Source of the DNA: Synechococcus sp. HK05
Lineage (GTDB): Bacteria > Cyanobacteriota > Cyanobacteriia > PCC-6307 > Cyanobiaceae
Reading direction: 5' to 3'
Assembly (NCBI RefSeq): GCF_019104765.1
Contig: NZ_JAHRXJ010000002.1
Location: 71,069-135,068 of the forward strand
DNA: 64,000 nt
Both the position numbers and the translations under genes were made by a program. The notes beneath the pieces are model-generated. The model was not told the DNA's origin and made no database searches. It worked only from the letters and a program-made list of their open reading frames with translations. This document shows positions 1 to 64,000 of the stretch, one piece after another (within the stretch, counting starts at the first letter, position 1; each line of letters begins with the position of its first letter).

Positions 1-2692
1 GCATGATCGCGACAGTGGCGGGCAGTGATTTCACGGCTGTGATCATCAACAACGTGATCACCACCGCCGCCACCAGGCTGTAGAGCACCAGGCTGCCTGT
101 GGCACGTTCTTCTGACTCGAACTGACCGCCGTAGCGGATCGCGTAGCCCTGCGGCAGGCGAACATCGCGAGCCACGGCCCTCTGGATGTCCCGCACCACC
201 GAACCCAGAGCGCGGCCGCTCACGTTGGCGGAAACAACGATCAGGCGGGAGACATCTTCCCGGTTGACGATGTTGTTGCCGAGACCCTCTTCCACCCAGG
301 CCACGCTGCCGAGGGGCACGGTCATGCCATTGGAGAAGGCCACCGGCAGGGCGCGGATGGCATCGAGGCTGCTGCGGCTGGCGGCATTGAGCTGCACGAG
401 CACATCGCTGCGCACGCCGGCTTCCACAACATGGCCCGCCACCTTGCCGTTGAGCGCGATCTCCACGGCCTGGGCCAGATCCTCGATGCTCAGCCCGAGG
501 GCAGCCGCCAGGGGGCGGTCGTAGTGGATCTGGATCTGGGGGATGGGCAGTTGGGGCTCCAGCTGTAGATCCACCACCCCCTCAATCGGCTCCACCACCT
601 TCACCACGGCTTCGCCGAGGCGCCGCAATTCCGCCAGATCGGTGCCATAGATCTTGATGGCGATGGCGCTGCGCACACCGGAGAGCACCTCATCCATGCG
701 GTGCGAGATGAAGCCACCGATGTTCGGGGCCACTCCGGGAATCTTCAGGAAGGCCTTGCGCAGTTCCGCAATCGCGGCGGGCCTGTTGTCCATCGCTTTG
801 GCGCTCAGCTCCACATCCACGTGGGCCAGGTTCACCCCGGCTCCGTCGGCATCGCCGGGGGCACGGCCGGTGCGCAGCTGCACCCACTCCACCAGCGGGC
901 TGTCCTGCAGGGAGCGCGTCAACGCCAGGCCGGCGCGATTGGTCATCTCCAGCGACACACCTGGATAGAGCACCATCGAATTCACCAGCGACTGCTCGCG
1001 GAACTCCGGCAGGAACACCCGGCCCAGGCTGGGCAGGATCAGCGCGGTGCCCACCACCAGGCTCAGGGCGATCGCGAGCAGCCGCTGCGGTTGCGCCAGG
1101 GCCATCGCCAGCCAGGGCCGATAGATCCGTTCGCAGCGGTTGGCGATCCAGGTGTTTTCGGGCGGCAGCTGCACCGGCGCCAGCAAAATCGCGCAAAGGG
1201 CTGGCGAGAGCGTCACCGCCACCAGGGTGGAGGCACCGATCGAGAAGAGATAAGCCAGGCCCATCGGCGCAAAGATGCGGCCCTCCACCCCCGTGAGCGA
1301 GAAGATCGGAGCAAACACCACCGCAATGATCAAGGTGGAGAACAGCACCGGCTGACGCACCTCCACCGAGGTGTCGAACACCACCTGCAGCGGCGATCGT
1401 GGTGTGGGACTGCTCTGATTGCGGCGCAGACCGCGGTAGCAGTTCTCCATGTCGACGATCGAGTCGTCGACCACCGAGCCGATCGCCACCACCAAACCGC
1501 CCAGGGTCATGGTGTTGAGGCCAAGGCCAAAGGCCTTCATCAACATCAGGCCGATCAACAGCGACAGTGGAATGGCGCTGAGGGTGATCACGGCGGCGCG
1601 CCAGTTCATCAGAAAGGCCACGATCACCAGCGACACGATCACGATCCCGAGCAACAGCGATTCGCTCACATTGCGCAGCGCGGTGTCGATGAAATTGCTC
1701 TGCCGGAAGGTGCGCTTCACCCGCACATCTTTCGGCAGGGTGCGATTGAGCTCAGCGATGCGCTGCTCCACCGCACGGGTGACTGTTGGCGTATCCACAT
1801 CCGGCTGCTTGATCACCATCAGCACCACCGCCGGTTGACCGTTGAAGCTGGCGTCGCCCCGCTTCAAAGCCGGTCCTCGCTTGACTTCGGCCAGGGTGGA
1901 GAGGAGCACAGGCCGGCCCTGCTGATCAGCCACCGCCACATCCGCCAGATCGCTCGTCTGCTGGATCTGAGCCAGCGGCCGGATCAGGCGCTCCTGGCCG
2001 CCGCCCACCAGGAAGCCTCCCGGGCTGGTGGACATCGCCGCCGAGACCCCCTGCATCACAGCTTTGAGGCTGACCCCTTTCACCTGCAGCTCCTGCGGAT
2101 CAAGGAGCACCTGATACTGCGCTTCTTCCCCGCCATAGACAGTGATCTGCGCCACCCCAGGCACCGCCAGGATCGGGTTGCGATAGGAGCGCAGCACCAG
2201 CTGTTGCAGATCCATCAGCGACGTGGTGCCGCCGGGTTCCACCGTGAAGGCGACCTGAAGAATCGTGCCGAGAGGCGACACCAGCGGTGAGATCTCCGGC
2301 GCTGCGGCATTGGCCGGCAACTGGGTTTCCACCTGCTGCATCCGCTCAGACACCGATTGGCGGGCCCGATAGATGTCGGCGTTCTGGTTGAACACCACCT
2401 GCACCATGGAGAGCCCCGCCTTGGAGGAGGAGCGCACGGTCTCCACGCCGGCGATGCCATTCAGCGCCGATTCCACCGGCAGGGTGATGCGCGTTTCCAC
2501 CTCCTCCGGCGACAGGCCATCGGCTGTGATCTGCACATCTACTTGTGGTGGGGCGAACGGCGGAAACACATCCAGCGGCATCTGGCGGAGCATCACCAGG
2601 CCAGCAACGCTGACCACCACGGCGGCCACCACCACCAGCCAGCGGCGGGCGATCGAGAAGCGCAGGGTGGTGTTGAGCAGCGCTTCGATCAT
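1..2692 (-). CDS. Heavy-metal RND efflux transporter (CusA/CzcA family), partial
   Basis: This inner-membrane proton-driven exporter runs off the left edge; about 897 codons are visible. Reading begins MIEALLNTTLRFSIARRWLV, a typical RND first transmembrane segment, followed by a periplasmic domain containing QVDVQITADGLSPEEVE. Transmembrane segment 4 has VVAIGSVVDDSIVDMEN, close to the acidic motif used for proton relay in heavy-metal RND pumps. The start ATG (2690-2692) overlaps the stop of the adaptor-like gene as ATGA, so the two are co-transcribed and probably translationally coupled. The divergent two-component genes are the likely regulators. Family membership is clear. The exported metal (Ni, Co, Zn, Cu or Ag) cannot be read from the sequence. 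Confidence 0.93.
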   Translation of the reverse strand, partial: MIEALLNTTLRFSIARRWLVVVAAVVVSVAGLVMLRQMPLDVFPPFAPPQVDVQITADGLSPEEVETRITLPVESALNGIAGVETVRSSSKAGLSMVQVVFNQNADIYRARQSVSERMQQVETQLPANAAAPEISPLVSPLGTILQVAFTVEPGGTTSLMDLQQLVLRSYRNPILAVPGVAQITVYGGEEAQYQVLLDPQELQVKGVSLKAVMQGVSAAMSTSPGGFLVGGGQERLIRPLAQIQQTSDLADVAVADQQGRPVLLSTLAEVKRGPALKRGDASFNGQPAVVLMVIKQPDVDTPTVTRAVEQRIAELNRTLPKDVRVKRTFRQSNFIDTALRNVSESLLLGIVIVSLVIVAFLMNWRAAVITLSAIPLSLLIGLMLMKAFGLGLNTMTLGGLVVAIGSVVDDSIVDMENCYRGLRRNQSSPTPRSPLQVVFDTSVEVRQPVLFSTLIIAVVFAPIFSLTGVEGRIFAPMGLAYLFSIGASTLVAVTLSPALCAILLAPVQLPPENTWIANRCERIYRPWLAMALAQPQRLLAIALSLVVGTALILPSLGRVFLPEFREQSLVNSMVLYPGVSLEMTNRAGLALTRSLQDSPLVEWVQLRTGRAPGDADGAGVNLAHVDVELSAKAMDNRPAAIAELRKAFLKIPGVAPNIGGFISHRMDEVLSGVRSAIAIKIYGTDLAELRRLGEAVVKVVEPIEGVVDLQLEPQLPIPQIQIHYDRPLAAALGLSIEDLAQAVEIALNGKVAGHVVEAGVRSDVLVQLNAASRSSLDAIRALPVAFSNGMTVPLGSVAWVEEGLGNNIVNREDVSRLIVVSANVSGRALGSVVRDIQRAVARDVRLPQGYAIRYGGQFESEERATGSLVLYSLVAAVVITLLMITAVKSLPATVAIM

Positions 2693-3246
2693 TCGCCCTG
2701 CTGCTTGCGGCGCAGGGTCAGCGTTGCCCCGGCGGCCACCACCAGGGCAGCAGCGACGCCACCAGCGATCAGAGCGCTGTTGCCTTCAGGTTGATCAGCT
2801 GGGCGATCGGCACTGGCCTCAGCGGCGGAGGGTTCGGCCTGCTGCGTTTTTTTCGATTCGGCATACAGCGAGAGGGCGCCGTTCACCACCACGTCGTCGG
2901 TGGGATCGAGGCCCTCGGTGATCACGATCTGATCGCCAAGGGTGGGACCGGTCTGAACGAAGACCGGGTCGTAGGTGGTGGCCGTCTTCACGAACACCAG
3001 TGGTTTGCCATCCGCCTGAACAACCGCGGCCGTCGGCACACTGAGACCCTCCGGGCCCTGTTGGGGTGGAGTGGCCGTCACACCCAACAGGGCATCGGTT
3101 TCGGTGTTCGCCTTCACCTGGCGCACATCCCCCTGCTGCTGAAATTCATCCCCATGGCCCACGTGGGACCAGGCAGGGGCCGTCAGCAGCAACGCCGCGG
3201 AGGCGACCAGAGCGGAGGCACTCCCTTGAACAATGCGATGGATCAA
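2689..3246 (-). CDS. Short RND adaptor-like periplasmic protein
   Basis: The protein begins with a signal peptide (hydrophobic stretch ending TAPAWS), followed by a metal-binding-looking HVGHGDEF segment. Then comes a short region resembling the C-terminal membrane-proximal part of CzcB/CusB adaptors (VVQADGKPLVFVKT, VVVNGALSLYAESKK), and finally a predicted membrane anchor and RRKQQGE tail. The alpha-helical hairpin and lipoyl domains of normal adaptors (about 400 residues) are missing; only about 185 residues are present. I chose the TTG at 3244-3246 because it gives a normal 25-residue signal peptide. A GTG at 3316-3318 would add 24 residues and overlap the probable operator. It is the first gene of the RND operon. 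Function as an adaptor is inferred. Confidence 0.72.
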   Translation of the reverse strand: MIHRIVQGSASALVASAALLLTAPAWSHVGHGDEFQQQGDVRQVKANTETDALLGVTATPPQQGPEGLSVPTAAVVQADGKPLVFVKTATTYDPVFVQTGPTLGDQIVITEGLDPTDDVVVNGALSLYAESKKTQQAEPSAAEASADRPADQPEGNSALIAGGVAAALVVAAGATLTLRRKQQGE

Positions 3247-3287
3247 GGCCTGAGAGAGAAACGCTGGCCGGAGGATGGCGCAGGCGC

Positions 3288-3305
3288 GATGAAAAACAGA
3301 TGAAA
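3288..3305. promoter_or_regulatory. Candidate OmpR-type operator (direct repeat, 11-bp pitch)
   Basis: The heptamer gatgaaa occurs at 3288-3294 and again at 3299-3305, exactly one helical turn apart. It lies between the divergent adaptor/RND operon and the response regulator gene. Tandem direct repeats with an 11-bp pitch are usual targets of OmpR-family regulators. Assignment to the neighbouring regulator is inference. Confidence 0.45.
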
Positions 3306-3348
3306 TCCGCTGCCCCACCTAGCCTTTTGGCGATCTGAACCGCACGCC

Positions 3349-4071
3349 ATGCCCTTGCGGATCCTGCTGGTGGAAGACGAGCCGGATCTGGCTGAATCCC
3401 TGGTCGCCGTTCTGGAGCAGCAGGGCCATGTGGTGGACCACTGCAGCGATGGCCTCTCCGCCTGGACCTTGCTCAGCGGTGATCTGGCGCGCTACGAGCT
3501 GGCGCTTGTGGACTGGATGGTGCCGCAGCTCAGTGGTGTTGAGCTCTGCCGGCGCCTGCGCGCCGCAGGCTTCACCGTGCCGGTGTTGTTGTTGACGGCC
3601 CGCGATGGCACCGCCGACCGGGTGGAAGGACTCGATGCGGGTGCGGACGACTACCTGAGCAAGCCGTTCGCCATGGAGGAACTGCTCGCCCGGGTGCGCG
3701 CCTTGCAGCGCCGCCATCCGGGCTACCGCGAACCGCAGCTGCAGGTTGGCAGCTACAGCCTGGATCCCTCCCGCAGCGAGCTGACGGTGCAGGCGCCAAC
3801 TGGCGCGGTGCGTGTGCCGCTCTCGGCCAAGGAATTGCAGCTGCTCACCTATTTCATGGAGCACTCCGGAGACATCCTCAGCGGTTCCCGCCTGCGCAAC
3901 CAGCTGTGGGACCTGCATCAGGACCCGGTGAGCAATGTGGTGGCGGCGCAGGTGCGGCTGTTGCGCCGCAAGCTCGCCGATCACGGTCTGCCGTCGCCGA
4001 TCACCACGGTGCCCTCCCGCGGCTATCGCTTTGATGCAGACGCCACGGGCAGCGCCTTGCAGCCGAGCTGA
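3349..4071 (+). CDS. OmpR-family response regulator
   Basis: This is a two-domain DNA-binding response regulator of normal length (240 aa). The receiver domain has the acidic pair in LLVEDEPD, a phosphoacceptor Asp at about residue 55 (LVDWMVPQ), LLTARD and the conserved Lys in LSKPFAMEELL. The C-terminal winged helix ends with VPSRGYRF, typical of the family. The stop overlaps the kinase start as TGATG, so the pair forms one operon. It is transcribed away from the RND exporter and resembles the RppA/NrsR type that controls nickel or other metal export in Synechocystis. The controlled metal here is unknown. Confidence 0.95.
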   Translation: MPLRILLVEDEPDLAESLVAVLEQQGHVVDHCSDGLSAWTLLSGDLARYELALVDWMVPQLSGVELCRRLRAAGFTVPVLLLTARDGTADRVEGLDAGADDYLSKPFAMEELLARVRALQRRHPGYREPQLQVGSYSLDPSRSELTVQAPTGAVRVPLSAKELQLLTYFMEHSGDILSGSRLRNQLWDLHQDPVSNVVAAQVRLLRRKLADHGLPSPITTVPSRGYRFDADATGSALQPS

Positions 4072-5351
4072 TGGCAGGGCTTGAGCACAACTTGATCCGG
4101 CGTGCACGTCTGCGGCTGGCGGGCCTCTCCCTGCTCGTGATGGGGAGCATCCTCTATGCAGCGGGATTCTCGATGGGCCGGCTGTTGCTGCAGGCCCAGG
4201 AACAGGCCCTGCAGAGCGAGCTGGTCAACCTGGCCGGCACCCTGCACGACAGCCTCAAGCCCGTGCTCCCGCCGCCCTCAGCAGGACCTGCCTCACTGGC
4301 CACGGTGCTGCCAGGGCTTTGCCTGGCGGATCGCCCCTGCCCTGTGCCCACAACCCTGATCGAGCGCCATGCGCTCGGCGTCACCGATCCGGAACGGTTT
4401 CAGCTGCAGATCCTCAACGGTGAGGGAGAGGTTGTGGCCACATCCCCACCATCTCGGGAGCCAACCCCCGGTTCGCTGATGCTCACCACCAGCGTTGTGC
4501 TGCACCGCTCTCACGGCGATCAGGAACAGGACTGGGGCAGCTTGCGCCTCAGCCGCAGCCTCGCTGGCCTGGAGGCGGAGGCACAGCGCCTGTGGTGGCT
4601 CGGCCACGGCGTGTTTGTGCTGGCCTTGGTGGTGATCGCGCTGGCGAGCTGGTGGCTGGCCGGCCTGGCGATGGCACCGTTGATCGAGGCCTACCAGCGC
4701 CAGGAGCAATTCAGCGCGGATGTGGCCCATGAGCTGCGCACGCCCCTGGCCAACTTGCTTGCTGTTGCTGAGGCTCAACGTGCCCAACCTGGAATCGAGC
4801 GGGTTCTGGCTCAGGGCCAACGGCTGCAGCAGCTGATCGCCGATCTGTTGCTACTGGCCAGCCTGGAGCGGCCCGGCGCCAAGACGCCGATGCAGCGCTG
4901 CGACCTGGCTGAGATCACAGCGGATGTTGTGGAGGACTGGTCCGAGATCGCGGTGGCATCGGAGCAGACCTTGTCGATGGCGCTGGAAGCAGAGACCACC
5001 ACGCTGCGCGGAAACGAGCGGGAACTGAGCCGGCTTCTGATCAATCTGATCAGCAATGCGCTGCAGCACTCACCCTGTGGTGGAACGGTGGAAGTGCGCC
5101 TGGAAACTCAGGGCCGCTGGTTGGCTTTGAGCGTTCGCGATCAAGGCCCCGGCATCTCGCTGGAGGATCAACAGCGGATCTTTGAGCGCTTCACACGCCT
5201 GCAACCGGATCGCTCGCGTCAGAACGGCGGCAGTGGCCTGGGGCTGGCCATCGCTCAGGCGATCGCCAACCGCCATGGGGGAGAGATCCGCGTGGCGTCA
5301 GAACCGGGGCACGGAGCCACATTCACGGCACTGCTGCCAGCGGCCGGCTGA
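4071..5351 (+). CDS. Sensor histidine kinase
   Basis: This membrane-bound sensor kinase partners the upstream response regulator. A transmembrane segment at about residues 18-40 and a second at about 176-200 bracket a periplasmic sensor region of about 130 residues; that region contains LCLADRPCPVP, two cysteines that could bind metal. HisKA follows with the phosphoacceptor His at about 220 (FSADVAHELRTPL). The ATPase domain has the N box (LLINLISNALQHS), G1 (VRDQGPGIS) and G2 (NGGSGLGLAIAQ). All catalytic boxes are intact. It resembles RppB/NrsS-type kinases. Ligand identity is not visible. Confidence 0.94.
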   Translation: MAGLEHNLIRRARLRLAGLSLLVMGSILYAAGFSMGRLLLQAQEQALQSELVNLAGTLHDSLKPVLPPPSAGPASLATVLPGLCLADRPCPVPTTLIERHALGVTDPERFQLQILNGEGEVVATSPPSREPTPGSLMLTTSVVLHRSHGDQEQDWGSLRLSRSLAGLEAEAQRLWWLGHGVFVLALVVIALASWWLAGLAMAPLIEAYQRQEQFSADVAHELRTPLANLLAVAEAQRAQPGIERVLAQGQRLQQLIADLLLLASLERPGAKTPMQRCDLAEITADVVEDWSEIAVASEQTLSMALEAETTTLRGNERELSRLLINLISNALQHSPCGGTVEVRLETQGRWLALSVRDQGPGISLEDQQRIFERFTRLQPDRSRQNGGSGLGLAIAQAIANRHGGEIRVASEPGHGATFTALLPAAG

Positions 5352-5366
5352 AGCCGTCCAATCGCC

Positions 5367-5397
5367 TTGACTCTCCACCTACTGGAGACCATACGGT
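5367..5397 (+). promoter_or_regulatory. MerR-family promoter/operator for the DUF411-oxidase operon
   Basis: A -35 TTGACT (5367-5372) and a -10-like TACGGT (5392-5397) are separated by 19 bp, the over-long spacer that MerR regulators correct by DNA distortion. Between them is a dyad with CTCC and GGAG arms. The arrangement resembles the CueR/copA promoter. The core TTGACTCTCCACCT recurs at 8451, beside the merR gene, so the same regulator probably controls both. Confidence 0.75.
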
Positions 5398-5420
5398 TGA
5401 TGGAGATGCCTGATCCCGTG

Positions 5421-5867
5421 ATGCCCACGCTCCCTCTGGCCCTCGCTCTGGCGGGCCTCTCCGTAGCGGCCACCGCACCTAGCCACGCCGCAGAGGTCGT
5501 GGCGGCCTACCGCTCCGCCAGCTGCGGTTGTTGCAAGGGCTGGCTCGATCACATCAGGAAAGCCGGCTTCACGGTGCAGGACCACGTCGTGAACAACCTG
5601 CCGGCGATCAAGCGGCGCTACGGCGTTCCCGGCGCCCTCGGCTCCTGCCACACCGCCACGATCAACGGGTATGTCATTGAGGGCCATGTACCGGTGTCGG
5701 CGATCCAGAAGCTGCTCAAGGAGCGCCCCAAGGTGGCTGGCATCGCCGTGCCCGGCATGCCCCTGGGCTCACCCGGCATGGAGTCGACGCTGCGGAGTGA
5801 GACCTACACCGTGTTCACCTTCACCAGAACAGGGGTGATCAAGCCGTTCCAGACGGTGAAGGGTTGA
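5421..5867 (+). CDS. DUF411 family metal-binding periplasmic protein
   Basis: This small exported protein has a hydrophobic signal segment (PLALALAGLSVAATAP) and then the DUF411 domain. Visible hallmarks are the cysteine cluster ASCGCCKGW and the downstream SCHTATINGYVIEGHVP. Members are linked to copper or other metal resistance. The open frame extends up to a TTG at 5367, but that would place the start inside the -35 of the MerR-type promoter. A start at ATG 5421 (or 5406) is therefore more reasonable. It is the first gene of an operon with the glutaredoxin/MauE fusion and the multicopper oxidase; its stop overlaps the next ATG. A metal-chaperone or sequestration role is inferred. Confidence 0.85.
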   Translation: MPTLPLALALAGLSVAATAPSHAAEVVAAYRSASCGCCKGWLDHIRKAGFTVQDHVVNNLPAIKRRYGVPGALGSCHTATINGYVIEGHVPVSAIQKLLKERPKVAGIAVPGMPLGSPGMESTLRSETYTVFTFTRTGVIKPFQTVKG

Positions 5868-6643
5868 TGGAGCAGACCCCGCTCAGTAGCAGCGCAGCTC
5901 TGCGCGATGTGCGGCTCTACCGAATGGACACGGCTGATCACGCCTGCCCGTGGGGGCTGCGGGCAGTGGCCCTGCTGCAGAGCCAGGGCATTGCGTTTGA
6001 GGACCACCGCCTGCGCAGCCCTGAGGAGGTGGAAGCGTTCAAACGCGCCCACGGGGTGAGCACCACCCCGCAGGTGTTCAGCGGCCCGGAACGGATCGGT
6101 GGCTACAGCGATCTGGCGGCACGGCTGGGGGTTCGGGCCGAGCGAGCAGATGTGAGCTACACACCGGTGATTGTCGTGTTTGCCACCGCGGCCTTGATGG
6201 CCCTTGCCCTTGGCGTGGGTGTGCGCGGCTTCATGGGCCTGGCCATCGCTCTGCTGGCGATGCTCAAGCTGATGGATGTGCCCGCATTTGCCGCCAGCTT
6301 CCTCAAATACGACCTGCTCAGCCAGCGCTGGCGAGCCTGGAGCCGCCTCTACCCAGGCATCGAACTATTGGTGGGGCTGGGCATGCTCACGCCGCCGTCA
6401 CCCTTCGGTCTGGATGGGCTGGTGGGAGCGGTGGCGGTGGTGTTGGGCGGAATGGGGATGCTGTCGGTGGGCAAGGCGGTGTTCATCGATCACCTCGCCC
6501 TCAATTGCGCCTGCGTGGGCGGCAACACGCGTACACCGCTCGGCGTGGTGAGTTTTGCCGAGAATCTGATCATGACTCTGATGGGCGCGGCGATGGCACT
6601 GGATGCCGTTGCTCATCGCTTGCCGTGGAGTGGATTGCCATGA
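5867..6643 (+). CDS. Glutaredoxin-MauE-like membrane fusion protein
   Basis: The N-terminal ~90 residues look like a glutaredoxin domain: an active-site-like CPWG at about residue 27, TTPQVF with the cis-proline, and GGYSDLAA. After that come about four predicted transmembrane segments of the MauE/DoxX type, with a Cys-x-Cys pair near residue 214 (NCACVGG). The redox motif has only one cysteine (CPWG), so monothiol chemistry or relay to the membrane Cys pair is possible. ATG 5867 overlaps the stop of the DUF411 gene, and the oxidase start overlaps its own stop. It may keep metal-site cysteines reduced or support maturation of the oxidase; this is inference. Confidence 0.78.
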   Translation: MEQTPLSSSAALRDVRLYRMDTADHACPWGLRAVALLQSQGIAFEDHRLRSPEEVEAFKRAHGVSTTPQVFSGPERIGGYSDLAARLGVRAERADVSYTPVIVVFATAALMALALGVGVRGFMGLAIALLAMLKLMDVPAFAASFLKYDLLSQRWRAWSRLYPGIELLVGLGMLTPPSPFGLDGLVGAVAVVLGGMGMLSVGKAVFIDHLALNCACVGGNTRTPLGVVSFAENLIMTLMGAAMALDAVAHRLPWSGLP

Positions 6644-8061
6644 ACCGCCGCTCGTTTCTGGCCTTGACGGCCGGTGGCGCTGCCGCCGCTTCTGCAGGGC
6701 TGGTGGGTCAGCGCTGGCTGAGTCATGCCCGTGAGGTCGCAGCGGCCGGTGCCTCTACGGCTGTGCGATCCAGCCAAGGCGTTCTGAACCTGGATCTCGT
6801 CGCGCAGGAAACGCGGATCGCGATCCCAGGAACGGCTGGTCGCGCTCTCACCTACAACGGCCTGTTGCCAGGGCCGTTGCTGGAATTAGAGGCTGGTGAC
6901 GCTGTACAGATCCTTCTGCACAATCAACTCAGACAACCCACCAACCTTCACTATCACGGCCTTCATGTCTCGCCAGAGGGGAATGCCGACAACGTCTTTC
7001 TGAGTGTTCAGCCCGGGGCCAGCCAGAGCTATTCCTTCCGGATTCCGGAGGATCACCCTGCCGGCCTGTTTTACTACCACCCCCATCACCACGGAACGGT
7101 GGCCGATCAGGTGTTCGGCGGGCTTGGTGGTGCCCTGATCGTGCGCGGCGCTCTCGACCGCATTCCGGAGGTGCAGGCCGCCCAGGAGGAGGTGCTGTTT
7201 CTCAAGGATCTCCCAGCCGACCGGGAGCCATCGATGGGTGGAGCGATGCTTGGCCGCGAGGGTTCCGTGCTCACCGTGAATGGGCAGGTGAACCCCAGGA
7301 TTGAGATCCCTGCCGGGGGATTACTCCGGCTGCGATTCGTGAATGGCTCCAATGCACGCTTCTGGCGCCTGGCGCTGGAAGGGCATCGTCTTCATCTGAT
7401 CGCTACTGATGGCGGTGCACTGGAGCGGCCGTTTGCCGTGGAGGATTTACTGCTGGTACCCGGTGCACGCGCCGATGTGCTTGTGCAGATCTCACCGACT
7501 GGCGGACGATTCCGCTTGCGCAATCGCGCCTACAACCGCATAGGACGCTCGATGATGGGTATGGGACGGATGATGGCTTCCTCCCAGGGTGAGGAGACCA
7601 TTGCCACGGTTCAGACCGATGGCGCCACAACGCCAAAGCCGCTCCCTCAACAACTGCTTCCCGTCCAGCCGCTCAACAATCCGGTGCGCACGCGCCGCTT
7701 TGTGATGAACCATGGCATGGCCCCCGGCATGGGCATGGTGTTTCTGATCAACGGGCAGGCCTACGACCATCAACGCATCGATACCCGCGTGCGCCTGGGT
7801 GAGATCGAGGAGTGGGAGCTGGTGAATACCGGAGTGATGGATCACCCCTTTCACGTGCATGTCAACCCCATGCAGGTGATCAGCCGCAACGGACAGCCGG
7901 AGCCATTCCCGGCCTGGCGCGATGTGGTATTGGTGCGCGCCGGTGAAACGGTGCGGGTGCGAACGCAGTTCCGCGATTTCCCTGGTCGCAGCGTGTACCA
8001 CTGCCACATCCTCGATCACGAGGAGCTGGGCATGATGGGCAACCTCCTGATTGAGGCCTGA
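6640..8061 (+). CDS. Multicopper oxidase, Tat-exported (CueO-like)
   Basis: The N-terminus MNRRSFLALTAGGAAAASAG is a twin-arginine signal. All four copper-binding motifs are present: NLHYHGLHVS (H104, H106), FYYHPHHHG, HPFHVHVNPMQ, and HCHILDHEELGMM with the type 1 Cys, His and axial Met. A Met-rich insert (RSMMGMGRMM and GMAPGMGM) recalls the Met-rich regions of cuprous oxidases such as CueO. The start at 6640 gives a proper Tat peptide and an ATGA overlap with the upstream gene; an upstream extension lacks one. Length (473 aa) is normal for three-domain oxidases. Periplasmic Cu(I) detoxification is the most likely role. The gene ends one base before the convergent merR gene. Confidence 0.93.
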   Translation: MNRRSFLALTAGGAAAASAGLVGQRWLSHAREVAAAGASTAVRSSQGVLNLDLVAQETRIAIPGTAGRALTYNGLLPGPLLELEAGDAVQILLHNQLRQPTNLHYHGLHVSPEGNADNVFLSVQPGASQSYSFRIPEDHPAGLFYYHPHHHGTVADQVFGGLGGALIVRGALDRIPEVQAAQEEVLFLKDLPADREPSMGGAMLGREGSVLTVNGQVNPRIEIPAGGLLRLRFVNGSNARFWRLALEGHRLHLIATDGGALERPFAVEDLLLVPGARADVLVQISPTGGRFRLRNRAYNRIGRSMMGMGRMMASSQGEETIATVQTDGATTPKPLPQQLLPVQPLNNPVRTRRFVMNHGMAPGMGMVFLINGQAYDHQRIDTRVRLGEIEEWELVNTGVMDHPFHVHVNPMQVISRNGQPEPFPAWRDVVLVRAGETVRVRTQFRDFPGRSVYHCHILDHEELGMMGNLLIEA

Positions 8062-8445
8062 TCAGCGGCCACCGCAGGATTGCCAGCCGGCGAGCATCGC
8101 CTGCAGATCCGATTCCAGGGTCTGGAGATCCTCGATCCGGCTGTGAATCTCACCGAGCTTGCCGCGGATCGTGGCCTGGAGATCGGCGCAGGTGCACACC
8201 CCTGATCGGCGAGCATTGAGCACACCGTGAACCGCACTGAGGGGAAGATCCATTGCCCTGAGGTTGCGAATCAGTGCCAGCTCGGCGAACACGCTCTGGT
8301 CAAACAGGCGGTAGCGCCCCTCCGAGCGCGAGGTGGGCTGCAGCAGGCCCTCATCGCAGTAGAAGCGGATCGTTTTCACCGGCACGCCCGATCGCTGCGC
8401 CACCGCACCGATCTTGAGGAGCTCTGCGGCCACTGCTGCACCCAT
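8062..8445 (-). CDS. MerR-family metal-responsive regulator
   Basis: This 127-residue regulator has an N-terminal winged helix (KIGAVAQRSGVPVKTIRFYC, GRYRLFD) and a dimerisation helix. Its sensor region has Cys84 and Cys86 (SGVCTCADL) and Cys124 near the end (WQSCGGR). In the family, a Cys at the start of the dimer helix is typical of divalent-metal sensors, whereas Cu(I) sensors have Ser there. I chose ATG at 8443-8445 because a longer reading starts inside the operator. It diverges from the DUF305 operon and converges on the oxidase. The two matching operators at 5367 and 8451 are its likely targets. Confidence 0.9.
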   Translation of the reverse strand: MGAAVAAELLKIGAVAQRSGVPVKTIRFYCDEGLLQPTSRSEGRYRLFDQSVFAELALIRNLRAMDLPLSAVHGVLNARRSGVCTCADLQATIRGKLGEIHSRIEDLQTLESDLQAMLAGWQSCGGR

Positions 8446-8450
8446 ACCCC

Positions 8451-8481
8451 TTGACTCTCCACCTGGAGGAGAGTGCATCAT
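8451..8481 (+). promoter_or_regulatory. MerR-family operator for the DUF305 operon and merR
   Basis: TTGACT at 8451-8456 overlaps a perfect 7-bp inverted repeat, ACTCTCC (8454-8460) and GGAGAGT (8468-8474), with a 7-bp spacer. A CATCAT hexamer follows 19 bp after the -35, and a more consensus-like CATACG lies slightly further on. The element is in the merR/DUF305 divergent gap and shares the 14-bp core TTGACTCTCCACCT with the operator at 5367. Confidence 0.72.
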
Positions 8482-8502
8482 ACGTGAACTGCGTCACCGC
8501 TC

Positions 8503-9207
8503 ATGCGCCTTCTGCTTGCACTCGCGGCCTCCGCGACCCTTCTCGCGCCGCCGGTCCTGGCTCAATCAGGCCAGGAGCACCACGATCATGGGCAACACGC
8601 CATGCCGATGCCGACAAGCGGCTCAAGCGACCATGGCGCCCACAGCAGTCATGGCCATGACGTGGGTCCGGCTGGCAGCACCTACGACCTGCGCTGGATC
8701 GACGCGATGGTGCAGCACCACACCGGAGCGCTGCGCATGAGTGAGTTCGTGTTCAACGTGGGCTCCCCGGGAGTGGGGGCTCTGGCGAACACCATCTGGA
8801 GCGATCAAGCCCGCGAGATCAAGGCGATGGGGCAATGGCGCAAAGCTTGGTATCCGCAGGCGCCCGTGTATCCGGTGACGCTGCCGCCGGGCGGCGACCC
8901 CAACAGCCTGGCGGCGCTGCGGCGCATGTCCACCGCGCAGATCGCAGCGATGCAGATGGCCGGCACGGCGCCCAGCCCCGACACACGGGTGACCTGGTTC
9001 CTGGAGGGGATGATCGCCCATCACGGCGGAGCGTTGCAGATGGCCCACGACGCCCTGGACAAGAGCAGCAACCCCACCATCCGCCGCCTTGCGCGGGAGA
9101 TCATCGTGGCCCAGCGCCGCGAAATCCTTGAGCTGCGGCGCATGCTCCGCCACGACGGTCTCAACAAGCCTTCCTATTACCAGTACGACGCGCTTTTTTC
9201 CCTGTGA
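8503..9207 (+). CDS. DUF305 family secreted metal-binding protein
   Basis: A signal peptide (about residues 1-20, ending PPVLA) is followed by a His/Met-rich stretch (QEHHDHGQHAMPMP, AHSSHGHD) suited to metal binding. Two DUF305 repeats follow, each with the M-x2-HH-x3-AL-x-M signature: MVQHHTGALRM near residue 69 and MIAHHGGALQM near 168. DUF305 proteins fold as ferritin-like helical bundles and are often found in copper-resistance loci. It is the first gene downstream of the MerR operator, and its stop overlaps the next gene's GTG. A periplasmic copper storage or shuttle role is likely but not proven. Confidence 0.9.
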   Translation: MRLLLALAASATLLAPPVLAQSGQEHHDHGQHAMPMPTSGSSDHGAHSSHGHDVGPAGSTYDLRWIDAMVQHHTGALRMSEFVFNVGSPGVGALANTIWSDQAREIKAMGQWRKAWYPQAPVYPVTLPPGGDPNSLAALRRMSTAQIAAMQMAGTAPSPDTRVTWFLEGMIAHHGGALQMAHDALDKSSNPTIRRLAREIIVAQRREILELRRMLRHDGLNKPSYYQYDALFSL

Positions 9208-9434
9208 ATCAGCACGTGCTTCACCGTTCCAACCTCGCCGCTGTGGCCATCGGCGTGGCGTTGCTCGTTAATCCTGAGGCCGGCTGGTCTCACAGCAGAG
9301 GTCTGTACGCCACCCAGGCGGAGGCTGAGCAGCGCGCCAAGCAACTGGGCTGCCAGGGCGTGCATCAGAACAACGGTCAGTGGATGCCCTGCAGCAATGA
9401 GGCGATGCTGCACAAGGAACTGCGAGAGGAATGA
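9204..9434 (+). CDS. DUF3721-type small secreted protein
   Basis: This 76-residue protein has a signal peptide ending near EAGWS. A short domain contains LYATQAEAEQRAKQLGC and QWMPC, with two conserved cysteines. This matches the cyanobacterial DUF3721 pattern (Tyr-Ala-Thr, Ala-Glu-Ala, Gly-Cys and Trp-Met-Pro-Cys) as I recall it. The GTG start overlaps the DUF305 stop (GTGA), and the stop overlaps the following ATG. Translational coupling and MerR control place it in the metal-response operon. The biochemical role is unknown. Confidence 0.82.
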   Translation: MNQHVLHRSNLAAVAIGVALLVNPEAGWSHSRGLYATQAEAEQRAKQLGCQGVHQNNGQWMPCSNEAMLHKELREE

Positions 9435-9703
9435 AACCTGTGTCTCGCGCTCGCCGGCTGCATCGGCTCCTGGTTCCCCTGGCCGCCGCGCCACTGCTGC
9501 TCACCGCAGCCAGCGGATCGCTCTACAGCCTGCTGCTTGAGCAGGGGGTGGATGCCTTCTGGCTGCTCAAGATCCACACGGGCCGCTTTGGACCGTTGAA
9601 TCTCCAGCCCTACTACTCGATCCTGCTGGGCCTGGCCACGCTGGTAGTGATCATCTCCGGGGTGGTGCTTCTGCTGCCGCGCCCGCGACACTCGGTGCGC
9701 TGA
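9431..9703 (+). CDS. Small two-helix membrane protein of the metal operon
   Basis: The 90-residue product has a basic N-terminus (KPVSRARRLHR), one hydrophobic segment at about 14-33 and a second at about 62-84, ending in a basic tail. The intervening LKIHTGRFGPLN resembles the core of PepSY-associated transmembrane proteins, which bear a His-Thr-Gly motif. It is the third gene of the MerR-controlled unit, coupled to DUF3721 by an ATGA overlap. Function is unknown; membrane anchoring or redox support of the operon's metal proteins is a guess. Confidence 0.75.
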   Translation: MKPVSRARRLHRLLVPLAAAPLLLTAASGSLYSLLLEQGVDAFWLLKIHTGRFGPLNLQPYYSILLGLATLVVIISGVVLLLPRPRHSVR

Positions 9704-9775
9704 GGAGCCGGTGGAGTCGTTGTCGAGCTGGCTGGATTCGCTATCAAGGGTTGATCTGGCCATGGATCAGAGCTC

Positions 9776-11935
9776 GTGAGCCGAGAAGGCTTCTCCGCCA
9801 CATCGCATCTGGCCTTGATGGGTGATCCGTGGAACGAGGCCGGCCATTGGCTGTGGAGCACAGCATCCGACCCATGGCTGTGGATCGAGGTCTTGGAGAG
9901 CGAGACGGCTCCACGCCTCCAGCTTCTCGATGGCAATCAGGCGGCTCTGGATCGCCTGGGGTGTTCAGATCTGCCGGCCTTGCAGCGCACGTTCTCCCAG
10001 GCCTTGGCAGAGCCTGGCCAGAGCCATTGGTTGGCTCAAGCTATGCAGCAAGGCGATGTTGCGTTTGCTTGGCGCTACCCAACGGCAGATGGTGGTGAGT
10101 GGCGCGAGCTGCAGTGCAGGGCGCATCGGTTTCAGATCGGCGGCTCCACGCTGCTGTTGATGCAGTGCACGGGGACCGATGACCTGGATCGCTACCGCCA
10201 GGAAGCTGATCGCCAGGCCGAGCGCTACCAGATGCTCTTCCAGGGATCCCTGGATGCGGTGGTGCTGCTCACCGACGATGCCCGCATCATCGATGCCAAC
10301 GACGCTGCCCCTGCGCTGTTCGGCTATCAGGATCGCGCCGCATTCATTGCATCCTCATTGCCGGACTGGATGCCAGAAGTCCAGCCCGATGGCACCCCCA
10401 GTGCTGAGGGTTCATTTCAGATGGTCCAGCGTTGCTACGAGCAGGGGAGTGGGGAATTCCAGTGGCAACATCGCCGCCATGATTCCGGAGAGCTGTGGTT
10501 TGGGCAGGTGCTACTGCAGCGGATGAAACTCTCAGAAGGGGCAATGATCATTGCACGCGTTCGCGATATCAGCGAACGCCAGCGGTATGAGCAGAAGCTG
10601 TTTCGCCTTGCCTACAGAGATGCGCTCACGGGTCTCCCCAATCGATCCGCCACCTTGGCCTGGTTGGAGGAGCAGAGGCAGAGCGATCAGGAGATGCGCT
10701 GGCTCTTGATCAACCTCGATGTGGATGATTTCAGAGCGATTAATGATTCCTTTGGTCAGCAATGTGGTGACCAACTGTTGATCGCCTTGACCAAACGGTT
10801 GCAAGCGCTGTTGCCGCCTAGTGCGTACTTGGCCCGCTTGGGCAGTGATGAATTTCTGGTGGTGATCGCTGAGGGATCTGCTGCGGACGCTGCGCCAGGC
10901 AGGCAGAAGGCCGAGGAGTGGTGTCGCCAGATTCAGGAGCTGGCGCGAACTGACATGCGAGGCGAGCAGGAATTTCCCCTGCTGTTCAGCCTCTCGCTGG
11001 GTGTACTCCTTGAGCGGGAAGCTCCTGGCGGCGCCTTAGAAATGCTCAGCCGTGTGGAATCAGCCTTGCAGCAAGCCAAGGAGTCGGGGCCGGCTTCGGT
11101 TCAGTTCTATGACGCCGATCTCTCGCGGTTGATTCAGCGCCGGCTGGAGCTGGAGCAAGAGATGGAGATCGCGCTGGTGGAGCAGCGCTTTCATCTGATG
11201 TATCAGCCTCAGGTGGATGCGCAGCGCCGCATTGTTGGTGTTGAGGTGTTGCTGCGTCTCACCAGCTCCGGGGGGCAACCTGTCAGTCCGGCGGAATTTA
11301 TTCCCCTGGCTGAGCGCACCGGGCAAATCCATCGCCTTGGCGCCTGGGTGCTTCAGGCCACCTGTTTCCAATTGGCGGCGTGGCGGGAGCAAGGCTTGTT
11401 GGTGCCGGATGTCTCCGTGAATGTGTCAGCGCGCCAATTTGAGGATGCAGCGGGCATCCCACCTCTGCTCGAGCAGCTGCAGAGTCAGCTGGACTGTTGT
11501 GGTTTGTCGCCCGATCAGCTCTGCCTGGAAATCACGGAAACAGCCCTGCTCAAACAGGGCCCGAAGCTCCAGCAGGCTCTTGAAGCAATCGTGGCAGCTG
11601 GTTTTTCTTTTTCTCTCGACGACTTTGGCGCCGGCTATTCATCCTTCTCTCTCATCCGCGATTTTCAGCTGGCTGAGTTGAAGGTGGACAAGAGCTACGT
11701 GGATGCGATCGAAGCATCACATCAGAACCGCTCCATTGTGAAGGCGATGGTGGAGATGGCGGAAGCCGAATCCATCCGTCTCGTGGCTGAGGGCGTTGAA
11801 ACGGAGTCGTAGTTTGCGGCGCTCAAGCAGTTAGGCGTGCCGCGTTTCCAGGGCTACCTGTTTGCTAAGCCCCTCAGTGCAGAGGCGTTTGAAGCGTTAC
11901 TGCTTCAGCAGCAGGGACGATCTCTTGATTCCTGA
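9776..11935 (+). pseudogene. PAS-GGDEF-EAL protein interrupted by an amber codon
   Basis: The frame opens at GTG 9776. It holds a PAS domain (about residues 150-250), a GGDEF domain whose signature is LGSDEFLVV, and an EAL domain with EVLLRL, NVSARQF, CLEITETALL, DDFGAGYSS, LKVDKSY and VAEGVETE. TAG at 11810-11812 then stops the frame. The same frame continues for 40 sense codons (FAALKQLGVPRFQGYLFAKP and on) to TGA at 11933-11935, exactly the missing EAL C-terminus. One base change (CAG to TAG) explains it. The GSDEF site departs from the catalytic GGDEF. The product is therefore either a truncated cyclic-di-GMP protein or a recent pseudogene; a sequencing error or readthrough cannot be excluded. 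Confidence 0.88.
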
Positions 11936-12324
11936 GTGATTTAGTGACTCCGGTTTGTTGTGGGCGGCCGCTAGCCGTGGAGTAGGCATTCGCTATGACC
12001 AACACCAGCTCTCGGATGATTGATTGCTGTAGCCCGCTCGGGCTCTGATTAAGGGGAGTGGAACCGATCGCTGGATACACAAAGACCCTAGGCGATGACC
12101 CTGGGCCCATGATGATTGCGATGTGGTGTGGGTCGTCAAACCTTGATTGCCCGCACCTACCAGAACGCTGCGCCAAGGTTCTAGCAGGCAAGACCAGTGA
12201 CTTTCCGAGGTAACTTATCTTCTGCAGGGTTCAAAATGTCAGCCCCATGGATACCATCTTGGGTCCTTCGTGGACTAACTAGATGCGGGTGCCACGCGCC
12301 CAGTCTTCGTCTAGTGGTTCGAAA
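11936..12324. other. Intergenic stretch at the left side of the island
   Basis: I find no credible gene in these 389 bp. A weak hairpin, AGCCC (12031-12035) with GGGCT (12040-12044), could help end the upstream transcript. On the minus strand near 12125-12180 there is a run resembling a tRNA D-arm: TGGCGCAGC then TGGTAG then GCGGG, in the order found in tRNA-Pro at 17598. The island's left boundary probably lies here, but no exact attachment repeat was found. Confidence 0.4.
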
Positions 12325-13098
12325 TCATCGGCGGGGCAGACAGTCTATGACTTCTCTGTTCAGGGTTCTCTGATCATCCACCTGCGCTGCGCATCTTGCC
12401 GGAATTGACAGAAGCCGATCCCTGAACAGCCGTGCTTCTGCCCATGCTTTGCTTTTAACCTCTGCTGCAGAGGCAAGCTCTTTACTTGTGATACGTGCCC
12501 TGAGTTGATGGAGGCGAGCGCGGTAGTGCTCGAGCCAGATCCGGCAATGGGTTTCAGATTGCTGAGGATCCAGTGACTCTTCTTCTGGCAGGGGGGATAC
12601 ATCCGGCGTAGGTGAATCAGCCAGTTCTATCAACAACGCATGGATCGACTGACTCAGAGTCTGGAAAGCCTCCTGCCTCCCTAGGCCGAGTATCAAGGAT
12701 GCGACTTCCTCGAGCCAGCTTTCAAGTCGGTGTTCAAGATGGGCAAGGAGCTTTTTTCGTGCCTCAGCGACCTCACTGGCGAGGACATGCTGTTGCTCGA
12801 GAGCAAGCACTTGCTGCTTGAGTTCCTGCCCTTGCCAGTACAGACGCTGCTGACGCTCACGGCGTAGCCGTTCACGGTCACTGAGTTGTTCCACTGGGGT
12901 AGCACCACAGTGGAGATCAGCCCATGCCTCTTGCAAGAGCTCCAAGTTGATCGCCATTGCCTGTCTGGGCCCAGGCTGTTCCACCACCGCAGCAGTGAGG
13001 GAGGGCTCACTCTCCAGTAAACGCGAAAGGCTGGTGGGCGGTATCCCAAGGGCCTTGGCTGCGGCTCTGAGGCTGACAGTGCCTGTGGTTGCAGTCAT
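12325..13098 (-). CDS. Nu1-like terminase small subunit (probable)
   Basis: This 257-residue protein starts with an HTH-like segment (SLRAAAKALGIPPTSLSRLL). Long charged helices follow, and the C-terminal part contains ITSKELASAAEVKSKAWAEA with RLLSIPARCAAQV. That pattern (x-L-V-x3-E-V, Trp, then R-x-RLL-x-IP-x-R-x-A) is characteristic of Nu1-type phage packaging subunits. It begins 3 bp after the previous gene and is the last gene of the island operon. A small terminase without a large subunit is typical of satellites that divert a helper phage's packaging motor. The family call rests on pattern recognition; a plain DNA-binding coiled-coil protein is the alternative. Confidence 0.6.
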   Translation of the reverse strand: MTATTGTVSLRAAAKALGIPPTSLSRLLESEPSLTAAVVEQPGPRQAMAINLELLQEAWADLHCGATPVEQLSDRERLRRERQQRLYWQGQELKQQVLALEQQHVLASEVAEARKKLLAHLEHRLESWLEEVASLILGLGRQEAFQTLSQSIHALLIELADSPTPDVSPLPEEESLDPQQSETHCRIWLEHYRARLHQLRARITSKELASAAEVKSKAWAEARLFRDRLLSIPARCAAQVDDQRTLNREVIDCLPRR

Positions 13099-13101
13099 TG
13101 T

Positions 13102-13605
13102 TCAAACCATGCTGGCCAGTAGTTCAGGTAGCCCCACGATCAGCCCAACCTTCTCTCCCCACACTCCGGCTGCAAGCATGGCCCAAAACTGCATCAGAGC
13201 CTCTGGCGATGCATGGTAGGGGTTCTGCCCACCGCAGAGATGGGCGGGTAGTGATGGCAATCCCTCATGAAGTGTCCAGGGGAGAACTGCTTCGATGGGG
13301 CAGGTTCCTGCGCCACTCGCTTGTAGTTGCCTGTAGGCGGTCATGCTTTGGTCGCTGACCAGCCAGGCACGCACCTGATCGCCATGGGTATCCAAGGTGT
13401 AGCCAGCCAAGGCAGTGCCATCGAGTGGTTCACAGCCAGTAGGCAACACGAACTCCCGCACCCAGGGTGGGTCGCTCTCGCCTTCCAAGAGCCACACCAA
13501 CTTCATCTCATCTGCCAGGCGGGTGCGGTTCTCAGGTCGCCAACTGGGCGTCGGCCACACCCCAGTAGGTAAGTGGATGCCATCCAACAGTTCAGGGATC
13601 GTCAT
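13102..13605 (-). CDS. Hypothetical protein of the island
   Basis: I do not recognise this 167-residue product. It is Trp- and Pro-rich, acidic, and has no signal peptide; the C-terminal end is hydrophobic (ALMQFWAMLAAGVWGEKVGL). It overlaps the preceding 53-codon frame by 14 bp and ends 3 bp before the terminase-like gene. It is therefore part of a tightly packed operon, and its translation is probably coupled to its neighbours. Composition is consistent with real coding sequence. It could be a helper-interference or packaging protein, but nothing in the sequence shows this. Confidence 0.6.
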   Translation of the reverse strand: MTIPELLDGIHLPTGVWPTPSWRPENRTRLADEMKLVWLLEGESDPPWVREFVLPTGCEPLDGTALAGYTLDTHGDQVRAWLVSDQSMTAYRQLQASGAGTCPIEAVLPWTLHEGLPSLPAHLCGGQNPYHASPEALMQFWAMLAAGVWGEKVGLIVGLPELLASMV

Positions 13606-13753
13606 GACAGTTCTCGAGACAATTGAGGGCAGCGTGGGCCAGGGCGATGCAGCGATTGAGCGAGTGCACGATTAACTCCAGTTGCAAGGCATCAGGCTGC
13701 GGCGCTGAAGCTGGCATACAAAGCCAGCGGTGAGTCATGCGGATGTCCATCAT
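13592..13753 (-). CDS. Small hypothetical protein of the island
   Basis: The start ATG (13751-13753) overlaps the stop of the primase gene as ATGA, and the 53-codon frame runs 14 bp into the next gene. The product (MMDIRMTHRWLC... ending CLENCHDDP) is Cys- and His-rich and contains a helical segment (ELIVHSLNRCIALAHAAL). The overlaps at both ends are the main support. No family is recognised. Confidence 0.5.
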   Translation of the reverse strand: MMDIRMTHRWLCMPASAPQPDALQLELIVHSLNRCIALAHAALNCLENCHDDP

Positions 13754-16398
13754 GTGTGCTCGCAAGGGAAGAGAGTCATCTGGTTCAACATGTTCTCCAA
13801 CGGTGGTGCGGCGAGATCCCGGCAATGGGTATCCACCTGAGAGCGAGAAACACCAGCGTCACGCGCTAACAGCCACTGGTGGATGGCACCAGCATCGACG
13901 TCCTGCTTTGCTGCTAACAGGTTCGCCTTGGCCAGCTCCACCCACTCCGCAGCGGTGGCCGGGTGGTCAGGTGATAGTGCCTCTGAAACCCTTTGCTCAT
14001 CCCTCTGGCTGGGATCGTTTGCGGCACAGTCAGTTTTAGCAAAATCAGAGGGTTCAGAGGGTTTGGGGGCCACCTGCTTTTGCTCTGGCTTTTCATTCCC
14101 CAAACTTTGGAGATGAATGGTTTTAGAAAAACCTCCTGAACTATCTGAACCCTCTGTTCCCTCAGTGGTTGCAGGTGATTTGGGTGCAGAGGGTTTAGGC
14201 GCAACCCTCTGATCAGTCAGAGAGTTTGGCTTGACGCCAAGGTGAGCAGCAAGATCGAACTGCGCAGCAGCTTCAATGGCATAGGTCACGCGGGTGTGCT
14301 GCTTACGCACCGATACCAAGTCGGTGAGCTTCTTGATTCGGCGTCCGAATAACGTTTCGCTACCGGCTTGATGACCGGTGTCTTCGCACCAATTGCACCA
14401 AGTGCGATAGAGCTGCCTACCGCCGATTTCGCTGATGCCCTGGGGGAAGGTCTCAATGACAAACCGTGTCACGGGGTTGTTATCCAGGTGTCGCTCTACC
14501 GAGCTTTGGGCAATAGCCTCAATGGATCCGGCATGACGGATCACCCTGATGGCCTCCTCAATGGGAAGGCGATGCGCCCACTGCCAGATCCCTGGCAGTT
14601 CAGCCCGCAGTGCAGCCTTGAGGTTGGGGTCAGGATGCTCCGGACGGTGCCGGAATGGAATCACCACGATGCGGCGATCCAGGCCCTCAACACCACCTCC
14701 TGCAACGGTGGGGCTGTCGTTGTACGCCCGAACCAGGACGACGCCTAGCCGGATCATTCGCTGCTCTTGATAGAGAAATCGCACCAACACGGCCTCGTTA
14801 CTGATCACCTTGTTGAGCAGACCTGCATCACTGAGGTGTCCAGCGGCATCGGTGTCACAAGCCATCAGCTTGCCTACCAGTGCTGCGAGAGAACGGTCGT
14901 CGCAGAATGTCTTGGGGCCACCAGGACCAACCAGATTCTCTCCCACCAGTGCCATCAGGGTCTCGACGCAAGTGCCCTTTCCAGTTCCCTTCCGCCCCTC
15001 GAAGTCAAAGCACTTCTCCAGAGGGAATGGCGTAAGCCGATCTTTGGGTTCCAACACATAGCGAAATACTGCTTGCACCAACGTCATCACTGCAGCGTCA
15101 CCACCACAGGCTTCTGAGATGAAGCCCTCCCAGCGCTGGCAGGTGGCGTTAGGGGCGAAGTCATAAGGCAGGCATCCCACCAGGTAATCACGACGTCGGT
15201 GGTCCCGCAGGCGTCCACTGGCTTGTTCGTAGGTGCCATTGGCGAAGTTGCTCAACCCACCATTTGCCCAATTCTCTTCCTGCACAAGGATGCGATCCAC
15301 TAGTTCCTGGAGCACCGCGTTCTGCACCCCCAGACTGCGCTTCTGCCACCCCTGGCTGTCCATGAATTGATGTAGAACCGGACCCATAACCTTGGTTTCC
15401 TTTCCTGGGAGCTGAACCCAGTGGCTACCTTCCCAATGCATCACGCCAATCCCAGGGCGGATTTTGTAGTCACGTCCCAGCACTGCCGCCGCAAGCACCG
15501 CCTTGAAATGGCTCTCTTCTGGATCCCGAGGGAAATGGAAGACGTACACCTCACGCCCTTCTTTTTTCTTGATGCGGAAGGCGGGTTGTGCAATCCCGAC
15601 CAAGGTTTTCAGTGCGGCAGAGCCGTGGCGGTAGATCAGGTCATCGACTCCGTTCTTCTGCCCATCGAGCTCGCTTGGCAGGCGGATGATCTGAATGTGG
15701 GCACCGCGTTCAATCAGATACTCTGCTAACGCTTGCAAGGCAGCTAGCACTTTGCTATTCAGAGCTGCATCTGAGTCAAAGAGCAGAAATATCTCACGCC
15801 CTTGCACCGGTAGATCCTCTAGCTCTGGGAGCGGTGCACTCTCGTTACCATCACCACGACGATCACGCCAATTCCACACACCAGACAAGCCGATGGTGAT
15901 GGCTTTGGGCCAGTGGATGGTGAGCGCCTCTGCCTTTTTCTCGCCCTCGGTGATCACCAGGGGGACGTTGATATCAGCTAAGCGCTCGAAATACCTGCCA
16001 GTCTGGATGGCGATGTGGGAGTGGTAGAGACGATTACCACACCCCCTTGGACTCAAGTACTTGGGTGTATGTTTAAAACCAGCCACTTTCCGCTGTGCTG
16101 CAGGCTGCGGTTTCCACCGCAGGAAAGGAGTGCCTTGCTTGCTCTCCTCTGGCTGCCCATTAGGCCGAAGGTAGGGTAGAACAAGCTGGCCGCGCCGACC
16201 GGTGTAATAGCCCAGAAGTTGGATCCCTTCTGATTGAATTGCCGACTGTCTGAGTTCATTGATGTGGGCCTGACTCAGGCACTTGTGCTGCCAGCAACGC
16301 TCCACATGCTCCACTTGTGTGTGCCGCAGCGAAGCGGAGCGTTTCACAGTTGCCTGCGTAACTGTGGCGTGATACCTCTCGAGTTGTTTGCGTGTCAT
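13750..16398 (-). CDS. Primase/helicase (DUF3854 TOPRIM-like plus SF3-like ATPase)
   Basis: The 882-residue replication protein starts at ATG 16396-16398; an upstream TTG (16440) would add 14 residues and include a hairpin. A TOPRIM-like DUF3854 domain shows ITEGEKKAEAL near residue 150 and LLFDSDA near 208. A P-loop, GRKGTGKGT, lies near residue 468 in a D5/SF3-like helicase region, with LMACDTDAAG further on. A linker of about 150 residues rich in Pro, Ser and Glu follows; the C-terminus has a short helical segment. This architecture is common in satellites and phages that initiate their own replication. Its stop overlaps the next start by ATGA. Confidence 0.85.
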   Translation of the reverse strand: MTRKQLERYHATVTQATVKRSASLRHTQVEHVERCWQHKCLSQAHINELRQSAIQSEGIQLLGYYTGRRGQLVLPYLRPNGQPEESKQGTPFLRWKPQPAAQRKVAGFKHTPKYLSPRGCGNRLYHSHIAIQTGRYFERLADINVPLVITEGEKKAEALTIHWPKAITIGLSGVWNWRDRRGDGNESAPLPELEDLPVQGREIFLLFDSDAALNSKVLAALQALAEYLIERGAHIQIIRLPSELDGQKNGVDDLIYRHGSAALKTLVGIAQPAFRIKKKEGREVYVFHFPRDPEESHFKAVLAAAVLGRDYKIRPGIGVMHWEGSHWVQLPGKETKVMGPVLHQFMDSQGWQKRSLGVQNAVLQELVDRILVQEENWANGGLSNFANGTYEQASGRLRDHRRRDYLVGCLPYDFAPNATCQRWEGFISEACGGDAAVMTLVQAVFRYVLEPKDRLTPFPLEKCFDFEGRKGTGKGTCVETLMALVGENLVGPGGPKTFCDDRSLAALVGKLMACDTDAAGHLSDAGLLNKVISNEAVLVRFLYQEQRMIRLGVVLVRAYNDSPTVAGGGVEGLDRRIVVIPFRHRPEHPDPNLKAALRAELPGIWQWAHRLPIEEAIRVIRHAGSIEAIAQSSVERHLDNNPVTRFVIETFPQGISEIGGRQLYRTWCNWCEDTGHQAGSETLFGRRIKKLTDLVSVRKQHTRVTYAIEAAAQFDLAAHLGVKPNSLTDQRVAPKPSAPKSPATTEGTEGSDSSGGFSKTIHLQSLGNEKPEQKQVAPKPSEPSDFAKTDCAANDPSQRDEQRVSEALSPDHPATAAEWVELAKANLLAAKQDVDAGAIHQWLLARDAGVSRSQVDTHCRDLAAPPLENMLNQMTLFPCEHT

Positions 16399-16427
16399 GA
16401 TGGGTACTGAAAATACATTGATCAACG

Positions 16428-16451
16428 CCCCGGCTCGCAACCGGGGTTTTT
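16428..16451 (+). terminator. Intrinsic terminator hairpin on the plus strand
   Basis: CCCCGG (16428-16433) pairs with CCGGGG (16441-16446) around a 7-nt loop, followed by TTTTT (16447-16451). It points in the + direction, opposite to the island genes, and lies just upstream of the primase start. It would end an antisense transcript or protect the primase promoter region. Confidence 0.6.
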
Positions 16452-16528
16452 GTTCTGCTCATGCGGACGGCCCAAGAGCGGAGGAGCCATCAACTTCAAA
16501 ACACACCAGCTACTTCTTCTGCTTTTCT

Positions 16529-16732
16529 ATGTGGGAACCAGCTGAGCAGATGCCGCGAGTTGAAATTGACTGGTCACTAGCAAAACCAGGATGCTTTTGC
16601 CATTTGGGCAGCATTGAGGCCTTGAAATCCCAGCCCAAACCGAATAGAAAAGGACAAGCTCTGACCGCAGAGCAGATAGGCAACTTGGGTCGGGAAGCCA
16701 GGCTGGATATTTTTGGGGTAAGTACGATGTAA
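16529..16732 (+). CDS. Possible small protein in the divergent gap (uncertain)
   Basis: The 379-bp gap between the primase and excisionase-like genes contains no minus-strand frame but has this plus-strand frame of 67 codons. The product includes RVEIDWSLAKPGCFCHLGS and ends EARLDIFGVSTM. It is not recognised and no strong ribosome binding site is visible. The rest of the gap probably holds the primase promoter. I report it only as a possible gene. Confidence 0.25.
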   Translation: MWEPAEQMPRVEIDWSLAKPGCFCHLGSIEALKSQPKPNRKGQALTAEQIGNLGREARLDIFGVSTM

Positions 16733-16777
16733 ACAGTCAGTTCAGCCTTACTTCCTTGGTTTCGCAGGGGGGCTTAT

Positions 16778-17014
16778 TCAGGGCCCCGTCAGCTCAAGTG
16801 TGCGATGGTCGCGTGCAAACGCTTCCGTCATTGTCCTATCGCACTGCTCTAGGTGATAAAGGAGGGGCGAATTGTTAGTGGGGAACTTGCGCCTGTAATG
16901 GGTGCCCGCCTTGAGAAAGCCAGCTGTGCGCCAGCGATGAAGAGTTCGCTCGCTAACACCAAGCAAGCTCGCGGCGACCTTTTGGGGCTGCCACGAAGAA
17001 TCCAGATTTTTCAT
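16778..17014 (-). CDS. Excisionase-like MerR/AlpA-type HTH protein
   Basis: The 78-residue protein contains a small winged-helix motif: WQPQKVAASLLGVSERTLHR followed by WRTAGFLKAGTHYRRKF and YHLEQCD. This pattern is typical of excisionase/AlpA-like DNA-binding proteins that bind helix-turn-helix targets near attachment sites. A good ribosome site (AGGAAG) lies a few bases before the ATG at 17014. It follows the small unknown gene by 9 bp and precedes the primase gene. In related islands such proteins control excision or switch on replication; that role is inferred. Confidence 0.78.
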   Translation of the reverse strand: MKNLDSSWQPQKVAASLLGVSERTLHRWRTAGFLKAGTHYRRKFPTNNSPLLYHLEQCDRTMTEAFARDHRTLELTGP

Positions 17015-17023
17015 TATTTCTTC

Positions 17024-17248
17024 CTAGAGAGCTCCTTCTGCCTTGAGCGCAGCTTTTAGTGGCAGTGCACTCTGCCCCCAGCTAGTCAGGTAGCTGTGAA
17101 TATCTTTCTTGCTCATTGATCCAGCCTCAAGTCGCGATACGAAAAAGCGCGCTGTGGCTATCGCGTGAGCGGAAGAATTTGATTTGCGCTGCTGGGAGGC
17201 AGGTACGTCAATTCTCTGTTTGTTTGTGTAGCGACTCCGAGACCTCAT
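17024..17248 (-). CDS. Small basic hypothetical protein of the island
   Basis: The 74-residue product starts at ATG 17246-17248, preceded by AAGGAA at proper spacing; a longer reading without such a site exists upstream. The N-terminus is strongly basic (MRSRSRYTNKQRIDVPASQQ) and the C-terminal half is helical (ATARFFVSRLEAGSMSKKDI). It stands first in the island operon, 9 bp before the excisionase-like gene. It might be a regulator, but no family is recognised. Confidence 0.55.
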   Translation of the reverse strand: MRSRSRYTNKQRIDVPASQQRKSNSSAHAIATARFFVSRLEAGSMSKKDIHSYLTSWGQSALPLKAALKAEGAL

Positions 17249-17597
17249 GACTGGTTCCTTCGATTGGTTGTTTGGAAACAGCCGCTTCGGGAAGAAGCCC
17301 CAATCTTCGTTCCAGCCGGTTGGCAGCCGTGGCCCCGAGCGCATTTGCGCCTCGACTGCCGACCTCAAGGGCTACCAGCCGAATTGGTCTATGCATATTA
17401 GCTCGGTTTGTCCAGGGGTGGCGTGACAACCCCTGCCTGCTGTTCTCCGGCGCTAGATGCGGTGTTGACGATCGGGGAGTCGCTGACCGTAGGACGGGCG
17501 GCGGACCCGGCGTCCACTGCGGGCAGACAGGACCGTCAATTAGGTCGCTTGGGTGCATTTTGGGTGCACCTGCGATGTCGATTCCCTGAAAAGTCAG
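17249..17597. other. Gene-free right end of the island
   Basis: Open frames here are Pro/Arg-rich and do not look like genes. The stretch likely holds the island promoter and recombination sites, including the GGGTGCA repeat pair near 17550 just outside the tRNA 3' end. No integrase can be assembled from any frame. Confidence 0.4.
17550..17568. repeat. Tandem TGGGTGCA repeats near the tRNA end
   Basis: The octamer TGGGTGCA occurs at 17550-17557 and 17561-17568 (11-bp pitch), 30 bp from the tRNA 3' end. Position and spacing fit arm-type sites for a tyrosine recombinase or excisionase. This is inference from position. Confidence 0.35.
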
Positions 17598-17671
17598 TCG
17601 GGGCGACAGGATTCGAACCTGCGACCTAGTGCTCCCAAAGCACCCGCGCTACCAAGCTGCGCCACGCCCCG
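17598..17671 (-). tRNA. tRNA-Pro (anticodon UGG)
   Basis: On the minus strand a full cloverleaf can be drawn: a 7-bp acceptor stem (CGGGGCG with CGCCCCG), D-arm GCGCAGCTTGGTAGCGC, anticodon stem GGTGC/GCACT around loop TTTGGGA (anticodon TGG), and T-arm with GGTTCGAATCC. CCA is not encoded. The 3' end faces the satellite-like island, the usual attachment site position. Confidence 0.97.
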
Positions 17672-17683
17672 TCAGCACGGAGC

Positions 17684-17929
17684 TTACCCGTCGCCCGAGA
17701 GGGGTGCAGGGCTCCACCACACGGTGCAGCTGTAGCGGGCTGACAGGGCGCGCACCATCGTTGTGCAGCGCGAGCCGGTTACGCTGTTGCCCGCCGGCAT
17801 CGAGCTGGTGGCGATGGCGATCGCCGCCTGTTTGCTCAGGATCGACCCGGCGGTGGCCGAGCCGGCCTGCGCAGGTGGCAAATGGAGCAGGGCCAGGCTT
17901 GTAAGGGCCCACAGAGCGATCAGGCGCAT
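17684..17929 (-). CDS. Small secreted protein, conserved-hypothetical type
   Basis: The 81-residue product has a clear signal peptide (MRLIALWALTSLALLHLPPA, then QAG). A short mature domain contains two cysteines, in GSRCTTMVRALS and RYSCTVWWSP, which could form a disulphide. It diverges from the M23 peptidase gene and ends 13 bp before the tRNA 5' end. Similar short exported proteins occur in picocyanobacteria, but I know no function. Confidence 0.6.
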   Translation of the reverse strand: MRLIALWALTSLALLHLPPAQAGSATAGSILSKQAAIAIATSSMPAGNSVTGSRCTTMVRALSARYSCTVWWSPAPLSGDG

Positions 17930-17993
17930 CCTTGCGTGGCATCTGGCGTTTTTCTAGTGGCCCGTTAAAACGCTTGCAACCTCGGGGGTTGGT

Positions 17994-18689
17994 TTGCGCG
18001 CGCGGCGATGGCTGTTGGTGGTGCTGGGCCTCGCGGCTGCGCTCGGCCTCGCTGTGCGGGCTGAGCCTGGGCTTGATGCCGTGCTCGACGCTGGCCTGCC
18101 TCCCAGGCCGGACCAAGTACCAGCTGAAACGCCGGTGGCGGATGTGGTGCTCGCCTCGGCGCTGCCGGCGGAGTTGTCGCGAGAGGCTGCTTGGCCGCTG
18201 CGTCCAGGTGAGCCCCTGCGCCTGGTGTACCCCCTGGCGATTCAGGCCGAGGAGGTGGATCCCTACGGCTGGCGCTATTCCGACAGCCGTCAGGCCTGGC
18301 GCATGCACGCGGGTCAGGATCTCGTTGCGCCGGAAGGCACACCGGTGTTGGCGATGCTCCCGGGCCATGTGGTGCTGGTGGAGGAGCTCGATGGCTATGG
18401 CCTCACCGTGGTGCTCGATCACGGCCGCAGCTGGCAAACCCTCTACGCTCACCTGCAGTCGGCCTCGGTGCAGCCAGGCGACTTTCTGCCCGCCGCCACT
18501 CCTTTGGGTGAGGTGGGGCAGACCGGCAGGGCCAGTGGACCGCATCTGCATGTGGAGCTGCGCCGCCGCGATGGCGATCGGATGTTGGCGCTCGATCCCA
18601 CGCCCTTGATTGATCAGGCCACACGCCTGCTGCCGCAGGCCCCGCCGCCGCTGCAGCAGGCTCAGGGGATCCCGTTCCCCTCGCCTTGA
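17994..18689 (+). CDS. M23 family metallopeptidase
   Basis: This exported peptidoglycan endopeptidase-like protein has a signal/anchor sequence (WLLVVLGLAAALGLAV) followed by a LytM/M23 domain. Zn ligands are visible in MHAGQDL (His and Asp) and HLHVEL, and the catalytic His region is YAHLQ. Start is TTG 17994. The stop overlaps the TTG start of the AlkB-like gene (TTGA). Length (231 aa) fits single-domain members. The metal site is complete, so an active cell-wall hydrolase is expected. Confidence 0.9.
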   Translation: MRARRWLLVVLGLAAALGLAVRAEPGLDAVLDAGLPPRPDQVPAETPVADVVLASALPAELSREAAWPLRPGEPLRLVYPLAIQAEEVDPYGWRYSDSRQAWRMHAGQDLVAPEGTPVLAMLPGHVVLVEELDGYGLTVVLDHGRSWQTLYAHLQSASVQPGDFLPAATPLGEVGQTGRASGPHLHVELRRRDGDRMLALDPTPLIDQATRLLPQAPPPLQQAQGIPFPSP

Positions 18690-19276
18690 TCCGGATCGAG
18701 CGCACCGGCCTGCAGCTGCGCCATGGTGTGGCCTGGCTCCAGCAGCAAGGCCTCCAAACCCCGCAGCTGCGCCAGGCCTTAGGTCAGAGCCTGGCCTGGG
18801 AGCAGCCGCTGGTCACGGTGTACGGCAAGCAGCACCGCACGCCGCGGCTCACCTGCTGGGTGGCGGATCCCGGCTGCTCCTATCGCTACAGCGGCCTGCA
18901 GCAAGCCATCCATCCCTGGACGGCCGAGCTGGAGACCCTGCGCCAGCTGCTGCTGGATCAGCTCGGCGTGCGCTTCAACAGCCTGCTGCTCAACCGCTAC
19001 CGCGACGGCGCTGATCGCATGGGTTGGCACGCCGATGACGAGCCCGAGCTCGACGATCAGGCTCCGATCGTTTCCCTCAGCCTCGGCGCGGCCCGCGATC
19101 TGCGCTTCCGGCCGCGCCGCGGCGATGCAGCACCCTTCGCCATCAACTTGGCGGATGGCGACTTGCTGGTGATGGATCCGCCCAGCCAGCGCCACTGGCA
19201 GCACGCGCTGCCGCCGCGGGCGCGGGTGCAGCAAGAGCGGATCAACCTCACCTTTCGCGTGATTCGGCCGGCCTGA
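18686..19276 (+). CDS. AlkB-like 2-oxoglutarate/Fe(II) dioxygenase
   Basis: The 196-residue enzyme has the double-stranded beta-helix signature: iron ligands His and Asp in GWHADDE, the distal His in HWQHALP, and the 2-oxoglutarate-binding Arg in RINLTFR. NSLLLNRYRDGAD precedes, as in ALKBH2/3-like repair enzymes. It probably reverses alkylation damage on DNA or RNA bases by oxidative demethylation. The TTG start overlaps the upstream peptidase stop, and the gene converges on ridA with a 1-bp gap. Confidence 0.92.
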   Translation: MIRIERTGLQLRHGVAWLQQQGLQTPQLRQALGQSLAWEQPLVTVYGKQHRTPRLTCWVADPGCSYRYSGLQQAIHPWTAELETLRQLLLDQLGVRFNSLLLNRYRDGADRMGWHADDEPELDDQAPIVSLSLGAARDLRFRPRRGDAAPFAINLADGDLLVMDPPSQRHWQHALPPRARVQQERINLTFRVIRPA

Positions 19277-19277
19277 C

Positions 19278-19676
19278 TCAGCCGAGCACCGCGATGCAAT
19301 CGATCTCCACGCGGGCGCCCTTCGGCAGCGCCGCCACCTCCACGCAGGCCCGCGCCGGCGACACTCCGGCTCCGAACACCTCGGCGTAGAGGGCATTCAC
19401 CTTGGCGAAATCGCCGAGGTCGGCCAGAAACACGGTGGTGCGCACCACCTGCTGGGGCGTGCAGCCCGCTTCTGCCAGCACCGCCTTGAGATTGCTCAGC
19501 ACCTGGCGGGTTTCGGCCTCCACATCGCCGCCGCCCACCATCGCGCCGGTGGCTGGATCCAGGGCGATCTGACCGCTGCAATAGAGCACCCCGCCCGCCT
19601 TCACCGCTTGGTTGTAAGGGCCCACCGGTGCCGGAGCAGCGCTGGTGGTCACGGCTTCGATCGTGGGGCTGGTCAT
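19278..19676 (-). CDS. ridA: RidA family enamine/imine deaminase
   Basis: RidA hydrolyses reactive 2-aminoacrylate-type enamines and imines formed by PLP enzymes. The sequence shows the family core APVGPYNQAVKAGGVLYCSG, the catalytic Arg in SPARACVEV and the C-terminal LPKGARVEID. I start at ATG 19674-19676 (132 aa, usual size). The longer frame adds 21 residues that overlap the ABC gene's upstream region. It is divergent from the ABC ATPase gene, with 43 bp between the starts. Confidence 0.95.
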   Translation of the reverse strand: MTSPTIEAVTTSAAPAPVGPYNQAVKAGGVLYCSGQIALDPATGAMVGGGDVEAETRQVLSNLKAVLAEAGCTPQQVVRTTVFLADLGDFAKVNALYAEVFGAGVSPARACVEVAALPKGARVEIDCIAVLG

Positions 19677-19719
19677 GCTGGAGGGAAGATGGGCGCTGAG
19701 CCTATGGCCAGAGCGCCTG

Positions 19720-20847
<1,128 letters not shown>

Positions 20848-20848
20848 G

Positions 20849-21622
20849 TCAGCCCCGCCAGAGATCCTTGCTGCCGCGCAGCCGGCGCAGGGCCTCGGCA
20901 TCACGGGCCTGCACAAACAGGTTGGTGGCCTTTTCCAGGCCAATGCTGCTGGGGATCGTGGCTGCGCCCTTGGCCCGCAGGGCTTCCACCTCCGCCAGCC
21001 GCATCTGAATCGCGGCATCGCCAGGTTGCTGCGCCGCTGCCCAGCGCAGGTTGCCGGCGGTGTATTCGTGCGCGCACCACACCAAAGTGCTCTCCGGCAG
21101 GGCTGCCAGCGCCTGCAACGACTGCTGCATCTGCTGCGGGGTGCCTTCAAACAACCTCCCGCAGCCGGCGGCGAACAGGGTGTCGCCGCAGAACAGGTGG
21201 CCGCGATCGCCTGCAGCAGGCGGCAGATAAAAGGCGATGTGATGGGCGGTATGGCCCGGCACGGCCATCACCTGCACCGCTCGCCCCAGCAGCTCCAGCT
21301 GGTCGCCCCCTTGCACCGCGTGGGTTTGCAAGGGGATGCGGGCTTGATCGGCGCCGTTGGCGATCACGGCCGCCTGGGGCCAACGCTCCAGCAGCCCCGG
21401 TGTGCCGCCGATGTGGTCGTGGTGGTGATGGGTCTGCAGGATGGCGCTGAGCTCCAGGCCCCGCTGCTCCAGCCAGGTGCTCACCGGCTCGGCCACGGCT
21501 GGATCCACCACCACGGCCGGGCCGTGACCATCGCCGTGCAGGACGAACACGTAGTTGTCGTTCAGCACCGGGATCAGCGACACGCGCTGAGCGATCGATG
21601 CGGTGGTGAGGGCCGGCTGCAT
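20849..21622 (-). CDS. gloB: Hydroxyacylglutathione hydrolase (glyoxalase II)
   Basis: A metallo-beta-lactamase-fold enzyme that hydrolyses S-D-lactoylglutathione in methylglyoxal detoxification. The binuclear metal motif [10 protein letters not shown] is intact, with further ligands in [10 protein letters not shown] and [18 protein letters not shown], the last being the typical glyoxalase II stretch. Length (257 aa) is normal. It converges on the ABC ATPase gene, ending 1 bp after that stop, and is divergent from hisG. Confidence 0.95.
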
Positions 21623-21651
21623 CGTTAAAGTCCCGGTTCAGGCTGCCTCCC

Positions 21652-22299
21652 ATGATCACCGTCGCGCTGGCCAAGGGAGCCCTCCTCAAGGATTCAGTGG
21701 CGCGCTTCGCCGCTGCCGGGCTCGATTTCGCCGCTGTGCTCGAGCCAGGCAACCGGCAATTGATGGTGCCCAGCGCCTGCGGCCGCGCCCGGGCCCTGCT
21801 GGTGCGCAACGCCGATGTGCCGGTGTATGTGGCCTACGGCCAGGCCCAACTCGGTGTGGTGGGGTACGACGTGCTGCGCGAGCACCAGCTGCCGGTGGCT
21901 CATCTGGTGGATCTCGGCTTCGGCGGCTGCCGCATGAGCGTGGCGGTGAAGGCCACCAGCCCCTACCGCCGGGCCGCCGATCTGCCCGCCCACTGCCGCA
22001 TCGCCAGCAAATTCACCCGCTGCGCAGAGGAGTATTTCGAGGCCCTTGATCTGCCGGTGGAGTTGATCCATCTGGCGGGATCGGTGGAGCTGGGGCCCAT
22101 CACCGGCATGAGCGAGGCGATTGTGGATCTGGTGGCCACCGGCCGCACCCTCGTGGAGAACGGACTGATCGCCATCGAAGACCTCTTCCATTCCACGGCC
22201 CGTCTGGTGGGGCACCCCCTCTCGCTGCGCCTTGATGGGGGCGAGCTGCAGGGGATCGTGGATCAGATCGCGGCTGTGTCCAGCCGGCCAGCGGCCTAA
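21652..22299 (+). CDS. hisG: ATP phosphoribosyltransferase, short form
   Basis: The first enzyme of histidine synthesis, joining ATP and PRPP. The sequence starts [16 protein letters not shown] and has the PRPP-binding loop in [19 protein letters not shown], plus [17 protein letters not shown]. At 215 residues it lacks the C-terminal regulatory domain, so it is the short form that needs a HisZ partner encoded elsewhere. Its TAA overlaps the ATG of the ABC exporter. Confidence 0.96.
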
Positions 22300-24098
22300 T
22301 GGCTCCTCGCGACCGGCAACGTCTGCTGCGCCTGCTGCCCTACCTGGGCCGCGATCGCAAACGCCTGCTGCTCACCCTGGTGCTGCTGATTCCCGTGGCG
22401 GGAGCGGCAGCGGTGCAGCCGTTGTTGGTGGGTCAGGCGATTTCGGCGCTGCGGCAGGAGCCGGTGCTGGCCTGGCTCGAGCCCATGCCCCTGGCGCAGC
22501 AGCTGCGCACCCTGGTGTTGCTGCTGTTGGCGGCCGTGATGGTGCGTCTCGGCCTGCAGGGGCTGCAGAGCTTCAACGTGCAGGCCGTGGGCCAGCGGCT
22601 CACCGCCCGCATCCGCAACGACCTGTTTGCCCACGCCCTCGATCTATCGCTGCGGTTTCACGACCGCACGCCGGTGGGCAAGTTGCTCACGCGCCTCACC
22701 AGTGATGTGGATGCGCTGGCCGAGGTGTTTGGCAGCGGCGCCGTGGGCCTGCTCGCGGATCTGGTGACCCTGCTCGTGATTGCCACCACGATGGTGGCGA
22801 TCGAGCCACGCCTCGGCCTGTTGCTGCTGGGGTCTCAGGTGCCGGTCACGCTCACGATGCTGTGGCTGCAGAAGCGCTATCGCAAGGCCAACTACCGGGT
22901 GCGCGAGGAGCTGAGCCAGCTCAATGCCGATCTGCAGGAGAACCTGCAGGGGCTTGAGGTGGTGCAGATGTTCCGCCGCGAGGGCTACAACGCGGCCCGC
23001 TTCGCCCAAACCACCAATGCCTATCGCCAGGCGGTGAACGGCACAATCTTTTACGACTCGGCCATCTCGGCGTTGATCGAGTGGGTGTCGCTCGGAGCGA
23101 TTGCCCTGGTGCTCGCCCTGGGGGGCTGGATGGTGACCGCCGGTGCCATGGGCCTGGGCACCCTCACCACCTTCATCCTCTATTCGCAGCGGTTGTTTGA
23201 TCCGCTGCGCCAGCTGGCGGAGCGCTTCACCCAGATTCAGGGCGGTCTCACCGCCGTGGAGCGCATCGGCGAACTGATGGAAGAGCCGATTGAGATTCAG
23301 GAGCTCCCGCAGGAGCAGCGCTCCGCGGCAGCGGTGCTGAGCGGCCGTGAGCGCAGCAGCGCCGGTGAAGTGGTGTTCGACAACGTGTCGTTCGCTTACC
23401 GGCCCGACGATCCGATCCTCTCCAACCTCTCCTTCCGCATCGCCCCGGGAGAACACGTGGCGCTGGTGGGACCCACCGGCTCGGGCAAGAGCACCGTGAT
23501 CCGCCTGCTCTGCCGCCTCTACGAACCTCAGCAGGGCCGGATTTTGCTGGATGGCATCGACATTCGCGAGCTGCCCATCCCAACCCTGCGCCAACGGCTT
23601 GGTGTGGTGCTGCAAGACACCTTCCTCTTCAGCGGCAACGTGGCCGACAACCTCCGCCTCGATGCGGTCATCAGCGACGTGGAACTCCAGCAGCTTTGCC
23701 GGGATCTGGGTTTGGAGCCGTTGCTGCAGCGGCTGCCCCAAGGCCTCGACACCGAGCTGCGCGAGCGAGGCGGCAACCTCTCCTCTGGCGAGCGTCAGCT
23801 GCTGGCCATTGCCCGGGTGGCGATCCGCGATCCCTCGGTGCTGGTGATGGATGAGGCCACCGCCTTCCTCGATCCTTCCACCGAAGCCACCCTCCAGCGC
23901 GATCTCGACCGGCTGCTGTGCGATCGCACCGCCATCGTGATCGCCCACCGCCTCGCCACCGTGGAGGCCGCTGATCGCATCCTGGTGCTGCAGCGCGGCC
24001 GTCTGATCGAACAAGGCAGCCACATCAGCCTGCGCGCGGCCGGAGGCCTCTATGCGCAGTTGGCGGAACTCCAGGAGCGTGGGCTCGCCAGGCTCTGA
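22299..24098 (+). CDS. ABC exporter with fused membrane and ATPase domains (MdlB/MsbA type)
   Basis: The 599-residue half-transporter has about six transmembrane segments in residues 25-310 and a C-terminal ATPase domain. That domain has Walker A GPTGSGKST, signature LSSGERQLLA (Ser-Ser-Gly-Glu variant), Walker B VLVMDEATAFLD and the H-loop IAHRLATVE. It works as a homodimer or heterodimer; substrate (lipid, peptide or drug) is unknown. It is coupled to hisG by a TAATG overlap. The last 49 bp overlap the 3' end of the convergent hydrolase gene. Confidence 0.93.
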   Translation: MAPRDRQRLLRLLPYLGRDRKRLLLTLVLLIPVAGAAAVQPLLVGQAISALRQEPVLAWLEPMPLAQQLRTLVLLLLAAVMVRLGLQGLQSFNVQAVGQRLTARIRNDLFAHALDLSLRFHDRTPVGKLLTRLTSDVDALAEVFGSGAVGLLADLVTLLVIATTMVAIEPRLGLLLLGSQVPVTLTMLWLQKRYRKANYRVREELSQLNADLQENLQGLEVVQMFRREGYNAARFAQTTNAYRQAVNGTIFYDSAISALIEWVSLGAIALVLALGGWMVTAGAMGLGTLTTFILYSQRLFDPLRQLAERFTQIQGGLTAVERIGELMEEPIEIQELPQEQRSAAAVLSGRERSSAGEVVFDNVSFAYRPDDPILSNLSFRIAPGEHVALVGPTGSGKSTVIRLLCRLYEPQQGRILLDGIDIRELPIPTLRQRLGVVLQDTFLFSGNVADNLRLDAVISDVELQQLCRDLGLEPLLQRLPQGLDTELRERGGNLSSGERQLLAIARVAIRDPSVLVMDEATAFLDPSTEATLQRDLDRLLCDRTAIVIAHRLATVEAADRILVLQRGRLIEQGSHISLRAAGGLYAQLAELQERGLARL

Positions 24099-24865
24099 GC
24101 GGAACGGCTGCACCAGCCCTGCTCGCTGAACCACTGGCGCATCACCGCAGCCAAGGTGTCTGGCGCTGTGCGCATCGGCAAATGCCCTTCTCCCTCGAGC
24201 ACCTCCACCTGATGCTCAGGGCTGTAGCCCGCTAGGTGCCGCACGTAGCGAGGTTCCATCACCGTGTCGCGGCTGCCCACCACCCAGAGGCTTGGCACCT
24301 GCAGCTGGGCCACCAGGCCCGGCAGCTGCTGCACCGCACCGCGCTGCATGCTGGACGCCAACAGGCCGCGAGCCGCCCGCAGCTCGGCCACCAGCGGGCT
24401 GCGGATCGCCTCGGTGCCCGGCAGTTGGGCCAGCCAACCCGGCCGCCAGCGCAGGAACGCAGCACCGCCGCGCCGCACCATCCGAAAGGGCCGCGGTTGA
24501 AAGACCCCGCCGCCGGAGGCCACTTGCACGATGCCGGCCAACTGCTCGCCCAGATGCGGCGCGGCATGCACCACCAAGCTGCCGCCGAGGGAATGACCGA
24601 CCAGCACCAGCGGTCGCGCACCGGCTCGCTCCCGGGCGGCCTCGGCCAACCAGCGGCCATAGCTGGCCAGGCTCGGTTGTAGGCCCCGCGGCCTTGGCTG
24701 CTCGCCAAAACCGGGGAGATCCGGGCTCCAGCACTCCCACTCCGGCCTCAGGGCATCGCTGAGGGGCTGCCACAGCCGGCCTGACAGCAGCCAGCCGTGT
24801 ACACACACCAACAGGGGAGAGCGCTCCAGAGGGCTTCCGGTGGTTGAAGGGTCTCCAGCCTGCAT
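24050..24865 (-). CDS. Alpha/beta hydrolase
   Basis: The 271-residue product shows the oxyanion region VCVHGWLLSG, nucleophile elbow VGHSLGGSL (Ser), acid in GSRDTVMEP and catalytic His in GEGHLPM. The start ATG at 24863-24865 avoids a long spurious extension across the GNAT gene. The 3' end overlaps the convergent ABC exporter by 49 bp. Such proteins act as esterases or lipases; the substrate is unknown. Confidence 0.9.
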   Translation of the reverse strand: MQAGDPSTTGSPLERSPLLVCVHGWLLSGRLWQPLSDALRPEWECWSPDLPGFGEQPRPRGLQPSLASYGRWLAEAARERAGARPLVLVGHSLGGSLVVHAAPHLGEQLAGIVQVASGGGVFQPRPFRMVRRGGAAFLRWRPGWLAQLPGTEAIRSPLVAELRAARGLLASSMQRGAVQQLPGLVAQLQVPSLWVVGSRDTVMEPRYVRHLAGYSPEHQVEVLEGEGHLPMRTAPDTLAAVMRQWFSEQGWCSRSAQSLASPRSWSSANCA

Positions 24866-24892
24866 CAGCTTTGGCCAGAGTGGGAGAGGATC

Positions 24893-25393
24893 ATGGCAAT
24901 GCTTAGCTCTCCTCCTACCGAGCTGGATGGTCTCTACGGCCAGGGGTATCGGCTGTGTCCCACCCCCAATCCTCAGCTCAGCCTGGTGTTGAGCACCGAG
25001 CGGGAGATTGATCTCTACGAGCTCGAGCAGCTCTGTGATGCGGTGGGCTGGAGTCGCCGGCCCCTGCGCCGGGTGCGCAAGGCCCTTGAGAACAGCCTGC
25101 TGGTGGTGGGGTTGTGGCGTCACGATCCCCGGCTGCCCCGTCTGGTGGGTTTCGCCCGCTGCACCGGTGATGGGGTGATTGAAGCCACCGTCTGGGATGT
25201 GGCGGTGCATCCCCTGTATCAGGGCGTTGGCCTGGGCAAACAGCTCATGACCTACGTGATCGATCTGCTGCGCGATCAGCAGGTGGAGCGGGTCACGCTG
25301 TTCGCCGATCCAGGCGTGGTGGAGTTCTACGGCGCCCAGGGCTGGCAGCTGGAGCCCCAGCAGCGGCGCTGCGCCTTTTGGTACGCACCCTGA
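24893..25393 (+). CDS. GNAT family N-acetyltransferase (plastid SNAT/NSI-like)
   Basis: The 166-residue protein has GNAT motif A, WDVAVHPLYQGVGLGKQLM, with the acetyl-CoA pyrophosphate loop, and motif B, FADPGVVEFYGAQGW. The layout, with an N-terminal region containing LYELEQLCDAVGW, matches cyanobacterial relatives of plastid GNATs (SNAT/NSI), which acetylate proteins or serotonin. Divergent from the hydrolase gene with a 27-bp gap. Substrate is not predictable here. Confidence 0.88.
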   Translation: MAMLSSPPTELDGLYGQGYRLCPTPNPQLSLVLSTEREIDLYELEQLCDAVGWSRRPLRRVRKALENSLLVVGLWRHDPRLPRLVGFARCTGDGVIEATVWDVAVHPLYQGVGLGKQLMTYVIDLLRDQQVERVTLFADPGVVEFYGAQGWQLEPQQRRCAFWYAP

Positions 25394-25410
25394 CCTGAAC
25401 GGCTAGCGGC

Positions 25411-27567
25411 TCACCCCCTGGGGCGGTCGCGGAACAGATACCCCTGGAAGAGGCGCACACCGCGGGCTTGCCAGTACTGGAGCTGTTCCTCGGTTTCGAT
25501 GCCCTCCAGGATCAGCCCGCAGTGGTTGAGCTCTCCGTAGCGCACCAGGAAGGTCACCAGCGCGTCCACATTCGCGTCATGGAGGCGTTGGCTGTAGCTG
25601 AGGTCGAGCTTGAGGAAGTCGGGCTTGAACTGAAACAAGTAGGCAATGGAGGCATACCCCACGCCGAAGTCGTCGATGGCAATGCGCACGCCGAAGTCAC
25701 GGAGCTGTTGCAGCCGCTGTTCCCACAGTTCAGGCCGATTCACCAGGGCTGTTTCGGTCACCTCCAGCACCAAGCGGTGGCGCACCGCCGCGGGCAGAGA
25801 CCGCAGCTGGGCGAACAGGGCCTTGATGTGCTTCTCCGATCCGAAGCTCACCGCCGAGATGTTCACCCCCAACTGCTGGCTGGAGCCCTCGGGTTCGCCT
25901 AAAAGGGCAATGGCCCGCCGCACCATCAGCTGATCCAGCAGGTGGATGTTGTGGTTGCGCTCCAGCGCCAGCACCAGTTCCTGCACGCTGATGGAGCCCT
26001 CCAGCTCCTGCGGCAATCGGAACAGCATTTCGCTGTAGGCCGTTTCCCAGGCATCGCCCTGCTGCTGCAGCACCGGCTCCAGCGCATAGCGGTGGTCCTG
26101 CAGGGTTTCGAAGGAGCGGGTGAGATCAAAGTCGCGGCTCTGCTGTTGTCGCAGGTCGCGCGCCCAATCGGCGACGCCGCTCGGCATGTGCCGGATCCCG
26201 CCGGAGCTCTCGGAGAGGGAGAGCACCAGGGCGAGATCGGCGAGTTGCTGCGTCACGTCATGGCGGTCCAGCCGGGTGAGGATGCCGTCCACCGAGAGCT
26301 GCATCACTTCGGCCATGGCCAGCTGCAGCTCCTGCAGCTGGTGTTCGATCTGGCGATGTTCGTCGCGCGCGTCGCCGCTGGAGGGATGGATCACCTGCAG
26401 CAGCGTGTTGTTCTCCCCCAGGGCCAGGTGCCGGGTGGGCGTCAGTTGCTGCAGCCGTTCTCCAAGCCAGGCCAGAGCCTGGTTCTGGGCTTCGCCCCGT
26501 TGGCGGATCGCCTCGCGAAACAGCATCACCTTCACCTGCAGGGCCGCGATCCAGAGCTCGCTCAGCCCGCCCTCCCCAGCGCCTTCGGGTTGCTGGATGG
26601 CCTGGAGCAGTTCACTGCGGCTCAGCAGCGGTCCCGGTAGCTCCTGCCGCAGCAGGCGCAGTTGGTTGCGCTTGGCGCGCTCCATCTGCAGGTCGCGCTG
26701 GCGCAATTGCCGCAGGCTCAGCAGCGTGCCCGCTGCCGCTGCTGCGACGAGTCCATTCACGCCGATCCAGCCCGGTGCCATTCCCTCCACGGCTGTGATG
26801 CGCTGCCGCCAGGCCGGACTCGCTGGCTTCAGCGTGAGCACGTGAGAGGCCGGCAGCAACTCGCTCACCGCAGGAGCCGCGGTTCCCGCCTGGCCCGGAG
26901 TGCTGCTCAGGCTGGCATTGATGCGGCTGAAAGCCTGATTCACCGCGGTGTTGTAGCTGGGTCTCTGAATGCGGCTGATGTGCAGGAGCCAGCCCCGTTC
27001 TGGGCCTGTGCCGCCGCTGCGCCGAATCGAGGTGCCGGCGCCAAGCACCGGCTGTGTGGCGGTTTGGCAGTAGAAGCCGTAGGCCCGATCGCCCTGGCCC
27101 GCCTGGCTGCGCAGCGCCAACTGCTGAAGATGCTCTTGAAGGCAACGGCTCAGCTCCGGCGATACCCCTGACCCAACGGCGCTTCCGCGCTTGAGCAGCA
27201 CCCGCTGCTGGGCATCCACCACCATCAAGCCCTGGCCGTCTTGAATGATCGAGGAGTTGTCGAGCTCACGGGCTGGAAAGCCTGGGTCGGCTCCTGCCGC
27301 GTAGGCATAGAGCGGATCCCAGTGCCCCCAATCGAGGGCCGTGATCTTGTGGCTGTTCACCCGCAGCTCCAGGAGGCCCTGATCGGTTTGCCCCTGGCGG
27401 CTCTGGCGTTGCTGCAACACCTGCCACCGCTGTTGCACCAGCACCCCGGCCAGCGCGGCACTGAGAACGGCCCAGAGCAACAGAGCGGTGTTGAGCTGGC
27501 GCGGATGGTCGCGGCGTTGGCACTGCCACTCGCGGCGCAGGCTGCGCAGCAGCGCGAGCGTCCTCAT
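25411..27567 (-). CDS. CHASE4-type sensor with degenerate GGDEF and EAL domain
   Basis: The N-terminal transmembrane helix (about 27-45) is followed by a periplasmic CHASE4-like sensor with ALDWGHWDPLYAY. A second transmembrane segment (about 270-290) leads to a linker in which a GGDEF fold may exist but no GGDEF motif is found. The C-terminal EAL domain has YSEMLFRL in place of EALLR, then NISAVSF, LEVTETALV, IDDFGVGYAS, LKLDLSY, LEGIETEEQ and GYLFRDRP. Most phosphodiesterase residues remain. It likely degrades or senses cyclic-di-GMP. It overlaps no neighbour and precedes the GNAT gene tail to tail. Confidence 0.85.
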   Translation of the reverse strand: MRTLALLRSLRREWQCQRRDHPRQLNTALLLWAVLSAALAGVLVQQRWQVLQQRQSRQGQTDQGLLELRVNSHKITALDWGHWDPLYAYAAGADPGFPARELDNSSIIQDGQGLMVVDAQQRVLLKRGSAVGSGVSPELSRCLQEHLQQLALRSQAGQGDRAYGFYCQTATQPVLGAGTSIRRSGGTGPERGWLLHISRIQRPSYNTAVNQAFSRINASLSSTPGQAGTAAPAVSELLPASHVLTLKPASPAWRQRITAVEGMAPGWIGVNGLVAAAAAGTLLSLRQLRQRDLQMERAKRNQLRLLRQELPGPLLSRSELLQAIQQPEGAGEGGLSELWIAALQVKVMLFREAIRQRGEAQNQALAWLGERLQQLTPTRHLALGENNTLLQVIHPSSGDARDEHRQIEHQLQELQLAMAEVMQLSVDGILTRLDRHDVTQQLADLALVLSLSESSGGIRHMPSGVADWARDLRQQQSRDFDLTRSFETLQDHRYALEPVLQQQGDAWETAYSEMLFRLPQELEGSISVQELVLALERNHNIHLLDQLMVRRAIALLGEPEGSSQQLGVNISAVSFGSEKHIKALFAQLRSLPAAVRHRLVLEVTETALVNRPELWEQRLQQLRDFGVRIAIDDFGVGYASIAYLFQFKPDFLKLDLSYSQRLHDANVDALVTFLVRYGELNHCGLILEGIETEEQLQYWQARGVRLFQGYLFRDRPRG

Positions 27568-27592
27568 GGCTCAGCCCCGCAATGGCTGAACG

Positions 27593-28312
27593 TCATTCTG
27601 GCGAGGGCGAACGCGTTGAGCCATCACTTGCGTAATAGCGCTCTGCCAGCTGCTCGGCGCTGATGCCGCGTCGCCAGGCCTGCCGCAGTTGGCCGTTGCG
27701 CCACGCCGTGCCCAGCACCCCATGGCGCCGCCAGCGCCGCCCGTTCACCTGCAGCGGGCAGCCCAGCCGGCGGATTGGCGCCAAGCGCTGGAGCTTCTGG
27801 ATCAGCACCAGATCTTCCATGAGGGGCAGAGCCGGCATGCCGCCGGCCCGCTCCAACAGGCTGCGCTGCAGCAGCAGACCCTGATCGCCATAGGGCAACT
27901 GCCGCAGCTGCGTGCGCAGCCGCACCGCCTGCTCGAGCAGCCGCAGCGACAAACCTTGCCCCTCCACCGCCAGATCAAAGGCCCAGGCCGCCTCGGGGCT
28001 GGCCATCGCCCGCCGAAGTGCTGCAACCCATCCGGGATGCAGGCGGCAATCGGCATGCAACAGCAACAACCAGGGAGCCGTTGTGGCGGCGATGCCGCGC
28101 TGCAGTTGCAGACCGCGGCCGGCTGGAGCTTGGAGCAGCTGCGCTCCTCCCAGCCGGGCCAGCTGGGGCGTGCCATCGCTGCTGCCGCCATCAACCACCA
28201 CCAGGTCTGTGATCAGATCCGCTGGCCCTGCCGCCAGATCCGCCAGGAGTGATGGCAGCCGTTCCGCTTCGTTGAAGCTGGGGATCACCACCGCCAGCGG
28301 GGCCGCGGTCAT
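27593..28312 (-). CDS. Family 2 glycosyltransferase (TIGR04283-like)
   Basis: The GT-A fold is visible in VVIPSFNEAERLPSLL, VVVDGGSSDGT and LLLLHADCRLHPGW, with LPYGDQGLLL and PLMEDLVLIQKL later. That series (Gly-Asp-Gln-Gly and Met-Glu-Asp) is typical of the TIGR04283 group linked to arsenosugar synthesis. A TIGR04282-like partner lies two genes away. The start overlaps the bestrophin stop by ATGA. Donor and acceptor sugars are not readable. Confidence 0.88.
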   Translation of the reverse strand: MTAAPLAVVIPSFNEAERLPSLLADLAAGPADLITDLVVVDGGSSDGTPQLARLGGAQLLQAPAGRGLQLQRGIAATTAPWLLLLHADCRLHPGWVAALRRAMASPEAAWAFDLAVEGQGLSLRLLEQAVRLRTQLRQLPYGDQGLLLQRSLLERAGGMPALPLMEDLVLIQKLQRLAPIRRLGCPLQVNGRRWRRHGVLGTAWRNGQLRQAWRRGISAEQLAERYYASDGSTRSPSPE

Positions 28313-29226
28313 GACCAGCGGCTGGGGTCACGGCTGATCGGCAGCTCGGCGAGGGGGTGATGGGCTCCCAGCAGGTCTGCGCTGATCGTGCGGCACACCA
28401 CATCCATGGGCACGCAGAAACTGCTGCCGTCTTGATCGAAGGGACCTTCCACATAGGCCCCGATGCGCTCAGCGCTCACAAAGCCAAGAAACAGCACCAC
28501 ACCGGTGAAGATCGAGCCTTGGCTTGTGAAGGTGCCGAACAGCGTGAAGCCGTAAAGCCAGCAGATCAGGCGGATGAACACGTCGTAGGTGGGCGGTAGC
28601 GGCGTGTTGCGGATGCGCTGCAAGCCACCCATGGCATTGGTGAACTGCTCCATGCCCCGCAGCAGCGCGTCCCTGCCCCAGTCATTCACGGCACCCTCTT
28701 GGTGCAGCTGGCTGATCAGGTTCGCCCGCACGGTCATGCTCTCTTGCACGGTGATGTCATCGGGTAAGCCCAGAGCACGGCAGAGATCCCTCACCCGCGC
28801 GTGCGCATCGATGCGCCAGAAGCCCCGCAGCTCAAAGTTGAGCAGCCAGCACTGCAGCACCTGCAAGCCCACTAGCTGCTGCTGGAGGGGCCGCCGTCGA
28901 CTGTCTCCCCCCAGCAGGGTCTGCAAGCTGTCGCGCCAGTGGCGACTGCAATTGGTGATGGCTCCCCAAAGGATGCGTGCTTCCCACCAACGGTTGATGG
29001 CCTGGGTGTTGCGGAAGGCCACAAAGATCGATACCGCGATGCCGAGCATCGAGAGCCCTGCACCATCGATCAAACGCACCTCCATGGTGGGGTTGAGCTG
29101 GTCGACCAGCACGGCCGCGCCGCAGAGCACCGCCATCAGCAGCAGATCCCAGCGCATGCGCAGCGCCAGTTGCCCCACCACCCGCAGCACATTGCGATGG
29201 GCCAGCTTGGGTGGCGGGGAGATCAT
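28309..29226 (-). CDS. Bestrophin-like anion channel
   Basis: The 305-residue membrane protein has the bestrophin family hallmarks: an N-terminal helix pair (RWDLLLMAVLCGAAVLV), a long FVAFRNTQAINRWWEAR motif, TNCSRHWRD and, near the C-terminus, GPFDQDGSSFCVPMD (the acidic calcium-clasp-like end). Bestrophins conduct chloride and bicarbonate; in algae they feed carbon into thylakoids. Here the gene sits between two glycosyltransferases, about 3 kb from the carbon-uptake cluster. Ion selectivity is unknown. Confidence 0.88.
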   Translation of the reverse strand: MISPPPKLAHRNVLRVVGQLALRMRWDLLLMAVLCGAAVLVDQLNPTMEVRLIDGAGLSMLGIAVSIFVAFRNTQAINRWWEARILWGAITNCSRHWRDSLQTLLGGDSRRRPLQQQLVGLQVLQCWLLNFELRGFWRIDAHARVRDLCRALGLPDDITVQESMTVRANLISQLHQEGAVNDWGRDALLRGMEQFTNAMGGLQRIRNTPLPPTYDVFIRLICWLYGFTLFGTFTSQGSIFTGVVLFLGFVSAERIGAYVEGPFDQDGSSFCVPMDVVCRTISADLLGAHHPLAELPISRDPSRWS

Positions 29227-29251
29227 CAGCGGCGTGCTGCGCGTTCACGCA

Positions 29252-29908
29252 TCATCGATCCCGCAGGCGCTCGAGCCAGGGGGCTAAGGCCGAGCGGCGA
29301 TCCAGGTCGCTCTGGTGTCGCAACAGCCCCACCCGCAGCCCATGCGCCGCTGCGCGCTGCAGGCTGAGCGGCAGCACCTGATCGGTGCTCCAGGGGATCC
29401 CCGTGAACAGAGCGGCGCCACTGCGCTGAAAGCCTCGCCGGCTCATGCCGATCAGCCAGTAGCCCCCATCGTTGGCGGGCCCCAGCACCAGATCGTGCTG
29501 CTCGAGCGCACAGAAGGCTTGCTCGAGATCGCTGCTCTGCAGATCCGGCAGATCACTGCCGATCAACACCATCTGCAGCACACCTCGGCTGAAGCCCGCC
29601 TGCAGCTGGCGGTGCATGCGGCAGCCCAGGTTGCCGCCCCGTTGCAGCTCCAGCTGCTGCGGCGTGAGCTGCAAGTGCTGCCCCCAGCGGCGCAGGGCCC
29701 GCGGCCCCAACCCCGAGGCCGAGAGCCGCAGCTCGCTGCTGCAGTGGCGGGCGGCCGCGGCGGCGGTTTGCACGGTATGCCAGCTGAGCCGCCGCTGCAT
29801 CGCTGCAGCGAACGCGCTGGAGCCGCAGCTGGCGGCCAGGCGTTGCTTGCAGCGCCCGGGCGCCGGCCAGCGGGCCAGCACCACCAGCTGACGCCGGGCA
29901 TTGGCCAT
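29252..29908 (-). CDS. TIGR04282-like nucleotidyl/glycosyltransferase
   Basis: The 218-residue GT-A-type protein starts with VVLARWPAPGRCKQRLA and has IGSDLPDLQSSDLEQA and LGPANDGGYWLIGM. These motifs are diagnostic of the DUF2064/TIGR04282 group found in arsenosugar loci. Together with the TIGR04283-like gene it forms the usual pair, here separated by a bestrophin gene. No ArsM/ArsS gene is present in the window. It lies 4 bp downstream of the protease gene tail and is probably co-transcribed with it. Confidence 0.87.
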   Translation of the reverse strand: MANARRQLVVLARWPAPGRCKQRLAASCGSSAFAAAMQRRLSWHTVQTAAAAARHCSSELRLSASGLGPRALRRWGQHLQLTPQQLELQRGGNLGCRMHRQLQAGFSRGVLQMVLIGSDLPDLQSSDLEQAFCALEQHDLVLGPANDGGYWLIGMSRRGFQRSGAALFTGIPWSTDQVLPLSLQRAAAHGLRVGLLRHQSDLDRRSALAPWLERLRDR

Positions 29909-29912
29909 GGCG

Positions 29913-31031
29913 TTAGTTCTGGCGCGGCAGTTCGGCGGGCCTCACCTGCAGGTTGAGCTGTTGATCGCCCCGTTGCACCTGCACGGTGAGGGGGTCTCCC
30001 ACCCGCCCTTGATCCACCGCCACCTGCACTTCCGAAGGGTTGTCCACCTCGGTGGTGCCCACCCGTTCGATCAGGTCGCAGGAGCGCAGGCCACCGCGGG
30101 CTGCGGGGCTGCCCGGCATCACTTCCACCACCACCACGCCATTGGTTTCCGGCAGCTTGCATTCGGCATTGGTGGCATTCACCTCGCGGGCCAGCTGGGG
30201 CGTGAGCGATTGCAGGCGTACGCCGATATAGGGATGGGAGGCACGGCCGCTCTCCAGGATCTGGGCGGCGATCTGGCGGCCCAGGTTGATCGGGATCGCG
30301 AAGCTCAGGCCGGCACCGGGCGCCTGGCGGATGGCGGTGTTGATGCCGATCACCTGACCGCGCTCGTTGATCAGCGGGCCGCCGCTGTTGCCAGGGTTCA
30401 CGGCTGCATCGGTCTGCAGGTAAGGCACCCGTTGCCCTTCACCCACGGCATTGGTGCGCTGCACCGCGCTGATGATCCCCGCGGTCACGGTGTTGTCGAG
30501 GCCGAGGGGGTTGCCGATGGCAATCGCCCATTCACCCGGGCGCACCTTGGCTGAATCCCCCAGGGGCGCCACCGGTAGGCCGGCGGCCGCCACCTTCACC
30601 ACGGCGACATCGGTGATCGGATCGCTGCCCAGCACCTTTCCGCGGAAGCTGCGCCCATCCGGCAGGGTCACCCCCACCTCGCTGGCCCCTTCCACCACAT
30701 GGGCATTGGTGAGGATCACCCCGTCGGAGCGGGTGATGAAGCCGGAACCCTGGCCCTGCTGCTGCTGAATCGAGGGGCCGCCGCCGAACAGGCCGCCGAG
30801 GGGGTTGATCACCCGCCGCACCGTGTCGATGCGCACCACCGACGGCCCCACCTTGTCGACGGCATTCACGATGAAGTTGTTGCCGGGTTGCAACGCCGCA
30901 CTCGGTGGGGCATCGCTCACACGGGTGGGGTCGCCGCCGCGCCGGCCGGGCAGCCCGCCGCTGCAGGCGCTGAGCAGGCCTGTCAGCAGCACGGCCGTGA
31001 GCAGGGATGGGCGGCTTGCGATGCGCATCAT
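29913..31031 (-). CDS. Deg/HtrA-type serine protease, lipoprotein
   Basis: The signal peptide ends in LLSACSGG, a lipobox, so the protein is probably membrane-anchored. The trypsin-like domain has the triad His (TNAHVVEG), Asp (TDVAVVKV) and Ser (NPGNSGGPL). A single PDZ domain follows ([19 protein letters not shown]). Length and one-PDZ layout match cyanobacterial HhoA/HhoB/HtrA proteins; which paralogue is unclear. It is divergent from dnaA with a gap of only about 54 bp, so their promoters overlap. Confidence 0.92.
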
Positions 31032-31060
31032 GGGAGACGGACGCCTCTGGGCACTGCCCC

Positions 31061-31066
31061 TATATT
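31061..31066 (+). promoter_or_regulatory. Candidate -10 element of dnaA
   Basis: TATATT stands 19 bp before the preferred GTG start of dnaA, in the short gap to the divergent protease. No clear -35 and no DnaA box is seen. The position argues for the GTG at 31086 rather than the in-frame GTG at 31068. Confidence 0.35.
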
Positions 31067-31085
31067 CGTGGCCCGGCGGGGTTCA

Positions 31086-32522
<1,437 letters not shown>

Positions 32523-32525
32523 GCT

Positions 32526-33476
32526 TCAGCCGGTGATCGGTTCGCTGGGATCCAGCCCTTCCACCTGGCCGGAAAACACACGGCTGGCGGTGATGTCGTC
32601 AGCTTCGATCGTCATCAGATCGAGCTTGGTGAGCTCACCGCCATGCATCCGGTTGAACAGGCGGTTGGCCTGGCGCATGCGGGCGCGATCGATGGCGTTG
32701 CGGATCGAGCGGGCGTTGGCGAAGAAGGGCAGCTGCATCCGCCGCTGGATGTAGTCGGCGAAGGCAGCCAGCGCCTCCTCGCTGAAGCGGTAGTTTTCCT
32801 CCGCCAGGATCAGCCGCGCGATCGCCAGCAGTTCGTCAGCGGTGTAATCGGGGAAATCGATGTGGTTCGCCACCCGGGAGGAGAGGCCGGGATTGCTCTG
32901 ATAGAACACATCCATGCGCTCCTTGTAGCCGGCGAAGATCACCACCAGATCGTCGCGGTTGTTCTCCATTACCTGCAGCAGGATCTCAATCGCCTCGGCG
33001 CCGTAATCACGCTCGTTTTCAGGCCGGTAGAGGTAGTAGGCCTCATCGATGAACAGCACGCCGCCCATCGCCTTTTTGAGCATTTCGCGCGTTTTTGGCG
33101 CCGTGTGCCCGATGTATTGGCCCACCAGATCGTCGCGGGTGGCGGTCACCACATGGCCTTTGCGCACGTAGCCGAGGCGGTGCAGGATCTGCGACATCCT
33201 TGCTGCCACCGTGGTTTTGCCGGTGCCCGGCCGTCCGGTGAACGACATGTGCAGGCTAGGAGCTGTGGTGGAGAGCCCCACCTGCTTGCGGGCCCGGTCC
33301 ACCACCAGCAGCGCCGCAATCTCGCGGATGCGCGTTTTCACAGGGCGCAAACCGATCAGCTCCTGATCCAGCTGCTCGAGAACGTCCTGCACCTGGGCGC
33401 CCTCGTAGGCGGCCTGCAGGTTCACGGGCGTGTCGTCGGGGGTGTGGCCCGCGGGCTGTTGCTCAGACGAGGCCAT
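32526..33476 (-). CDS. cbbX: CbbX-type Rubisco activase (AAA+)
   Basis: The 316-residue AAA+ protein has Walker [10 protein letters not shown], Walker [12 protein letters not shown], the sensor region [14 protein letters not shown] and the arginine-rich end [31 protein letters not shown] is the CbbX substrate/pore segment. CbbX remodels inhibited Rubisco in red-type systems, and alpha-cyanobacteria carry a related gene with form IA enzyme. I start at ATG 33474-33476; a 17-residue upstream extension would overlap acRAF further. It is the last gene of the carboxysome superoperon and overlaps the acRAF stop by 14 bp. Confidence 0.92.
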
Positions 33477-33717
33477 CGATCGCGGCGGCGAAGGCGTGGT
33501 CAGCCTCGCCGATGGCCGCCCCTTCACCGTCTGCGCGCAGGGTGATGTTCACGTATGTACGCCCGAAGCTGATGTCGGGGTAGCGGCCTTGCGCCTCGCA
33601 GAAGTCGTTGAGGCGATCGAGAAAGGCGCGATTGCTGGCGTAATCCTCGAATTCAATCCGGCGCTCCAGCCACTCCACGCGATCGGGCTTGGGCCGAGGG
33701 TTCCACTGGTGATCCAT
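33463..33717 (-). CDS. acRAF: acRAF, PCD-like Rubisco assembly factor
   Basis: The 84-residue protein is a pterin-4a-carbinolamine dehydratase homologue: [20 protein letters not shown], then [15 protein letters not shown]. The alpha-carboxysome version (acRAF) assists Rubisco assembly rather than acting as the enzyme. The dehydratase His-His-Pro motif is replaced by GRYPDISFG, agreeing with loss of catalysis. The ATG at 33715-33717 gives the usual length. It lies between cupB and cbbX and overlaps cbbX by 14 bp. Confidence 0.9.
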
Positions 33718-33727
33718 GGGCTCGACC

Positions 33728-34870
33728 TTAGGCCGCCAGGCAATCGGTGCGGGCGATGCCCAGCCGCTGGGCCCAGGCATCGGCATAGGCCTCGTTGGCC
33801 GCCATCGCGTCTGGATCGCTGCTGTCGAGCGGGTGCGGCATGGTGCCGTTAATGGCTGCGTTGGTGACGCAGAACATCGACTTCTGGAAGCTCATGCAGA
33901 TCTTCACGCGCACATCCCCCTCGCCGCGGGTGCGCTCGAGATACCACTGGTGCAGCTTCTCCGGCAGGTGGCGATACATGTCCTGCATCAGCAAACTCGG
34001 CGGGATCCCGGCACCCATGCTCGGCAGGGCATCGGCGTAGAGGGCGCCATAGGTGAACTTGGCCTGGTCGGGTGAGATCTGCTGGGCCTGGGCGTTGAAG
34101 CTCACGGTGCCCAGGAACGGCATGCCCCGCAGAAACACCGCCTCCACATAGGGCACGGCCACATCCACCAGGAAGGTGAGGCCGGCCTCCGGTGGCAGCA
34201 CCCAGAAGTGCTCGCCGTGGATCTCCACCCCGTATCGGATCGGATTGGCCGCGGCGGCCACCAGGCCGTCTTTGATGAAGTCCACCACTTGGGGAATGGT
34301 GCGTACGCGACCACCGCGTTCGGCGGCCGCCAGATCCAGGAATAAATCGCTCATCACCCGCCAGAACTGGCCCAGGGCGTGGGTGGTGGCGGCCGAGCGG
34401 ATCAGTTCCGGCAGGAAGCCCGGGAAGAGCGGGTTGAGCAGCGCCAGCAGCGGGTCGCGGCGGCGTTTGGCCGCGATGATCCGCCGGCAGTTCTCAGCAA
34501 ACTCCGGCGAATCGAGGTAGGCATCCATGCCACCAGTGGCATGCCAGAACATCGCTTTCTGGCAGTACTCGGCGTATTCGAAGTTGATGCGGTCGTGGTT
34601 GAGATGGCGCCAGATCTTGGCGGGGTTGAGATCGCCATCGAGGAATTTGAACACCGGAAATGGGTTCAAAAACTGCTGCTCGGCTTGATAGATGAGGTTG
34701 ATGCTGTAGGCATCGAGCACCTCGCCATAGCTCTCGAGCACGCCCACCACCTCCAACACGTGATCGGGGGTGTCGGTGAGCAGGGTTTGCCCGGCCAGCA
34801 GGCGGCGCTTCACCTCCACCTGATCGATGGAGAGATTCGCCTGAACGAGATCTTTGGAAACAACGGGCAT
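33728..34870 (-). CDS. chpX: CO2 hydration protein CupB/ChpX
   Basis: This is the 380-residue CO2-hydrating subunit of the constitutive NDH-1 complex (NDH-1MS'). It contains H-LNHD-R (His89, Arg94), the spacing seen at the zinc site reported for CupA. KAMFWHATGGMDAYL and PPSLLMQDMYRHLPEKLH are family landmarks. The CupB rather than CupA assignment follows from its shorter length, its pairing with NdhF4/NdhD4-like genes, and the absence of a CupS gene here. It sits 1 bp after ndhD4 and 10 bp before acRAF. Confidence 0.93.
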   Translation of the reverse strand: MPVVSKDLVQANLSIDQVEVKRRLLAGQTLLTDTPDHVLEVVGVLESYGEVLDAYSINLIYQAEQQFLNPFPVFKFLDGDLNPAKIWRHLNHDRINFEYAEYCQKAMFWHATGGMDAYLDSPEFAENCRRIIAAKRRRDPLLALLNPLFPGFLPELIRSAATTHALGQFWRVMSDLFLDLAAAERGGRVRTIPQVVDFIKDGLVAAAANPIRYGVEIHGEHFWVLPPEAGLTFLVDVAVPYVEAVFLRGMPFLGTVSFNAQAQQISPDQAKFTYGALYADALPSMGAGIPPSLLMQDMYRHLPEKLHQWYLERTRGEGDVRVKICMSFQKSMFCVTNAAINGTMPHPLDSSDPDAMAANEAYADAWAQRLGIARTDCLAA

Positions 34871-34871
34871 C

Positions 34872-36380
34872 TCAGCTCACTCCTGCTGTGAGGTTGGCCA
34901 GGGCTGTGCTGGCCACTTCGCTCAGGTTCCCCAGGCTGCTGGGCACCACGCCGATGAACACGATGCTGGCCGCCAGGGCCAGGGCGGGGATGGTTTCACG
35001 GGGGGCCACCGAGCTCAGCTGCACATCCAGGCGTGCGTCGGCAGTGGCATCGCCACTGGGGGGGGTGATCGCCAGCCGCCCGAAGAAGGCGCGGTTCACC
35101 AGCAGCAGGAAATACACCGCTGTGAGGCCCGAGCCCACCATCGACAGCAGCGTGGCCAAGGGGAAGGCACCAATGCTGCCGCGGAACACCAGAAACTCGG
35201 AGATGAAGCCCGCCATGCCCGGCAGGCCCGCACTGGCCATCACCGCCACGATCATCAGCGAGCCCGTGAGGGGCAGGCCCCGCTCCGGATTCAGCAGGCC
35301 CCGCAGCACCTCGAGATCACGGGTGCCGGTTTTCCGGTACACGATGCCCACGAGCAGGAACAGCAACGCCGAGATCAAACCGTGGCTCACCATCTGGAAC
35401 ACCGCCCCTAGCAGGCTTACGGGGGTATCGGCCGCCGCTGCCAGCAGCACGTAGCCCATATGGCCCACGGAGCTGTAGGCCACCATCCGCTTCATGTCGG
35501 TCTGGGCGATGGCAGCGAGAGATCCATAGAGCACCGATACGGCGGCCCAGATCGCCAGACCTGGTGCCAGCAAGGCCCAGGCCTCCGGGAACAGCTGCAG
35601 GCCAAAGCGCAGCAGGCCATAGGTGCCGAGCTTCAGCAGCACCCCGGCCAGCAACACCGACACCGGCGTGGAGGCCTGGGTGTGGGCATCGGGCAGCCAG
35701 TTGTGCAGCGGCACCAATGGAATCTTGATGCCGAAGCCGATCAGGATGGCCCCCAGCAGCCACAACTGGCCGCCCATCGCCAGCCGTTCGCTCAGCACCG
35801 GCGTGAGGCTGAAATCCACGCTGCCGGTGAGCAGGGCCAGCCCCAGGAAGGCGCCGAGGATCAGCATCCCCGACACGGCCGTGAAGATCAGAAATTTGGT
35901 GGCTGCATAAGCACGGTTCACGCCGCCCCACACCGAGATCAGCAGCCAGAGTGGGATGAGCTCCAGCTCATAGAAGAGGAAGAACAGCAGCAGGTTGTCG
36001 GCCAGGAAGGCCCCATTCACCGCACCGCTGATCAATAGCAGCATCGCGAAATACAGCCGCGGGCGCTTGTTGATGTCGCGCGTGATCACGGCCGACACCA
36101 GCGTGAGCGCTCCATTGATCAGCACCAACGGAAGCGACAGGCCATCCACCCCCAGGGCGTAATCCAGGCCGATGCCCGGTACCCAGCTGTGGTGTTCCGT
36201 GAGCTGCAATCCCGCCACGCTGGGGTCGAACTGCAGGGCGGTGAGCAGGCTCAGCGCCAGCTGGGCAACCAGGATCCCGATCGTGATCTGCCGCAGTTGT
36301 GCAGGCGTGGGGCTGCCGGGCCAAGCCAGGAGAGCCAGGGTCCCGAGGAAGGGGATCAGCAGCAGGGAGGTCAACAACAT
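34872..36380 (-). CDS. ndhD4: NAD(P)H dehydrogenase subunit NdhD4
   Basis: A 502-residue Mrp-antiporter-like proton-pumping subunit with about 14 transmembrane segments. Family motifs are visible: LFYELELIPLWLLISVWGG (Glu in TM5), HNWLPDAHTQASTPVSVLLA (TM8 region, Lys nearby) and AQTDMKRMVAYSSVGHMGYV. The start is ATG 36378-36380; the longer frame overlaps ndhF4. It works with NdhF4 and CupB in low-affinity CO2 uptake at the thylakoid. It begins 5 bp after the ndhF4 stop. Confidence 0.93.
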   Translation of the reverse strand: MLLTSLLLIPFLGTLALLAWPGSPTPAQLRQITIGILVAQLALSLLTALQFDPSVAGLQLTEHHSWVPGIGLDYALGVDGLSLPLVLINGALTLVSAVITRDINKRPRLYFAMLLLISGAVNGAFLADNLLLFFLFYELELIPLWLLISVWGGVNRAYAATKFLIFTAVSGMLILGAFLGLALLTGSVDFSLTPVLSERLAMGGQLWLLGAILIGFGIKIPLVPLHNWLPDAHTQASTPVSVLLAGVLLKLGTYGLLRFGLQLFPEAWALLAPGLAIWAAVSVLYGSLAAIAQTDMKRMVAYSSVGHMGYVLLAAAADTPVSLLGAVFQMVSHGLISALLFLLVGIVYRKTGTRDLEVLRGLLNPERGLPLTGSLMIVAVMASAGLPGMAGFISEFLVFRGSIGAFPLATLLSMVGSGLTAVYFLLLVNRAFFGRLAITPPSGDATADARLDVQLSSVAPRETIPALALAASIVFIGVVPSSLGNLSEVASTALANLTAGVS

Positions 36381-36385
36381 CGTGG

Positions 36386-38248
36386 TCACACTCCGCCGCG
36401 CACCACTTGCAAAGCGCCGATGAACACCACCACCGCCACAATCACCGTGAGCACATAGCTCTGCAGTTGGCCGCTCACGGTGAGCTTCAGGCCATTGGCC
36501 GTGGCCATCGACAGGCGGCCAATGCCGTCTACGCCCCCTTTGATCACCTGAATGTCGAACCAACGGGTGAAGCGGGCCATCGAGGCCACCAGGTTCACCA
36601 CGGTGCGCCGGTAGATCTCAGGGGTGTAGAAGTCGTAGGCCAGCAGGTCTTGCACCACACGCACCACGGGCTGGCGGGAGCGTGACCAGAAGCTGTCGAG
36701 TGGAGTGAGCGTTCCCAGCACCACGCCCAGCACGCCACTGGCCACCACCGCTGCGGCCACGGGCAGGGAAAAGGCATTGATGCCAGGCACGGGATCAATG
36801 CGCTGCATGATCGCCGGCAGCAACAGCACGATCACCGTGAGGCTCACCATCGGCAGGGCCATCAGCCAGTTGGCTTCAGGGGTTCGTTTGGTTTTGGGCA
36901 TGGCCGGGCCCAGGAACACCGAGCGATACACCCGCGCCACATTCGCGGCAGCCAGCACGTTGGTGATCAGGAAGATCACGGCAAAGCCGGGTGCCAGATG
37001 GCTGAAATCCTCCACCAGCAGCCCGTAGCACCAGAACCCCCCCAGGGGCAGGAGCCCCACCACGCCGGCGCTTCCGACAAGAAAGGCCGTGGCCGTGGCC
37101 GGCATCCGTGTGCCAATGCCGCCGAGTTCAGTGAGGTCTTGGCAGTTGGTGGTGGCGATGATGCTGCCCACGCTCATGAATTGCAGGGCACGGGCCAGGC
37201 CGTGGGCGAACAGCAGCAGCAGCGCCAGCCCCGGTTGCTGCAGGGCGATGGCGATGAACACCAGCCCCAGATACGACGTGGTGGAGTAGCTGAAGGCGCG
37301 CTTGAGATCCACCTGGGCGATGGCCACCAGGCCACCACCAACGGCGCTGATGCTGCCCACCACCAGCAACACATCGGTGGCGATCGGCGACACAGCCACC
37401 ACCGGCATCAGCTTCAACAGCACGATGGCGCCGCAGGTCACCACCACCGAGTTGCGCAGGATCGAGGCGGGGTTGGGCCCCTCCATGGCTTCATCGAGCC
37501 AGAGGTGCATGGGGAATTGGGCGCATTTGCCCATGGGGCCGGCGATCAGGCCCAGGCCCAGGAGGGTGCCGGCCAGGGGCGTGATCAGGTTTTGTTCGCG
37601 GGCCTGGGCTGCCCAGGCATAGAGGTCGTCGAACTCCATCGAGCCGGCCCAGGCCGATACGGCCACCACGCCCATCAGCAGCAGCACATCCCCCACGCGC
37701 TTGGTGAGAAAGGCATCGCGGGCGGCTGTGACCACCAGGGGCTGGGCGTACCAGAAGCCCACCAGCAGATAGGTGGAGAGGGTGAGCATCTCCAGCAGGA
37801 AATAGCTCATGAACAGATTGCTGCTCAGCACCACGCCACTCATGGCACCTTCGAAAAAGCCCACCAGGGCGTAGAAGCGGGCCAACGACCACTCCTTATC
37901 GAGGTAGCCGAGCGCGAACACCTGGCACACGAGGCTCATCGTGGTGACGAGCTCGAGGGCGGCCAGGTTGGTGAGGGAGAGGTCGAAGCCGATGCGCAGA
38001 TCGAGATCGGCCGCTTGAAACCAGGGAAAGTCGAGGTGTTGGGGGCCAAGGGCCACCACCTCGGAGATGGCCAGGCTGCCGTGCAACACCGCCAGCAGGG
38101 TGACCAGCAGGTTGAGATACGCCGCGGGCCGAGGCCCGTTGCGCTTGATCCAGCCGGTGGCCCAGGGCAGCGACAGCAGCATGCCGCTGAAGCCGTAAAG
38201 CGGCACCAGCCAGATCAATTGCAGCGGAAGCGGGAGAGCGTCGCTCAA
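36386..38248 (-). CDS. ndhF4: NAD(P)H dehydrogenase subunit NdhF4
   Basis: The 620-residue subunit starts with PLQLIWLVPLYGFSGMLLSL. It has the antiporter core GPMGKCAQFPMHLWLDEAME, AQVDLKRAFSYSTTSYLGLV and a long C-terminal region with YDFYTPEIYRRTVV, the start of the lateral-helix part seen in NdhF. It pairs with ndhD4 and cupB in the NDH-1MS' module. It lies on the same strand as the carboxysome genes, only 37 bp after the ferritin-like gene, so read-through is likely. Confidence 0.93.
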   Translation of the reverse strand: MSDALPLPLQLIWLVPLYGFSGMLLSLPWATGWIKRNGPRPAAYLNLLVTLLAVLHGSLAISEVVALGPQHLDFPWFQAADLDLRIGFDLSLTNLAALELVTTMSLVCQVFALGYLDKEWSLARFYALVGFFEGAMSGVVLSSNLFMSYFLLEMLTLSTYLLVGFWYAQPLVVTAARDAFLTKRVGDVLLLMGVVAVSAWAGSMEFDDLYAWAAQAREQNLITPLAGTLLGLGLIAGPMGKCAQFPMHLWLDEAMEGPNPASILRNSVVVTCGAIVLLKLMPVVAVSPIATDVLLVVGSISAVGGGLVAIAQVDLKRAFSYSTTSYLGLVFIAIALQQPGLALLLLFAHGLARALQFMSVGSIIATTNCQDLTELGGIGTRMPATATAFLVGSAGVVGLLPLGGFWCYGLLVEDFSHLAPGFAVIFLITNVLAAANVARVYRSVFLGPAMPKTKRTPEANWLMALPMVSLTVIVLLLPAIMQRIDPVPGINAFSLPVAAAVVASGVLGVVLGTLTPLDSFWSRSRQPVVRVVQDLLAYDFYTPEIYRRTVVNLVASMARFTRWFDIQVIKGGVDGIGRLSMATANGLKLTVSGQLQSYVLTVIVAVVVFIGALQVVRGGV

Positions 38249-38285
38249 AAAGCGTTGACCTGTTGGGGGCGGACTCTAAGCAGCT

Positions 38286-38801
38286 TTAGAAGCTGGCTCG
38301 GGCGCGGGGATCGCGGCGAGCGTTGCTGCGGGTGCCATAACGGGCGTAGCCGCGGCGGCGGCGACCACCGAGCTGCTGCAGCCAGGCTTCCAGGTCTCTG
38401 CTGTGGTGCTGCTCGTCCTCCAGGAGGGCCTGGAAGAAGGCGCCGTTGGCCTCATCGTTGATCACGCGGCAGAAGCGCGAGGCTTCGTCGTAGTGATCCA
38501 CGAGTTGCTGTTCGAGATCAGCGTTCTGCTCGAGCAGACCCACCAGATCAGGGGCGTGGGTGACGGGCTGCAGCTGGGAGGCCGCCGGTGCGACCCCCAG
38601 TTGCAGCATGTGTTGCACGATCCGTTCCGCGTGCTGCATCTCCTCCACCGTTTCCTCGCGGAAGCGCTCGGCGGAGGCCTCATCACCCCAGAGCCCCACG
38701 AGGGAGGCCTGGGTCATGTACTGCTGCACGGCGGTGAGCTCAAGGCTCAGAGCGCGGCCCAGATAGGCCAGGACGCGCGGATGAACGGCGTCCATGCTCA
38801 T
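38286..38801 (-). CDS. Ferritin-like/bacterioferritin-like protein of the carboxysome operon
   Basis: The 171-residue four-helix protein has ferritin-type ligands: LELTAVQQYMTQAS, EEMQHAERIVQHML and LLEDEQHHSRDLEAWL (two Glu-x2-His carboxylate-histidine motifs). Bacterioferritin-like genes accompany alpha-carboxysome loci in cyanobacteria. The last 27 residues are strongly basic (GRRRRGYARYGTRSNARRD), which plain ferritins lack. Its ATG overlaps the csoS1E stop (TGATG). Iron storage or redox protection of Rubisco is plausible; encapsulation is inference. Confidence 0.85.
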   Translation of the reverse strand: MSMDAVHPRVLAYLGRALSLELTAVQQYMTQASLVGLWGDEASAERFREETVEEMQHAERIVQHMLQLGVAPAASQLQPVTHAPDLVGLLEQNADLEQQLVDHYDEASRFCRVINDEANGAFFQALLEDEQHHSRDLEAWLQQLGGRRRRGYARYGTRSNARRDPRARASF

Positions 38802-39430
38802 CAGGCGCGGCGGTTGTTGGTGCCGGACAGGACGGGCTCCACTTCGCTGTGGGGGCGGGCAATGATGTGAGCAGCCACCAGGCCGTCGCCCACGCGCTCG
38901 CAGGCATCGGCGCCGGCGCGCACCGCAGCGTTCACGGCGCCGGTTTCACCGCGGACGAGCACGGTCACATAGCCACCACCCACGAATTCACGGGCGATCA
39001 GGCTCACTTCGGCAGCCTTGGTCATGGCGTCAGCAGCCTCGATGGCCGGCACCAGACCGCGGGTTTCGATCATGCCGAGGGCGATGCCCTGAACGGAAGA
39101 GGCCATGGGGGAGATGCTGCTGGATGAGGAAGAACGGTTGTTGCCGCCACCGCTGGCGCTGCTGCCACCGCCGCGGCGGGCGGTGGCGGCGGGCTTGGCC
39201 GCTGCGGTCCGGCTGGTGCCGGCGGGCTTGCTGGCAACGGCGGTGGTGGCCACGGTTTGCGCCGTAACGGTCACCGCCTTGGAGGCGGGGGCCGCGGCTT
39301 GGGTAGCCGCCGGTGTGGAGGCCGGTGCAGGGATGGCCGTCACCGGCGTGGTCGTGGTGGCAGCTGGTTTGGCAGCTGCCGCCTTACCGGAGGCCGAGGT
39401 GTTGGTGGCTCGGGATCTGGGAGTGGCCAT
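38801..39430 (-). CDS. csoS1E: CsoS1E, BMC-H shell protein with long N-terminal extension
   Basis: The first ~107 residues are low complexity (Ala, Thr, Pro, Ser and Lys rich, e.g. SSASGGGNNRSSSSSSI). The rest is a full BMC-H domain with [40 protein letters not shown] and [19 protein letters not shown], nearly identical to CsoS1 at 46246. Extended CsoS1E proteins are known from alpha-cyanobacteria. The tail could face the lumen or link facets. The stop overlaps the ferritin-like start. Two hairpins separate it from csoS4B. Confidence 0.9.
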   Translation of the reverse strand: MATPRSRATNTSASGKAAAAKPAATTTTPVTAIPAPASTPAATQAAAPASKAVTVTAQTVATTAVASKPAGTSRTAAAKPAATARRGGGSSASGGGNNRSSSSSSISPMASSVQGIALGMIETRGLVPAIEAADAMTKAAEVSLIAREFVGGGYVTVLVRGETGAVNAAVRAGADACERVGDGLVAAHIIARPHSEVEPVLSGTNNRRA

Positions 39431-39478
39431 GGCGGTGATGGGCGGTGCCCGTGAGCGGTCGCGGAGAAACGGAGTGGA

Positions 39479-39518
39479 CCCGGCTCAGGCCGGGAGGAAC
39501 AAAGCGAGAGCTGTTCCT
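39479..39518 (-). promoter_or_regulatory. Tandem RNA hairpins between csoS4B and csoS1E
   Basis: Two perfect inverted repeats lie back to back: AGGAACA (39495-39501) with TGTTCCT (39512-39518), and CCCGGC (39479-39484) with GCCGGG (39489-39494). On the minus-strand RNA they immediately follow csoS4B. Neither is followed by a U-run, so processing or mRNA protection is likelier than full termination. Confidence 0.5.
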
Positions 39519-39769
39519 TAGCCGTCGGGCGACCAGTGGTCGATGATTCCGCCGATCGTGAGATCGGTGAAAAGGTTGGCGTTGCCCGTGGCATGGCGGG
39601 CGGCGGACCCGCTGGCGGTGAACACCCAGTTCCCGGGAGAGGCTCCTACCGGGTCGCAGGCCACGTTGAGCTTGCCCTTGGAGGTGCGCAGGATGCGCAG
39701 GTTCTGGTGGGCAAAGCCCTCCACCCGATTGGTGCAGACCAGCGAGCCCATCACCTGCATGATTTCCAT
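39518..39769 (-). CDS. csoS4B: Carboxysome vertex protein CsoS4B
   Basis: A BMC-P pentamer-forming vertex protein of 83 residues. The sequence MQVMGSLVCTNRVEGF, CDPVGASPGNWVFTASGSAA and DLTIGGIIDHW follows the CsoS4B/EutN pattern. Its start overlaps the csoS4A stop by one base. It caps shell vertices with CsoS4A. Confidence 0.94.
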   Translation of the reverse strand: MEIMQVMGSLVCTNRVEGFAHQNLRILRTSKGKLNVACDPVGASPGNWVFTASGSAARHATGNANLFTDLTIGGIIDHWSPDG

Positions 39770-40083
39770 TACTGGGCACCCCCGCTGCCGCTGGGAGCGG
39801 CAGGGTTGGCCGGCTTGCCGGCGGCCATCTCCTTGGCTGCATCCGGATCCCAGTGGTCGATGATCCCCACGATCGTGAGATCGCTGGGATACGACTTGCT
39901 GCCGGCGGCCTCGCGTGCAGCGGAGCTGCCCACACAGATCACCCAGTCGCCAGGGATCGCACCCACCGCATCCACAGCCACCTTCTGGGTGCTGCCATCG
40001 AGAACCACCTGCAGGTGCTTGTGCTGGAAATCAGCGATGCGGTTGGTGGAAACCAGCGGCTTCACCACTTTGCAGATCAACAT
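39769..40083 (-). CDS. csoS4A: Carboxysome vertex protein CsoS4A
   Basis: A BMC-P pentamer protein. MLICKVVKPLVSTNRIADF, VDAVGAIPGDWVICVGSSAA and DLTIVGIIDHWDP are typical of CsoS4A. The C-terminal ~20 residues (AAGKPANPAAPSGSGGA) form a flexible Pro/Ala tail absent from shorter relatives. It starts 1 bp after the csoSCA stop. Confidence 0.94.
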   Translation of the reverse strand: MLICKVVKPLVSTNRIADFQHKHLQVVLDGSTQKVAVDAVGAIPGDWVICVGSSAAREAAGSKSYPSDLTIVGIIDHWDPDAAKEMAAGKPANPAAPSGSGGAQ

Positions 40084-40084
40084 C

Positions 40085-41794
40085 TCAGTGCCCCCCTCCG
40101 GTGTTGAACGTGATTGAGGAACTTACGGTTTCGGCCGGCACGTGCCGGTCGCGATCGCGCACGGTGAGCAACGTGTGCAGCAGCCCCTGGGCGCAGAGGT
40201 CGCTGTAGCGCGCCTCGATGGCGCTCTTTACACGCTCGCAGTGGGTAATCGCTCGCTCACGGGCACCGGGAACGGCACCGTGGTAGTCGAAGCGCAACAC
40301 CACGGGGATCGGCAACCCGCGCGACACATTCAGACCCTTGAAGATCTTCACCCCCACATCGAGATCGGGAGCACCCTCTTCCACCGTGTCCATGTAGGCG
40401 AAATAGGTGAGGTTGCGCAGGTGCACTTCCTTGAAGCCGATTCCCACGCCAATGAAGCGCTCGGCATGGCCGAAATCGCTGTAGCTGCCGCCGTGGTACT
40501 GGCGCACGTAGTCGATCTGGGAGAGGTTGTGCTCGATCAAGCGGGCGATCAGCTGCACCATCCCGGCGTCGGGCGTGGCGGCCGCGGCGCCATGCACCAG
40601 CTCCTGGATCGTGGTGCGGGCCTGCTCCGCCGGCAGGTTGCGGGTGGCGTCGTACACCGCCTGGGCATCGAGCCAGGTTTCGAGGTCGGTGCTGCCATCG
40701 CGGCCTGGCACGTGCACACGGATCGCGTCGGTATCGGTGTCCATGCCCAGCAGCAGCAGATCCACGGAGGCACCACAGCAGAAGCTGTTCTCCACGGCCT
40801 GCTGAAAATCCTTGAGGCGTTGCAGTCCCTGGGCCGCTGCAGCCTTGTCGTCGCTGCCGTGGGCGGCGCAGCCCTCGTGGCAGGGATCTTTCGAGCTGAA
40901 GTGGTACACCACCACCTTCAGGTAGCGGGTGTCGTTGTGGGCTGGGTTGGGAACGCTTTCGCGGTAGCGGCGGTGCTCGGTCTTCACCCAGCGATCCACC
41001 GTGTTCTCCACATCGAACATGGCGCCTGCGTGGGAGCGGCGACGCACGGAGCTGAAGGGGAGGCGAAGGGCGTAGGCGATGGCGTGGGCTAGGCGCCCAT
41101 CGGCGCAGGGGGTGATGTCGAGCAGATGGAACCCGCACTCCAACAGGAAGGCGTTGAAGGCTTCTGCGTCGGTGCTGCCGGCCTGGGCAGCGAGAGGGTC
41201 GTTGTTGAAGAAGGCGAGGCTGGTTTGCTCATAGGCCTCGAACACGCACCAGGCAAACAGGGTGCGCATGTCGAGCTGACTGGTCCAGGCCGTGTCGAGC
41301 ACCGGCTGGGGCAGCTCGTGGCCTAGTTCAGCCACGGCCAGGCGTTGCGCCTGGGCGATGAAATCAGGCTCGTGTTGCAGAGCGGAAATCCGCTTCAGCA
41401 CCGGCACCACCCGATCAAAGGCACCGAGGGTGCGCTCTTCGTATGCCCGCAGAGCGGCGTTGGCTTGGCCATTGCTCAGGGGATGCAACCCACCGAAGGA
41501 GCGCTGGGCCGGCTTGATCACCACCTGAGTCGCCACAGGACGCACCCTCCGAGGCGAGCTGCTGCTGGTCTGGGGGGGTGCGGTTGTTGCGGCCGCCATG
41601 CGGCTGCTGCGGGAATTCCCCACGCGGGCCGCGTTGGCCAGTTCGCGCTGCCGCAGCACTTTGCTCAGTGAAGAGCTGGGATTGAGCTCAGCGAGCGGTT
41701 GATCTTGAGCCTCGGTACTCCCGTTGCTGCCGAAGCGGCGTCGGGGAGCCGTAGGGCTCATGGCCCGCTCGTTGGTAGCGGTTCTCCGACGCAT
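40085..41794 (-). CDS. csoSCA: Carboxysomal beta-type carbonic anhydrase CsoSCA (CsoS3)
   Basis: It converts bicarbonate to CO2 inside the carboxysome. The 569-residue protein has a disordered basic N-terminus (about 1-110), a helical N-domain, a catalytic domain with Zn ligands in ITPCADGRLAHAI (Cys) and VVVYHFSSKDPCHEGCAAHG (His and Cys), and a C-terminal pseudo-catalytic repeat (VPVVLRFDYHGAVPGARERA). The N-terminal tail is where Rubisco binding resides in known homologues. It begins 13 bp after csoS2. Confidence 0.95.
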   Translation of the reverse strand: MRRRTATNERAMSPTAPRRRFGSNGSTEAQDQPLAELNPSSSLSKVLRQRELANAARVGNSRSSRMAAATTAPPQTSSSSPRRVRPVATQVVIKPAQRSFGGLHPLSNGQANAALRAYEERTLGAFDRVVPVLKRISALQHEPDFIAQAQRLAVAELGHELPQPVLDTAWTSQLDMRTLFAWCVFEAYEQTSLAFFNNDPLAAQAGSTDAEAFNAFLLECGFHLLDITPCADGRLAHAIAYALRLPFSSVRRRSHAGAMFDVENTVDRWVKTEHRRYRESVPNPAHNDTRYLKVVVYHFSSKDPCHEGCAAHGSDDKAAAAQGLQRLKDFQQAVENSFCCGASVDLLLLGMDTDTDAIRVHVPGRDGSTDLETWLDAQAVYDATRNLPAEQARTTIQELVHGAAAATPDAGMVQLIARLIEHNLSQIDYVRQYHGGSYSDFGHAERFIGVGIGFKEVHLRNLTYFAYMDTVEEGAPDLDVGVKIFKGLNVSRGLPIPVVLRFDYHGAVPGARERAITHCERVKSAIEARYSDLCAQGLLHTLLTVRDRDRHVPAETVSSSITFNTGGGH

Positions 41795-41807
41795 TGTCTC
41801 TCTCCCC

Positions 41808-44165
41808 TCAGCCGCGGGCGCCGCCGGACACCGTGATCAGGGAACCCTGATCGGTGCTGCCGCTGGAGCCGGTGATCTTGCTGTTGGGAGGGGGAACGTC
41901 CTGGTTGCGCTTGTTCTGTTGACCAGGCATGGCGCTCATCGGGCCCACACGGGTGGGATTGCGCCGGCGGGCGGAGCTGCCCTCGGTGCCGGTCACGCGC
42001 TCACCACGATCCCAGTCGTCGCCGGTGATCTTGGTGCCGGAGCCCTCACCGGTGACCCGGGAGGCGGGGCGCAGATCCTCATCCATGCTCACCGGAGCCA
42101 TGTCGTTGGCGGCGGCAAGACGCTGGTCGGCGCGGCGATCGAAACGGAATTGCTCCGTGCCGGTCACCTTGCCGCCGGCCATGTCAAAAGGGCCGGTGAT
42201 TCTCCCGCCTTGCTCGTAGGTGCTGCCGGTTACCGCGCCGGTGCGCTCACGCTCCACTTGGGCAGCGCGGGCGGGGGATTGAACGCTGAACTGCTGCCAG
42301 GCGGCCTGATTCAGGGCCTGAGGAAAATCAGCATCGCGGCTGGGGGCAGTGCCGCAGGCGGCGGTCTGCTGATCAGCACCCACATAGGGGGTACCGGTTA
42401 CGTCTTCACAGGCGCCACGCTCTGCGCCGGTCATCACACCGCCGATCCCGGGCTGAATGCCGGTCATGCGGCTGGCGTTGCGCACGGCGGTGCGTTCGCG
42501 GGTGGCGCGCACGGCGTTGGCGTTGCAGAAGTCGCCGGCTTGCTCGAGGCCTGCATAGGGAGTGCCGGTCACCACCTTGCAGGTGCCGGGCTCATCGCCA
42601 GTCACCTTCGAGGAACGGCCGGTGCGGGTGCCGCTTACCACCTGGTTGCGGTTGGTGATGCTGAAGCCAACTTTGGCCGCTTCAGGCGCGGGGCGATCAC
42701 CGCAGAAGCCCTGGAATTGCTCGCTACCGATGTATTCGTCACCGGTCACATTGCGGCAGCTGCCCGGTTCATCACCGGTCACGTTCTGGCTGCGGCCCAC
42801 GGCGGTGCCGGTCACACCGGTGCCGCGCAGGGTGTTGAAGCTGTTCACCTTCGCGGGGGCTTGACCCGCGGCCGGAGCCTCGGCGCCCAGGTATTGATCG
42901 CCTGTGAGTTGACGGCCGGAGCCGGGCTCATCACCGGTGACCTTCTCGCTGCGGCCCACCATCACACCGCTCACGGCCTGACCGCCCAGGGTCTGACTGC
43001 GACCCACCTTGCGCACAGAGGGGGTGGCACCGCCGCAATAGGCGGCGGACTGGTTGGCCGACACGTACTCCGTACCCGTGATGCTCTTGCAGGTGCCGGG
43101 CTCATCACCGGTGACTTTTTCGCTGCGACCCACTTCGTTGCCGGTCACGCGGTTGCCGTGGGTGGTGGCGGTGACACGCACCTTGGCCGGCTGGATCGGA
43201 GCGGCGGGTTGGGTGCCGCAGAAGGTTTGGAACACCTCCGCACCGAGATATTCGGTGCCGGTGATGGTGCGGCAGGTGGCGGCCTCGTTGCCGGTGGTCT
43301 TCACCGAACGGTTGGCTTGGGTGCCGGTGACGACTTGGCCGGAGAGGGTTTCGCTCACGCCCACCTTGAGGGAGGCTTCGGCGGCCTGCTTGGCGCCGTG
43401 GCGGTTGGGGCCGGAAGGGCGGGTGCCGGCATTGCGAGCGGTGCCGGCGGCACCGGTTTTGCTCTTGAGCTCGCGCACTTTCTGGGAGAGCTCGCGGGCG
43501 CTCAGATCAGGGTTGATCTGACGGGCCACAGCGGCCGGACCTGTTTTGCTGGTGCCACTGGCGGATTTGCCCCGCTTGGAGAGAGCCTCGCGGCGAGCCA
43601 GCACCAGAGCACGACTGGGGTTGTGCTGTGCGGAAGCCTTGCGGGTGGCCGGGCGGTTGCTGCTGGGAGCACCTGCACTACCCCGGCTACTCAGTGACAG
43701 GGTTGCCGTCGTTTCGCGCTGACGGCTGCTGGTTTCAGGTTGCTTGTCCTGGCACTTGCACTTGTGCTCCGCGGCAGGTGCGGCGGCAGCGGGTTTGCTG
43801 GTTTCGCGGGCCACATCCATGCGGGTGCGGTCCTTGGATTGGCTGGCTCGCTTGCCACCGCGAGAGAGGGCCTCGCGACGGGCCAGCACCAGATCACGAC
43901 TGGGGTTGCTGACGCGCTTGGCGGAACCCGTGCGGGCCGGTGCGGCCACGCTCAGGCTGCGGGCGGGAGCGGCTGGTGCTGCAGGCGCAGGCGCTACTGG
44001 AGCGGTGGCTTGAGCCGGAGCGGCATTGGTGCGGGTCGGGCGCGCATCGGCTGCTGTGCGCACGCGACCACCACCGGAGCTGTGGCGCTTGGCAGCTTGT
44101 TTGCCACCTTCCGTGAGGGCCTTACGGCGCTCCAGGGCTGCTTCGCGACTCGATTTAGTGGCCAT
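41808..44165 (-). CDS. csoS2: Carboxysome scaffold CsoS2
   Basis: The 785-residue intrinsically disordered assembly protein has three regions. N-terminal repeats (LARREALSRGGKRA, LARREALSKRGKSA and SREAALERRKAL) bind Rubisco. Six middle repeats (about 270-590) carry VTGDEPGTC and VTGTEY blocks and bind shell. The C-terminal region (about 600-785) has ITGDDWDRGERVTGTE and ends LITVSGGARG. Start ATG is at 44163-44165; a longer frame crosses the intergenic hairpin. The third middle repeat lacks both cysteines that other repeats keep. No frameshift signal was identified, so a single full-length form is expected. Confidence 0.95.
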   Translation of the reverse strand: MATKSSREAALERRKALTEGGKQAAKRHSSGGGRVRTAADARPTRTNAAPAQATAPVAPAPAAPAAPARSLSVAAPARTGSAKRVSNPSRDLVLARREALSRGGKRASQSKDRTRMDVARETSKPAAAAPAAEHKCKCQDKQPETSSRQRETTATLSLSSRGSAGAPSSNRPATRKASAQHNPSRALVLARREALSKRGKSASGTSKTGPAAVARQINPDLSARELSQKVRELKSKTGAAGTARNAGTRPSGPNRHGAKQAAEASLKVGVSETLSGQVVTGTQANRSVKTTGNEAATCRTITGTEYLGAEVFQTFCGTQPAAPIQPAKVRVTATTHGNRVTGNEVGRSEKVTGDEPGTCKSITGTEYVSANQSAAYCGGATPSVRKVGRSQTLGGQAVSGVMVGRSEKVTGDEPGSGRQLTGDQYLGAEAPAAGQAPAKVNSFNTLRGTGVTGTAVGRSQNVTGDEPGSCRNVTGDEYIGSEQFQGFCGDRPAPEAAKVGFSITNRNQVVSGTRTGRSSKVTGDEPGTCKVVTGTPYAGLEQAGDFCNANAVRATRERTAVRNASRMTGIQPGIGGVMTGAERGACEDVTGTPYVGADQQTAACGTAPSRDADFPQALNQAAWQQFSVQSPARAAQVERERTGAVTGSTYEQGGRITGPFDMAGGKVTGTEQFRFDRRADQRLAAANDMAPVSMDEDLRPASRVTGEGSGTKITGDDWDRGERVTGTEGSSARRRNPTRVGPMSAMPGQQNKRNQDVPPPNSKITGSSGSTDQGSLITVSGGARG

Positions 44166-44292
44166 GTCCGCCCGGCGTATGGAATGACTGGGTTTCTCGC
44201 AACCGTGCAGAGCACTCAAGCGCTGCAGCGTTGCAGGAAAGCTGAACCAGCTCACTTGCGGTGAACTGCTTCAGAAAGGAAGTGAAGAAAGC

Positions 44293-44319
44293 GTGGTCCC
44301 GAATCAACTCCGGGACCAC
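44293..44319 (-). terminator. Hairpin/attenuator between cbbS and csoS2
   Basis: GTGGTCCCG (44293-44301) and CGGGACCAC (44311-44319) form a perfect 9-bp stem with a 9-nt loop. On the minus-strand RNA it follows cbbS and is succeeded by a pyrimidine-rich GCTTTCTTCACTTC. It resembles a leaky terminator or 3' protector that would keep Rubisco mRNA above csoS2 levels. Confidence 0.7.
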
Positions 44320-44338
44320 AGATTCAGAAGGCGCTGGA

Positions 44339-44680
44339 TCAGCGGCCTTCGAACACCACGAAGCAAGCGCCTTGGCTCTGGGTGTAGGCGTCGTAGCCCA
44401 CGAGACGCACGTGGTGGTCGGGGTATGCGCGGTGGCAAGCCTCGAGCTCGTTCACGATGACGCTCAGATCCTTCTCACCGAAGAAGGGCAGCTTCCAATA
44501 GGACCAATAGGTGGCCATGGAGCGGCTGGGGTGGACGTGCTCAACGAGCGGGCTCCAACCCTGGGCAATGATGTACGCGATCTGGTCGTAGATCTCGTCC
44601 TGGGTCATCGGCGGGAGGAAGCCGAAGGTCTCCAGGGTGGCGACTGTTTGGTAGTCACCCACGGTGCTCTTGAAAGGCAT
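44339..44680 (-). CDS. cbbS: Ribulose bisphosphate carboxylase small subunit
   Basis: The 113-residue form IA small subunit begins MPFKSTVGDYQTVATLETFG and has YWKLPFFGEKDLSVIVNE and HHVRLVGYDAYTQSQG, all family-typical. The ATG at 44678-44680 is preceded by AAGGAA. It follows cbbL by 81 bp with a hairpin in the spacer. It completes the L8S8 enzyme packed in alpha-carboxysomes. Confidence 0.97.
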   Translation of the reverse strand: MPFKSTVGDYQTVATLETFGFLPPMTQDEIYDQIAYIIAQGWSPLVEHVHPSRSMATYWSYWKLPFFGEKDLSVIVNELEACHRAYPDHHVRLVGYDAYTQSQGACFVVFEGR

Positions 44681-44716
44681 GGGGTTCCTTGAGATGGATG
44701 GAATGAATGCTTGGGA

Positions 44717-44741
44717 GGGAAACAATCCGAAGGTGTTTCCC
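44717..44741 (-). promoter_or_regulatory. RNA hairpin in the cbbL-cbbS spacer
   Basis: GGGAAACA (44717-44724) and TGTTTCCC (44734-44741) form an 8-bp stem whose loop contains a CUUCGG sequence on the minus-strand RNA. There is no U-run, so it probably stabilises the cbbL mRNA end or blocks nuclease rather than terminating. Confidence 0.5.
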
Positions 44742-44761
44742 TGATCCCGTTAGCGATTGGC

Positions 44762-46174
44762 TCAGTTGACGTCGAGCTTGTCGACGGTGTCGAACTCGAA
44801 CTTGATTTCCTTCCAGGTCTCGAGAGCGATGGCCAGCTCAGGGCTGTGCTTCGCGGCTTCCATGAGGATGTCGCGGCCTTCGCGCTCGATTTCGCGACCG
44901 GCATTGCGTGCTTTGACGCAGGCTTCGAGAGCCACGCGGTTGGCAGCAGCACCAGCAGCGGAACCCCAGGGGTGACCGTGGGTACCACCACCGAACTGGA
45001 GCACGGAATCGTCGCCGAAGATGCTCACCAGCGCGGGCATGTGCCACACGTGGATACCGCCGGAGGCCACGGCGAACACGCCGCCCATGGAGCCCCAATC
45101 TTGGTCGAAGAAGTTACCGCGGCTGCGATCTTCGGGAACGAAGGATTCGCGCAGCTGGTCGATGTAGCCGAGGGTGGACTGACGGTCGCCCTCGAGCTTG
45201 CCCACAACGGTACCGGTGTGGAGCTGGTCACCACCGGAGAGGCGCAGGCACTTGGCCAGCACACGGAAGTGGATGCCGTGCTTGGGGTGACGGTCGATCA
45301 CCGCGTGCATGGCGCGGTGGATGTGCAGCAGCATGCCGTTCTTCCGGCACCACTTCGCCAGACCGGTGTTGGCCGTGAAGCCACCGGTGATGTAGTCGTG
45401 CATGATGATCGGCTGGCCGAGTTCTTTGGCGAACTCAGCGCGCTCGTACATCTCCTCGGGGGTCGCTGCCGTGCAGTTGAGGTAGTGACCCTTCTTCTCG
45501 CCGGTTTCCTGTTCGGCCAGCTTCACAGCTTCGGCAACGAACTCGAAACGGTTCTGCCAGCGCTGGAAAGGCTGCGAGTTGATGTTCTCGTCGTCCTTGG
45601 TGAAGTCGAGACCACCGCGGAGGCACTCGTACACCACGCGGCCGTAGTTCTTGCCGCTCAGGCCGAGCTTCGGCTTGATGGTGCAACCCAGCAGGGGACG
45701 GCCGTACTTGTTCATACGGTCGCGCTCAACCTGGATGCCGTTCGGCGGACCCATGCAGGTCTTGATGAACGCCAGGGGGAAGCGGATGTCTTCCAGACGC
45801 AGGTGACGCAGCGCCTTGAAGCCGAACACGTTGCCGACCAGGGAGGTCAGAACGTTGGTGATGGAGCCTTCCTCGAACAGATCGAGGGGATAGGCGATGA
45901 AGGCATAGAAGGATTCCTTGTCACCAGGAACGTCTTCGATGCGGTAGCAACGGCCTTTGTAGAAGTCGAGGTCGGTGAGGAGCTCGGACCACACAGTGGA
46001 CCAGGTGCCGGTGGAGGATTCAGCGGCCACAGCGGCAGCCACTTCCTCGCGGGGAACGCCTTCCTGGCCGGTGCACTTGAAGCAAGCCAGCAGGTCTGAA
46101 TCGAGGGGAACGTAATCAGGAGTCCAATACGTGTCGCGGTACTCCTTAACCCCAGCGTCGTACTTCTTAGCCAT
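44762..46174 (-). CDS. cbbL: Ribulose bisphosphate carboxylase large subunit, form IA
   Basis: The 470-residue large subunit is complete. It has the carbamylated Lys in [14 protein letters not shown], loop 6 region [26 protein letters not shown] and [15 protein letters not shown]. The N-terminus [20 protein letters not shown] is characteristic of form IA, as in alpha-carboxysomes. It follows csoS1 by 71 bp and is the second gene of the operon. Its codon use is that of a highly expressed gene. Confidence 0.98.
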
Positions 46175-46245
46175 GGAGAATCTCCGGGTGGGTCGAGGGA
46201 AATGAGTCAGAGGATGGAGCGGCCCTCAGGGGCGCGGCTCAGTCC

Positions 46246-46560
46246 TCAGTCCTTCGAACCAACGAAGCCGGCGCTGCTGTTCAGAGCAGGCTCCACTTCA
46301 CGGTGGGGACGAGCAATGATGTGAGCGGCAACCAGGCCATCACCCACGCGCTCGCAGGCATCAGCGCCGGCACGAACGGCAGCGTTCACAGCGCCGGTTT
46401 CGCCACGGACGAGCACGGTCACGTAACCGCCGCCCACGAATTCACGGCCGACCAGGCGCACTTCGGCAGCCTTGGTCATGGCGTCAGCGGCCTCGATCGC
46501 GGGGACCAGACCCCGGGTCTCGATCATGCCGAGGGCGATGCCCATGGTTTCGTTAGCCAT
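46246..46560 (-). CDS. csoS1A: Carboxysome major shell protein CsoS1 (BMC-H)
   Basis: The 104-residue hexamer-forming shell facet protein starts [20 protein letters not shown]. It has [20 protein letters not shown] and [17 protein letters not shown], the pore-bearing and edge segments. The ATG (46558-46560) follows an AGGAG ribosome site. It is the first gene of the carboxysome transcript proper. It differs from the BMC part of CsoS1E at few positions. Confidence 0.96.
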
Positions 46561-46808
46561 TACCTGCTCCTGGAGGAGGGGTGGAATGTTCGCCTGCAAC
46601 CTTGCTCGGCAGCCGAACCTCCCGTCAAGCCATTTGGGCTGTTGTCACGATCACCGTCTTCGTTGCTACTGATAAGGCGGCCTGATCAGTGCATCACAAA
46701 ACTTTGGAAGTGCTTCTCGTCGCTCCCGCTACTAAGGCGTAAACCGTTGTGCTGGACACGGTTTTTCCCGACACGCGTGCGGCGCTGTCCACCGCGGGGA
46801 AGATCGGC
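46561..46808 (-). promoter_or_regulatory. Putative promoter/regulatory region of the carboxysome operon
   Basis: The 248-bp gap between sbtB and csoS1 holds related direct repeats: GCTACTGATAAGGCG at 46665 and GCTACTAAGGCG at 46728. It also has a dyad, TGAT (46683-46686) with ATCA (46693-46696). LysR-type regulators (CcmR/CbbR/CmpR) bind such dyads and control carbon genes in cyanobacteria. The transcription start is not identifiable by eye. Confidence 0.4.
46741..46766. terminator. Terminator-like hairpin downstream of sbtB
   Basis: AAACCGT (46741-46747) pairs with ACGGTTT (46758-46764). On the plus strand a T-run follows to 46766. Read on the minus strand it would act after sbtB but with only three U residues, giving partial termination between sbtB and csoS1. 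Confidence 0.5.
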
Positions 46809-47090
46809 TCAGAGTGGCTCTGCTTCTGAGACGAACCCCACGCCGCCGTAGTAGCTGAGCAACGGCCGCAGCGACACCCGCAGCGGATCAAGCAGGTCGG
46901 GCGGGCAGAACACGATCACGTGGGCGTTGGCCCCGAGGCCGCTGAATTCCATGTTGTCGGACACCGCACCCCTCGGCCCCCGCCCCGTCACGTGGCGCAT
47001 CACGGTGTAACCGCTGCACCCGGCTTGATCGATGGCCTTGAGAACGGGTTCCAGCTCCCGCTCACTGAGGATCAGATCGAGCCGTTTCAT
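46809..47090 (-). CDS. sbtB: PII-like bicarbonate-transport regulator SbtB
   Basis: The 93-residue protein has the PII fold pattern: MKRLDLILSERELEPVLKAI, SGYTVMRHVTGRGPRG and NAHVIVFCPPDLLDPL. Its ATG overlaps the sbtA stop by ATGA, the arrangement of sbtA-sbtB pairs. SbtB binds adenyl nucleotides (including cAMP and AMP) and gates SbtA. The C-terminal redox R-loop cysteines found in some beta-cyanobacterial SbtB proteins are absent here (the end is GVGFVSEAEPL). It also precedes the carboxysome genes on the same strand. Confidence 0.9.
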   Translation of the reverse strand: MKRLDLILSERELEPVLKAIDQAGCSGYTVMRHVTGRGPRGAVSDNMEFSGLGANAHVIVFCPPDLLDPLRVSLRPLLSYYGGVGFVSEAEPL

Positions 47091-48073
47091 GGCAGCAACC
47101 GATTCACCAGGGCCATATACAGAGGTATACCCACCACGATGTTGAAGGGAAAGGTCAGCCCCAGTGCGGTGGAGATATAGAAGCTCGGGTTGGCCTCCGG
47201 CACGGTCATGCGCATCGCGGCCGGAACGGCGATGTAAGAGGCACTTGCACACAGCACCACAAACAGCAGGGCGTTGCCGGCCTCGAGGCCGAGACCCCTC
47301 GCAATCACAGCCCCCAGCCCGGCATTCAGGAGGGGCATCACCAACGCGAAGCCGATCAAGAAGGCACCGGCTTCGCGAAGGTCGCGCAGCCGTTGGGCGG
47401 CCACGATGCCCATATCCAACAGAAAGAAACTCAGCGCGCCATAAAACAGCTTGTCGGTGAAGGGCAGCATCTTTTCGGCGCCTGCCGGGCTGTTGGCTGC
47501 TGTGAGCACCCCGACCACCAGGCTGCCCACCAGCAGAAACACGGATCCATTCAGCAGTGCCTCTTTGAGTACGGCCCCCCAGCGCATGCCCTGCCCGGGC
47601 TGTTCTCCAGCCGGAGCAGCCAGTTTCACCAGCAGCAGACCCACGATGATCGCCGGTGATTCCATCAGGGCCAGTGCCGCCACCATGAAGCCGTCGTGGT
47701 GCAGCCCCAGGGTGTCGAGAAAGCTTTCCGCCGTGATGAAGGTCACGGCGCTGATCGAGCCATAGGTGGCGGCGATCGCCGCGGCATTGAAGCCGTCGAG
47801 CTTCAGGCGCAGCACCGCAAAGCTGTAGAGGGGCACCAAGAGCGACATCGCCATGGCTGCAGCGATGGTGAACAGCACAGGGCCTGCCACGCCGGAGTGC
47901 TGCAGCTCCAGACCGCCTTTGAAGCCAATCGCCAGCAGCAAATAGAGCGAAAAGAGTTTGGGCAGCGGAGCTGGGATCTCCAGGTCGGAGCCCAGCAGCA
48001 CAGCCAGAACCCCGAGGAAAAAGAACAGAACCGGTGGGGTTAGCAGGTTCTGCAGGATCAGGCTCGTGTCCAC
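47087..48073 (-). CDS. sbtA: Sodium-dependent bicarbonate transporter SbtA
   Basis: The 328-residue membrane protein has about ten transmembrane segments, with LEIPAPLPKLFSLYLLLAIG, ATYGSISAVTFITAESFL (the substrate-binding repeat Gly-Ser-x-Ser) and LCASASYIAVPAAMRMTVPE. These are the duplicated half-site motifs of SbtA. It imports bicarbonate with sodium at the plasma membrane. The start is GTG at 48071-48073 (VDTSLILQNLL). A dyad lies about 60 bp upstream. Confidence 0.94.
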   Translation of the reverse strand: MDTSLILQNLLTPPVLFFFLGVLAVLLGSDLEIPAPLPKLFSLYLLLAIGFKGGLELQHSGVAGPVLFTIAAAMAMSLLVPLYSFAVLRLKLDGFNAAAIAATYGSISAVTFITAESFLDTLGLHHDGFMVAALALMESPAIIVGLLLVKLAAPAGEQPGQGMRWGAVLKEALLNGSVFLLVGSLVVGVLTAANSPAGAEKMLPFTDKLFYGALSFFLLDMGIVAAQRLRDLREAGAFLIGFALVMPLLNAGLGAVIARGLGLEAGNALLFVVLCASASYIAVPAAMRMTVPEANPSFYISTALGLTFPFNIVVGIPLYMALVNRLLP

Positions 48074-48132
48074 CGCCGCTCTGCTGCAGAACCGCAGGCT
48101 AAGTCGCCCATCCCCAACTGTTCGCGCACGCA

Positions 48133-48157
48133 CACAACCATCGCTGCTGCGGTTGTG
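48133..48157. promoter_or_regulatory. Dyad upstream of sbtA (candidate operator)
   Basis: CACAACC (48133-48139) and GGTTGTG (48151-48157) form a perfect 7-bp dyad with an 11-bp spacer, in the sbtA/rdgB divergent gap. It could be an operator for a carbon-responsive regulator. No promoter hexamers are clear nearby. Confidence 0.4.
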
Positions 48158-48304
48158 GCCTGGGGAAACCATTCCTACGGTTGGTTTGAGGCAGGAACCC
48201 CTGGAGCTATCTGGGGGGTGGAATGTTCAACCCGTCCCTGCCTCCCCCAATCTGCCGGTGCCCCGCCGGGTCACAATGGGCCCCCACACCCGGCTCAGGC
48301 CCTG

Positions 48305-48901
48305 ATGCGCCCTCCCTCCACCCGGCCGCTGCTGGTGATCGCCAGCGGCAATGCCTACAAGGTGGCGGAGATCAGCGCCATGCTCGATGCGGTGGATCTC
48401 GAGGTGCGGCAGCAGCCTGAGGGCCTGGAGATCGAGGAAACCGGCAGCACCTATCTGGAGAACGCCCGGCTGAAGGCCACTGAGGTGGCGCGGCTCACGG
48501 GTCAGTGGGCCCTGGCCGACGACTCTGGCCTCGAGGTGGATGCCCTGGGCGGCGCCCCAGGCCTGTATTCAGCCCGCTACGCACCCACCGACCACGAGCG
48601 GATTCACCGCCTGCTGCAGGACTTGGGCCCCACCCCCTATCGAAGTGCCAGCTTCAACAGCGCCATGGTGCTGGCCTCCCCCGATGGGGAGCCGGTGCTG
48701 GAGGCCCAGGGCATCTGCCGCGGTGAGATCCTCACGGCTCCGGTGGGTCATGGCGGTGGCTACGACCCGATCTTCTGGGTGCGGGAGGCCGGGATGACCT
48801 ATGCGCAGATGGGGCAGCACCTCAAAGACAAGCTCGGATCCCGCGGCAAGGCAGCACGACAGTTGGCTGGGGAGCTGAAGCGGCTGCTGGGCGTCGGCTG
48901 A
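48305..48901 (+). CDS. rdgB: XTP/dITP pyrophosphatase (HAM1/RdgB)
   Basis: It removes non-canonical purine nucleoside triphosphates. The 198-residue enzyme has VIASGNAYKVAEISAML, ALADDSGLEVDALGGAPGLY (catalytic Asp and Ser), and GYDPIFWV. The ATG at 48305 gives the normal start; the frame is open further upstream. HAM1 genes are regular neighbours of the cso operon in alpha-cyanobacteria. It converges on csoS1D with a 4-bp gap. Confidence 0.95.
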   Translation: MRPPSTRPLLVIASGNAYKVAEISAMLDAVDLEVRQQPEGLEIEETGSTYLENARLKATEVARLTGQWALADDSGLEVDALGGAPGLYSARYAPTDHERIHRLLQDLGPTPYRSASFNSAMVLASPDGEPVLEAQGICRGEILTAPVGHGGGYDPIFWVREAGMTYAQMGQHLKDKLGSRGKAARQLAGELKRLLGVG

Positions 48902-48905
48902 GGGC

Positions 48906-49715
48906 TCAGCGAGAGCGGCGGTTGATCTGCTCCACCGAGCGCATCGCGGCAGCAGCCGCTTCATTCACGTCGCCTTCCCAGCCCGCCAAGGTGAGGCGGC
49001 CGAAGGCACCCACGGCTTTCACATCCACCACGGTGATGTTGCTGGCTTTTTCGGCTTCGTTGGCCGCCAGCAGCACGTAACCCGCCGGCTCGGTTTCCAG
49101 GATGTACATGCTCATCCCCGCCTGAATCATCGAACCGCGGCGGTTCTGGCGGTTGATCAGCACAGCGTGATCGGGCGTAATGGCGCGGATCACTTCGGTC
49201 CAGGTCACGCTGCAGCGGGTCCGCTGGTCGACGCTGCTGCCGATCGCTTCCAGCACCACATCCCCGGAATGGAGCACGTTGCTCTGATCGCGGTGATACA
49301 GCGCCAGCGAGCCGAAAGCCCGCTCCACCACCATCTGGCCCAGGCGCACGGTGCTGGCCTTGAGGGCGATGTCGGTGACGCGGTGTACGGCCATGCCCGG
49401 TGACACCTCGAGCCAGAGGCAGGCATCACCCGGGATCGGCAGAAAGCCCTGGCTCACCGTGCCCATGTAGGCGGCGAGCTGAGGCTGCAGCGAATCGAGA
49501 AACACATAGGTGCGCAGCTCGATCGACTCCACCGCGCTGGCCTGGCTCACCAGGCGCGCTTCGCTGTCGGTGGTGATCACGCAGCTGGCCGCCGACGGAT
49601 GCAAGTCGTCGAGGGGGGTGCCGCTGCCGCTGAATCCCAGCTCGGTCCCCGTGATCTGCACGGCAGAGGAGCGTCGCCTTGGGATCCGTTGCGGCAAGGC
49701 GGAGGCTGCTCTCAA
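48906..49715 (-). CDS. csoS1D: Carboxysome tandem-BMC shell protein CsoS1D
   Basis: A BMC-T protein whose two fused BMC domains form trimers and stacked, gated pores. The first domain contains [20 protein letters not shown] and the second [20 protein letters not shown], with [20 protein letters not shown] at the end. The N-terminal ~50 residues are an Arg/Ser-rich extension. Start appears to be TTG 49713-49715. It lies apart from the main operon, behind rdgB and on the same strand as sbtA. Confidence 0.93.
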
Positions 49716-49840
49716 ATGCCGCGCGATCTTACCGCCACCACTTCACGTGCTCGCTTGCTGACGTGGCGCCGCAACCGTGCGCAATCACACAACCGCTGGC
49801 TCCAGCGCGTCTAACACAGGGCATCCGAGCGTTGCTCGCC

Positions 49841-50149
49841 ATGCTCAGTGCTTCGACCCGTCTCAAGCTTCAGGCGATCGTCTCCCGCATCGGCAGTGGG
49901 GATGCCGTCACCCTGGGCGAACGTATTTATCTGCAGAAGTTTGCGGATCGCGACCGCACCGTTGCCGATTGGCTGCGGCAGGCACGTCGACGCCAGCAGG
50001 CCAGCACCGGCGACCACCTGGATCGTCTCATGGCGGAACTCGACCTCGGTGATCCGGAGCCTGGTCCGCCGTTCCGTCCTGATCCTGAGGATCCCGGTGA
50101 TCTCGGCGATTGGTTTGGTCAGGCACCGGACTGGTTGCGGCGCAGTTGA
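49841..50149 (+). CDS. Conserved-type hypothetical protein
   Basis: The 102-residue protein starts MLSASTRLKLQAIVSRIGSG. A helical region containing LGERIYLQKFADRDRTVADW, a charged helix (RRRQQASTGDHLDRLMAELD) and an acidic Pro-rich tail (PGPPFRPDPEDPGDLGDWF) follow. There is no membrane segment. It lies divergently next to csoS1D, in a spot that often holds small conserved genes in alpha-cyanobacteria. No known domain is recognised. Confidence 0.65.
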   Translation: MLSASTRLKLQAIVSRIGSGDAVTLGERIYLQKFADRDRTVADWLRQARRRQQASTGDHLDRLMAELDLGDPEPGPPFRPDPEDPGDLGDWFGQAPDWLRRS

Positions 50150-50223
50150 TCCGCCAGGCGCCTGGGCCCCTTGCGCCTGGCGTTGCAGCCGGTACCGTCC
50201 GGCCATCACTCGCAGCTTTGCCC

Positions 50224-50643
50224 GTGGCCGCCAAGCGTTCTGCCCCCGCCCCCGCTGCTTCCGCCCCTGAAGCCGCCGATCTCAACGCTGAGCAGGCCCT
50301 GGCGCTGGTGGGGATGGGGCTAATGCAGAAGATGGCGGCCAGTGGTGAGCTGCCTTGGATGTGGAACGAAGCCGAGGATGGCGGCAGCTGCGATGTGGCG
50401 GCTCTGCGCCAGCGGCTGGAGCTCACCCAGCTGGCCTTGCAAACCGGTGCTCCCTTGAGCACTGCTGAGGTCACCTATCTGATGGGTGCCCGTCCCGGAA
50501 GCGCCGAGGTGGAGCGTGGCGGCTTGCGGGCGCGGCGCGTCAGCCGCAATGTGTGGAAGCTGAGCGAAGCCCGCGCCAGTGAGCGCCGCGGTGAGGTGGC
50601 TCAGTTTGGTGCCTTCAACGACGGCCGCCGCCGCTTCGCCTGA
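50224..50643 (+). CDS. Hypothetical protein with Ala/Pro-rich N-terminus
   Basis: The probable start is GTG 50224, giving 139 residues. A low-complexity lead (APAPAASAPEAADL) is followed by LALVGMGLMQKMAASGELPW and MWNEAEDGGSCDVAALRQRL. A C-terminal region, AEVTYLMGARPGSAEVERGG then RRVSRNVWKL, looks like a small DNA-binding domain. I do not recognise the family. It follows the previous gene by 74 bp and converges on the next. Confidence 0.65.
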   Translation: MAAKRSAPAPAASAPEAADLNAEQALALVGMGLMQKMAASGELPWMWNEAEDGGSCDVAALRQRLELTQLALQTGAPLSTAEVTYLMGARPGSAEVERGGLRARRVSRNVWKLSEARASERRGEVAQFGAFNDGRRRFA

Positions 50644-50649
50644 AGCTAT

Positions 50650-51033
50650 TTAAGGAAGGTCGCCGCCCGTGCTGATTTCACGATCCCAGGCGGCGATCAG
50701 CTGATCTTTGAGTTGCGTGGCCTGGGCCAGGGCGATGTCCAAGTTGCCCCACCAGTTCACCAGGGCCACTGGGATCGGCATGGCATTGCAGTCGAGCTCG
50801 AACGACTGGATCGTGTCATCGCCATCCACCAGCACGGTGATCGAAAACTCGAGCAACCCGTGTTGCCAGGGATGCAGCGTCACGGTGGTGACGTTGCCGA
50901 GCGCCACACATCCCACATCGATCGTCCACCAGGGGGCCTGGCCGCCGCTCCTGCGGTGCTCTTCAGGCTGATCAATCTTCGGCCAACCCCGTTGCACCAA
51001 TTGCTGCAACAGCTGATGAAGGGTGGCGCGCAT
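50650..51033 (-). CDS. Hypothetical protein of the carbon cluster
   Basis: The 127-residue product starts MRATLHQLLQQLVQRGWPKI. It contains PWWTIDVGCVALGNVTTVTL and FELDCNAMPIPVALVNWWG; no signal peptide is present. The start ATG (51031-51033) avoids an Arg-rich extension. It is divergent from the KimA-like transporter. The fold looks beta-rich, but no family is recognised. Confidence 0.65.
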   Translation of the reverse strand: MRATLHQLLQQLVQRGWPKIDQPEEHRRSGGQAPWWTIDVGCVALGNVTTVTLHPWQHGLLEFSITVLVDGDDTIQSFELDCNAMPIPVALVNWWGNLDIALAQATQLKDQLIAAWDREISTGGDLP

Positions 51034-51143
51034 TGGCCCTCCCTCCGCAGCGTTGGTTCCGTCATGGCACCGGCGGCGTATTCGCGGCAAGGGGGCCATT
51101 CGCGGCAACGCGATGCATCCTGGGTGCAGATCCCCCTCAGCCC

Positions 51144-53003
51144 GTGCTGATCAATCTGGCCAGACGGCTGTTCGGCAAACCCCTGCCGCGCAGTCAGTCG
51201 GATTCGGAGAAGCTGCCCAGCTTTGAGGCGCTGCCGATCCTCAGTTCTGATGCGCTTTCGTCGGTGGCCTATGCCACCGAGGCGGCGCTAGGGGTGCTGA
51301 TCCTGGCGGGCAGCCAGGCGCTGGAGCTCTCGCTGCCGATCACCGGCGCCATCGTGCTGCTGATCGGCATCGTGGTGCTCTCCTACCGGCAAACGATTGA
51401 GGCCTACCCACAGGGCGGCGGCTCCTATGTGGTGGCGCGGGAGAACCTCGGCACGTGGCCCAGCCTGATCGCCGCGGCTTCGCTGCTGGTGGATTACACC
51501 CTCACCGCAGCGGTGAGCCTGATGGCCGGCACCCAGGCGCTCTCCTCGCTCCTGCCGGCTCTGCTGCCCTACGAAACACCGATCGCGCTGGTGCTGCTGG
51601 TGTTGGTGGGCTGGGCCAACCTGCGCGGCGTGAAGGAGGCGGGCAGGGCCTTTGCCATTCCCACCTATGCCTTTGTGGTGATGGTGGTGCTGCTGGCCCT
51701 GTTCGGCCTGCAAAACCTGGTGTTTGCCCATGGCTTCACGCCGGATGCTCCACCGGTGGTGCGGGCGATGGAACCGCTGGGGTTGTTCTTGATCCTGCGC
51801 GCCTTCAGTTCTGGCTGCTCCGCCATGACCGGCATCGAGGCGATTGCCAACGGCGTGAAGGTGTTCCGCGAGCCCGCCGCCAAGCGTGCCCAGCGCACGA
51901 TGCTCGTGATGGGAGCGATGCTCAGCCTGATGTTCCTTGTGGTGAGCGGGCTGGGCTGGCTCTATGGCGTGGCCCCGAACCCTGATCGCACCGTGTTGGC
52001 GCAGATTGGGATTCGCGTGTTCGGTGAGGGCAGTCCCCTGTTTTGGGCCCTGCAGATCACCACCCTGCTGATCCTGGCCTTGGCGGCGAACACCGCCTTC
52101 GCAGGCTTTCCGCGCCTGGCGGCGATGCTGGCGCAGGATCGCTTCCTGCCTCGCCAGATGGCCTGGATCGGCGATCGACTGGTGTTTCAGAACGGCATTG
52201 TGGCGCTGCTGGTGGCCGCCGGTTTGGTGATCCTGGTGTGCGAAGGCGACACCACCGTGGCGGTGAATCTGTATGCCCTCGGTGTGTTCAGCGCTTTCAC
52301 GCTCTCGCAGGCGGGAATGGTGGTGCGCTGGTGGCGGTTGCGTGGCCCCGGCTGGCTGGGGCGTCTGTTGATGAATGCGCTCGGATCACTCACCACGTTT
52401 GTGGTGCTCATCGTGATCGTGCTGAGCAAATTCGATGAAGGCGCCTGGACGGTGGTGATCGCCATCCCCCTGTTGGTGTGGATGCTGGCTCGAATCCGCT
52501 ACCGCTACGACAGCGTCTACCGGGCGATCACGCTCAATCCCGGCGACGACCGCAGCCTGCGCCTGCCTGCGCGCCGTGATCCTGTGGGCAACACCAGCCT
52601 GGTGTGGGTGCCCTCCCTCAGTCGCCCCAGCCTGGATGCGCTCCGCTACGCCGCCACCGTGTCGGATCGGGTGGTGGCGGTGTGGGTGTTGGCGGAAGAC
52701 GACGACCCCACGCAGATCCGCCGGCAATGGCAGCAGTGCGTGGGGGATCCCGAGCCCCAGGGCCTGGAGCTGGTGCTGCTGGACAGCCCGTTTGCCTCGC
52801 TGGTGGATCCCTTCGCGGAGTTTGTGGCCCAGGAAGAGCAGCGCCATCCCGAAACCACCTTCACGATCGTGATGCCGATGGCCATTCCCCGCTACCGCTT
52901 CGATGGCTTGCTGCTCAATCAGCGGGGCGTGAATATGCGCCGCAGCCTGGATGCACGCCGCAATCGCGTGTTCACCCTGGTGCGCTACTACCTGCCGGCC
53001 TGA
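51144..53003 (+). CDS. KimA-like APC-family potassium transporter
   Basis: The 619-residue membrane protein begins LINLARRLFGKPLPRSQ and has PILSSDALSSVAYATE, SYRQTIEAYPQGGGSYVVAR and SGCSAMTGIEAIANGVKVFR. These closely match the KimA (YdaO) K+/H+ symporter group of the APC superfamily, as does the cytosolic C-terminal domain of about 180 residues. GTG 51144 sits right before the conserved region. It lies 53 bp upstream of ndhF3, so it may share or interact with carbon-responsive transcription. The KimA assignment is by similarity; other cation or amino-acid substrates are possible. Confidence 0.82.
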   Translation: MLINLARRLFGKPLPRSQSDSEKLPSFEALPILSSDALSSVAYATEAALGVLILAGSQALELSLPITGAIVLLIGIVVLSYRQTIEAYPQGGGSYVVARENLGTWPSLIAAASLLVDYTLTAAVSLMAGTQALSSLLPALLPYETPIALVLLVLVGWANLRGVKEAGRAFAIPTYAFVVMVVLLALFGLQNLVFAHGFTPDAPPVVRAMEPLGLFLILRAFSSGCSAMTGIEAIANGVKVFREPAAKRAQRTMLVMGAMLSLMFLVVSGLGWLYGVAPNPDRTVLAQIGIRVFGEGSPLFWALQITTLLILALAANTAFAGFPRLAAMLAQDRFLPRQMAWIGDRLVFQNGIVALLVAAGLVILVCEGDTTVAVNLYALGVFSAFTLSQAGMVVRWWRLRGPGWLGRLLMNALGSLTTFVVLIVIVLSKFDEGAWTVVIAIPLLVWMLARIRYRYDSVYRAITLNPGDDRSLRLPARRDPVGNTSLVWVPSLSRPSLDALRYAATVSDRVVAVWVLAEDDDPTQIRRQWQQCVGDPEPQGLELVLLDSPFASLVDPFAEFVAQEEQRHPETTFTIVMPMAIPRYRFDGLLLNQRGVNMRRSLDARRNRVFTLVRYYLPA

Positions 53004-53056
53004 CCCATCTGATCGTTCAGGTGACTACCTTTCCGCCACCTTGAGCCGTTCAATAC

Positions 53057-54928
53057 GTGACCTGGCTTGGAACGGTCTGGCTGGTTCCCCTGTATCCCCT
53101 GTTGGGGGCGCTGTTCAGCCTGCTGTGGTCGCCCGGGTTGATTTCCCGAACGGGGCCGCGCCCCTCGGGGTACATGAACCTGCTGATGGTGTCGATCGCC
53201 TTCGGCCACAGCCTGATGGCGCTGCTCAGCCTGAGCAGCAATTCGGAGGCCGGTCAGGCGGCGATCTATGCCCCGCCGAGCTTTCAGTGGATCTGGCTGC
53301 AAACCTCAGGCCTGAGCATCGGGTTTGATGGCCTGGTGACCGAACCCGGCCTGATCGCTATGACGGTGATCACCGGCCTACACGTGCTGGTGCAGATCTT
53401 CTCGATCGGCTACCTCGAGATGGATTGGGGCTGGCCGCGTTTCTTCGGTGCCCTGAGCTTTTTTGAGGCCGGCCTGTGCGGTCTGGTGCTCACCGATTCG
53501 GTGTTCTTCAGCTACGTGCTGCTGGAGCTGCTCACGGTGGGCACCTACGTGATCGTGGGCACCTGGTACAACCAGTCGCTGGTGGTGAAGGGGGCCCGCG
53601 ATGCCTTTCTTACCAAGCGCATCGGCGATCTGATCCTGCTGGCGGGTGTGATCGCGCTGTTGCCGATCACCGGCACCTGGAACTTCCACGGCCTGCAGGC
53701 CTGGGCTGCGGATCTCACCAACAACGCTCAGCCCCTGCCCCCCGGCTTCCAGCTGATCCTGCTGGCCCTGGTGGCCGGCCCGATGGGCAAATGCGCCCAG
53801 ATTCCGCTGCACCTCTGGCTCGATGAAGCGATGGAGAGCCCGCTGCCCTCCACGGTGCTGCGCAATTCGGTGGTGGTGATCGGGGGTGCCTGGGTGCTGC
53901 TGCGCCTGGAGCCGCTGATCGCCCTCAGCCCCCTGGTGCAGGGTGTGCTGGTGGTGGTGGGCGGCACCACGGCGCTGGTGGCCTCACTGATTGCCCTAGG
54001 CCAATTCGATGTGAAGCGCGCCCTGAGCTTCCTGGTGAGCAGCTGGCTGGGGCTGCTGTTTGTGGCGGTGGGCCTGGGCGGCATCGGCGTGGCCGATCAC
54101 CTGCTGCTGGTGTACCCCCTGCCGATGGCCTTGATGCTGATGGCGATCGGCACGATCGTGATCAGCAACGTCACCCAAGACCTCACGCAGCTGGGCGGCC
54201 TGTGGAGCCGCCGGCCGCTGATGGGGATTGCCTTCCTGGCTGGCGCCGCCGGCTTGATTGGGCTGCCGCCCTTTGGTGGTTTCGCCGCCCTGAGGGAACT
54301 GCTGGAGCTGGCGGCCAACAGCCAAATGCCGCTGGTGCTGGGTGGCCTGGTGCTGATCACCAATGGTCTGCTTAGCGCGGCGCTGATGCGGGTGTTCGGG
54401 TTGATCTGGGGTGGCCGTACCACGCCGTTCACTGTGCGCTCGCCCGAGGTGCTGTGGCTGATGGTGCTACCCGTGATGTTGCTCTTGGGCCTGGTGCTGC
54501 ACATCCCCCAGCTGCTGGTGCACCTGGGCGTCTACACGCTCTCTCCCGTGCCGGGTTGGGGGCCGATGGGCTGGCCGCTGTTGCTTTCCACCCTGGTGGG
54601 TGCGGGCACCTCAGCCTGGTTTTATCTGCGCCCCCATCCCCTGGCCGAGCTGCCCTCCGGCCTGGGCGGCCTGCAGCACTGGCTGGCGGAAGACATGCAC
54701 ACCGAGGCCTTCTATCACCGCACCGTGGTGGCGCTGGTGGTGGGCCTGGCGCGGTTGAGTGCCTGGAGCGATCAGCAGCTGGTGGATGGCTTCTCGAGCG
54801 GCACCGGTGGTGCGGCGATGGAGGGAGCCCGCCGCCTCAGTTACACGACCAGCGGTCGCTCCCAGACCTATGCCCTCTCGCTCGTGCTTGGCGTGCTGCT
54901 GATGGCCGCCTGGCTCCTGTCCCGCTGA
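53057..54928 (+). CDS. ndhF3: NAD(P)H dehydrogenase subunit NdhF3
   Basis: The 623-residue subunit of the inducible high-affinity CO2-uptake complex (NDH-1MS) starts at GTG 53057 with TWLGTVWLVPLYPLLGALFS. It has the NdhF core, GPMGKCAQIPLHLWLDEAME and GQFDVKRALSFLVSSWLGLL, and the C-terminal DMHTEAFYHRTVVALV. Pairing with cupA and cupS downstream marks it as the F3 paralogue. The stop precedes ndhD3 by 1 bp. Confidence 0.93.
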   Translation: MTWLGTVWLVPLYPLLGALFSLLWSPGLISRTGPRPSGYMNLLMVSIAFGHSLMALLSLSSNSEAGQAAIYAPPSFQWIWLQTSGLSIGFDGLVTEPGLIAMTVITGLHVLVQIFSIGYLEMDWGWPRFFGALSFFEAGLCGLVLTDSVFFSYVLLELLTVGTYVIVGTWYNQSLVVKGARDAFLTKRIGDLILLAGVIALLPITGTWNFHGLQAWAADLTNNAQPLPPGFQLILLALVAGPMGKCAQIPLHLWLDEAMESPLPSTVLRNSVVVIGGAWVLLRLEPLIALSPLVQGVLVVVGGTTALVASLIALGQFDVKRALSFLVSSWLGLLFVAVGLGGIGVADHLLLVYPLPMALMLMAIGTIVISNVTQDLTQLGGLWSRRPLMGIAFLAGAAGLIGLPPFGGFAALRELLELAANSQMPLVLGGLVLITNGLLSAALMRVFGLIWGGRTTPFTVRSPEVLWLMVLPVMLLLGLVLHIPQLLVHLGVYTLSPVPGWGPMGWPLLLSTLVGAGTSAWFYLRPHPLAELPSGLGGLQHWLAEDMHTEAFYHRTVVALVVGLARLSAWSDQQLVDGFSSGTGGAAMEGARRLSYTTSGRSQTYALSLVLGVLLMAAWLLSR

Positions 54929-54929
54929 C

Positions 54930-56438
54930 GTGAACGCCATGGACCTGTTGCTTCTCCTGTTGATCCCCCTGCTGGCGGGCCTGCTCCTGCCGCTCCTGCC
55001 CGCTGGCTCCCCCTGGGTGCGCCGCGGTGCCCTGGCGGCTGCCCTGCTGCAGCTGCTCGATGGCCTCTGGCTCTGTCAGCACCCACCGGCAGCGATCTCC
55101 TCCGACTGGTTGCCGCAGCTGGGCCTACGGCTTGAGCTGGGGCTCGATGGGCTAACCCTGCCGCTGGTGCTGCTGGCGGCCCTGCTCACGGCCATGGCCG
55201 TGATGGCGAGCCCGGTGGATCAGAGCCGCTCGCGCCTGTTTTTTGCCTTGATGCTGGCCACGAACGTGGGCCTGATCGGTGCCTTCCTGGCCCGCAATGC
55301 CCTGCTGTTCCTGCTGGCCTACGAGTTGATCCTCATCCCCACCACCCTGCTGGTGGCGACCTGGGGTGGTGAGCGCCGAGCTGGCGCCGCGATCCGCTTC
55401 CTCACCTACGGCGCCGTGTCTGGCGTGGCGCTCCTGGCGGCGGTGCTGGCCCTGGGCTGGTTGCAACCGGGCGGCCTGAACTTCAGCTACGCCGCCCTGG
55501 CGGATCACAACCTCACGGCTGAGCAGCAGCGCTGGATCCTGGCGCTGGTGCTCCTGGCCTTCGGCCTGAAGCTGCCGGTGGTGCCCCTGCATGGCTGGCA
55601 GCCGATCACCTACAGCCAGGCGCCCACGCCGGTGGCGATGTTGATGAGCGGTGTGGTGTCGAAGCTGGGCGCCTACGGCCTGCTGCGCTTCGGCCTGGAG
55701 TTTCTGCCGGATGCCTGGGCGGCCTGGTCGCCCTGGCTGGCAGCGGTGGGGGCGATCAGCGCCATCTACGGCGCCCTCAATGCGATTGCTCAGCTGGAGA
55801 TGCGCCGCTTGGTGGCCTACAGCTCGCTGGGCCACATGGGCATGCTGCTGCTGGCTTTGGCGGCGGCTACACCGCTGAGCCTGCAGGGCGTGATCGCCCA
55901 GATGCTGGCTCACGGTTTGATCATTGCGCTGCTGTTCTGCCTGGTGGGCCTGATCGAGCTGCGCACCGGCACCAGCGCCATCCCGGAGCTCTCGGGTTTG
56001 CTCAATCCGCAGCGGGGTCTGCCGTTCACCCTGGGGCTGATGCTGCTGGCGCTACTGGCCGCGGCTGGTGTGCCCGGCCTGGCGGGCTTTGTGGCCGAGC
56101 TGCTGGTGTTTGAGGGCAGCTGGGTGGCTTTCCCCTGGCCCACGCTGGTGTGCCTGCTGGCCTCCGGCCTCACGGCCGTGTACGCCATCCGCCTGTTCAA
56201 CCGCGTGGGCTTTGGCCGCCTCGATAACGACCGCGCCGATTGGGTGAGCACCAGCTGGGGTGAGCGGGCTCCGGCTCTGGTGCTCACCGCTCTGGTGCTG
56301 GTGGCGGGCCTCTGGCCCTCGATGCTCACCGGCTTCAGCGAAACGGCCACTGCTCCGCTGGCCTTGCGCTCCAGTGACGCCGTCACTGTGATCGCCATGG
56401 CTCCCGCCACCGTCAACTCCGCCCAGCTCCCCGCATGA
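54930..56438 (+). CDS. ndhD3: NAD(P)H dehydrogenase subunit NdhD3
   Basis: The 502-residue antiporter-like subunit has LLAYELILIPTTLLVATWGG, QPITYSQAPTPVAMLMSGVV and AQLEMRRLVAYSSLGHMGML. The start is GTG 54930 or ATG 54939; both are consistent with coupling to ndhF3. The stop overlaps the cupA start by ATGA. It differs markedly from ndhD4 at 34872, as expected for the inducible paralogue. Confidence 0.93.
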   Translation: MNAMDLLLLLLIPLLAGLLLPLLPAGSPWVRRGALAAALLQLLDGLWLCQHPPAAISSDWLPQLGLRLELGLDGLTLPLVLLAALLTAMAVMASPVDQSRSRLFFALMLATNVGLIGAFLARNALLFLLAYELILIPTTLLVATWGGERRAGAAIRFLTYGAVSGVALLAAVLALGWLQPGGLNFSYAALADHNLTAEQQRWILALVLLAFGLKLPVVPLHGWQPITYSQAPTPVAMLMSGVVSKLGAYGLLRFGLEFLPDAWAAWSPWLAAVGAISAIYGALNAIAQLEMRRLVAYSSLGHMGMLLLALAAATPLSLQGVIAQMLAHGLIIALLFCLVGLIELRTGTSAIPELSGLLNPQRGLPFTLGLMLLALLAAAGVPGLAGFVAELLVFEGSWVAFPWPTLVCLLASGLTAVYAIRLFNRVGFGRLDNDRADWVSTSWGERAPALVLTALVLVAGLWPSMLTGFSETATAPLALRSSDAVTVIAMAPATVNSAQLPA

Positions 56439-57739
56439 CTGCCACCGTCGCCTCGGAGCGCAGCAAGGTTCCGTTGATTCCCCTCTCCACCCACCGCTAC
56501 GCCGATGTGATCCATCGGCTGGAAGCCGGCGGCTCGATGCTGCCCGACACCCCGGAGAATCTCAAGCAGATCATCGGCATCTACAAGGCTTACGCCGTGC
56601 CGATGGACTTCTATTGGCGCGACCTGCTCTACATCGCGGAGCGGGTGTTTCTCAATCCGCTGCCGGCCTTCAAATACTTCATCCCCCAGGAGTATCTCGA
56701 TCGCCCCAACAGCTATGCGGGCGATCAATCACAGCTGCGCATCTGGCGCGGCGGTGAGAAAGCGCATCCGGAACTTCTGGCCTTCATGGAGCGCGGCGAA
56801 ACCGGCCGCATGCCCAAGCTGCTCCATCACCTCTGGCATGACCGGGTGAACATGGAGTTCGCCGAGGCCTGTATGCAGGCCATGCTCTGGCACCAGGGTA
56901 TGGGCGGCCGCTTCAACGACTACTTGGAGAGCGACGCCTACAAGGCCAACGCCGATCGGGCGATCAAGGCCTACTTCAAAGGCAACCCCCTGATGCTCGG
57001 CCTCTATGCGCTGTTCCCGGACATGTTCCTGGAGCAGGTGCGCCAGCTGAGCTACACCGCCAACCTCGGTCTCTTCTGGGAAGTGATGGCGCCGGTGTTC
57101 TTCGAGATGAGCGACATCTACGACGAGGGTGGCTTCAAGGGCGTGCCCGATGCGATGGAGTTCCTCGTGAACGGCATCTTTGCGGCAGCTGGGCGCCCGA
57201 TCTACCACCACCTTTATATCGGCGAGGAGTGCTACGAGATCGTCCCCAAGAGCGAGGGTTTCACCTGGCTCTATGAGGCGGCCCTGCCCTATGTGGAGGC
57301 TGTGTTCTATCGCACTGCACCCTTCCGGGGCACCAAGAGCTACAACGCTCAGGCCGGCCAGGTGCCGGCGGATCAGGCGGATTTCCACTACGGCATCCTC
57401 TACGCCGATGTGTTCCCCGTGGGCTCAGCCGGCATTCCTCCCACCCTGCTGATGCAGGACATGCTGCATTTTCTGCCTCCTTATCTCAAGGAGATCTACC
57501 GGGAGCACAAGCGCGGTGAGGAGGATGAGCTGGTGCAGCTGGGGATCACCTTCCAGCGCTCGATGTACAACGTGACCTCCGCGGTGATTCAGGCCCTCCG
57601 CTGCGCTCTGCTCTACCCGCTGGATGACACCAACTCCGAGCATCTGATGGCGAACCGCCGCTTCTTCGAGGCGCAGATGGATCGCTTCCTGCGGCCGGAG
57701 GCCCGCCTAGCCGATATTCAATCCCAGGACTACCGCTGA
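56435..57739 (+). CDS. cupA: CO2 hydration protein CupA/ChpY
   Basis: The 434-residue protein forms the CO2-hydrating end of NDH-1MS. It contains H-LWHD-R (His132, Arg137), matching the zinc-site spacing reported for Cup[21 protein letters not shown] and [19 protein letters not shown] are family motifs. It is longer than CupB (380 aa), as is usual. The stop overlaps the cupS ATG (TGATG). Confidence 0.94.
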
Positions 57740-58140
57740 TGGCTTCGATTCTCGAAACCGCTGCTTCCGTAGGCGTGTTCAACACCCTGCTCGCTGCTGT
57801 AGATGCCGCTGGGCTGCGTGATGCGCTGGAGGGCCCAGGCCCCTTCACCGTGTTTGCCCCGGTGGACGACGCGTTTGCAGCTCTGCCGCCAGGCACAGTG
57901 CAAACCCTGGTGGATAACCCGCCGCAGTTAGCGCGGATCCTCAAATATCACGTGCTCTCCGGTGCCTACAGCCGCGAGCAGTTGGTGGCTGAGGACAACT
58001 GGGACAGCCTGGAAGGTGCTCCGATTCCGATCCGCAGCAAAGATCCCTTTGAGGTGAAGAACGCCACCGTTGTGACCGCCGATGTGGTGTGCGACAACGG
58101 CATGGTGCATGTGATTGATCGGGTGATCCTGCCGGGGTGA
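57739..58140 (+). CDS. cupS: CupS, fasciclin-domain subunit of NDH-1MS
   Basis: The 133-residue single fasciclin (FAS1) domain protein shows [35 protein letters not shown] and [16 protein letters not shown], the H1/H2 signatures of the domain. No signal peptide is present, as expected for a cytoplasmic CupS. It stabilises CupA in the NDH-1MS complex. Its presence identifies the operon as ndhF3-ndhD3-cupA-cupS. Confidence 0.94.
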
Positions 58141-58142
58141 AG

Positions 58143-58382
58143 TCAGGCGGCTCTTTGATTTTTGCCGTCGAGATAGTGATCCCAGCTGCCGCGACCGCTG
58201 TTGGGTTTGCGCACTTGATTGTGCAAACGCCGCACCCGCAGGATGCGCTCGCGCTCCAGCTTGCGGTAATGCTCGATGGTGCGTTGCCGGCCCCTGGCCT
58301 CGTCGAACAGGATGGCGCTGGCCAGGGCCACCGAAGTGCCGATGATGCCGGCGGCCAGCAGCAGGGCAAAGGTGTCAGGCAT
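58143..58382 (-). CDS. Small single-helix membrane protein
   Basis: The 79-residue product has an N-terminal transmembrane helix (FALLLAAGIIGTSVALASAI) followed by a basic coiled segment (RQRTIEHYRKLERERILRVR). It ends 2 bp after the cupS stop on the opposite strand. This is a common layout for small membrane-tethered proteins; I do not recognise the family. ATG is at 58380-58382. Confidence 0.55.
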   Translation of the reverse strand: MPDTFALLLAAGIIGTSVALASAILFDEARGRQRTIEHYRKLERERILRVRRLHNQVRKPNSGRGSWDHYLDGKNQRAA

Positions 58383-58447
58383 GGCCAGATCGCAGGCGTC
58401 CGTGGGGCTTTTGTATCGGATGGCGGGGCGGCGTCAAGGGTTTTGGT

Positions 58448-59719
58448 TCAGCCTTGAAGGATCTCGATGCCGGATCGGATCGCTGTATAGCACTGCTGCA
58501 ATTGCGCCTCGCTGATCGAGAGCGGCGGCAGCAGATACACCACGTTGCCCAGGGGTCGGATGTACACCCCTTGATCGAGGCAAAGGCGCTGCAGTTGTTT
58601 GCCGATCGGATTGAGATAGTCCGTGTTGCCGGCATCGAGTTCGAAGGCGGCAACCGTGCCTTGGCTGCGGATGTGCTTCACCAGCGGCTGCTGCGCCAGC
58701 TCCTCCAGCAACGGGATGTGGCGTGCATCGAACTGCTGGTAGCGCTCGGGGTTGTGCTGCAGCAGATCGAGGCTGGCGAGCGCGGCGGCGCAGCCGAGCG
58801 GATTGGCGGTGAAGCTGTGGCCGTGGAAGAAGGTTTGCGCGGGGGTTTCACTGATGAAACCGCGGTACAGCCGCTCGCTGGCCATGGTCACCCCCATGGG
58901 CAGGAAGCCGCCGGTGAGCCCTTTGGAGAGGGCCATCAGATCGGGCTTCAGGCCGGCGCGCTGGCAGGCAAAGAGGGACCCGGTGCGTCCGAAGCCGGTC
59001 ATCACCTCATCGGCGATCAGCAAAGCGCCGTGGGCCTGCACCCGCTCCTGCACGGCCCGCAGAAACGCCGGCCGCACCATGTGCATCCCGGAAGCTCCCT
59101 GGATCAGCGGCTCAATGATCACGGCCGCCGTGGGCACGGCGAGGGCTTGCTCCAGCTGTTGGAGCGCTTGAGCTTCTCGTTCCTCCACCGAGGTGTCACC
59201 CCAGTGGGTGTGGGGCCAGCTGATGCGGGCCACATCGAACAGCAGTTCCTCGTAGGGGTCGGTGAAGATCGAGCGATCCCCCACGGCCATGGCCCCGAAG
59301 GTGTCGCCGTGATAAGCCCCCTCAAAGGCAATCAACTGGCGGCGATCGCTGCTCTGGTTGCGCCACCACTGCCAGGCAATTTTGAGAGCCACCTCCACGG
59401 CGGTGGAGCCGTTGTCGGAGAAGAACAGCCGCTCAAGCCCGGTGAGGGCGGCTAGGCGGGAGGCGAGTTGTTCCGCCGGCTGATGGCTGAAGTTGGCAAA
59501 GATCACCTGCTCCAGCTGCAGGGCCTGGCGGCCGATGGCGGCGGCAATCGAAGGCTCGGCGTGGCCGTGGAGCGTCACCCACCAGCTGCTGATCGCATCG
59601 ATGAGCTGGCGCCCATCCTGCAGCTCGAGCACGCAACCGCGGGCGCGCGCCACCTGCAGGGGAATCGGGCTGGTGGCCACCTGGGTGGTGGGATGCCAGA
59701 GGTGGGGGTGCCAGCTCAT
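58448..59719 (-). CDS. bioA: Adenosylmethionine-8-amino-7-oxononanoate aminotransferase
   Basis: A PLP-dependent biotin-synthesis enzyme converting KAPA to DAPA. The 423-residue sequence has the PLP Lys in LMALSKGLTGGFLPMG, FFSDNGSTAVEVALKIA, AYHGDTFGAMAVG and FHGHSFTANPLGCAAALASL. The N-terminal HLWHPTTQ is the BioA substrate region. It lies 10 bp downstream of the sigma gene on the same strand. Confidence 0.95.
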   Translation of the reverse strand: MSWHPHLWHPTTQVATSPIPLQVARARGCVLELQDGRQLIDAISSWWVTLHGHAEPSIAAAIGRQALQLEQVIFANFSHQPAEQLASRLAALTGLERLFFSDNGSTAVEVALKIAWQWWRNQSSDRRQLIAFEGAYHGDTFGAMAVGDRSIFTDPYEELLFDVARISWPHTHWGDTSVEEREAQALQQLEQALAVPTAAVIIEPLIQGASGMHMVRPAFLRAVQERVQAHGALLIADEVMTGFGRTGSLFACQRAGLKPDLMALSKGLTGGFLPMGVTMASERLYRGFISETPAQTFFHGHSFTANPLGCAAALASLDLLQHNPERYQQFDARHIPLLEELAQQPLVKHIRSQGTVAAFELDAGNTDYLNPIGKQLQRLCLDQGVYIRPLGNVVYLLPPLSISEAQLQQCYTAIRSGIEILQG

Positions 59720-59729
59720 GGGGTGATGC

Positions 59730-60701
59730 TTAGGCCTCCAGGTAGTCGATCACCCGATCGGAGAGGCGGCGGATCGCTGCATTGGCACGCCGCTCCATGC
59801 CCCGTGCTTGGTCGCGGCTGAGCCCCATCTGCCGGGCCGCGGCGCTGAGGTTCATCGGGGTGGGTTGATCGATGCCATAGCGCAGCCGCAGCAATTCAGC
59901 TTCCTGCTCCGGCAGCTCATCGAGCAGGGCCACGAGGTCGGTCTGCAGATGGGCCGCGGTGAGCTGATCGCTGGGCAGCTGGGCGTCGCAGCGCAGGGTG
60001 TCGAGCAGGCGCAGGTCGTCGTCCTGGCCGTGGCTGCTGTCGAGGCTCAGGGGTTCCTGGGCGCGGAACAGGGCTTCACGGATATCGAGCACTTTGAGCT
60101 CGGTGGCTTCAGCCAGCTCCTCGAGGTTGGGTTCACGGCCCAGCATCTGGCGCAGCTCCTGCTGGCAGCGACGCAAGCGCTGCAGGCGATCCTGCATGTG
60201 GGCCGGTAAGCGGATGCTGCGGCTCTGTTGCTGCAGGGCACGCCCCATGCCCTCCCGGATCCACCAGGTGGCGTAAGTGGAGAACTTGTAGCCGCGGGTG
60301 GGATCGAAGCGCTGCACCGCCCGGATCAGCCCAAGCGTTCCCTCCTGGATCAGATCCTCGAGATCAAGGCGCCGGTGGCTGATGCGGCGCGCCAGGCTCA
60401 CCACAAGCCGCAGGTTGGCGGTCACCATGCGCTCACTGGCGCGTTCCGCCAGCTTCAGTTCGCGCTGCAGCTGGCGGGGCGTGAGCTGCACATTGCTGGC
60501 CCAGGATTCCAAGCTGGGCTCCTGGCCGCCGGAGCGGAGTTTGAGCTCTTCAGCCGCTTCGAGCAGGCGCCGGCCGTTTTGCACGGCACGGCCCAGGCTG
60601 ATTTCCTCGTCAGCGGAGAGGAGCGGAATACGGCCGATGGCACGCAGGTGCCGGCTGATTGCGTCGCAGTCTCCTTTGCGGAGCTTCTGTGGCGCAGGCA
60701 T
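59730..60701 (-). CDS. Group 2 sigma factor (RpoD-like)
   Basis: The 323-residue factor has region 1.2/2.1 (ISRHLRAIGRIPLLSADEEI), region 2.2-2.4 (LEDLIQEGTLGLIRAVQRFD and FSTYATWWIREGMGRALQQQ), region 3 and region 4. Region 4.2 reads LSAAARQMGLSRDQARGMER, keeping the helix-turn-helix pattern but diverging from the usual RVRQIE core. Group 2 sigma factors are non-essential and stress- or light-responsive. Which paralogue it is cannot be assigned. Its stop is 10 bp upstream of the bioA start. Confidence 0.93.
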   Translation of the reverse strand: MPAPQKLRKGDCDAISRHLRAIGRIPLLSADEEISLGRAVQNGRRLLEAAEELKLRSGGQEPSLESWASNVQLTPRQLQRELKLAERASERMVTANLRLVVSLARRISHRRLDLEDLIQEGTLGLIRAVQRFDPTRGYKFSTYATWWIREGMGRALQQQSRSIRLPAHMQDRLQRLRRCQQELRQMLGREPNLEELAEATELKVLDIREALFRAQEPLSLDSSHGQDDDLRLLDTLRCDAQLPSDQLTAAHLQTDLVALLDELPEQEAELLRLRYGIDQPTPMNLSAAARQMGLSRDQARGMERRANAAIRRLSDRVIDYLEA

Positions 60702-60942
60702 CGAGAGAGATGTCTGTGGGGTGGCGAAACGTTAAGGACATCTGCGCCGGGGTGGGTGGGTTTTGGTGCGGATGCAGCAACGGCAATCGCCTTGATCAGC
60801 GCAGCTGATCAATCCGCCAGACACCGCATCATGATTGCGATCTGACCCAGGGCTTGGTGTTCATTTCCCAGCAGGCTCCTGTACTTAACGCATTCCTAAT
60901 CCGATCGGTGTTTTTGTTGATGAAATCACCGGATTAAGCCAC
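60702..60942. other. Gap between psiE and the sigma factor gene
   Basis: No gene is seen. An imperfect long hairpin, TAATCC plus GGTG (60897-60910) with CACCGGATTA (60927-60936), lies just after the psiE stop on the minus strand and may end that transcript. The rest would contain the sigma factor promoter, but no hexamers are clear. Confidence 0.4.
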
Positions 60943-61392
60943 TCAGGAGGGTTGAGCGGGCTGGTGATCACGGCGTGCCTGCCGCACCAGCCAGTAGGCC
61001 GCTGCCAAGCCCACCACGATCACGCCGAAGCCGGCCATCAGTGCTGGTTTGTTTTCGGTGCCCGGTGGCAGCACGATCACCTTTCGCGCCACGGCCGTGA
61101 GGGCGGTGAGCAGCACCAGCTCGATCTGCACCACCTGATCCCGCAGGTAGGCGGTCACGTTTTGGAGCACCTCCAGGGCGATGAAGATCAGCAGCAGCCG
61201 ATCGAGCAGCTTGATCAAGCTGCCGTCAAACCAGTTGGTCTGCCGCTCCACCAGTCCCACGCCGGTTTCCACCAGCAGCTCCAGTGCGGCGAAGCCCACC
61301 ACCGCCGCCAGCAGGATCGCCAGCAATTTGGCCAGCTGCCGTTCGTAGCTATGGATGGCGTTGAGGAACTGCTTGTCGTCGAAGAGCTTCAT
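60943..61392 (-). CDS. PsiE-family membrane protein
   Basis: The 149-residue protein has about four transmembrane segments and the PsiE pattern: KLLDRLLLIFIALEVLQNVT, VVQIELVLLTALTAVARKVI and VLPPG. PsiE homologues are induced by phosphate starvation in enteric bacteria; function is unknown. It is separated from bicA by a strong terminator, so it has its own promoter. Confidence 0.85.
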   Translation of the reverse strand: MKLFDDKQFLNAIHSYERQLAKLLAILLAAVVGFAALELLVETGVGLVERQTNWFDGSLIKLLDRLLLIFIALEVLQNVTAYLRDQVVQIELVLLTALTAVARKVIVLPPGTENKPALMAGFGVIVVGLAAAYWLVRQARRDHQPAQPS

Positions 61393-61418
61393 CAGCTGGG
61401 GATCACAAACAACGCATG

Positions 61419-61448
61419 AAAAAAGGGCATCCAGCGGAGGGATGCCCT
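61419..61448 (-). terminator. Intrinsic terminator of bicA
   Basis: GGGCATCC (61425-61432) pairs with GGATGCCC (61440-61447) around a 7-nt loop. On the minus-strand RNA a run of six U residues follows, from the A-run at 61419-61424. It lies right after bicA, a textbook terminator. Confidence 0.93.
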
Positions 61449-61466
61449 GGGGGAAGAGGCCTGAGT

Positions 61467-63152
61467 TCAGGCCAGGCCGGCGACGGCCTGCTGCAGGGCA
61501 TCGCGGCGATCGATGCTTGTGCGCTCCGATGGCAGCTTCCTGTAGAGGCCGAGCTTCTCGAGCCGGCGCTGGGTGGTGCCGCTGGCCCCCACCACAAACA
61601 CCTCGCGGCCTTTCTCAATCGCCTCTTCCACAGCGTTCTCCACCGCGAGGGCCGCGGTCACGCCCAGGTGCGACACCTCGGTGAGATCGAACACCACGGC
61701 CTTGCACTCGCCGATGGCGTTGTGCTCACGGCCGATCGCTTTGGCCACGCCGAAGATCATCGCGCCGTTGAGCTGGAAGAGCAGCACCTGGCCGCGGCCC
61801 TGATCCAGCAGGCGGCGCTCCTCATCGCTGATGTCGAGATCGCCATCGCCGGTGCTCACCGACTTCACGCTCCTGCTTTGCAGCTCACTCATCTTGTCGA
61901 TGGTGAGGATGTTGGCGATGAACACGCCGATGCCCACGGCGGCAATCAGATCCACCAGCACGGTGAGGGCGATCACCAGGTACATGATCAGTGCGCCGCT
62001 GATCGAGATGCGGTGGGCGCGTTTGATGAAGCCCCAATCCACGATGTCGACACCCACCTTCAGGGCGATGCCGGCCAGCACAGCCTGGGGAATCTGGGCG
62101 GCCACGCCGGTGAGGGCGAGGATCACCACCATCAGGATCACGGCGCGGCTGATGCCCGAGAGGGCGCTGCGTCCGCCGGCCTGAATGTTCACCACGGTGC
62201 CCATGGTGGCGCCGGCACCGGCGAGGCCACCGAATAGCCCGGAAGCAATGTTGCCCAGGCCCTGGCCGATCAGCTCCTTGTTGGAGTCGTGCTCGGTGCG
62301 GGTGATGCTGTCGGCGACAACGGCCGTGAGCAGCGCATCGATGCAGCCGAGCATGCCCAGCACGGCCGCATCGATCAGCATCCTGCTGAGGTGCGGCAGA
62401 TCGAAATAGGGCGTGCGCAGCTGCGGGAAGCCGGAGGCGATTTCACCGATGCGGCGGATCTCCTCGCCACCACCGCTCAGCAATGTGAGCGACAGGATCG
62501 TGCCGAGCACCAGGGCGATCAGCTGGGGAGGGGCGATCTTCTTCACCCGGCTGGGGGTGAGCCAGAGAATCGCCAGGGTGACCACGGCCAGCACCACCTC
62601 GGAGGGCCGGGCGCTGCTGATCAGTTGCGGCAGGGCCTTGAGGGTGCCCATCACCCCACCTTTCGGGATGGCCTGCCCCAGGAAGGGCCCGAGCTGAAGA
62701 ATGATCAGGATGAAGCCAATCCCGCTCATGAAGCCCGAGATCACCGTGTACGGCATCTGGGTCACGTAGCGGCCCAGCTTGAGGAAGCCGAAAACGATCT
62801 GGAAGACACCAGCCAGCATCACCACGGTGAAGGCCATGGCCAGGCCGTTTTCAGGATCGCTGGCGGTGAGGCTGGCGATCACGGCCGTCATCACCACCGT
62901 CATCGGACCGGTGGGCTCGGAAATCAGCGTGGGGGTGCCGCCAAACAGCGCGGCAAACAGACCCACCAGCACGGCGCCCCAGAGGCCGGCAGCAGCGCCG
63001 GCGCCAGAGGCCACACCGAAGGCCAGGGCCATGGGCAGGGCGATCACGGCGGCAGTCACACCGCCGAACAGATCGCCCTTGATGTTGTTGGTGCTGATGT
63101 GATTCAGCAGCCGCAGCGGTGAACGCCCGGGTGGGGCCGAGGCGGAGGTCAT
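61467..63152 (-). CDS. bicA: SulP-family bicarbonate transporter BicA
   Basis: The 561-residue transporter has a SulP membrane domain with MALAFGVASGAGAAAGLWGA, TLISEPTGPMTVVMTAVIAS and LGMLGCIDALLTAVVADSIT. The C-terminal STAS domain contains VLLFQLNGAMIFGVAKAIG and VVFDLTEVSHLGVTAA. It is of the BicA type: sodium-dependent, low-affinity, high-flux bicarbonate uptake. An Mrp-type antiporter lies upstream, which could restore the sodium gradient. Confidence 0.93.
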   Translation of the reverse strand: MTSASAPPGRSPLRLLNHISTNNIKGDLFGGVTAAVIALPMALAFGVASGAGAAAGLWGAVLVGLFAALFGGTPTLISEPTGPMTVVMTAVIASLTASDPENGLAMAFTVVMLAGVFQIVFGFLKLGRYVTQMPYTVISGFMSGIGFILIILQLGPFLGQAIPKGGVMGTLKALPQLISSARPSEVVLAVVTLAILWLTPSRVKKIAPPQLIALVLGTILSLTLLSGGGEEIRRIGEIASGFPQLRTPYFDLPHLSRMLIDAAVLGMLGCIDALLTAVVADSITRTEHDSNKELIGQGLGNIASGLFGGLAGAGATMGTVVNIQAGGRSALSGISRAVILMVVILALTGVAAQIPQAVLAGIALKVGVDIVDWGFIKRAHRISISGALIMYLVIALTVLVDLIAAVGIGVFIANILTIDKMSELQSRSVKSVSTGDGDLDISDEERRLLDQGRGQVLLFQLNGAMIFGVAKAIGREHNAIGECKAVVFDLTEVSHLGVTAALAVENAVEEAIEKGREVFVVGASGTTQRRLEKLGLYRKLPSERTSIDRRDALQQAVAGLA

Positions 63153-63234
63153 CGCAACAGAACAGGGTTGGCGCGGAACCTTAGGGGGTGTGCGCGGAAT
63201 CTGGGTGGGGTTCTGCTGCGAGGTGGCGCGGTGC

Positions 63235-63894
63235 TCAGAGCAGGCCTCGGTGGCGTAACAGCTGTTGCACCATCGCCCAGGAGCCCAGCGTCACCTTCAG
63301 GGCCACCAACAGATTGAGCAGGGGAATCCAGCCACCGCTCAGCAGGCTGCCGAAGCGACCCGCTGCTGGATCCAGGCCCACCAGACTGATCAGGGCCACC
63401 AGCAGGAAGCCCACCACCGCCGCTTTTTCCCACAGATCAGCGCGGTAGAGCCTGTAGAGCCGTTCACTGCGATCCGCCCCGCCACTGATCAGCAACAGGC
63501 CGATGGCTGAGCCGCCGGCCACCCCCGCCGCAAAGCCGCCGCCGGGGCTGAGATGTCCGCGTAGCGCCAGCTCCACCGCCACCAGGGCGGCAATGGTGGA
63601 GCCCAGCTCACACAGCACCTGAGAGGGCGCGTCGTCGAGTGAGCGGATCCGTTTGCGCTCCGGATCACCAGCCAGCACCAGGCGCACGCCGATGGCCGCC
63701 AGGGTGAACACCACCACTTCCGCCACCGTGTCGAACAGACGCGTGTGCAGGATCACGCCTGAAACAAGGTTGGGAACCTGGGTCTGCGCCTTGAGCGCTT
63801 CGATCAGGGGGGTGATCCCTGCGGCGTCGGGCAAGGGGCTGGCCAGTGGCGCTGCAAACAGGGCGATGGCCGCCAGGAGATACAGCCAGGTCAT
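63235..63894 (-). CDS. Mrp-type Na+/H+ antiporter subunit B-like
   Basis: The 219-residue membrane protein has MrpB/MnhB traits: VSGVILHTRLFDTVAEVVVF, LRGHLSPGGGFAAGVAGGSA and a C-terminal pair of helices. In sequence it combines the end of an MrpA-like subunit with MrpB, as in picocyanobacterial Mrp clusters near bicA. The start ATG (63892-63894) overlaps the upstream partial gene by ATGA. It probably lies in the same operon as further Mrp genes beyond the window. It would exchange sodium for protons and so support BicA and SbtA. Confidence 0.85.
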   Translation of the reverse strand: MTWLYLLAAIALFAAPLASPLPDAAGITPLIEALKAQTQVPNLVSGVILHTRLFDTVAEVVVFTLAAIGVRLVLAGDPERKRIRSLDDAPSQVLCELGSTIAALVAVELALRGHLSPGGGFAAGVAGGSAIGLLLISGGADRSERLYRLYRADLWEKAAVVGFLLVALISLVGLDPAAGRFGSLLSGGWIPLLNLLVALKVTLGSWAMVQQLLRHRGLL

Positions 63895-64000
63895 GGTTGG
63901 ACCTCGGAAGCCAGATGCAGTTCGCCGCCGCTGGCGCGCCATTCGGCGTAGCCCGGGCACTGCTGCAGCTGCCGGCGCAGGGGCGGCTGGAGCAGCACCA
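63891..64000 (-). CDS. Partial gene upstream of the MrpB-like gene
   Basis: Only the last 36 codons are inside the window (ending LHLASEVQP). The stop TGA overlaps the next ATG, so it belongs to the same operon. The visible tail (PPLRRQLQQCPGYAEWRASG) is soluble and not diagnostic; by context it may be another Mrp subunit or a linked protein. Confidence 0.6.
   Translation of the reverse strand, partial: VLLQPPLRRQLQQCPGYAEWRASGGELHLASEVQP

Follow-up and report, generated by a model that had tools for sequence, protein, structure and literature searches.

The window, a 64,000-nucleotide stretch of the Synechococcus sp. HK05 genome (contig NZ_JAHRXJ010000002.1, here C2; window coordinate = C2 coordinate − 71068), contains one end of a 22.6 kb island situated between two 59 bp copies of the 3′ half of a tRNA-Pro(UGG) gene. 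The gene order is attR, integrase, copper/efflux cargo, EAL gene, small terminase (TerS), 167-amino-acid orphan, DUF3854/D5 primase, excisionase-like helix-turn-helix (HTH) gene and tRNA-Pro (Table 1). The first-pass annotation had described a minus-strand block of 5.3 kb next to the tRNA, and its excisionase-like HTH gene, DUF3854 primase, orphan and small terminase were all found; the 53-residue protein also named there was not recognized among the frames. The island itself reaches further, however, through the cargo to attR. The RND pump gene crosses the left window edge, and its C-terminus lies beyond.

Table 1. Features of the tRNA-Pro(UGG) island. Positions are window coordinates unless prefixed C2.
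Feature	Position	Strand	Remarks
attR, partner of attL	C2:66022-66080		outside window, 5.0 kb from its left end
Tyrosine recombinase (integrase), 415 aa	C2:66175-67422	+	4.9-3.6 kb left of window base 1, directly after attR
EamA permease	C2:68357-69601		EamA 7e-30
Membrane-fusion protein	C2:69432-70631		HlyD_3 3e-19
RND efflux pump, 1040 aa	1..2692	-	N-terminal part in window; ACR_tran 6e-40 on C-terminal part
Response regulator + sensor kinase	3349..5351	+	cargo
DUF411 protein + glutaredoxin/MauE-domain protein	5367..6643	+	cargo
Multicopper oxidase	6505..8061	+	cargo
DUF305 protein	8503..9207	+	cargo
PAS-GGDEF-EAL gene	9776..11812	+	inside island
Terminase small subunit, 257 aa	12325..13098	-	phrog_57 2.3e-9
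Orphan protein p167, 167 aa	13102..13605	-	ORF between primase and TerS
Primase-helicase, 896 aa	13750..16440	-	DUF3854 9.5e-22, D5_N, Pox_D5
AlpA/Xis-like HTH protein, 78 aa	16778..17014	-	PF06806, PF12728, phrog_539
Small protein gene	17024..17248	-	ORF upstream of excisionase-like gene; start at first TTG (114 aa) or internal ATG (74 aa)
attL, 59 bp direct repeat	17583..17641	.	spans outside of tRNA 3′ end through anticodon
tRNA-Pro(UGG), integration target	17597..17671	-	ARAGORN; 3′ half belongs to attL

Attachment sites and integrase

The direct repeats attL and attR differ at one position in 59. When the 27 bp att core was searched in the genome with up to 3 mismatches, it was found at four places: exact at C2:66039, in the tRNA itself and at C10:15623, and with 3 mismatches at C14:29597. 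The reversed core, used as a control, was found at none. A distal att copy was also sought inside the 64 kb window; there is none, the partner being located to the left.

The tRNA-Pro site was compared across the genus, as had been proposed, and is empty in three of the eight stretches compared (G008, G005 and G020). There, the left flank of attR runs straight into the tRNA (952 bp at 85% identity in G008, 964 bp at 84.5% in G005 and 391 bp at 88% in G020). Of 17 genus loci, 13, among them the present one, have this tRNA gene next to that of an M23 peptidase. As repeats at the tRNA end, a distal tyrosine recombinase of its own and empty sites in three relatives occur together, the island is a complete att-flanked element at tRNA-Pro(UGG), and this anatomy of integration is read directly from the DNA.

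The integrase matches phrog_1 (5e-10) and keeps the invariant R/YxxR/H/Y residues, but against PF00589 it scores 23.2 bits, below the cut-off of 27.1. A genome-wide Pfam search listed five other integrases and missed this one. The earlier statement that no integrase is present was thus an artefact of the window edge and of a Pfam score below the cut-off; the suggestion of a remnant needing an integrase in trans falls with it, the gene being within the island. Since the standard Pfam search misses this integrase, islands in these genomes that pass for "integrase-less" should be re-examined. One relative (L042, in G069) was initially a candidate of this type and was rejected, as an integrase and a distal att copy are found 12-13 kb from its tRNA.

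The nearest integrase records are from Cyanobium/Synechococcus, and the same clade also takes in Prochlorococcus single-cell genomes. Among 33 loci of this clade in genome contigs (L110-L142), 27 have the exact att core 108-240 bp ahead of the integrase match; in a distant clade it adjoins the integrase in 0 of 12 (L143-L154, also genome contigs). The tree separates the tRNA-Pro clade from a tRNA-Ala/Arg/Val clade, with parts uncertain from long branches. The integrase has no match among 50,697 phage records.

Replication module and small terminase

The HTH protein displays similarity to a putative excisionase family (PF06806, 1.1e-4), to PF12728 (6e-6) and to the excisionase family phrog_539 (4.2e-4). 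The product of the small gene upstream of it looks by eye like 64-77-amino-acid proteins at the equivalent place in two other loci (L043 and L044), a likeness to which BLAST gives no support. A further reading frame, p77 (13592-13825), overlaps the primase end and was rejected as spurious, its best match (DUF5044, 0.0038) being below the family cut-off. The 167-amino-acid protein has no Pfam, PHROG or PADLOC match. Homologs of the primase-helicase occur in stretches with tRNA genes; a primase scan of IMG/VR yielded two loci, L108 and L109, the former without other element genes.

By profile, the 257-amino-acid protein is a small terminase, and its assignment to a packaging family had been a point on which the first-pass annotation asked to be checked. 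Residues about 178-254 form a phage-like C-terminal domain. This domain is 41% identical over 63 amino acids (database E 4e-3) to the sequence that immediately precedes terL in the Synechococcus siphovirus S-CBS1, whose record begins inside the putative terS frame, the start of which was not recovered across the record ends. Similarity to the protein encoded ahead of TerL on an S-CBS1-like IMG/VR contig (L161) is weaker (30% over 95 amino acids, E 0.001 in a seven-sequence set). Pattern scans of IMG/VR gave 13 matches with TerS alone and 57 with a two-row TerS alignment, of which none was confirmed as a relative. The AlphaFold model of TerS from one sequence is poor (pLDDT 51.7).

As had been stated earlier, there is no sign of a large terminase or capsid gene: neither the structural proteins of S-CBS1 nor TerL of two types (S-CBS1 and MED4-184) have a match in the island, and PHROG scans of the island frames, the RND pump, permease, sensor kinase and EAL gene excepted, detected no head, portal or TerL family. 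The island thus holds a putative helper-packaging gene, TerS, with no TerL found.

These findings bear on the possibility that the island is not a satellite but the remnant of an S-CBS1-like prophage that has lost its head and tail genes. The integrase family, the att core and the TerS C-terminus are all common to S-CBS1-like phages. On the other hand, the island primase differs from the S-CBS1-type replication gene, 0 of 22 S-CBS1 proteins match inside the island, and the TerL, portal and capsid genes that define such a prophage were not found; in the window and locus L103, S-CBS1 proteins match only an endolysin, which lies outside attR, and a sigma factor (59.8-60.7 kb). The gene set also agrees with that of other compact tRNA elements, and a prophage origin is very unlikely.

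Related elements and known systems

A TerS gene follows the replication gene in four other stretches (G047, G097, G052 and G335), where neither an S-CBS1-type nor a MED4-184-type TerL was matched. G047 and G097 hold tRNA elements with a related primase and a different terminase type, one that adjoins terL in Prochlorococcus phages. Of the 10 further genomes that match the primase most strongly, only these two have a supported TerS; HTH proteins of L046, L042 and L091 were considered as TerS candidates and not counted, as PHROG scans gave no support. A complete 13.1 kb element at tRNA-Pro in Prochlorococcus AG-363-N20 carries a same-clade integrase (48%) and a relative of the primase. Such tRNA-anchored elements with integrase, excisionase and primase, some with TerS, are present in both Prochlorococcus and Synechococcus, and the earlier idea of an undescribed satellite family is therefore too strong.

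It may be asked whether the locus represents two stacked elements: a satellite of ∼5 kb, occupying 12.3-17.6 kb, and beside it a copper island of earlier date to which the integrase and attR belong, with decay of the att site that once separated the two. The G+C content steps from 0.562 in the replication/TerS module to 0.646 in the cargo (0.659 in the window right of 17700), a difference suggesting that module and cargo may have been joined by accretion. Compact satellites do exist elsewhere, such as a 5 kb one of similar make-up at tRNA-Val in G335. Differing content in G013, G014, G015 and G007 marks the tRNA-Pro site as a hotspot, and contig C10 carries a second att-integrase pair. Yet no third att copy (≤3 mismatches) is present within the 22.6 kb, and a similar order (attR, integrase, TerS, primase, HTH, other genes, tRNA) makes up one att-to-att unit in G047. 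Stacking is judged unlikely.

A different scenario is a cargo island moved by its integrase together with vesicles, natural uptake or general transduction, where the copper genes are selected and TerS and primase persist as relics of an earlier satellite. The EAL gene has an in-frame TAG at 11810-11812, with 40 further EAL codons beyond. A related island at tRNA-Pro in G013 shares this copper cargo, including a block homologous to the DUF411/glutaredoxin-MauE genes, and has an integrase and two att copies; no TerS was noticed on inspection of its frames without a profile scan. The frames of the integrase, HTH, primase and TerS are nevertheless all open, and in other elements, too, a TerS gene is found next to a replication gene; the scenario is considered improbable.

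PICI/SaPI satellites have their own integrase, excisionase/AlpA-type regulator, primase and TerS, and are without TerL or capsid genes. The island likewise combines an integrase, an AlpA-type regulator, its own replication gene and a TerS with phage-type C-terminus, with no TerL or capsid gene found. It differs in primase family, in its cyanobacterial host and in its 22.6 kb size with metal cargo. A VapE-type replication gene is a PICI hallmark, and in G052 such a gene adjoins a related TerS.

The PICMI of Vibrionaceae share a core of integrase, AlpA-type regulator and primase with the island; their model requires a fis gene, and no terS homolog was found in PICMI115 (PMC10803314). The island, by contrast, is at tRNA-Pro and has TerS, and thus lacks the PICMI combination of neighbouring fis and no terS.

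Tycheposons have been described in picocyanobacterial hosts, Prochlorococcus and others (cited in PMC10872708, PMC11389934). They resemble the island in tRNA-gene integration, tyrosine recombinase, cargo and picocyanobacterial hosts. Prochlorococcus single-cell genomes contain elements with related integrase, HTH and primase genes, in one case at tRNA-Pro. Unlike tycheposons, the island has a host nearest Cyanobium/Synechococcus by integrase, in a tRNA-Pro clade apart from that of tRNA-Ala/Arg/Val. A phage satellite or tycheposon-like element with cargo is the best reading, the likeness to tycheposons being in tRNA-seeded insertion with a tyrosine recombinase.

Proposed mobilization and candidate helper phages

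With a probability of roughly two in three, the island is a 22.6 kb integrative mobile element working as a cargo-carrying phage satellite, and it probably moves between cells inside cyanophage particles. The satellite role first proposed for the shorter block gains support from the packaging-family TerS and from a true integration site, unoccupied in three relatives. Mobilization is deduced from the genes, and may proceed as follows. The integrase would recombine attP with the tRNA-Pro attB, leaving the tRNA intact. Upon phage infection or another signal, the excisionase-like HTH protein would tip the integrase towards excision, and the excised DNA would be amplified by the D5-type primase-helicase. 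If the phage-type C-terminal domain of TerS docks on the large terminase of the helper and the divergent N-terminal part marks satellite DNA, this DNA, with its copper/efflux cargo, would be loaded into helper heads.

Contig L161 is S-CBS1-like (TerL 43% over 610 amino acids, portal 56% over 469) and carries a member of the integrase family (44%) and the att core between phage genes. Two further contigs, L158 and L159, are alike in att core, integrase, sigma factor and gp41. All three share the integrase family and tRNA-Pro att core with the island, and S-CBS1 and L161 also share the TerS C-terminal domain; they differ from it in that all carry the S-CBS1 gp41-type replication gene, and L161 has TerL, portal and head genes. 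Because the same integrase family and att core are found on these contigs, S-CBS1-like siphoviruses are the best helper candidates. Judging from its genome of 30.3 kb, S-CBS1 would have a head able to accommodate 22.6 kb at its normal size. An S-CBS1-type TerL was found in one of 25 genus genomes and not in the genome of the island.

It is tentatively hypothesized, as a possibility somewhat short of even odds, that one tRNA-Pro(UGG) attachment system is common to temperate S-CBS1-like cyanosiphoviruses and to the satellites parasitizing them. The satellites would keep a helper-type TerS C-terminus with their own N-terminal DNA-recognition part. In related picocyanobacterial elements, exchange of the TerS type at this position would bring a change of helper, and metal-resistance cargo would then be carried in capsids of any cyanophage that matches the TerS. 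Earlier work has proposed satellite-like elements in picocyanobacteria, and the parts of the literature surveyed name no cultured helper pair for them; the present data point to a concrete candidate pair, in which an S-CBS1-like siphovirus would serve as helper in a host of the Cyanobium type.

Boundaries of the island at tRNA-Pro

The 3′ end of the tRNA-Pro(UGG) gene is repeated 22.6 kb to its left on the same contig (C2), 5 kb outside the window; no copy is found within 17.5 kb left of the tRNA inside the window. The two C2 copies constitute a 59 bp repeat with one mismatch, which starts beyond the tRNA 3′ end and extends through the anticodon. In a search of the island's own genome, exact copies of the 27 bp tRNA core were detected at the distal C2 site, at the tRNA itself and on contig C10, and a core with three mismatches at one place, on contig C14; the reversed core, used as a control, gave no matches. 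Immediately inside the distal copy is a reading frame for a 415-amino-acid tyrosine recombinase (phrog_1, 5e-10). The first-pass annotation had described a satellite-like block with no integrase, confined to window positions 12325–17671; both statements are corrected by the recombinase and the distal copy, which are beyond the window edge.

Residues R254, Y359-x-x-R362, H385 and Y394, which we take to be the tyrosine recombinase catalytic set, are common to five aligned integrases. The island integrase scores under the cut-off of the Pfam integrase model, and a genome search for integrases listed five others and missed it. Its nearest relatives are in Cyanobium and Synechococcus records.

The tRNA-Pro/M23-peptidase neighbourhood is conserved in the genus, with tRNA-Pro present in 13 of the 17 genus loci, counting that of the island; for the remaining four, the stretches are short. 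The region beyond the tRNA was compared in eight relatives, a comparison proposed at first pass. Three of these (G008, G005 and G020) display an empty allele, in which the left flank of attR continues uninterrupted into the tRNA, and the others have different content. G013 and G015 have additional tRNA-end copies of their own, 11.3 and 2.0 kb away, respectively; G014, G007 and G023 carry different genes, with no tRNA-end copy in the 15–16 kb examined. The tRNA-Pro site is an integration hotspot.

A paralog of the island's excisionase-like helix-turn-helix (HTH) protein is encoded just outside attR, within flank sequence that the empty-site genomes G008 and G005 also have. It is thus a resident Xis-like gene next to attB and perhaps a relic of an earlier element.

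Locations of the island features and related loci
Feature	Location	Strand
attR (distal tRNA-end copy)	C2:66022–66080	
Exact core within distal copy	C2:66039	
tRNA-Pro(UGG)	window 17597–17671	minus
Primase-helicase	window 13750–16440	minus
Small terminase (TerS)	window 12325–13098	minus
In-frame TAG, PAS-GGDEF-EAL gene	window 11810–11812	
HTH paralog	L103:14540–14730 (C2 about 65.6–65.8 kb)	minus
Sigma-factor gene	window 59775–60665	minus
Exact core on C10	C10:15623	
C10 att–integrase region (L175, L059)	C10:1–15649	
G055 element	L174:7733–16454	
G093 shortened primase and short frames	L050:9448–12526	

Replication and packaging block, and cargo

The minus-strand block adjoining tRNA-Pro(UGG), recognized at first pass, is borne out by the reading frames and the tRNA call. 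From the tRNA outwards it encodes a small protein, the excisionase-like HTH protein, an 896-amino-acid DUF3854/D5 primase-helicase, a 167-amino-acid orphan protein and TerS. The last, a 257-amino-acid protein already thought to be a small terminase, is indeed a terminase small subunit (phrog_57, 2.3e-9). The G + C content of the block is 0.562 vs 0.659 in the window right of 17700. This step fits stacking of a satellite on an older island, a possible origin of the element, but there is no inner att copy and the gene order in the related element of G047 does not fit.

Between the integrase and TerS, the cargo genes are those for an RND pump and its fusion protein, an EamA permease, a two-component system, a multicopper oxidase, DUF411, DUF305 and glutaredoxin/MauE proteins, and a PAS-GGDEF-EAL protein. 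The PAS-GGDEF-EAL gene has an in-frame TAG followed by 40 more codons of EAL sequence, and represents either a pseudogene or a sequencing error. The protein families suggest a role in copper resistance. That the copper genes are cargo is supported by the G013 tRNA-Pro island, which carries a homologous block, inverted, between its own att copies (69% identical at the nucleotide level over 2573 and 1011 bp); the G013 integrase is only 30% identical to that of the island. No structural phage family was detected when nine cargo frames of the window, and one to its left, were scanned against PHROG. The island could also be a domesticated cargo island.

The island is probably a satellite. Its sequence shows an insertion with att sites and empty alleles, and the frames for integrase, HTH protein, primase and TerS are all uninterrupted. 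Excision would be by the integrase and the HTH protein, the excised element would be amplified by the primase, and packaging would be by a hybrid terminase formed from the element's TerS and the large subunit (TerL) of a helper; the packaging role of TerS is suggested by homology. The leading helper candidates are phages similar to the Synechococcus siphophage S-CBS1. TerL of the S-CBS1 type is absent from the island's own genome and was found in one of 25 genus genomes; as it is not resident, a helper would come by infection from outside. No description of the island, or of S-CBS1-like helpers for it, was found in the literature covered, PMC10803314, PMC10872708, PMC11389934, PMC6157547 and PMC10187409 included; most subscription papers lie outside that coverage, so the absence does not prove novelty.

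Related primases and small terminases

Primase matches are present in 46 of 197 related genomes, own included, many covering the DUF3854 part only. Of 11 stretches around the best matches (L042–L052), nine have a tRNA gene, four being tRNA-Pro(UGG). Two complete parallels stand out. In G047 (RCC307, L144), the order is a tRNA-Val attR copy, integrase, a second type of TerS, primase, HTH, a small protein, two further proteins and tRNA-Val. In G069 (identical to Prochlorococcus AG-363-N20, L133), tRNA-Pro and an exact 44 bp distal copy are 13.1 kb apart, with a same-clade integrase (48%) beside the distal copy, a primase (40%) and an 88-amino-acid HTH-like protein; the gene order differs from that of the island, and TerS is without support. 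No integrase of this kind was found in the L050 and L052 stretches examined but, given the case of the present island, these would not be labelled integrase-less.

Two primase relatives are side observations. G093 has a shortened primase (221 amino acids) close to tRNA-Pro; after it come several short frames that by eye have a double-glycine-leader look, like lanthipeptide precursors. An 8.3 kb IMG/VR contig, L109, begins with tRNA-Met and encodes a protein related to the island primase (38% over 125 amino acids) together with a head protein of the S-CBS1 type (30% over 258 amino acids, 7e-16), with neither of the two TerL types tested (S-CBS1, MED4-184); this member of a virus collection may be a capsid-carrying satellite.

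Matches to the TerS alignment were found in only five of 300 family genomes, own included. G052 has two copies, a pseudogene beside tRNA-Ala and another directly after a VapE-type replication gene. A compact element in G335 comprises tRNA-Val, an integrase, an S-CBS1 gp41-like replication gene (38% over 380 amino acids) and TerS (51% over 98 amino acids). The G055 element, a candidate capsid-carrying satellite, encodes an integrase, a helicase, a major head protein, TerS and a PD-Lambda-1 defence gene. TerL of the S-CBS1 type and of the Prochlorococcus phage MED4-184 type, the two searched, had no match in these TerS-bearing stretches, nor in the window, L103 (left of the window), L051 or L052.

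Residues 178–240 of the window TerS align with the start of the S-CBS1 record, just upstream of terL (41%; database E 4e-3, weak alone). In L161, an S-CBS1-like contig, the protein directly upstream of TerL is phrog_57 (1e-20) and aligns weakly with the same C-terminal end of the window TerS (30% over 95 amino acids). The second TerS type, in L051 and L052, is phrog_34910, annotated as 'unknown function'. In the Prochlorococcus phages MED4-184 and MED4-117, a homolog (27% to the L051 protein over about 101 amino acids) immediately precedes terL, so that phrog_34910, by its position, is likely a small terminase.

Attachment systems of the island and of S-CBS1-like phages

An integrase alignment scan of genome contigs yielded 45 loci. 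In the near clade (45–62% identity), 27 of 33 loci have the exact tRNA-Pro core 108–240 bp upstream of the integrase match. Among the six without it, L115 and L116 start no more than 270 bp from a contig end, the match in L138, L139 and L142 is limited to the C-terminal part, and L124 lacks the core in 3.4 kb of upstream sequence. The 12 distant loci (23–28% identity) all lack the core, and where a tRNA is visible these adjoin tRNA-Ala, -Arg or -Val.

Ten IMG/VR loci have integrase relatives. The core was found in six of the seven strong-match loci checked (L155–L161), two of the six (L156 and L160) beside a second, 31%-identical integrase. L161 displays relatives of the S-CBS1 TerL (43% over 610 amino acids), portal (56% over 469 amino acids), head and sigma-factor proteins, and L158 and L159 have an S-CBS1-type sigma factor, gp41 and RusA. 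These three siphovirus contigs are probably temperate relatives of S-CBS1. In each, the core separates the sigma-factor gene from the integrase, the arrangement expected for an attP, and in L161 it plainly has phage genes on both sides.

In the integrase tree, the own integrases are in the tRNA-Pro clade, with L157–L159 and L161 as a branch next to it; the tRNA-Ala/Arg/Val clade stands separately (long branches flagged). L155 and L156 may be islands rather than phages because they are placed among cellular integrases. The island integrase had no match in the deposited phage records searched.

Two further loci were observed in the same genome. The second exact tRNA-Pro att copy, on C10, has its own integrase (59% to that of the island), with genes for a phage-type exonuclease and a sigma factor nearby and, by eye, a primase-like frame; the region extends to the contig end, and no tRNA gene was found at C10:5000–24000. 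The window also has a sigma-factor gene whose product is 34% identical to S-CBS1 gp27 and is probably a host sigma factor.
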